Of a stretch of DNA of 22,119 bases, positions 1 to 22,119 are shown in pieces. The notes below the pieces were generated by a model. That model worked only from the letters and a program-made list of their open reading frames with translations. It ran no database searches and was not told the origin of the DNA. Made by a program: the position numbers and the translations under genes. Position 1 is the stretch's first letter; each line of letters begins with the position of its first letter. Source of the DNA: a virus; the IMG/VR virus record IMGVR_UViG_3300032081_000879, positions 1 to 22,119 of that record; one strand, 5' to 3'.

Positions 1-257
1 GTACGGATGCCTCGAAGGCGAGGAGCAAGAGCAGGGTTGGCTACTTCGTGCCGCGTCCCGGTTCAAAGCTGTCGGCAGGTGTTTGGAAGCGTAGTGGCAA
101 GAAGGGCAGTCTGACCAAGATCCTGCACTTCACGACTGCAATGCCAACCTATGACAAGCGGTTGGGCTTCTATGATGGTGCGCAGAGCGTGTTTGATGAC
201 CAATTCCCGATCAACTTCGCCCGGGCATTTCAGAAGGCGATGGCCACGGCCAGATAG
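1..257 (+). CDS. 3' end of a phage morphogenesis-like gene (partial, runs off left edge)
   Basis: The frame is open from the first bases of the window to the TAG at 255-257, so this is the C-terminal ~84 residues of a longer gene whose start is outside. A GTG at 48 is in frame but has no ribosome binding site, and coding-like sequence continues upstream of it. The visible part is basic and contains PRPGSKLSAGVWKR, then KRLGFYDGAQ, and ends AFQKAMATAR. This pattern (a 'pG+yKR' turn, a hydrophobic strand, 'KR-F' and a helical end in ATAR) resembles the C-termini of small virion or minor tail proteins in other phages. That family resemblance is from memory and uncertain. Its position just before the terminase genes is unusual for a tail or head gene and could mean a neighbouring prophage remnant. 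Confidence 0.5.
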   Translation, partial: TDASKARSKSRVGYFVPRPGSKLSAGVWKRSGKKGSLTKILHFTTAMPTYDKRLGFYDGAQSVFDDQFPINFARAFQKAMATAR

Positions 258-367
258 ACGCGCGGGTCCTTCCATACAAAGGATCCTACAGGGGTAATTC
301 GCACCCCGGTTTGTGGGCGTTTTTTGGGATTTGTGTGGTTCGAGAAGCGGTTGTTGTTGGAGTTGTC
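258..367 (+). other. Non-coding gap before terminase; hairpin and candidate cos region
   Basis: No convincing gene lies here. A short inverted repeat GGGGT (291-295) / ACCCC (303-307) encloses a 7-base loop and is followed 13 bases later by a run of six T (320-325). It could be a weak terminator for the gene to the left. Phages with a gpA-type large terminase generally cut at a cos site next to the small-terminase gene, so this gap is the natural place for cos. No known cos consensus is recognisable, and that part is inference. Confidence 0.3.
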
Positions 368-1051
368 TTGACGGTGGAACATGAAGGGCAAGCGCCGGAC
401 CTGATGCCGGTGGACATTTCTGTCGAGCTGGCCGGTCTCATTGCGCGCTATCCGCTGCCTGCCGGCGTCCTAGATGCCGACATGAACCAAACTGAAATGG
501 CGCAAGCGCTGAAAACATCGATGCCGACCATCAACAAATGGATCAGCAGCGAGAACATGCCCGTCGTCCAGGAGGGCGGGCTTGGCAAAGCCTACATCCT
601 GCGGCTGTCGCATTGCTGGGCATGGAAACAGGCGCGAGACGATTCCGAACGGGTACGGCAGCGACACAGTGCCAGCCAGATCAACGCGCTTCAGGCGAGC
701 TTTCTGGGCATCGATATCGAGGATCCGCAGGCGTCGCTGTCGGCGAAACAGCGGTCGGAGCTGGCACAAGCGGATATCCTGCACAGCAAGGCGATGCAGC
801 AGCGCCGCCAGCTAGTGCCGCTGGATGACATCGTGGAACTGCTGGAAAGCATCTTCACGATCACGCGCGACAAGATCGAGGCGATGCCGGACATCCTCGA
901 GCGCGAGTTGGGGTTGAGGCCGGAGCAAGTGGTGATGGTTCAGCGGATTGGTGCGGATCTGCTGACCAGCCTGTCCGAGAAGATCGAGGAAAAAGAACTG
1001 AGCGAACGCGACGTGGTCGATGTCGAGGTTCAGAAACAATGGCTGATCTAG
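368..1051 (+). CDS. terS: Terminase small subunit (Nu1/DUF1441-like)
   Basis: Probably the DNA-recognition subunit of the packaging terminase, which binds near cos and loads the large subunit. The frame is open from 311, but the best start is the TTG at 368, preceded by TTGGAG with a 5-base spacer, giving 227 residues; GTG 374 and ATG 404 are alternatives. Residues ~40-62 form a helix-turn-helix (NQTEMAQALKTSMPTINKWI), as in Nu1-type subunits. Residues ~90-215 are charged and helical, suited to oligomerisation and contact with TerL. The gene ends 13 bases inside terL in another frame, so the two are translationally coupled. The assignment rests on the HTH, the size and the position directly before an unmistakable terL; sequence similarity of small terminases is always weak. 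Confidence 0.8.
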   Translation: MTVEHEGQAPDLMPVDISVELAGLIARYPLPAGVLDADMNQTEMAQALKTSMPTINKWISSENMPVVQEGGLGKAYILRLSHCWAWKQARDDSERVRQRHSASQINALQASFLGIDIEDPQASLSAKQRSELAQADILHSKAMQQRRQLVPLDDIVELLESIFTITRDKIEAMPDILERELGLRPEQVVMVQRIGADLLTSLSEKIEEKELSERDVVDVEVQKQWLI

Positions 1052-3207
1052 AGGGGCTGATCGCGATGCAAATGCTGCACGATTATGAACCTCTGCCACC
1101 TTACACGGATCCTCGATCTGCTTTGAAGCTGGCATTGCCTGCGCTGCGTCCCGCTGAGCAGATCAGTGTGACGGAATCCGCCGAACGGAACATGCGGGTG
1201 AATGTCTCGGGGCAGTGGCAGCCGTTCCGGCGCGATGTAACGCCCTACATGGTCGAGCCGACCGACATGATTGCCTCGCGCACCTATCGCGGTCTCGTGT
1301 TCTGCGGACCATCCCAGTCCGGTAAGACGCAGATGCTGCAGGCCGCACTTGCCTATACGATCGCAAGCGATCCCGGTCGGGTGGCGTTGTTCCAGATGAC
1401 GCGCGACGCGGCGGCCGAATTCGAGCGCAACAAGCTGTCGCCGACGGTGCGCAACAGCCCCGAGTTGCGCAACCGGTTGTCGAAGGGGCGTGGTGCCGAC
1501 AACATGTATCAGAAGATTTTCAGCGGCGGCACGATGATGACGCTGGACTGGCCGACGATCACAAAGCTGAGCTCGACCTCCATCCGCCTAGTGCTAGGGA
1601 CCGACTATGATCACTTCCCCGAAAGCATTGACGGGGAGGGCGATGCCTACACGCTGATGCGGGCCCGTGCGCGATCGTTCTTGTCGCGGGGTATGGTGGT
1701 GGTTGAAAGCAGCCCTGGTGCCCCGCTGACCAATGAGAGCTGGCGACCTCAAACGCCACATGACTGCCCGCCAGTGAAATACGGCGTGCTGTCGCTTTAC
1801 CCGCAAGGGACGCGGGCACGGTGGTATTGGTCGTGTCCGTGCTGCGGCAGCGAGTTTGAGCCGAGCTATGCGCGCTTGGTGTATCCAGACAGCCTAGACC
1901 CGGTAGAGCAAGGCGAGGCGGCGCAGATGCGGTGTCCGCACTGCAAAGAGACGTTTGATCATCTGCATAAACGCGAGCTGAATGCACAAGGCCGCTGGCT
2001 GCACGAAACGGATGACGGCAAGACGGCAACGCTGAACAGCGGCAAGGTGCGTCGGTCCGACATGCTGTCGTACTGGCTCGATGGCACGGCGGCGGCGTTT
2101 TCGTCATGGGCGGAACTGGTCACCCAGTACGAGAGCGCGGTACGCAAATTCGAACTGACCGGGGATGAAGAAAGCCTCAAGACGGCGATGAACACAGGGC
2201 AGGCGCAACCTTATCAGCCCCGCGGGTCAACCTCGGAGATGGAAGTCACGCTTCAGGGACTGAAGGACAAGGCGAACGGCAACCGGACGCCCAAGGGTAA
2301 GGCCCCAGGCTGGGCGCGCTACGTCACTGTCGAGGTGGATGTGCAGCGGACTTACTTCTCGGTCGGGGTCACGGCATGGGGCGAACACGGGCAGCACCAG
2401 CCCATCGACCGGTTCGAGATGAACACGCCGCCAGCGGGCGCGCCGGGTGCTGTCGGTCCCGGCGAACGGGGTCGGACCATCACGCCCTTCGATGTCGCGG
2501 AAGACTGGCAGGTTCTGGTTGAACTGGAAGAAATGGAGTGGCCCGTCGAGGGCACGGAATATGCGCTGCGACCGCTTGCGTTGAGCGTAGACCAGCAGGG
2601 CGGCGGTGCGACAACCGACAACGCCTATGCGTTTTACCGCGGGAGAAAGCGGGCAGGGCAGGCAGGCCAGAAAGGCCGCTGGTTCATCACCCGGGGTCGG
2701 TCAGGCAAGGAGTTGCCGGATCGGGTCTGGCTCAAGGCACCGGAGAGTGCCAGCGGCAAGCGCCGTGTCGCCAAAGACGTGCTGACGCTGAACATGGCGA
2801 CCGATCGCCTGAAGGATGCGGTCGCGACGTCACTGCGGCTTACCGAGCAGGGGCAGAACTTTTGCGGGATCCCGCTCTGGATGGAAGAGGCCACGCTGCT
2901 GGAACTGACATCGGAGCGGCGCACTGCAAAAGGCTGGGAAAAGCGCCCTGGCATGGTCAGGAACGAAAGCTTCGACCATCTGGTCATGGCGCGGGCTAAA
3001 CACATCTGGCTCAAGGCCGAACGGATCGACTGGTCCTCGCCACCCGCCTGGGCAACGCTTGATGATGCCAATCCGATGGCGCGCTTTCTGGGGCCGGAAA
3101 AGCAAGAAGATCCGGAAACGGCACAAACACCGACACCGATGCGATCGAGTAGCGCGCGCAAAGATGCGGCGGCAGGCTGGATCGTGCCAAGGGAGAACTG
3201 GCTTTGA
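1039..3207 (+). CDS. terL: Terminase large subunit (lambda gpA family)
   Basis: ATP-driven DNA packaging motor and nuclease, acting at the portal of the empty prohead. At 722 residues it is slightly longer than lambda gpA (641). The Walker A loop GPSQSGKT is at residues 90-97 and a Walker B-like segment (IRLVLGTDYDHF) at ~182-193. Two CxxC pairs (266/269 and 299/302) form the zinc-ribbon-like insert common in this family. The C-terminal RNase H-fold nuclease shows VEVDVQ (Asp434), LALSVDQQGG (Asp518) and ESFDHL (Asp646), spaced as expected for the metal-binding acidic residues. Start ATG 1039 overlaps terS by 13 bases. The stop TGA (3205-3207) overlaps the next gene's TTG start. The family implies cos-type ends. 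Confidence 0.96.
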   Translation: MADLEGLIAMQMLHDYEPLPPYTDPRSALKLALPALRPAEQISVTESAERNMRVNVSGQWQPFRRDVTPYMVEPTDMIASRTYRGLVFCGPSQSGKTQMLQAALAYTIASDPGRVALFQMTRDAAAEFERNKLSPTVRNSPELRNRLSKGRGADNMYQKIFSGGTMMTLDWPTITKLSSTSIRLVLGTDYDHFPESIDGEGDAYTLMRARARSFLSRGMVVVESSPGAPLTNESWRPQTPHDCPPVKYGVLSLYPQGTRARWYWSCPCCGSEFEPSYARLVYPDSLDPVEQGEAAQMRCPHCKETFDHLHKRELNAQGRWLHETDDGKTATLNSGKVRRSDMLSYWLDGTAAAFSSWAELVTQYESAVRKFELTGDEESLKTAMNTGQAQPYQPRGSTSEMEVTLQGLKDKANGNRTPKGKAPGWARYVTVEVDVQRTYFSVGVTAWGEHGQHQPIDRFEMNTPPAGAPGAVGPGERGRTITPFDVAEDWQVLVELEEMEWPVEGTEYALRPLALSVDQQGGGATTDNAYAFYRGRKRAGQAGQKGRWFITRGRSGKELPDRVWLKAPESASGKRRVAKDVLTLNMATDRLKDAVATSLRLTEQGQNFCGIPLWMEEATLLELTSERRTAKGWEKRPGMVRNESFDHLVMARAKHIWLKAERIDWSSPPAWATLDDANPMARFLGPEKQEDPETAQTPTPMRSSSARKDAAAGWIVPRENWL

Positions 3208-3428
3208 CAGGATACACTACAGAAGAGCTAGCAGAGATGCGGCTTGAGCTGACGGCGCTGCGATCAGCAGCTGCAAAAGGCATCACAAAGCTGCGCAATT
3301 CCGTCGGTGAGGAAATCACCTATAGGTCGCTGGAAGAGATGTATCGGCAGATCGCGAGAATGGAGCGGATCCTTGCCCCGCAGGCAACGGTGCGACAGCA
3401 CTACCCGACCTTTAGAAAAGGCACCTGA
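3204..3428 (+). CDS. gpW-like head-tail joining protein
   Basis: A 74-residue protein in the usual slot between terL and portal. In lambda, gpW (68 residues) seals the portal after packaging and prepares for tail attachment. The visible pattern is two charged helices around a hairpin: EELAEMRLELTALRSA, then GEEITYRSLEEMYRQIARMERIL. The central TYRSLEEM is typical of this family. The start is TTG at 3204, whose last two bases with the next A make the terL stop (TTGA overlap). GGGAG at 3191-3195 serves as ribosome binding site. The ORF in another frame across this region is only an upstream extension of the portal frame. Confidence 0.88.
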   Translation: MTGYTTEELAEMRLELTALRSAAAKGITKLRNSVGEEITYRSLEEMYRQIARMERILAPQATVRQHYPTFRKGT

Positions 3429-3432
3429 ATTC

Positions 3433-4950
3433 ATGAACCTGATTGACCGTGCTGTCGCGTTCGTTTCGCCCGAACGCGCCCTCAAGCGTGTGCGCGCACG
3501 CCAAGCCATCATGCATTATGATGCGGCCACAGTGGGCCAACGCGCATCTTCTTGGAAGGCCTCCAGCACGGATGCCGATGCGGCTGCAGGTCGCCGCGAT
3601 CGCATGGCGTATATCGCCCGTGACATGGTACGCAACACGCCCTTCGCGCTACGGGCACAGCAGGTCATTGCGAACAACGCGGTCGGCGACGGCATCATCC
3701 CGAAAGGGATCATTCCCAAGGGCGATAATGAGCCGGACGGCCTGCGCGAGATTCTGCTGAATATGATCGAGAACACATGCGACAGGACGATCATCGCGGC
3801 AGACGGACGTCAGAACCTCTACGGGCTGCAGCGGCTTGCCATGAATACGATCACCGATGCTGGCGAAGTGCTGATCCTGCGGGAATATGTCAACGATCCG
3901 CGCCCGGGTCAGTTCAGGCTCCGGTTGCGCGTTCTGGAGCCAGACTTTCTAGACAACTTGCGCGATGGCGTGCTGGCTGACGGTGGCAGTATCCACGACG
4001 GGATCGAATACAACGCGGATGGTCAGCGGGTGGCCTATCATCTGTTCGACCAGCATCCCGGTACGGACTGGTTCAAGGGTATCGGTTGGCGCAGCCGGTC
4101 GCGGCGTGTGCCCGCGAGCCGTGTGCTGCATATTTATCGGCAGGACCGCCCCGGCCAAAACCGTGGCGTTAGCTGGTTTGCCCCGATCGCCTTGGCGCTG
4201 CAGGATCTCGGCGACTATCAGGACGCGCAGATCATGCGACAGAAGATTGCTGCCTGCTTTGCCGCGTTTCACAAGCGCAGCGAAACGGTGGCAGACGGAG
4301 GCAACAGCGAGACAACATCCCTTGGCGGCTCGCTGAGCCCCGGCCTTATCCAAAGCATTGCATCCGATGAAGAGGTCACGTTTTCGGATCCGCCTGATGT
4401 CGCAGGATACGATACGTTCACGCGCACGGTTCTGCTTTCAATAGCTGGCGGCATGGGGATCACATACGAGGCGCTGGTGGGCGATCTTAGCAACGTCAAC
4501 TTTTCCTCTGCCCGCATGGGCCGGATGGAAATGGACCGCAATGTGTCCAGCTGGCAATGGCTGATGCTGATCCCCCAGATGATGCACCCGATCGGCGAGT
4601 GGCTGCTCGAGGAGTGGGCGTTGATGGATCCCGAGAATGGTCGCCGGATCAAGCAATGCAACCTGAATTGGGTGCCTCCTTACCGGATCCTTGTGGATCC
4701 CGCGCGTGAAATCGGCGCGCTGCGAGAAGCTGTTCGGGCAGGTTTTGCCAGCCGTCAGGGTGTTGTCCGGCAGTTGGGCAGCGATCCGGAACGCCTGATC
4801 GAAGAACAGCAAGCGGATGCCAAGGATGCTGACCTTCGAGGCCTTGTCTTCGACAGTGACGCTGCAGCGGTATCGCAATCCGGTGTCACCCAGACGCCAC
4901 CCCCAGCGGATGAGAAAACACCACAAAGGAACAACAACGATGGAAAATGA
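3433..4950 (+). CDS. Portal protein (lambda gpB family)
   Basis: Forms the dodecameric ring at one vertex of the capsid through which DNA enters and leaves. The frame is open from 3307, but the sequence before ATG 3433 is the antisense-like read of the gpW gene. Starting at 3433 (AAAGG upstream) gives 505 residues, close to lambda gpB (533). Characteristic stretches are VRNTPFALRAQQVIANNAVGDGI (residues ~67-88), the AGEVLILREY core strand, RVLHIYRQDRPGQNRGVSW and FSSARMGRMEMDR. Residues 88-97 carry a tiny internal duplication (IIPKG twice) at the loop where relatives have a single copy. The C-terminus is acidic and polar. The stop lies inside the next gene's start region (11-base overlap), so translation is coupled. 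Confidence 0.94.
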   Translation: MNLIDRAVAFVSPERALKRVRARQAIMHYDAATVGQRASSWKASSTDADAAAGRRDRMAYIARDMVRNTPFALRAQQVIANNAVGDGIIPKGIIPKGDNEPDGLREILLNMIENTCDRTIIAADGRQNLYGLQRLAMNTITDAGEVLILREYVNDPRPGQFRLRLRVLEPDFLDNLRDGVLADGGSIHDGIEYNADGQRVAYHLFDQHPGTDWFKGIGWRSRSRRVPASRVLHIYRQDRPGQNRGVSWFAPIALALQDLGDYQDAQIMRQKIAACFAAFHKRSETVADGGNSETTSLGGSLSPGLIQSIASDEEVTFSDPPDVAGYDTFTRTVLLSIAGGMGITYEALVGDLSNVNFSSARMGRMEMDRNVSSWQWLMLIPQMMHPIGEWLLEEWALMDPENGRRIKQCNLNWVPPYRILVDPAREIGALREAVRAGFASRQGVVRQLGSDPERLIEEQQADAKDADLRGLVFDSDAAAVSQSGVTQTPPPADEKTPQRNNNDGK

Positions 4951-7057
4951 ACTGTACCTCTACGGCACCGTCGGTGGCGGGTTCTGGGATGAGGACTTCT
5001 TTACGCCGAACACGGTGCGCGATGAGCTGGAAGGGCTCAGCGGCCCGCTGACCGTCCGGATCAACTCGGGCGGCGGTATCGCGTCGGACGGGCAGGCGAT
5101 CTACACGATGCTGCGCGACTATCCCGACGTCGTCTCGGTCATCATCGACGGTATTGCCGCAAGCGCTGCCAGTCTAATCGCCATGGCCGGTGACACGATC
5201 ACCATGCGCTTGGGGTCCACCATGATGATCCATGATCCGGCGAACCCTTGGGTCGACGGGCGCGGCACCGAAGAGGACCACCTGAACGCGGCGAAAGGTT
5301 TGAGTGTAATCGGCAAAGCCTATGCCGCGGTCTATGCCAAGAAGGCAGGCATCTCTGTGGACGATGCTCGGGCGATCATGCGCGTCGAGACCTATTATGA
5401 CGGCGATGGGGCAGTCGATGCCGGATTTGCCACTGCCGTCGATGACGACATTGAGGCCGAAGCCGTGGCGCGGTTCGATTACCGCGTCTATGCGCACGCC
5501 CCCGAAGATCTGCGCAACGCTGGAGGGGAGTTTACCACCCAGAAAAGCAGAAAGGCCGTCATGGCCCTGATGGCCGGTTCTGCCGTGCCCCAACCCAAGG
5601 AGAAGAAGATGGCAAAGCGCCCCGCGAAGAAGTCCCAGCGTTCGACCATGAAGGATCAGACCGATCCGGAAGCGATCGGCGACGAAGAGGAAATGTCCGA
5701 AGAAGAGCAGATGCTCGAGGAGGACGGCACCGAAGAGGATTCCACGGAAGAGGAAACCGATGGTGAGGAAGAGGAGGATGGCGGCGAAGAAGTTGACGAC
5801 GACGAAGCATCCGCCAATCCGGTAGCAGCCCAGATCCGCGATATCTGCGCTGCTTCGAACCGTCCAGAAGCTGAGGCGCTGGACATGATCGTGCGAGGCC
5901 TGACGCTGAACCAGGCTGTCGCCGAAATCACCACAAACCGGGCGAAGGAGAACCCCGTGAGCGGAAAACGCAACGGTGCACCGCGCACCACAATCATGCG
6001 CGATGAGCGCACCACCCGCCGTACCGGTATGGCCCAAGCGATCACTGCGCAGATCATGGGGACCAACCCTGCCAGTTCAATGGCGCGGCCCTTCATGGAC
6101 CTGACGCTTGTAGAGATGGCGGCTGACTGCATCGGACACAAAGGCCCACTGCGCAATGCCGGTCAGCGCACGCAGGTGTTTATGGATGCGGCGCATTCAA
6201 CTTCGGACTTCCCAGGCATCTTTGAGAACGCATTGAACAAGGTTTTGCTGGAACGCTACCAGCTGGCAGAGCCGACATATCGCCAGATCGCACGCAAACG
6301 CAACTTCACCGATTTCCGTGTGCACCCGATGGTGCGGGCTGGGGACTTCCCCAAACTTCAGCCGATCGGCGAGAATGGTGAGATCAAGTTTGGCACCTTC
6401 GGCGAAGCTCGCGAAACAGCGATCCTTGCCCCTTACGGCGTCGGTCTGCGCATCAGCCGTCAAATGATGATCAACGATGAACTGGGCGCGATTGACGAAG
6501 TGCTGTCGGATTACGGTCAATCAGTTGCGGATTTCGAGGAAGAGACGTTCTATGCCTTCGCTCTGAGCAGCGCCAAGCTATCGGATGGCAAAGCTGTCTT
6601 TCACGCTGACCACAACAACTTGGCCGGTGCGGGCGCGGCGATCAACGTGACGACCGTGTCCGCTGGACGTGCGGCAATTCGCAAGCAACAAAGCATCGAC
6701 AAGAAAAAGCTGAATATGACAGCGTCGATTATCCTAGTTGGTCCGAACAAGGAAACCGAAGCAGAGCAGCTGGTCGCAGCGATCCAGCCTCAGGAAGCTG
6801 GCAACGTCAACCCGTTCTCGGGTCGTCTTGATCCGGTCGTGACTGCGCAGATCGAGGACAACAGCTGGTATCTGCTGGCAGGTTCCGAACGCCCAGGCGG
6901 TGCACTTTGGACTTATGGCTATCTCGATGGTGCGGAAGCGCCACGAGTGCGGACCGAAGAGGCTTTTGGTCAGCAAGGCATGTCGATGTCCGTCGAGCAT
7001 GACTTCGGCTTGGGCGCAATCGACTATCGCGGCGGTTGGAAAAACCCAGGCGCATAA
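4940..7057 (+). CDS. ClpP-like prohead protease - scaffold - major capsid fusion
   Basis: A single 705-residue ORF carries three virion-assembly functions. Residues 1-~200 are a ClpP/S14-type serine protease: NSGGGIASDG, the nucleophile motif GIAASAAS (Ser75) and MMIHDP (His98). The third catalytic residue is not clear. Residues ~224-295 are a Lys-rich start followed by a very acidic Glu/Asp run, suited to a scaffold. Residues ~340-705 are a Mu gpT-like major capsid domain: FHADHNNLAGAGAAI, ILVGPNKETEAEQL and a C-terminus ending in DYRGGW. Such fusions are known in databases as prohead protease/major capsid fusion proteins. The start is ATG 4940 with AAGGA at 4926-4930; upstream in-frame codons overlap portal. 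Protease cleavage near the capsid domain would release mature capsid protein. Two internal start sites are listed separately. Confidence 0.93.
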   Translation: MENELYLYGTVGGGFWDEDFFTPNTVRDELEGLSGPLTVRINSGGGIASDGQAIYTMLRDYPDVVSVIIDGIAASAASLIAMAGDTITMRLGSTMMIHDPANPWVDGRGTEEDHLNAAKGLSVIGKAYAAVYAKKAGISVDDARAIMRVETYYDGDGAVDAGFATAVDDDIEAEAVARFDYRVYAHAPEDLRNAGGEFTTQKSRKAVMALMAGSAVPQPKEKKMAKRPAKKSQRSTMKDQTDPEAIGDEEEMSEEEQMLEEDGTEEDSTEEETDGEEEEDGGEEVDDDEASANPVAAQIRDICAASNRPEAEALDMIVRGLTLNQAVAEITTNRAKENPVSGKRNGAPRTTIMRDERTTRRTGMAQAITAQIMGTNPASSMARPFMDLTLVEMAADCIGHKGPLRNAGQRTQVFMDAAHSTSDFPGIFENALNKVLLERYQLAEPTYRQIARKRNFTDFRVHPMVRAGDFPKLQPIGENGEIKFGTFGEARETAILAPYGVGLRISRQMMINDELGAIDEVLSDYGQSVADFEEETFYAFALSSAKLSDGKAVFHADHNNLAGAGAAINVTTVSAGRAAIRKQQSIDKKKLNMTASIILVGPNKETEAEQLVAAIQPQEAGNVNPFSGRLDPVVTAQIEDNSWYLLAGSERPGGALWTYGYLDGAEAPRVRTEEAFGQQGMSMSVEHDFGLGAIDYRGGWKNPGA
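5597..5611 (+). promoter_or_regulatory. Internal ribosome binding site and in-frame ATG before the scaffold domain
   Basis: AAGGAG (5597-5602), six spacer bases, then an in-frame ATG at 5609 (residue 224 of the fusion). It stands exactly where the protease domain ends and the acidic scaffold begins. Initiation here would give a 482-residue scaffold-capsid protein without protease, much as lambda Nu3 starts inside gene C. The hexamer also encodes Lys-Glu, so chance is possible. Confidence 0.5.
5945..5959 (+). promoter_or_regulatory. Internal ribosome binding site and in-frame GTG before the capsid domain
   Basis: AAGGAG (5945-5950), six spacer bases, then an in-frame GTG at 5957 (residue 340). 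Initiation here would give a 366-residue protein, close to the size of free major capsid proteins such as lambda gpE (341). The spacing equals that of the site at 5597. As there, AAG GAG is also an ordinary Lys-Glu pair. Confidence 0.42.
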
Positions 7058-7084
7058 CGGCGCTCAATCCAGATTGAACTGATG

Positions 7085-7124
7085 CACGACAGGCGATCCT
7101 AACGGGTCGCCTGTCGTGGTTTTG
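7085..7124 (+). terminator. Rho-independent terminator after the capsid gene
   Basis: CACGACAGGCGATCC (7085-7099) pairs with GGGTCGCCTGTCGTG (7104-7118), a stem of 15 pairs with one T-G wobble and a TAAC loop. It is followed by GTTTTG. The T-run is short (four), so read-through is likely. The placement would lower transcription of the downstream genes relative to capsid. No start codon or promoter is obvious between it and the next gene. Confidence 0.75.
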
Positions 7125-7152
7125 CAATCCTGAAACGTGAATGGAAATCGAC

Positions 7153-7497
7153 ATGAAGAACTTTATCCAACCCGGTAAGATGATCGGGATCCTCGCTGCA
7201 GCCGATACGCTGAGCGGCGCTGGCGTTAAAGCCGGTGTGTTGTTCGGTATCGCCGCGCATGATGCTCTTTCCGGCGAACCGCTCGAGATCGCCGTCGATG
7301 GCGTCTTTGAACTGCCAAAGGCAACTGGCACCGCCTGGACCGTGGGCGCAGCGATTTACTGGAACGGCACCGCCTGCACTGTGGCAGCAACAGCTGGCAA
7401 CCTGCTGATCGGCTGCGCGGTGATTGCTGCTGCCAGTGGCGATGGGGTGGGCACCGTCCGCCTGAACGGCGCTGCGCCGGCTGCTGTCACCGCGTGA
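7153..7497 (+). CDS. DUF2190-type capsid decoration protein
   Basis: Probably the small protein that binds the outside of the expanded capsid and stabilises it, the role of gpD in lambda. The ORF is open from ATG 7141, but family members typically begin MKNFIQPG, which points to ATG 7153 (114 residues, GGA a few bases upstream). The sequence is Ala/Gly/Val-rich and all beta: LSGAGVKAGVLFGIAAHDALSGEPLEIAVDGVFELPKA, then GAAIYWNGTACTVAA and GTVRLNGA at the end. This pattern, including the 'vDGVfeLpK' and 'YW' strands, is characteristic of DUF2190 proteins encoded just after major capsid genes. Its stop overlaps the next start (GTGA). Confidence 0.85.
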   Translation: MKNFIQPGKMIGILAAADTLSGAGVKAGVLFGIAAHDALSGEPLEIAVDGVFELPKATGTAWTVGAAIYWNGTACTVAATAGNLLIGCAVIAAASGDGVGTVRLNGAAPAAVTA

Positions 7498-7826
7498 CGA
7501 CGGTTTTTGACGGGATGGCGGGCGTCATGGCGAAAGCCTTTGGTGCGCCCGTCATCTATACGCCTAAATCCGGCGAACCGGTCGCGGTGCGGGCCATGTT
7601 GCGCGAAGGCCCGATTGAGGTCGCAGGCGATGACGGCCGCGCTGTCCTGATCCTGTCGCCGACGCTGCAGGTGCCCAAAAACGTGCTGCCGGACATCGTC
7701 CGCGGGGATCTGGTCGCAGCGGTGTCTGCCCCCGACAAGGTCTACCTCGTGCTGAACAGCCTTCCCAACGGGTCGCCCGCTGCCGATGCGATGCTGATCT
7801 GCGAACTTGAGCGAGTTGAAGACTGA
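7494..7826 (+). CDS. Head-tail connector (lambda gpFII-like)
   Basis: A 110-residue protein at the head/tail boundary, close in size to lambda gpFII (117), which forms the last ring of the head to which the tail docks. The visible pattern is a short N-terminal helix (MTTVFDGMAGVMAKAFG), then beta strands (APVIYTPKSGEPVAVRAMLREGP, VLILSPTLQVPKN, RGDLVAAVSAPDKVYLVL) and an acidic C-terminus. Start GTG 7494 overlaps the previous stop, so expression is coupled to the decoration gene. Recognition rests on fold pattern, size and order rather than a diagnostic motif. It could equally be called a head-tail adaptor. Confidence 0.68.
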   Translation: MTTVFDGMAGVMAKAFGAPVIYTPKSGEPVAVRAMLREGPIEVAGDDGRAVLILSPTLQVPKNVLPDIVRGDLVAAVSAPDKVYLVLNSLPNGSPAADAMLICELERVED

Positions 7827-8245
7827 TGCATTACCGATCGACCTATCGCGGTGTCGTGCGCATGGCGCTTGCCGCTGATCCCGCCTTTGACACCTTCACA
7901 GTACTGTCGGCCTGGGCGCAGAATATCGACGAAAAGACGTTGCCTGTGCTGGCTGTTGCGACGCCGACGGAAGCCAAAGACCTTCCTGCGCTCGGTGAAA
8001 GTGCCAGAGACACTCAGCTCGTGGTCGTGGCCAAGATTAAAGGTGCCGATGAGATCGAGGATGATCTTGACGATCTGAGCGACCTGATTGAGCGGGCTGT
8101 GATCACGGCGCTCGATACTGACGCGCGCCAGTGCGAGCTGCGCAACACGAGCGTCCAGATCGACGGCGGCGGTGAAAGCCGCGTGGGCACTCTGACGATG
8201 ACCTTCAGCGTGCAGGCCTGGCTGATTGAGCCGCTGACTGAATGA
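7826..8245 (+). CDS. Tail terminator/completion protein (gpU-like)
   Basis: A 139-residue protein that likely caps the tail tube at the head-proximal end and stops its growth; lambda gpU has 131 residues. It opens with a helix-containing segment (RSTYRGVVRMALAADPAF), then has an acidic helix (DEIEDDLDDLSDLIERAVITAL) and ends in strands (RVGTLTMTFSVQAWL), as usual in this fold. Start ATG 7826 shares its A with the previous stop (TGATG). The order connector - terminator - tube supports the call. No catalytic motif is expected or seen. Confidence 0.68.
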   Translation: MHYRSTYRGVVRMALAADPAFDTFTVLSAWAQNIDEKTLPVLAVATPTEAKDLPALGESARDTQLVVVAKIKGADEIEDDLDDLSDLIERAVITALDTDARQCELRNTSVQIDGGGESRVGTLTMTFSVQAWLIEPLTE

Positions 8246-8254
8246 GCTATCACC

Positions 8255-8269
8255 GCCGCACCCTGCGGC
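8255..8269 (+). other. Small hairpin before the tail tube gene
   Basis: GCCGCA/TGCGGC with a CCC loop, followed by CCCCAATTTTG, lies in the 55-base gap upstream of the tube gene. The stem has only six pairs and the T-run is four. It may be a weak terminator or mRNA-stabilising structure; it could also be chance. Confidence 0.3.
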
Positions 8270-8300
8270 CCCCAATTTTGAAACCCAAGGAGACAGATCA

Positions 8301-8729
8301 ATGCCAGCAAGCAGTGGGGCCGTAAGAGGCTATCAATCCAAAGTCAAAATCATCGTGGGCGTTGATGCCGCGGCGGTGACCACGGAAATCGTCGGAATCA
8401 CGGATTTTGAATTCCCCGACCAGACACGCGGCAACTTGGATGCAACGCATCTCGGCTCGCCCGGTGATACGGAAGAATACATTCCGGACATGAAGCCTGC
8501 GCCAACCTGGACACTGTCTCATCACTATGTGCCCGCCAGTGATATGGACGTAGCCCTGTTGGCCGTTGCCGACAGTCTCGAAGACTTCATTCTCGAGATC
8601 ACGGCGGTTGGCGCGGATCCGGTGCAGTACGTTGCCTATCTCAACGGCTATCGTCCGACCGCAATTTCGCCCAAGGGCATCATGATGGCGACGTCGACCT
8701 TCACGGTCAAAGCCAAGATCGCGGTATAA
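8301..8729 (+). CDS. Major tail tube protein (gpV-like)
   Basis: Builds the tail tube by stacking hexameric rings. The 142-residue length matches a tube protein without the extra Ig domain of lambda gpV. The sequence pattern is mostly beta: KVKIIVGVDAAAVTTEIVGITDFEFPD, then DATHLGSPGDTEEYIPDMKPAPTWTL, a typical tube-protein segment in which an 'ip-dm--a-w--' stretch follows a Thr-His loop, and STFTVKAKI at the C-terminus. It has its own strong ribosome binding site (AAGGAG at 8286-8291, 9-base spacer). That fits a structural protein made in high amount, unlike the overlapping genes upstream that depend on coupling. Confidence 0.87.
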   Translation: MPASSGAVRGYQSKVKIIVGVDAAAVTTEIVGITDFEFPDQTRGNLDATHLGSPGDTEEYIPDMKPAPTWTLSHHYVPASDMDVALLAVADSLEDFILEITAVGADPVQYVAYLNGYRPTAISPKGIMMATSTFTVKAKIAV

Positions 8730-8732
8730 CCG

Positions 8733-9086
8733 ATGGGCAATAAAATTATGGGTGAAATCACCGTTTCGGTTGGTGGCAAGGACTGGATCCTCGTTTGCGA
8801 CTTCAACGCCCTCGCGGATTACGAGGATCGCACTGGCGAGAAAGCGTTCGATTTGATTGCCGAGATGGATAGTCCGGCCCCGTCCGTGTCCAAAATGCGT
8901 CAGCTGATGCTGTCGTCCCTGTTGGACCGCCACCCAGATGCGACGTTGCGTGATGCCGGTCGGGTGATGTCGGAAGACCAAGATGCGCTGGCGCGTGCCT
9001 TTGATGCGGCATTTCCCGAACCTGATGCGCAGGAGGCGGATGTCCCCGAGGCAGAGCCGGGGGAAGGGACAGCAGCGCAGGCCTAG
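8733..9086 (+). CDS. Tail assembly chaperone (gpG-like)
   Basis: A 117-residue protein that likely coats the tape measure during tail assembly. It follows the tube gene by three bases. The pattern is a short beta start (GEITVSVGGKDWILVCDFNALADYED), helices (SVSKMRQLMLSSLLDRH, EDQDALARAFDAAF), and an acidic, Ala/Glu/Pro-rich C-terminal tail that ends at TAG 9084-9086. In other tailed phages the equivalent gene is followed by a second ORF joined by a programmed -1 frameshift. Here the second ORF is in the -1 frame, as expected. An in-frame ATG at 8748 is an alternative start. Neither start has a strong ribosome binding site, suggesting coupling to the tube gene. Confidence 0.8.
   Translation: MGNKIMGEITVSVGGKDWILVCDFNALADYEDRTGEKAFDLIAEMDSPAPSVSKMRQLMLSSLLDRHPDATLRDAGRVMSEDQDALARAFDAAFPEPDAQEADVPEAEPGEGTAAQA
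9059..9065 (+). other. Candidate -1 ribosomal frameshift site
   Basis: A G-run (GGGGGAA, codons GGG GAA in the first frame) lies 19 bases before the first ORF's stop. Peptidyl-tRNA-Gly can slip from GGG to the preceding GGG without loss of pairing. The following GAA codon would not re-pair, so this is not a canonical X XXY YYZ heptamer (lambda uses G GGA AAG). It is the best candidate visible; the exact shift point is not proved. Confidence 0.4.
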
Positions 9087-9409
9087 ACTTCCTTGCGCTG
9101 CTGGAAAGATACATCGAGGCGGGATTTGATCCTGCCTCGTTCTGGCGCCTGACGCCCCGAATTTACATGGCACATATGCGCGCAGCTGATCGCAGGATCA
9201 ACGCGGCGCATGCCCGCAATGCCGAAGCAATCTGGGTTGGCGTTCATGCTGATCAACGCGAGCTGAATAATTTCATGAAACTTGTCACCGGCACGGGCGA
9301 CCCCATGCCGCCCGAGGCCCTGTCGAGCATGCTGCACGCTGCATCTGCTGGCATGGATGTGATTTCCATGGCCGAATACGTGAAAGGAAAGACCTCAAAT
9401 GGCGCTTAA
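9062..9409 (+). CDS. Tail chaperone frameshift extension (gpT-like), no start of its own
   Basis: Coding-like sequence in the -1 frame runs from inside the previous gene to TAA 9407-9409. It reads DFLALLERYIEAGFDPASFWRLTPRIYMAHMRAADRR, the recognisable 'FWRLTPR' segment of tail chaperone partners. The only ATGs (9167, 9176) lie after this segment and have no ribosome binding site. No ATG, GTG or TTG in this frame lies between the first ORF's stop and them. The simplest reading is that it is made only as a C-terminal extension of the 8733 protein by -1 frameshifting, the G/GT arrangement that recruits the tape measure to tube protein in lambda. The end overlaps the tape-measure start by 11 bases. 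Confidence 0.7.
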   Translation, partial: GRDSSAGLDFLALLERYIEAGFDPASFWRLTPRIYMAHMRAADRRINAAHARNAEAIWVGVHADQRELNNFMKLVTGTGDPMPPEALSSMLHAASAGMDVISMAEYVKGKTSNGA

Positions 9410-11456
9410 TAACGTCGGCACCTTGCGGGCCCGGATGGGCCTGGATTCCAGCCAGTTCAATCGGGGACTTGATACTGCGCGCGGACGTGTGCGCAAATTT
9501 GCAGCAACCATCGGTCGCAGCATGGCGCTTGCGGGCGTAGCCATGGCAGGCGCTGCTGCAGCTGGCGTTGGCGCGCTGACCCGGTCCTCTCTGACCTTCG
9601 TCGATCAGCAGGCCAAGCTTGCCCGGTCGATTGATGGCAGCATCGACGCGCTGCGCGCCCTGCAGCTGGCCGGTAACGATGCCGGGGTATCGAGCGATAC
9701 CCTGAACGCATCGATGCAGAAACTGGGCACCAAGCTAGTTGAGGCGAATGTGAAAGGCGGCGCAAGCGCCAAGGCGCTCGATCGCATGGGATTGAGTGCG
9801 AAGAACTTGCTGGCGTTGGATGTTGATGAGCGACTGGCAACGATCGCAGATCGGGCCAAAGAACTAGGGTGGTCGGCCACCAAGACGTCGCAATTCCTGC
9901 TGGAAATGGGCGTCGAGAGTAAGGAAATGGCCTTGCTGGTGGCGCAAGGGGGCGATGCAATCCGCGCTGCGCGGCAAGAGGTCAAGGATCTTGGGCTCTC
10001 GCTGTCTGCGGTGGATGCGGCGAAGGTCGAAGTCGCCAATGACGCCATGAGCCGGATTAAACTGACAACAGAGGCCCTTGGAAACCGGATGGCGGTGACA
10101 CTTGCGCCGGCGCTGAAAGCAATGGCGGACAGTTTCACGGCGTCATCACGAGAGGGCGGGGGATTCCGTGCTGTCATCGAGCACATTTCTGAGAGGGTAT
10201 CTACGGCGGTAATGACGTTTCGGGATCTGTTCAGCATTGGCAGCTCAATTGTCGATTCCTTCAAGAATATGCAGTCCGAAGGTGGTAGGCTCTCCATAAT
10301 CTCTGACGTGGTCAGTGGTGTTATCAATACAATCAGGACGTTTTGGAGGTACGTGGGTGAGGCCATCACGGTCGTGGGTCATCTATCTCGAACCACGGGC
10401 AATTTTGGCGAAGTTCTGTCGGCTCTAGGCCCATTGGCTTCTGAAGTATGGCAACGCATTGGTGATGGAGCCGACTATATCCGTTCCGCCGTCGCCGTCA
10501 TGACCAACAAGATGTCAGCGATTTTCTACGGAGGGTTGCGGAGCATGGCGGGCGGCTTCTTCGAGTTTACTGCCACGGTTGCGCGCGGTCTGAACCGCAT
10601 ATTTGGCACTGAATTAGAGGGCATTACTGCCGGTATTACCCGTGAGTTGGGCCGTTCTGAAATGGCGGCATTGAGTGCCGCTGATGCACATAGCATTTCC
10701 ATGGGGCGTTTCAAAAAGAGTATTGGTGCCCCGCTCGTAGAGCTCGAAAAGCTGCGCGCATCTGTTGCCGCTGTCGGTGAGACGGCGACCACCAATCTTG
10801 CTGAAGGCGCAGCGGCTGCCGACGATCTGAATTCATCACTGGCAGATGTCGGCAGCGGTGGCGCTGCGTCAGCCGCCAACGGCATCGACAAAGTCGGCAA
10901 GTCGCTAAAGGACGCCAAGGAAAAGGGCAACGACGCCGAAAGCGCCTTCAGGGGGTTTTTCACTAGTACCGTTACCCGAGCTAACACTTTGGGCGAGGCA
11001 ATCAGGAATCTGGCCAGCCGGTTCGCTGATCTGCTGGCAAACAAAGCGTTTGATGTCCTTTGGGGGAACTTCACTGGCAGCGGGTCCGGCAGCTCGGGTG
11101 GTGGCGTATTCGGGGGATTGGGCAAGGCGCTGAAGAGTTTGATCTCATTTGACGGCGGCGGGTATACGGGTAGCGGCACTCGCGCTGGTGGTCTCGACGG
11201 GTTGGGGGGCTTTCCCGCAATGCTTCACCCGAACGAAACCGTCATCGACCATACCAAGCAGGGCGGTATGGCGGGGAGTGGTCGCGCACAGAGTTTGAAC
11301 GTCACGGTTACGATGGATCGTTCAACCGGATCTATTGGAGCATTTGTCCGGGATGCGGCCGGCAAGATGATCGCAGAAGCGGTCCCAGGCATCCAGCAAC
11401 GCACGTTGGCGGCCGTACCTGCATATGTGTCGAACCATGGCAGGCGGTTTGAATGA
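9399..11456 (+). CDS. Tail tape measure protein
   Basis: Sets tail length and is ejected ahead of the DNA. At 685 residues it predicts a fairly short siphophage tail; using the common ~1.5 Å per residue rule gives roughly 100 nm. The N-terminus has the usual start (LRARMGLDSSQFNRGLDTARGRVRKF), a hydrophobic stretch at ~42-62 and long helices (AKLARSIDGSIDALRALQ). The C-terminus shows the typical glycine-rich end FDGGGYTGSG followed by FPAMLHPNETVIDHT. The start ATG 9399 has AAGGA upstream and overlaps the chaperone end. The middle (about 10130-10700) uses visibly more A/T-ending codons than the flanks, which suggests mosaic exchange. Confidence 0.92.
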   Translation: MALNNVGTLRARMGLDSSQFNRGLDTARGRVRKFAATIGRSMALAGVAMAGAAAAGVGALTRSSLTFVDQQAKLARSIDGSIDALRALQLAGNDAGVSSDTLNASMQKLGTKLVEANVKGGASAKALDRMGLSAKNLLALDVDERLATIADRAKELGWSATKTSQFLLEMGVESKEMALLVAQGGDAIRAARQEVKDLGLSLSAVDAAKVEVANDAMSRIKLTTEALGNRMAVTLAPALKAMADSFTASSREGGGFRAVIEHISERVSTAVMTFRDLFSIGSSIVDSFKNMQSEGGRLSIISDVVSGVINTIRTFWRYVGEAITVVGHLSRTTGNFGEVLSALGPLASEVWQRIGDGADYIRSAVAVMTNKMSAIFYGGLRSMAGGFFEFTATVARGLNRIFGTELEGITAGITRELGRSEMAALSAADAHSISMGRFKKSIGAPLVELEKLRASVAAVGETATTNLAEGAAAADDLNSSLADVGSGGAASAANGIDKVGKSLKDAKEKGNDAESAFRGFFTSTVTRANTLGEAIRNLASRFADLLANKAFDVLWGNFTGSGSGSSGGGVFGGLGKALKSLISFDGGGYTGSGTRAGGLDGLGGFPAMLHPNETVIDHTKQGGMAGSGRAQSLNVTVTMDRSTGSIGAFVRDAAGKMIAEAVPGIQQRTLAAVPAYVSNHGRRFE

Positions 11457-12112
11457 TGGATGAGATTGCTTTTCCAAGGTTGGCGAAAAAGACATCATCA
11501 GGTTTTCGTATGGTCGGGCAGATGCGGGGGCGTGAGACCTCGATTTCTGGCGCAGAAAGTATCATCCCGAGCTTTGCCGGCCATTGGGTCGTCACGATTT
11601 CGTTCTTGATGCACACCGAAGCTGCCAGTCTGGAATGGCAGGGGTTTCTTGCGCAGATGGAAGGGGGCATTGGGACCACGCTGGTGCCGGTGTTTCTACC
11701 CTACCGTCCAAAGGATGCCACTGGCGGCAGTGCACCGGTGTCTGATGCACCCCAGTTCAGCACGTTCGAGCACTGGTCTTTTGTGAATGATGGGCGTGCT
11801 GCAATCACTCTGCGTGAGGCTGCACCGCTTCGGTCGACTGATCTTGATCTGACGCTCTCAGACAGCCTTGGCTTACGTCCCGGGCATGGTCTCACGGTTG
11901 GCGATCGCTTTCACCGTGTCCAGCGATCCTGGGATGATGGCGCAAAGGTCCGGATTCAGCCGCCCCTACGGGCAGCCGTGCCGGCGGACACGATCGTCGA
12001 GACGGATAACCCCGTTTGCAGGATGCGATTTGCTTCGGAAGACGAAGGTGAGGTCGAATTCATGCCCAACGGGGTGGAGCGCACCAGCATCACTTTCCGC
12101 GAGGCATTCTGA
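11453..12112 (+). CDS. Distal tail / minor tail protein
   Basis: A 219-residue protein directly after the tape measure, where the distal tail ring (Dit/gpM-gpL-like) is usually encoded. It starts at ATG 11453 (ATGA overlap; ATG 11456 is equally possible). It is predominantly beta, with a middle ITLREAAPLRSTDLDLTLSD, then GLRPGHGLTVGDRFHRVQRSW and RIQPPLRAAVPADTIVETDNP, closing with a segment ending TSITFREAF. The 'G--f-vgdR-y-V' and 'v-P-LR-av--G--ve-----p-crmr' pattern recurs in distal tail proteins of siphophages from alphaproteobacteria and relatives. That recollection, plus position, is the basis for the call. It is not a recognisable GTA gp12 (DUF2460) by its N-terminus. Confidence 0.65.
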   Translation: MMDEIAFPRLAKKTSSGFRMVGQMRGRETSISGAESIIPSFAGHWVVTISFLMHTEAASLEWQGFLAQMEGGIGTTLVPVFLPYRPKDATGGSAPVSDAPQFSTFEHWSFVNDGRAAITLREAAPLRSTDLDLTLSDSLGLRPGHGLTVGDRFHRVQRSWDDGAKVRIQPPLRAAVPADTIVETDNPVCRMRFASEDEGEVEFMPNGVERTSITFREAF

Positions 12113-12699
12113 TGGTTGTGCGTGATGATTTACTGGCAATCCCTGACGATCTGCTGCGGACGGGCAGGGTGTCTGAAGCCACGCTGGTCTTTATGGACTT
12201 CAAGGATAATCCGCGCCGCTGGTGGACCGGGATAGGCGATTTGGACGTGGCGGGCGAAATATGGTCAGGCGTGGCTGATCTGATTAGCATCTCTGATATC
12301 GAGACCACATACGCCGCGACTGCGCAGCCGGTCTCATTCGGCTTGGCCGCGACCGAAAAGATGATCGACGACACGCAGGCGGCAGAAAGCACGGTACATG
12401 GCCGCACCGTCGCGATCTTCGGGCAGTTGTTCTATACGCAGGCGGATCTTGACCATCCGGCGTGGCATCCCGTGGGCAGCCCGTTTGCGCATTTCGTCGG
12501 CACGATGGAAAAGGTCAGCTACAGCTTTTCCGGGCTGGAAAAAGGGTCGATCAGCCTTGCCTGTGAGGGGTTGTTCTATCGCCGCACGACACCGCCGCGC
12601 GGCCTGCTAACGGATTCAGATCAAAAGTCTCGCAGCTCGGGAGACCGCGGATTGGAGCTGGTCACAAAATACACGGAATATGAGACCCGATGGCTGTAA
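12112..12699 (+). CDS. Tail hub/baseplate minor protein
   Basis: A 195-residue protein in the hub position (comparable in order to gp13 of gene transfer agents or to gpL). It starts with ATG 12112 overlapping the previous TGA. Visible segments are VFMDFKDNPRRWWTGIGDLDVAGEIWSGVADLISISDIE near the N-terminus, a beta middle (AAIFGQLFY-like strands; GTMEKVSYSFSG), and the C-terminal YRRTTPPRGLLTDSDQKSRS followed by GDRGLELVTKYTE. The 'RvWtG-Gdl-w-G--w-G-g-l--is--e' opening is common in hub-type tail proteins of phages in Rhodobacterales and Rhizobiales. No enzymatic motif is seen. The end overlaps the next gene by 10 bases. Confidence 0.62.
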   Translation: MVVRDDLLAIPDDLLRTGRVSEATLVFMDFKDNPRRWWTGIGDLDVAGEIWSGVADLISISDIETTYAATAQPVSFGLAATEKMIDDTQAAESTVHGRTVAIFGQLFYTQADLDHPAWHPVGSPFAHFVGTMEKVSYSFSGLEKGSISLACEGLFYRRTTPPRGLLTDSDQKSRSSGDRGLELVTKYTEYETRWL

Positions 12700-13100
12700 G
12701 GCTCGCCGTCGCGGAAGACATCCCGCGTATTGTCGATATGGTCTGCGCGCTGCGCGAGGTAATTGGTGGTCCGGTAGAGCCGGAACCGGGCAAGGTATCC
12801 GAAACAATCATGATCCTGATGGGATCACCCACGGGCATCGTCTTGGTATCGGACGGTGGTTTCATCGCCGGCAGCATCGCCCCGACCATCATTAGCAATG
12901 AACGTTTTGCGCACGAGCTAGGGTGGTTCGCAGCTGACAGCAGCGGCCTGCGCTTACTGCGGGCGTTTGAGGTGTGGGCTGACAATCGCGGTGCGCGTGT
13001 TCGGCTCTCTACTGGTCCGGAGGAGCGGATACCGCCGCGGCTGCATAAGGCGCTCCAGCGACGTGGGTATCGTGCACAAGAAACGGCGTGGGTAAAGTAA
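12690..13100 (+). CDS. GNAT-like acetyltransferase-fold protein in the tail module
   Basis: A 136-residue protein with the order of elements of a GNAT fold: RLAVAEDIPRIVDMVCALRE (strand-helix), GIVLVSDGGFIAGSIAP (paired strands), ELGWFAADSSGLRLLRAFEVWADNRGA (core strand, then helix) and PRLHKALQRRGYRAQETAWVK (ending strand). The pyrophosphate loop, normally Q/RxxGxG/A, is reduced to SSGLRL, so acetyl-CoA binding may be lost or unusual. It sits exactly where related phages and gene transfer agents encode the NlpC/P60 tail peptidase, between hub and tip protein. It overlaps the previous stop and ends immediately before the next start. The substrate is unknown. A structural role in the tail tip is possible. 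Confidence 0.68.
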   Translation: MAVRLAVAEDIPRIVDMVCALREVIGGPVEPEPGKVSETIMILMGSPTGIVLVSDGGFIAGSIAPTIISNERFAHELGWFAADSSGLRLLRAFEVWADNRGARVRLSTGPEERIPPRLHKALQRRGYRAQETAWVK

Positions 13101-15098
13101 ATGGCAATTTTCTCTAGCGCGATCGCCGCAGTTGCCGGCTTTGTCGCGTCAACGTTCGGGATTGGTCTGGCTACTGCAACCGCGTTGACCCAGGTGGGCG
13201 TCAGTCTTGCGATAAGTGCCCTAACCAAGCCGAAGCAACCGACGATCCCGCCGCAGGAGGTGCAGGCTAATATTAGCCAGGCCGCGTCAGCGCGCCGCCG
13301 TTCCTATGGTAAGGTGCTCCTTGGCGGTCTCCGGGCGTTCTTCGAGGCCAAGGATGGTGTTTTACACGTCGTTATCGTCCACCACGAGGGGGCAGTGTCT
13401 CAGGTGCTCGATTATGTCATCGACGGCGAAACAGTTGAGCTGGACAGCGAAGGCGTCACGACCGATGTGGGTGGGGCGTTCAGCTTTGACGGGCTAGTCC
13501 AGATCGCGACGCGCAACGGTACGCAGTCCGATTATGCCGATCTGTTGGCAGCGTTTCCGACAATGTGGACGGCTGCGCACAGGATCGAGGGAAGCGTCAC
13601 GACCTATGCGCGGTTAAAGGGCCCCGCGCCAAGCCGGATCAGTGCGATCTTCCCTAAAGGCGCAAACACAGTGATTCAGATGATTGTGAATGGGTCAGAG
13701 GTATTTGATCCTCGCACCGACGCTGTAGGCTTTTCAGATAACTCTGCCTTGGTGGCACGTGATTTTTTGAGCCATCCTGATGGAATGCGCATACCAGAGG
13801 TACATTTCGACGATGCCGCGATTGGGGCGTTTGCCGACATATGCGATGTCCAGGGCTACGCCGCAGCCGGCACTTACGGATTAAACGATGAGCCGCGAAA
13901 CGTGCTCGATGCCATCATGAAAACATGCGACGGCCAGCCGTATCTGACGCCTGAGGGCAAGATCGGATTGATGGGAGGACAGTATTCCGAGCCAGACGTG
14001 ATCATCGGGCAGGATGATATCCTAGAAGTGAACTGGGAAACCGGCGTCGACGCCATGACGGACTTCAATGTCCTGAAGGGCATCTACACTAGTGAAGACC
14101 ACAACTTCAAACCGGAGGAAGCGCCGGAGCGTCGAAACGAAACCCTCCTCAATACGCAAGCAGAGCGCACAGAAACACTGGACATTCCATGGTGCCCAGA
14201 TGGCAATCAGATGCAAAAGCTGATGCAGACCTATGAAATGCGCGAGAGGCCACGGTACCGAGTTGAAATCGTGACCAACCTCGTGGGCATCAAGGCCCGC
14301 TTTCCCAAGGGGGACGGGATCCATACGATCCGCATCGATCACCCGCGCATCGGTGGCGTCTATGAGGTGCTGAGCCACGGCTATTCAGCAGCCAGCGGGA
14401 AATGCCGCATCGGTCTGCGATCGACATATGACGCTTGGTCGAATGTCGAGCTTAAGCCGCTATCGCCGCCATTGTCGTCATTGAGCCAGAACGTGCAAGT
14501 CAACCCGGTGCCGTCGGGCCTAGCATTGTCGCAAGAGATCGTAGCGATCTCGGGGGAGACTTCTGGTGTTCAGATCGTTGCCCAGGTTAGCGATCCAAAC
14601 CGTAATGATTTGCAGCTTATCGTCGAGTTCAAGCGCGCGGACCTGCTGGCGTTTTTTCCTTGGACACGCATGAGCGTTGCCGAAGGAGCCCTGCGTGCTG
14701 TGTCGGGTGTCGTCGCTGAAGGAGAGTATGATGTTCGCGCCTATTGGTTCGGACAGGGCGCGGCAGAGGAAGATTACCCAGAAGGGACAATCACAGTGAT
14801 TAGTAATCCAACCGTGCCGGCAACGCCGACGGAGTTTGACGGTAGCGTGACCGGATCTTCGGCAAACCTGTCCTGGATCAATGCGCCGACGAATTACAGC
14901 GCCACCCGGATATTCCGCAACACGGTCGACAGCTATGCCGGTGCCAGCTTTGTCGATGATGTCGCGGGCCTTGCCGGTCAGCCTTCAAGCTTCACCGACA
15001 GCCCGGCCGCGGGCACATACTTCTACTGGGTCGTGACGCTCAACCCCTCGTTCGTGCCGTCGCCCGAGACGGCATCTGTCGAGATCACAATCACCTAA
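13101..15098 (+). CDS. Central tail tip / host specificity protein (gpJ-like)
   Basis: A 665-residue tip protein, shorter than lambda gpJ (1132), directly after the GNAT gene with no gap. The hydrophobic N-terminal ~45 residues (IAAVAGFVASTFGIGLATATALTQ) are typical of this class. Then come ASARRRSYGKVLLGG, a beta-rich hub region, and the recognisable middle GLNDEPRNVLDAIMKTCDGQPYLTPEGKIGL (about residues 260-292). A further region, from about 560 on, contains fibronectin-III-like strands: PATPTEFDG, SANLSWINAPTNYSATRIFR, and GTYFYWVVTLNPS near the end. It probably forms the trimeric tip that opens on contact with the host. The 33-base gap to the fibre gene carries that gene's own ribosome binding site. 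Confidence 0.88.
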   Translation: MAIFSSAIAAVAGFVASTFGIGLATATALTQVGVSLAISALTKPKQPTIPPQEVQANISQAASARRRSYGKVLLGGLRAFFEAKDGVLHVVIVHHEGAVSQVLDYVIDGETVELDSEGVTTDVGGAFSFDGLVQIATRNGTQSDYADLLAAFPTMWTAAHRIEGSVTTYARLKGPAPSRISAIFPKGANTVIQMIVNGSEVFDPRTDAVGFSDNSALVARDFLSHPDGMRIPEVHFDDAAIGAFADICDVQGYAAAGTYGLNDEPRNVLDAIMKTCDGQPYLTPEGKIGLMGGQYSEPDVIIGQDDILEVNWETGVDAMTDFNVLKGIYTSEDHNFKPEEAPERRNETLLNTQAERTETLDIPWCPDGNQMQKLMQTYEMRERPRYRVEIVTNLVGIKARFPKGDGIHTIRIDHPRIGGVYEVLSHGYSAASGKCRIGLRSTYDAWSNVELKPLSPPLSSLSQNVQVNPVPSGLALSQEIVAISGETSGVQIVAQVSDPNRNDLQLIVEFKRADLLAFFPWTRMSVAEGALRAVSGVVAEGEYDVRAYWFGQGAAEEDYPEGTITVISNPTVPATPTEFDGSVTGSSANLSWINAPTNYSATRIFRNTVDSYAGASFVDDVAGLAGQPSSFTDSPAAGTYFYWVVTLNPSFVPSPETASVEITIT

Positions 15099-15131
15099 AC
15101 CTTCCAGAATTTACAGAACAGGAGAGCTCGC

Positions 15132-17945
15132 ATGGGAACCATTGCGGATCTATTAAACACGGCCATGCGTGATTTTCAGCGGTACTCCGGTGATGGGCTG
15201 CCCAACGAACCGGCTGGTCGGCCATTGCCAGTGGGTGACCCAGCTTCTGGTGAGCACAACCCAACAAAGAAGCAGATCCGTGATGCGTTTCGGGCGCTGG
15301 CGGATATAGCTGATGGTGTGCTTGAGCCCACTGCTGAGGCTATCGCAGGTGCGGAGCAGGCGAGCGCCGCCGCCATGCAAACGGCCCTAGACCGCGAGGC
15401 GACGGGAACGGATGTGGTTGCGGCTTCGGGATTTGCAGGCGCGGCGAAGGATGCGCGTGATCTGGCAGAGACATACGCCGGAACTGTATCGCGTGCTACG
15501 TCCGAAGCTGGGCTTACTGATCCGGACACACTTTTGGTTGATGATCTCGGCTATGTTTCAGGATCGGGCGACTCTGACGAAGACGGGCTGTATCAGGTTG
15601 TTGGGGGAACGCCTAAAACATGGTCGCGCGTTGGCGATACAGGGCTGGCTGGCAAAGCTTCTGTCTCTTCCATTTTCGGGATTGGTAAAAACCTCCACAA
15701 CCCCGCAGGCATCCTTGCTAGTCGGACCATCCACACTGATGGTCGGTTTCTAACCTCCTCAGTCACGCGCGTATCTGGTGCGGTGCCTGTAGTTCCCGGC
15801 GAGAAATACACGATTAGCGGTATCGGCCCTAACACATTGCGCGTAGGTGCGTTTCCCACGGATGCCGAAACAGTCGGACTGCAAGGGGTGGTTCTGGGGT
15901 TGATCGCGGCGGGCGTTCCCGCAAGATCGGCAACATTCACGATCCCTGCGGGCTACCCGTTCTTGCGTTTTGAAATCACTAAAACTGCGGCGGATGATGA
16001 TAGCTTTGACCTGTCTGCGTCGGTCGCGGCGGGTGAGGAAAAGACTGGGTATCCTTATCAGCCACAGATCAAGCCTGCGTTGATCGAAGAGAGTTTCGAG
16101 GACTGGGCGCTGCGCAAGGATATTTTGTATCCGGCGTCGGAAAATATGTTCAACCCCGATGGCTGCAATTATGTCTATCGGTACTCCACTAGCCTACTTG
16201 CGTTCACGCCCGACGAGCTTGGTATCGCCGCGTCCAATTACATGCGGATTGAAGAAGGTGAAACCTACACCGTCAGCGCGGGGGAAGGCGGCGGCGTTGG
16301 AGGTTTGTGGCCTGCGGGAGATTTTGATACACTCGGCACTATGCAAGCAGGCTACTTCGCGGAGAAAGGTGACGTCACAGCGATTGCAAACGTGACGTTT
16401 ACCGGATCGGGCGTAGTCCGGCGCTTCACAGTGCCAGAAGGTCTGGGTGCCCGTTACATGGCGCTGTCTGTCACCAAAGAAAACGAGGATGTTGCATCGA
16501 CCACTATTGAGGGAAATGTGCAAGTTGAGCGCGGTGAGGTGGTGACCGCGTTCAAGGCGTATGATGCAACTGATAATGTGATCCCCGAAGCGCTGCCAGA
16601 CTACCTAGCGCGGGATAAGATTGCGCAGATCGACGAGGCAAAGTCAGACGCGGCGCTTGCGCTTTCGACGGCCCTTTCGTCCACGTCTTCTGTCGCGCCG
16701 CAGTCTGCGATTGTCGGACCTGTCACCTTGGCCGACTTCAACCACGTTATCCAAGTGGGGCAGTCTCTTGGTGTCGGCGCGGCGGGGCAACCTGCCTTGC
16801 ATACAGTAGGTTGGGATAGCAACTATCTAACCTTTGCAGGCGGGCCAAAGTCTATCCCTGTTGCGGCGGGCGGCGACGCTGCTGATACCGCTTCTTTCGT
16901 CACGTTGATTGAAGACAACAACAGCCCTGACGGGGGCACAAACCGAGGCGAGACGGGGCTTTGGTCTGCGGGCCATGCTCTTGCGCAAGCTGTTGTGTCG
17001 GAAACAGGGTCTTACGGCGGTAAGGGGAAATTCATTTTCACCGCTCCGGGCGAGGGCGGCCAGTCCATAGCTAACTTTATTGAAAGCACCGACCCAACAA
17101 GCTGGTGGCAGACAATGTTCTTGCCCTCAATCCGTGCAGCGAAAGCCATTGCAGACAACGCAGGGGCCACTTACGCGGTGCCTGTGATTTTCTGGGTGCA
17201 GGGCGAGGCGAACCTTGGCTCGGTTGGATACGGTAACAGCCTTTCACAGTTGTTCGATGATATGGCTGAGGCAGTACGGACAGAAACGGGTCAGACGTTT
17301 GATCCGCACTTTGTCAGCTACATCACGAGCTATGCCACACTCGAAAGCGACCCCACTACCGCAACACGCGGCGGGACGTTGGGTCAAGCTGCGGTTATCC
17401 GTGCGCGGTCTGACGTTCACCTTGGTCCCGTGGTTTACGCCCTGCCTCATGCCGCCGATAATATCCACCTGATCAATGAGGGTTACGCCACAATGGGCGC
17501 GGTCTTCGGGCAGGCCATCGCGGATATTTTAGTGCGCGACCTAGAACCACGACGCTTGGCTTTCCGTCATGCGTATGCGGGGCAGGAAAAAACATCGGTC
17601 GAAGTTGTGTTCGACGTGACAGGTGGCGCTCTTATCCTTGACGGGGAGAGTATCGCAGAGGCCGAAAACTACGGCTTTGCGGTGCTGGATGATACAGGTG
17701 AGCCAGCCATCACTACCGTTGAGGTGAACGGGAACCGGATCACGCTGAACCTTGACCGAGAGCTAGGGGCGAACCCTTCGGTTCGGTACGCGGTTGACGA
17801 CCACCCTGCCGGATCATTGGCAGGGCCAAGCGTGGGCGTCGGAAACTTGCGTCTGTCAGGTTCGTTCAATGTCTCTGACGTGGATGAAGACGCCTATCTT
17901 TGGTGTCCGCATTTCATCGAGCCTGTAGTGGTTCCGGTGTCGTGA
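15132..17945 (+). CDS. Tail fibre with SGNH/GDSL-type carbohydrate esterase domain
   Basis: A 937-residue receptor-binding fibre, with AGGAG seven bases before ATG 15132. Residues 1-~130 are an anchoring region with a helical Ala-rich stretch. Residues ~187-310 and ~338-478 look like two divergent copies of one beta-sandwich module (each: NxxNPxG, GE-K/T-YT-I/V-S, a strand with VP/IP-x-G, V/ITK, then GE and a Tyr-rich end). Residues ~535-800 form an SGNH hydrolase: VGQS (Ser545), GEGGQS, WVQGEAN (Gln690-Glu692) and DNIH (Asp776, His779), matching sialate-O-acetylesterase-like enzymes. Residues ~805-937 are a beta domain, perhaps carbohydrate binding. It probably deacetylates a surface polysaccharide during adsorption. 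The specific sugar cannot be read from sequence. Confidence 0.88.
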   Translation: MGTIADLLNTAMRDFQRYSGDGLPNEPAGRPLPVGDPASGEHNPTKKQIRDAFRALADIADGVLEPTAEAIAGAEQASAAAMQTALDREATGTDVVAASGFAGAAKDARDLAETYAGTVSRATSEAGLTDPDTLLVDDLGYVSGSGDSDEDGLYQVVGGTPKTWSRVGDTGLAGKASVSSIFGIGKNLHNPAGILASRTIHTDGRFLTSSVTRVSGAVPVVPGEKYTISGIGPNTLRVGAFPTDAETVGLQGVVLGLIAAGVPARSATFTIPAGYPFLRFEITKTAADDDSFDLSASVAAGEEKTGYPYQPQIKPALIEESFEDWALRKDILYPASENMFNPDGCNYVYRYSTSLLAFTPDELGIAASNYMRIEEGETYTVSAGEGGGVGGLWPAGDFDTLGTMQAGYFAEKGDVTAIANVTFTGSGVVRRFTVPEGLGARYMALSVTKENEDVASTTIEGNVQVERGEVVTAFKAYDATDNVIPEALPDYLARDKIAQIDEAKSDAALALSTALSSTSSVAPQSAIVGPVTLADFNHVIQVGQSLGVGAAGQPALHTVGWDSNYLTFAGGPKSIPVAAGGDAADTASFVTLIEDNNSPDGGTNRGETGLWSAGHALAQAVVSETGSYGGKGKFIFTAPGEGGQSIANFIESTDPTSWWQTMFLPSIRAAKAIADNAGATYAVPVIFWVQGEANLGSVGYGNSLSQLFDDMAEAVRTETGQTFDPHFVSYITSYATLESDPTTATRGGTLGQAAVIRARSDVHLGPVVYALPHAADNIHLINEGYATMGAVFGQAIADILVRDLEPRRLAFRHAYAGQEKTSVEVVFDVTGGALILDGESIAEAENYGFAVLDDTGEPAITTVEVNGNRITLNLDRELGANPSVRYAVDDHPAGSLAGPSVGVGNLRLSGSFNVSDVDEDAYLWCPHFIEPVVVPVS

Positions 17946-18391
17946 ACACACTTCGCCTCAACATTATGGAGCAGGGCAGGGCGACCGAATGGCTTTGCAG
18001 CCTTGTTCTGCTCTTCTTTGCGGTATGTCTGGCGCTGCCCGGCAACACGCTGACGTCATCGAGCGGGTTTCGGGCGTTCCTGTCCATGGGGTTGGATGAG
18101 GCCTCGATCGCCACTCCGATGGCGCTGATCGCTGCACTGCGCCTCTCGGCGCTACACATCAACGGCAACTGGCACAGATCGCCATATCTGCGGATGGCCG
18201 GCGCGATGTTCGGCTCGGCGATCTTCGCGACGTTGGCCATGGCGTTCCTTTGGCCGACCCTTGCCTACGGGGCGGCGCTTTCCTCCGGTGTCTTCACCTA
18301 TCTTCTACTCGCCCTGTTCGATGGGCTTTCTGCGTACAGGAGCGGTGCAGATGCCAGAATGGTTCAGTGCGTTTTTAAAGAGCATCGATAA
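17942..18391 (+). CDS. Small multi-pass membrane protein after the fibre (holin candidate)
   Basis: A 149-residue protein starting at GTG 17942, overlapping the fibre stop (GTGA). The frame is open from 17900 but that part only shadows the fibre. ATG 17966 is an alternative start. Hydrophobic segments are at about residues 17-34 (CSLVLLFFAVCLALPG), 57-68 (MALIAALRLSAL), 83-101 (AGAMFGSAIFATLAMAFLW) and 105-125. The middle HINGNWHRSPYLRM is a pattern I associate with small phage membrane proteins between tail fibre and endolysin genes; their function is not established. Position supports a holin or holin-regulating role, but that is inference. Confidence 0.7.
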   Translation: MNTLRLNIMEQGRATEWLCSLVLLFFAVCLALPGNTLTSSSGFRAFLSMGLDEASIATPMALIAALRLSALHINGNWHRSPYLRMAGAMFGSAIFATLAMAFLWPTLAYGAALSSGVFTYLLLALFDGLSAYRSGADARMVQCVFKEHR

Positions 18392-18665
18392 AGAAGTGAT
18401 GACCCTGCTGGCGGTCGGTGTGGCGACGTTCCTCTCTACCTGTGTGATGGCTGTAAGGGGCTACAAGCGCGGCAAGCCATCGAGTGCTGCCACGGCGCAG
18501 GCGATTGCGCAGATCAGCTGCGGTGCGCCGCTGCTGCAGGGAAAGATAGAGCACATCTCACAGGTGCAGTTCGAAGAGATACTGCATCTGCGCGACATCG
18601 ATGCAAAGCTCGATCGCGTGGCGGAGCAAGTGACCAGGATCGAAGACCGCACCCGCAACCGCTGA
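18351..18665 (+). CDS. Single-pass membrane protein with coiled coil (holin-like or accessory lysis)
   Basis: A 104-residue protein starting at ATG 18351 with AGGAG eight bases before; it overlaps the previous gene by 41 bases in another frame. It has an amphipathic start (MPEWFSAFLKSIDKE), one membrane segment (VMTLLAVGVATFLSTCVMAV, residues ~16-35), a basic patch (RGYKRGK), and a C-terminal charged helix with heptad spacing (EEILHLRDIDAKLDRVAEQV). The topology resembles single-span holins or antiholins with a cytoplasmic coiled coil, but no family is firmly recognised. It is followed by a strong terminator. Confidence 0.68.
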   Translation: MPEWFSAFLKSIDKEVMTLLAVGVATFLSTCVMAVRGYKRGKPSSAATAQAIAQISCGAPLLQGKIEHISQVQFEEILHLRDIDAKLDRVAEQVTRIEDRTRNR

Positions 18666-18689
18666 CCACCCGACAATTTGACACTCAAC

Positions 18690-18712
18690 AGACCGCCTCG
18701 GCGGTCTTTTTT
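18690..18712 (+). terminator. Rho-independent terminator within the lysis cassette
   Basis: AGACCGCC/GGCGGTCT stem (7-8 pairs) with a minimal loop, running straight into TTTTTT. This is a textbook terminator, and it ends only 15 bases before the endolysin ATG. GGAG of the endolysin ribosome binding site (18718-18721) follows directly. The endolysin must depend on read-through or on antitermination in late transcription. The rest of the 18666-18727 gap holds no gene. Confidence 0.85.
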
Positions 18713-18727
18713 GCATTGGAGACGACA

Positions 18728-19591
18728 ATGAAGCTACGCGAGAAGCGCAGATATAATATGCGCGCCCACAGCATCTGGAGCCTGCTCCTTATCGGGCTGA
18801 CCTTTTACGGGCCTGAGCAATACTTCAACATCACAGGCGAGGTTATCGACCCATACCGCGTGGGCTACGTGATGCTGTTCCTGATCGTGTTCGGCATCAT
18901 CGGCTGGTTCATCGACCAGACCATGCCAAGCATCCTGCGCACTCTGAAGCTGGCGGCGATCAGCGCGATCTTTACCGCGGCCTTGCTTTGGCTGGTATCC
19001 GCACCGGCCTTTGCGATGGGGGATGTCACTGCACCTGGGCAGAAACCTTTCACCGTCTCGCAGTCGAAATTCGGCCTTCCTCTCTGGGAGGAAACGGCGA
19101 TCTATGCGATCCCGCTGACCAAACAGTGGGAAGGCACCGGGCCCACGTTCAAATGCTCACAGAGCGCGCGCGGGATCTGTGTCAGGGCTTACCTCGATAG
19201 GATTGCCGAGCCTGACCTGCCGACGATCTGCTACGGCGAAACCAGCCACACCGGCACGCGGGTCGCAATGGGTGACGTTCGCACGATCGAGCAATGCGAG
19301 GCTGGTCTGTTCCGGATCATGCGCGACCGGTATTGGTCCAAGTATCGCACCGGCGTCACGATCGATCACATGCCGCCGCAGGTTGACGCTGTGTTCACGG
19401 ATTTGGCTTGGAACGTGGGCCCGTTCGCCGTTTTGAAGTCATCCGCGTTGAAAAGCGCGAACCGGGGCGACTTCGCCGATGCCTGCTACCGGCACACCTT
19501 CTACAACAAGTCGGGCGGTGTGTTCGTGCGCGGCTTGGGTCTGCGCCGGTCGGCTGGCTATGATGTCTGCATGTCCGGGGTGGAGACGTGA
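18728..19591 (+). CDS. Membrane-domain/GH24 lysozyme fusion endolysin
   Basis: A 287-residue protein from ATG 18728 (GGAG six bases upstream). The N-terminal ~96 residues hold three hydrophobic segments: ~15-28, ~46-62 and ~75-96, the last ending APAFA before MGD, like a signal peptidase I site. From ~118 the sequence is a T4-lysozyme-type (GH24) muramidase: KQWEG (Glu135), YLDR (Asp157), ICYGET (Thr172), then QVDAVFTDLAWNVG and the C-terminal RRSAGYDVCM. Compared with the usual E-8-D-5-T spacing there is an insert between Glu135 and Asp157 carrying Cys143 and Cys151, possibly a disulfide that controls activity in the periplasm. It cleaves peptidoglycan glycan strands. The membrane part may act as anchor, export signal or holin. 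Confidence 0.87.
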   Translation: MKLREKRRYNMRAHSIWSLLLIGLTFYGPEQYFNITGEVIDPYRVGYVMLFLIVFGIIGWFIDQTMPSILRTLKLAAISAIFTAALLWLVSAPAFAMGDVTAPGQKPFTVSQSKFGLPLWEETAIYAIPLTKQWEGTGPTFKCSQSARGICVRAYLDRIAEPDLPTICYGETSHTGTRVAMGDVRTIEQCEAGLFRIMRDRYWSKYRTGVTIDHMPPQVDAVFTDLAWNVGPFAVLKSSALKSANRGDFADACYRHTFYNKSGGVFVRGLGLRRSAGYDVCMSGVET

Positions 19592-19914
19592 GCGCGCTCG
19601 GCTCAAAGCTCCAGAAGCTTGAAGGTGGCAAGGTCGCCTTCAAATGTCCCGGCTGCGATCAGGCGCACCACGTCACCGTTGACGGATCGCGCGGCTGGAC
19701 ATTCAACGGCGATGGCGACCGGCCCACTTTCTCGCCATCTGTGCTCGTGCGGACAGGATCGGCGGTCGATCCGGCTTTCATAGATAAACCAGGTGATCCG
19801 CCGACCATTTGCCATTCCTTCGTGACGGATGGCAGCATCCGCTTCTTGGATGACTGCACTCACGCGCTTGCCGGTCAGACGGTTGATCTGCCCGATTGGG
19901 CGGTAGCGACATGA
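19588..19914 (+). CDS. DUF6527-like small zinc-binding phage protein
   Basis: A 108-residue protein from GTG 19588 (GTGA overlap with the endolysin stop; GGAG at 19582-19585). It has a zinc-knuckle-like N-terminus (VAFKCPGCDQAHHVTVD), then WTFNGDGDRPTFSPSVLV, a conserved TICHSFVTDGSIRFLDDCTH, and ends GQTVDLPDW. This order is typical of the DUF6527 family, found in phage lysis or late regions. Function is unknown. Candidate metal ligands are Cys20, Cys23, His26-27 and the later Cys/His pairs. The stop overlaps the next ATG (ATGA). Confidence 0.82.
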   Translation: MSALGSKLQKLEGGKVAFKCPGCDQAHHVTVDGSRGWTFNGDGDRPTFSPSVLVRTGSAVDPAFIDKPGDPPTICHSFVTDGSIRFLDDCTHALAGQTVDLPDWAVAT

Positions 19915-19973
19915 TCTGGCTGGCCCTTGGCCTCGCTGTGGCAGTCGCTCTGCTGATCTGGTGGATGACATGA
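19911..19973 (+). CDS. 20-residue membrane micro-ORF in the lysis cassette
   Basis: ATG 19911 overlaps the previous stop (ATGA) and the ORF's own stop TGA (19971-19973) overlaps the next gene's ATG. The predicted peptide (starts MIWLALG, ends LIWWMT) is nearly all hydrophobic and long enough to span a membrane once. The double overlap and the exact filling of the space between two genes argue for real translation or at least for a translational bridge. No family is recognised. It could be a small holin-like or spanin-associated peptide, or only a coupling leader. Confidence 0.5.
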   Translation: MIWLALGLAVAVALLIWWMT

Positions 19974-20296
19974 TGCGCTATGTGGCTGTGGGCGCGCTGG
20001 TGGCCTGCCTAGTGCTGTGCGGGGCGCTATGGTGGCAATCGGGGACGGTGAGTGATCTTGAGGCGGAAAAGGTTCAGCTTCAATCTGAAGTGACCAGCCT
20101 GGCAGATGAACGCGACCAGATTCTGTCATCCGTTCAAGAGGCCGAACGGAATGCGAAACGACATGCCGATGCGGCTGCATCGCTTCGGCTCCAACTTGAA
20201 GCATACGAACGAGGTGACTGTGATGCGAATGATCCTGTCTGCGCTGTTGATTACATCAATCGCGTCCTGCGGGCCCGCGAAGATCGTATACCGTGA
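19970..20296 (+). CDS. Inner-membrane spanin (Rz-like)
   Basis: A 108-residue protein with one N-terminal membrane segment (YVAVGALVACLVLCGALWW, residues ~4-22), followed by a long charged helix with heptad character (LEAEKVQLQSEVTSLADERDQILSSVQEAERNAK and onwards), and the C-terminal CDANDPVCAVDYINRVLRA. This is the i-spanin architecture. It pairs with an outer-membrane lipoprotein to fuse the two membranes at the last lysis step. ATG 19970 overlaps the micro-ORF stop; ATG 19973 directly after it is equally possible. The following lipoprotein gene starts inside it, a known spanin arrangement. Confidence 0.88.
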   Translation: MMRYVAVGALVACLVLCGALWWQSGTVSDLEAEKVQLQSEVTSLADERDQILSSVQEAERNAKRHADAAASLRLQLEAYERGDCDANDPVCAVDYINRVLRAREDRIP

Positions 20297-20513
20297 CGTG
20301 GTGCCCTATGTCGGCCCTGGTTTGCGCGATCCCGTCAAGGTGCCTCCTACTTTGTCGACAGACCCCGCGCGGCGAGCAGCTGAAGGCGTCACAAACCTTC
20401 TTATCCATGTAGATCGACTTGAGGGTGATCGTGCTACTGTCGACTGCATTTTAGGTCAAGCTGAGGATAAGGCTGCCGCAAAGCCCCCGCGCGAGTGTGT
20501 CGGAGCGCAATGA
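20223..20513 (+). CDS. Outer-membrane lipoprotein spanin (Rz1-like), overlapping Rz
   Basis: A 96-residue lipoprotein from ATG 20223, in a different frame and starting 74 bases before the Rz stop. The frame is open from 20106, but that part only shadows Rz. The signal is MRMILSALLITSIASC, with lipobox IASC and the lipidated Cys16. The mature part has Pro-rich VPYVGPGLRDPVKVPPTLS and a helical segment. GAGGTG just upstream serves as ribosome binding site. Overlapping, out-of-frame lipoproteins of this kind are the o-spanins that link to Rz. Their ~95-residue length is longer than lambda Rz1 (60). The stop overlaps the next ATG. Confidence 0.87.
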   Translation: MRMILSALLITSIASCGPAKIVYRDVVPYVGPGLRDPVKVPPTLSTDPARRAAEGVTNLLIHVDRLEGDRATVDCILGQAEDKAAAKPPRECVGAQ

Positions 20514-20761
20514 TCGGGCAATTATATACTTTAGTGAGCAGGTGTGAGATGCCAAACGATTCGAGACAATTCGGTGCGAACCAAACAAGTCCAAGTTTCG
20601 AAATATCCGACGATATGCTCGACGCGGGTCTTGCTGAACTGGAAAATTTCAGGCTTTGTGATGATAAACGCGAATTATTGGATACAATTTACCGAGCTAT
20701 GAGTCTTGAAGCCCCACCGCTTCTTTTATCATCTCTTCTGAATAGTCGAGAGCAATCCTAG
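20510..20761 (+). CDS. Small hypothetical phage protein
   Basis: An 83-residue ORF from ATG 20510 (ATGA overlap with Rz1 stop, GGAG four bases upstream); ATG 20549 is an alternative and would leave the conserved-looking part intact. The core FEISDDMLDAGLAELENF followed by ELLDTIYRAM resembles a small-protein pattern seen often in phages ('i--dMl-AGl--L------e--v--IY-AM'), with no known function. Base composition turns visibly AT-richer than in the structural genes. The last 65 bases overlap the 3' end of the minus-strand gene. Confidence 0.58.
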   Translation: MIGQLYTLVSRCEMPNDSRQFGANQTSPSFEISDDMLDAGLAELENFRLCDDKRELLDTIYRAMSLEAPPLLLSSLLNSREQS

Positions 20762-21284
20762 TTAGCCCAAAGATTGAAATATCTTTAATCGGTTCGCCTT
20801 TATAGCTTATTGGCGGGTGAAGCTTCGTACCGTCACGAGTGGTGACAATAGACGGTGTTATATTACAATGGGTGTGTCGGTCAGGAATTACTATATTTCC
20901 CTCTTTGTCGATTAGCGACAGCTCTATCGGTCGCCCTTCGAGTACTGTATATTCTTCACCTTCTTTGACAGGAAAAATTGCAGTGCCGCGAGTTATGTGG
21001 ATCACTGGCTCCAAACCGTGCGTATCGTCATTCCTTGCTTGATAAAAATACTGCAATATCCCAATTTCCCTGCGATCTCTTTTTTTCTTGCCGAACCACT
21101 GCCGACTTTGTGCTGAAGTTTTCGAACCCTTCTCCAGAACAGTGAATATCTTTACCCAGGCTGTCAAAAAGTCTGAGTAAATTACATATGCTTCGTCGCC
21201 ATCGGTCACGGTTCGTAGCGCTCTCATGGAATTTGAAGCGGAGTTGAACAAAAGAGATGCTTTCGCTACAGCAAGTGGATGCAC
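20697..21284 (-). CDS. Minus-strand accessory gene with HEPN-like RNxxxH motif
   Basis: A 195-residue protein from GTG 21284, the first possible start in frame (an in-frame TAA lies just upstream); no strong ribosome binding site is visible. It is the only convincing protein gene on this strand and is clearly AT-richer than the phage core. The N-terminal ~90 residues are helical (AVAKASLLFNSASNSMRALR, DFLTAWVKIFTVLEK, ILQYFYQA) and run into RNDDTH (Arg84-His89), which fits the R-x4-6-H signature of HEPN ribonucleases with a polar residue after Arg. The C-terminal half is beta-rich (ITRGTAIFPVKEGEEYTV, RPIELSLIDKEGNIVI). It is likely a cargo (moron) gene. A toxin or anti-phage role is inference from motif, orientation and composition. 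Confidence 0.7.
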   Translation of the reverse strand: MHPLAVAKASLLFNSASNSMRALRTVTDGDEAYVIYSDFLTAWVKIFTVLEKGSKTSAQSRQWFGKKKRDRREIGILQYFYQARNDDTHGLEPVIHITRGTAIFPVKEGEEYTVLEGRPIELSLIDKEGNIVIPDRHTHCNITPSIVTTRDGTKLHPPISYKGEPIKDISIFGLTRIALDYSEEMIKEAVGLQDS

Positions 21285-21301
21285 GATTTAAATCCAATTA
21301 A

Positions 21302-21436
21302 GAAACAAACAAAACCTACTCCGAGGCGGTGACCAAAGCGCGGAGCGAGGCGGCGCTCAAACAACTGCTCGTCACCCCGCCCAACCCGGCGAAGGCTAAC
21401 AGCAAGAAGCGGCGGGAGTCGAGTCAGTCAAAGTAG
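21302..21436 (+). pseudogene. Startless C-terminal gene fragment
   Basis: Right after the AT-rich gene the composition switches to GC-rich coding-like sequence. The frame closed by TAG 21434-21436 is open only from 21302, after TAA 21299-21301, and has no ATG. It reads TYSEAVTKARSEAALKQLL, then VTPPNPAKANSKKRRESSQ. It looks like the helical, basic tail of a larger protein cut off by insertion of the adjacent DNA. I do not recognise the parent gene. Confidence 0.45.
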
Positions 21437-21516
21437 CGCGTGCGTGGCGTCACGATCTGGCGGGAAATGAACTTTGAGGCGTTGATTTCGTCATCCAAGC
21501 ACACATTTGTTCGCAG

Positions 21517-21729
21517 ATGTCTGCACTTCCAAACGATCCCCTGTTTCCGGTTGGCTGCACCCACATTGAAGTTAAGTGCTGGTCCTGTGGCCACGCGTTA
21601 GAGCTTCGCCCTGAGCAGCTGCCCGCTGGGATCTCGGCACATGAATTCGAGAGCCGAGCGAAGTGTGGGAAGTGCGCAGCGACCTGGCCTCACGTGGCGC
21701 AGTTGCCGAAGGTACGACGCCGTTGGTGA
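21517..21729 (+). CDS. Small zinc-ribbon protein
   Basis: A 70-residue ORF from ATG 21517, without a visible ribosome binding site. Two CxxC pairs (CWSC at ~21-24 and CGKC at ~50-53), separated by a helix with LRPEQLPAG, form a zinc ribbon. Similar small proteins with 'v-C--CGH---l-pe-L' and a second CxxC are common in alphaproteobacterial genomes and their mobile elements; function is unknown. The basic end (KVRRRW) follows. It lies between the gene fragment and the att-like repeats. It may be phage, host or remnant. Confidence 0.55.
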   Translation: MSALPNDPLFPVGCTHIEVKCWSCGHALELRPEQLPAGISAHEFESRAKCGKCAATWPHVAQLPKVRRRW

Positions 21730-21736
21730 TTTTCTG

Positions 21737-21820
21737 TGTGACAGGTGCCTTACAATCCATTGAAATCAAATGCGACACTTTTTCAGTTTCGTGTGACACC
21801 TGTTCATTGAAAACATTGAA
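21737..21820. repeat. Short repeats left of the att-like core
   Basis: TGTGACA at 21737-21743 and 21792-21798, with the variant TGCGACA at 21771-21777, are interleaved with three copies of CATTGAA (21758-21764, 21805-21811, 21814-21820). Such short direct repeats are what integrase or excisionase arm sites look like. No gene is convincing here. Confidence 0.45.
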
Positions 21821-21834
21821 TAAAAGCGGTGTTT

Positions 21835-21857
21835 TGGTAGGCCCGGCAGGACTTGAA
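21835..21857 (-). other. tRNA 3'-end-like segment (candidate att core)
   Basis: Read on the minus strand, this is exactly the last 23 bases of a tRNA: TTCAAGT (T loop), CCTGC (T stem half), CGGGCCT (acceptor half) and ACCA. The 5' half of the T stem and the rest of the tRNA are missing, so it is a fragment. Integrases that use tRNA genes leave such 3' pieces at one junction. The parent tRNA type is not certain; the acceptor resembles tRNA-Ile. Confidence 0.5.
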
Positions 21858-21879
21858 TATTTCTGCAGGATCGCCGACC

Positions 21880-21926
21880 AAGTCTGGGTGAAAGTCTGGG
21901 GGTCGTGATCCAAAACCTTCCCAGAC
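21880..21926. repeat. Direct and inverted repeats right of the att-like core
   Basis: AAGTCTGGG occurs at 21880-21888 and 21892-21900, a 12-base period. Its core occurs inverted as CCCAGAC at 21920-21926. They lie between the tRNA-end fragment and the tRNA-Gly gene. Together with the repeats to the left they give the look of attP arms. The rest of 21927-22029 shows no gene. Confidence 0.45.
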
Positions 21927-22029
21927 GTTCCCAATTTTGCCCAAGTGACCATTTTCGGATCATAGCAAAACAACGCCAAAATCAGCGTCAAAACGCCTTA
22001 TTTATATGGCTGAAACTGTCGTGAAGACC

Positions 22030-22103
22030 TGGAGCGGGTAACGAGAATCGAACTCGTAACTAAAGCTTGGGAAGCTGCCGTGATACCTTTTCACCATACC
22101 CGC
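22030..22103 (-). tRNA. tRNA-Gly (anticodon CCC), 3' end facing the prophage
   Basis: On the minus strand, acceptor GCGGGTA pairs fully with TACCCGC, followed by encoded TCCA. The D stem is GTGA/TCAC with GG in its loop. The anticodon loop TTCCCAA gives CCC (Gly), and the T arm is ACGAG-TTCGATT-CTCGT. The anticodon stem is imperfect: GCAGC against GCTTT has a C-T mismatch and a G-T wobble. GCTTT would pair perfectly with AAAGC, and GCAGC with GCTGC. That may mean a hybrid gene formed by site-specific integration at the anticodon loop. The remaining bases to the window end (22104-22119) are unassigned. Confidence 0.88.
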
Positions 22104-22119
22104 GCGCCGTGAGGTGACT

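Follow-up and report, generated by a model that had tools for sequence, protein, structure and literature searches.

Conserved internal start signals in a phage gene for a protease-scaffold-capsid fusion protein

The gene at positions 4940-7057 (+ strand) of a 22,119-base IMG/VR virus contig, referred to in its full length as the window, is a single ORF of 705 aa plus a stop codon. It encodes a fusion of protease, scaffold and major capsid protein (MCP). Two additional start codons, each with its own Shine-Dalgarno (SD) sequence, lie in frame within this ORF, and comparison of homologs shows both start signals to be under selection at the nucleotide level. The preferred explanation, held at a probability of about 0.8, is that three in-frame starts are read from the one gene. 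There is a reasonable, though less firm, case for a wider proposal: that three nested proteins of the same frame, from three start signals, would set the ratio of protease, scaffold and capsid in the prohead, with the first internal start (site 1) general in fusions of two unrelated protease families.

The fusion gene and its genomic context

The gene lies within a lambda-like head module, in the order small and large terminase, gpW-like adaptor, portal, fusion gene, cement protein and head-tail attachment. The lambda-family portal gene (3307-4950, + strand) is located just upstream and the head decoration (cement) gene (7141-7497, + strand) just downstream. The stretch 8733-9086 weakly matches the GTA-gp10 tail family, a hint that the tail may be related to those of gene transfer agents. 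Four other genomes (L099, L100, L102 and L103, from Vibrio, Pseudoalteromonas and Shewanella phages) encode a GroES-like co-chaperonin a few genes further downstream than the fusion gene. In the window, the SD AAGGA (4926-4930, + strand) precedes the full-length start at 4940 with a 9-nt spacer. A longer in-frame ORF from the ATG at 4817 was disfavoured, as both this SD and the homologs support the ATG at 4940.

The protein matches CLP_protease, Phage_capsid_4, NF045542, phrog_4523 and phrog_133. At its N-terminal end, residues 4-166 (4949-5437, + strand) form a head maturation protease domain of the ClpP type (S14), recognised by a score of 131.3 bits against NF045542 (ClpP-related head maturation protease, cut-off 120) and by Foldseek, where ClpP accounts for all 50 matches listed. 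S75, H98 and E150 (5162-5164, 5231-5233 and 5387-5389) do not vary among the 35 homologs; judged by motif, Glu may fill the role of catalytic acid that Asp has in ClpP. The major capsid domain (residues 397-702; 6128-7045, + strand) was identified through its Pfam match to Phage_capsid_4 (E 8e-49; 167.6 bits against a cut-off of 27).

The segment between them, residues 224-339 (5609-5956, + strand), is scaffold- or Delta-domain-like. An AlphaFold2 model, built from 32 family members with rows from named records left out, has a mean pLDDT of 79; the protease, the scaffold helix (294-337) and the capsid parts are confident, and residues 217-292 and 339-352 are of low confidence. In this model the segment comprises a disordered acidic stretch plus helices at 294-337 and is set apart by linkers. 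It fits the HK97-type scaffold domain, at roughly 100 aa and N-terminal to the capsid domain, and is regarded as a putative scaffold. The domain borders proposed in the initial annotation agree with the model, and both putative internal starts are at the near edge of the disordered inter-domain linkers (217-292 and 339-352).

The closest PHROG families of the fusion protein are phrog_4523 (E 1e-126) and phrog_133. It scores below the cut-offs of the NCBIfam fusion families (411.8 versus 525 bits for NF045541; 351.2 versus 475 bits for NF045540), and by these scores it is a related fusion outside the exact subfamilies. The three-domain arrangement itself is shared with known ClpP-like prohead protease/MCP fusions (NF045540, NF045541, phrog_133, phrog_4523 and gp5 of Pseudomonas phage MD8). 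The authors of the MD8 study identified all three parts, protease, scaffold and MCP, within a single gene, and the accessible part of their account of gp5 does not describe internal starts (PMC8508860). A three-in-one gene is also known from the RcC phages of R. capsulatus (PMC8601537).

Two internal start signals

Site 1 consists of the SD AAGGAG (5597-5602, + strand), a 6-nt spacer (5603-5608) and an ATG at residue 224 (5609-5611, + strand), and its predicted product is a scaffold-MCP chain of 482 aa (5609-7057). Site 2 consists of the SD AAGGAG (5945-5950, + strand), a 6-nt spacer (5951-5956) and a GTG at residue 340 (5957-5959, + strand), with a predicted capsid-only product of 366 aa (5957-7057). 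Both are in frame with the 4940-7057 ORF. The initial annotation had reported this ORF and the two SD-start pairs, and its coordinates were all confirmed. Its description of the starts as evenly spaced is true of the distance from SD to start, which is 6 nt in each case, and not of their positions within the gene.

The main genes of the window contain 378 internal in-frame ATG, GTG or TTG codons, with an SD match of at least five bases in 11 and of at least six in 6. The case for non-random SD-starts from the window is thus modest and insufficient by itself; the proof is supplied by the homologs.

Conservation across S14-family homologs

The homolog set, drawn from IMG/VR, phage records and one bacterial genome, comprised 35 full-length, non-redundant members of less than 90% identity, including that of the window, with a median pairwise identity of 47%. 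Each in-frame internal ATG, GTG or TTG was scored for an exact match of at least four bases to TAAGGAGGTG at a workable spacing and placed on the protein alignment. Exact anti-SD matches replaced a free-energy ranking of SDs, which was dropped for its many spurious GU-rich matches.

A start codon is present at residue 224 in all 35 homologs, and start plus SD (at least four bases) in 34. Met224 is invariant in all 35 in alignment A3 and absent from the A4 list, so SD plus start is claimed for 34/35. The sole homolog lacking the site 1 SD (L034, 2252-4318, and likewise L035) is also missing site 2. Around residue 340, an SD-start of at least four bases occurs in 27/35 within a 13-residue window and in 28/35 within the wider window 331-345; 7 of the 35 have no SD at site 2. 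With at least five SD bases, the counts are 27/35 for site 1 and 18-19/35 for site 2, against no more than 8/35 anywhere else in the gene. Along the full length of the gene the two sites stand out clearly from every other position, over a background of about 2.6% of internal starts away from both (42/1598).

On a capsid-domain tree, in which L068 was disregarded owing to its wrong frame, site 1 was lost once. The presence of site 2 takes six changes with scattered losses, and this site appears ancestral.

Selection at the nucleotide level

Synonymous resampling, with codons drawn from the usage of each gene over 2000 runs, gave an expectation of 13.9±1.9 homologs with at least five SD bases at site 1. 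The observed number is 27; the maximum was 19 and none of the 2000 runs reached the observed value. For any SD-start in the residue range of site 2, 19 were observed against 10.6±2.0 expected (0/2000), and the valine at this column is encoded by GTG in 9/9 cases where 3.8 are expected. The site 1 SD is spelled as AAG GAG, AAA GGA, GGA GGA or CAA AGG AGC, in codon phases that switched about 10 times over the tree, and the amino acids beneath it vary between Lys-Glu, Lys-Gly, Gly-Gly, Gln-Arg-Ser and Asn-Gly-Gly. Since the amino acids themselves change while the SD persists, the synonymous test is conservative. In a thinned set of 19 homologs of less than 60% identity, site 1 is still clear (13 versus 5.6±1.4). 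Site 2 is weaker there (8 versus 5.2 for at least five SD bases, fraction 0.07; fraction 0.0085 for at least four), so that selection on it in this set is suggestive. The initial annotation had proposed asking, by alignment of homologs, whether the SD-start pairs are kept beyond the need to encode Lys-Glu; site 1 passes this test very strongly and site 2 passes it well.

These results bear on the possibility that there is no internal initiation, with one polyprotein matured by its own protease and AAGGAG merely encoding Lys-Glu in charged linkers. In its favour, the protease domain is intact, precursors of this kind are processed by head proteases, and Lys and Glu abound in the linkers. Nevertheless, the SD is kept despite differing amino acids and codon phases, synonymous choice favours it, the start codon is nearly invariant inside an otherwise unconserved linker, and relatives with split genes begin a gene at the same position. 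At site 1 this alternative is largely refuted by the comparisons, and overall it is highly improbable. Conservation of Lys-Glu at the protein level as the cause was ruled out by the phase changes together with the synonymous tests. Also considered was a motif for protease cleavage at the domain borders; it is unsupported, since the border residues vary.

Split relatives and other fusion lineages

In L052, L058, L076 and Faecalibacterium phage FP_Epona (L110), scaffold and MCP share a gene that comes after a separate gene for an S78-type protease; for the first three of these, the S78 match is weak. In the alignment, the start codon of the split scaffold-MCP gene falls opposite residue 224 of the fusion protein, in column 1, and site 1 is therefore positionally homologous to a real gene start. 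The SD before this start is AAGGAG in L052 and AAGGA in L058. These relatives suggest a route by which fusions can originate: the in-frame joining of an upstream protease gene, with retention of the start signal belonging to the capsid gene.

An SD-start at the protease/scaffold border is also found in other fusions. Among the S78-protease fusions related to Stenotrophomonas phage S1 it occurs in 43 of 51 non-redundant members (12 at the next-best place); with at least five SD bases the count is 23 versus a synonymous expectation of 15.9±2.4 and a maximum of 24, a moderate excess. All 28 lambdoid S14 fusions related to JBD68 contain it, compared with 12 at the next-best place and a synonymous expectation of 13.2±2.4. 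Apart from single cases, site 2 is mostly absent from these two sets and, by this comparison, mostly limited to the S14 family of the window. One such case is an 866-aa S78-protease fusion (L063, 2220-4820) with a site 2-like AAGGAG, 6-nt spacer and GTG located 101 residues before the TSDF motif, from which site 2 may exist outside the S14 lineage.

In another genome (L070, 993-4577), a single frame of 1195 aa apparently joins the large terminase subunit, a partial S78 protease, the scaffold and the MCP, and the portal is missing; this is probably a prophage that has undergone deletion. It still has the SD-start of site 1 (AAGGAGG, with the ATG at residue 735).

Comparison with known systems

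The initial annotation drew a parallel with C/Nu3 of lambda. The likeness lies in an in-frame SD-start inside a protease gene, a shared C-terminus and the same place in the head gene order. However, the short product of lambda is scaffold only, its capsid protein E is encoded by a separate gene, C is an S49 peptidase, and there is one internal start rather than two. The window gene would thus work like C/Nu3 without being a member of that system, as the predicted site 1 product runs on through the MCP; the parallel is apt in this sense, with the middle product being a scaffold-MCP fusion like HK97 gp5 and not a free scaffold. The same scan applied to lambda (L097, NC_001416) found a single strong SD-ATG in gene C, an AGGAGG-ATG at codon 309. 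This is 70 codons further downstream than the RefSeq nu3 annotation at codon 239. Later work reportedly moved the Nu3 start to about the methionine at codon 309.

Herpesvirus UL26/UL26.5 also gives nested 3'-coterminal protease-scaffold and scaffold products, similar to the nesting in the fusion gene. It differs in its use of separate transcripts, its eukaryotic setting and the exclusion of the capsid protein.

In its order of scaffold then capsid, the predicted site 1 product matches HK97 gp5, with a scaffold of 116 aa compared with 102 in HK97, whereas the protease and MCP of HK97 are encoded by separate genes (gp4/gp5). Proheads of HK97 and D3 contain approximately 60-90 proteases, and that of HK97 contains 415 capsid proteins (PMC12749128).

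Proposed mechanism and amounts

Ribosome use of both sites, the amounts of the products and their roles in assembly are inferred. Initiation at 4940 would yield the full 705-aa protease-scaffold-MCP chain, the scaffold-MCP part of which would carry the protease into the prohead. The start at 5609 would yield the 482-aa chain of scaffold and MCP, which corresponds to HK97 gp5 and is probably the unit from which most of the shell is built. From 5957, a 366-aa capsid-only chain would be made, diluting scaffold relative to capsid inside the shell. Site 1 is very probably functional and site 2 probably so.

Alternatively, site 1 may be the only internal start in use, giving the full-length fusion and scaffold-MCP, with site 2 a relic or weak start of no role and scaffold-free capsid arising solely by protease cleavage. 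The absence of site 2 from 7/35 homologs and from most S78 and lambdoid fusions is consistent with this, as is the ability of the scaffold-MCP chain alone to build the HK97 shell (PMC12749128). It is nonetheless unlikely, given the excess of site 2 SD-starts over synonymous expectation, the exclusive use of GTG for valine there and the scattered losses of a site that looks ancestral.

Three products in rising amounts had been proposed in the initial annotation. A crude initiation estimate, of a kind that gives no reliable ranking of starts, does not place site 2 above site 1; its start codon is weaker (GTG) and the region is fairly structured. The claim of rising amounts is unsupported because the score does not rank site 2 higher.

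Significance

Both the fusion proteins and internal initiation in lambda C/Nu3 are known already. Their combination appears new: a literature search, with subscription journals largely outside its reach, found no report of internal starts in protease-capsid fusions. Such fusions are common in phage databases, where each is annotated as a single protein. Should every one of them also yield a scaffold-capsid chain, and here a capsid-only chain, this annotation misses the real main capsid precursor. If true, three-start reading of the gene would resolve the stoichiometry puzzle posed by the fusion, as the protease need not be made as abundantly as the capsid protein.
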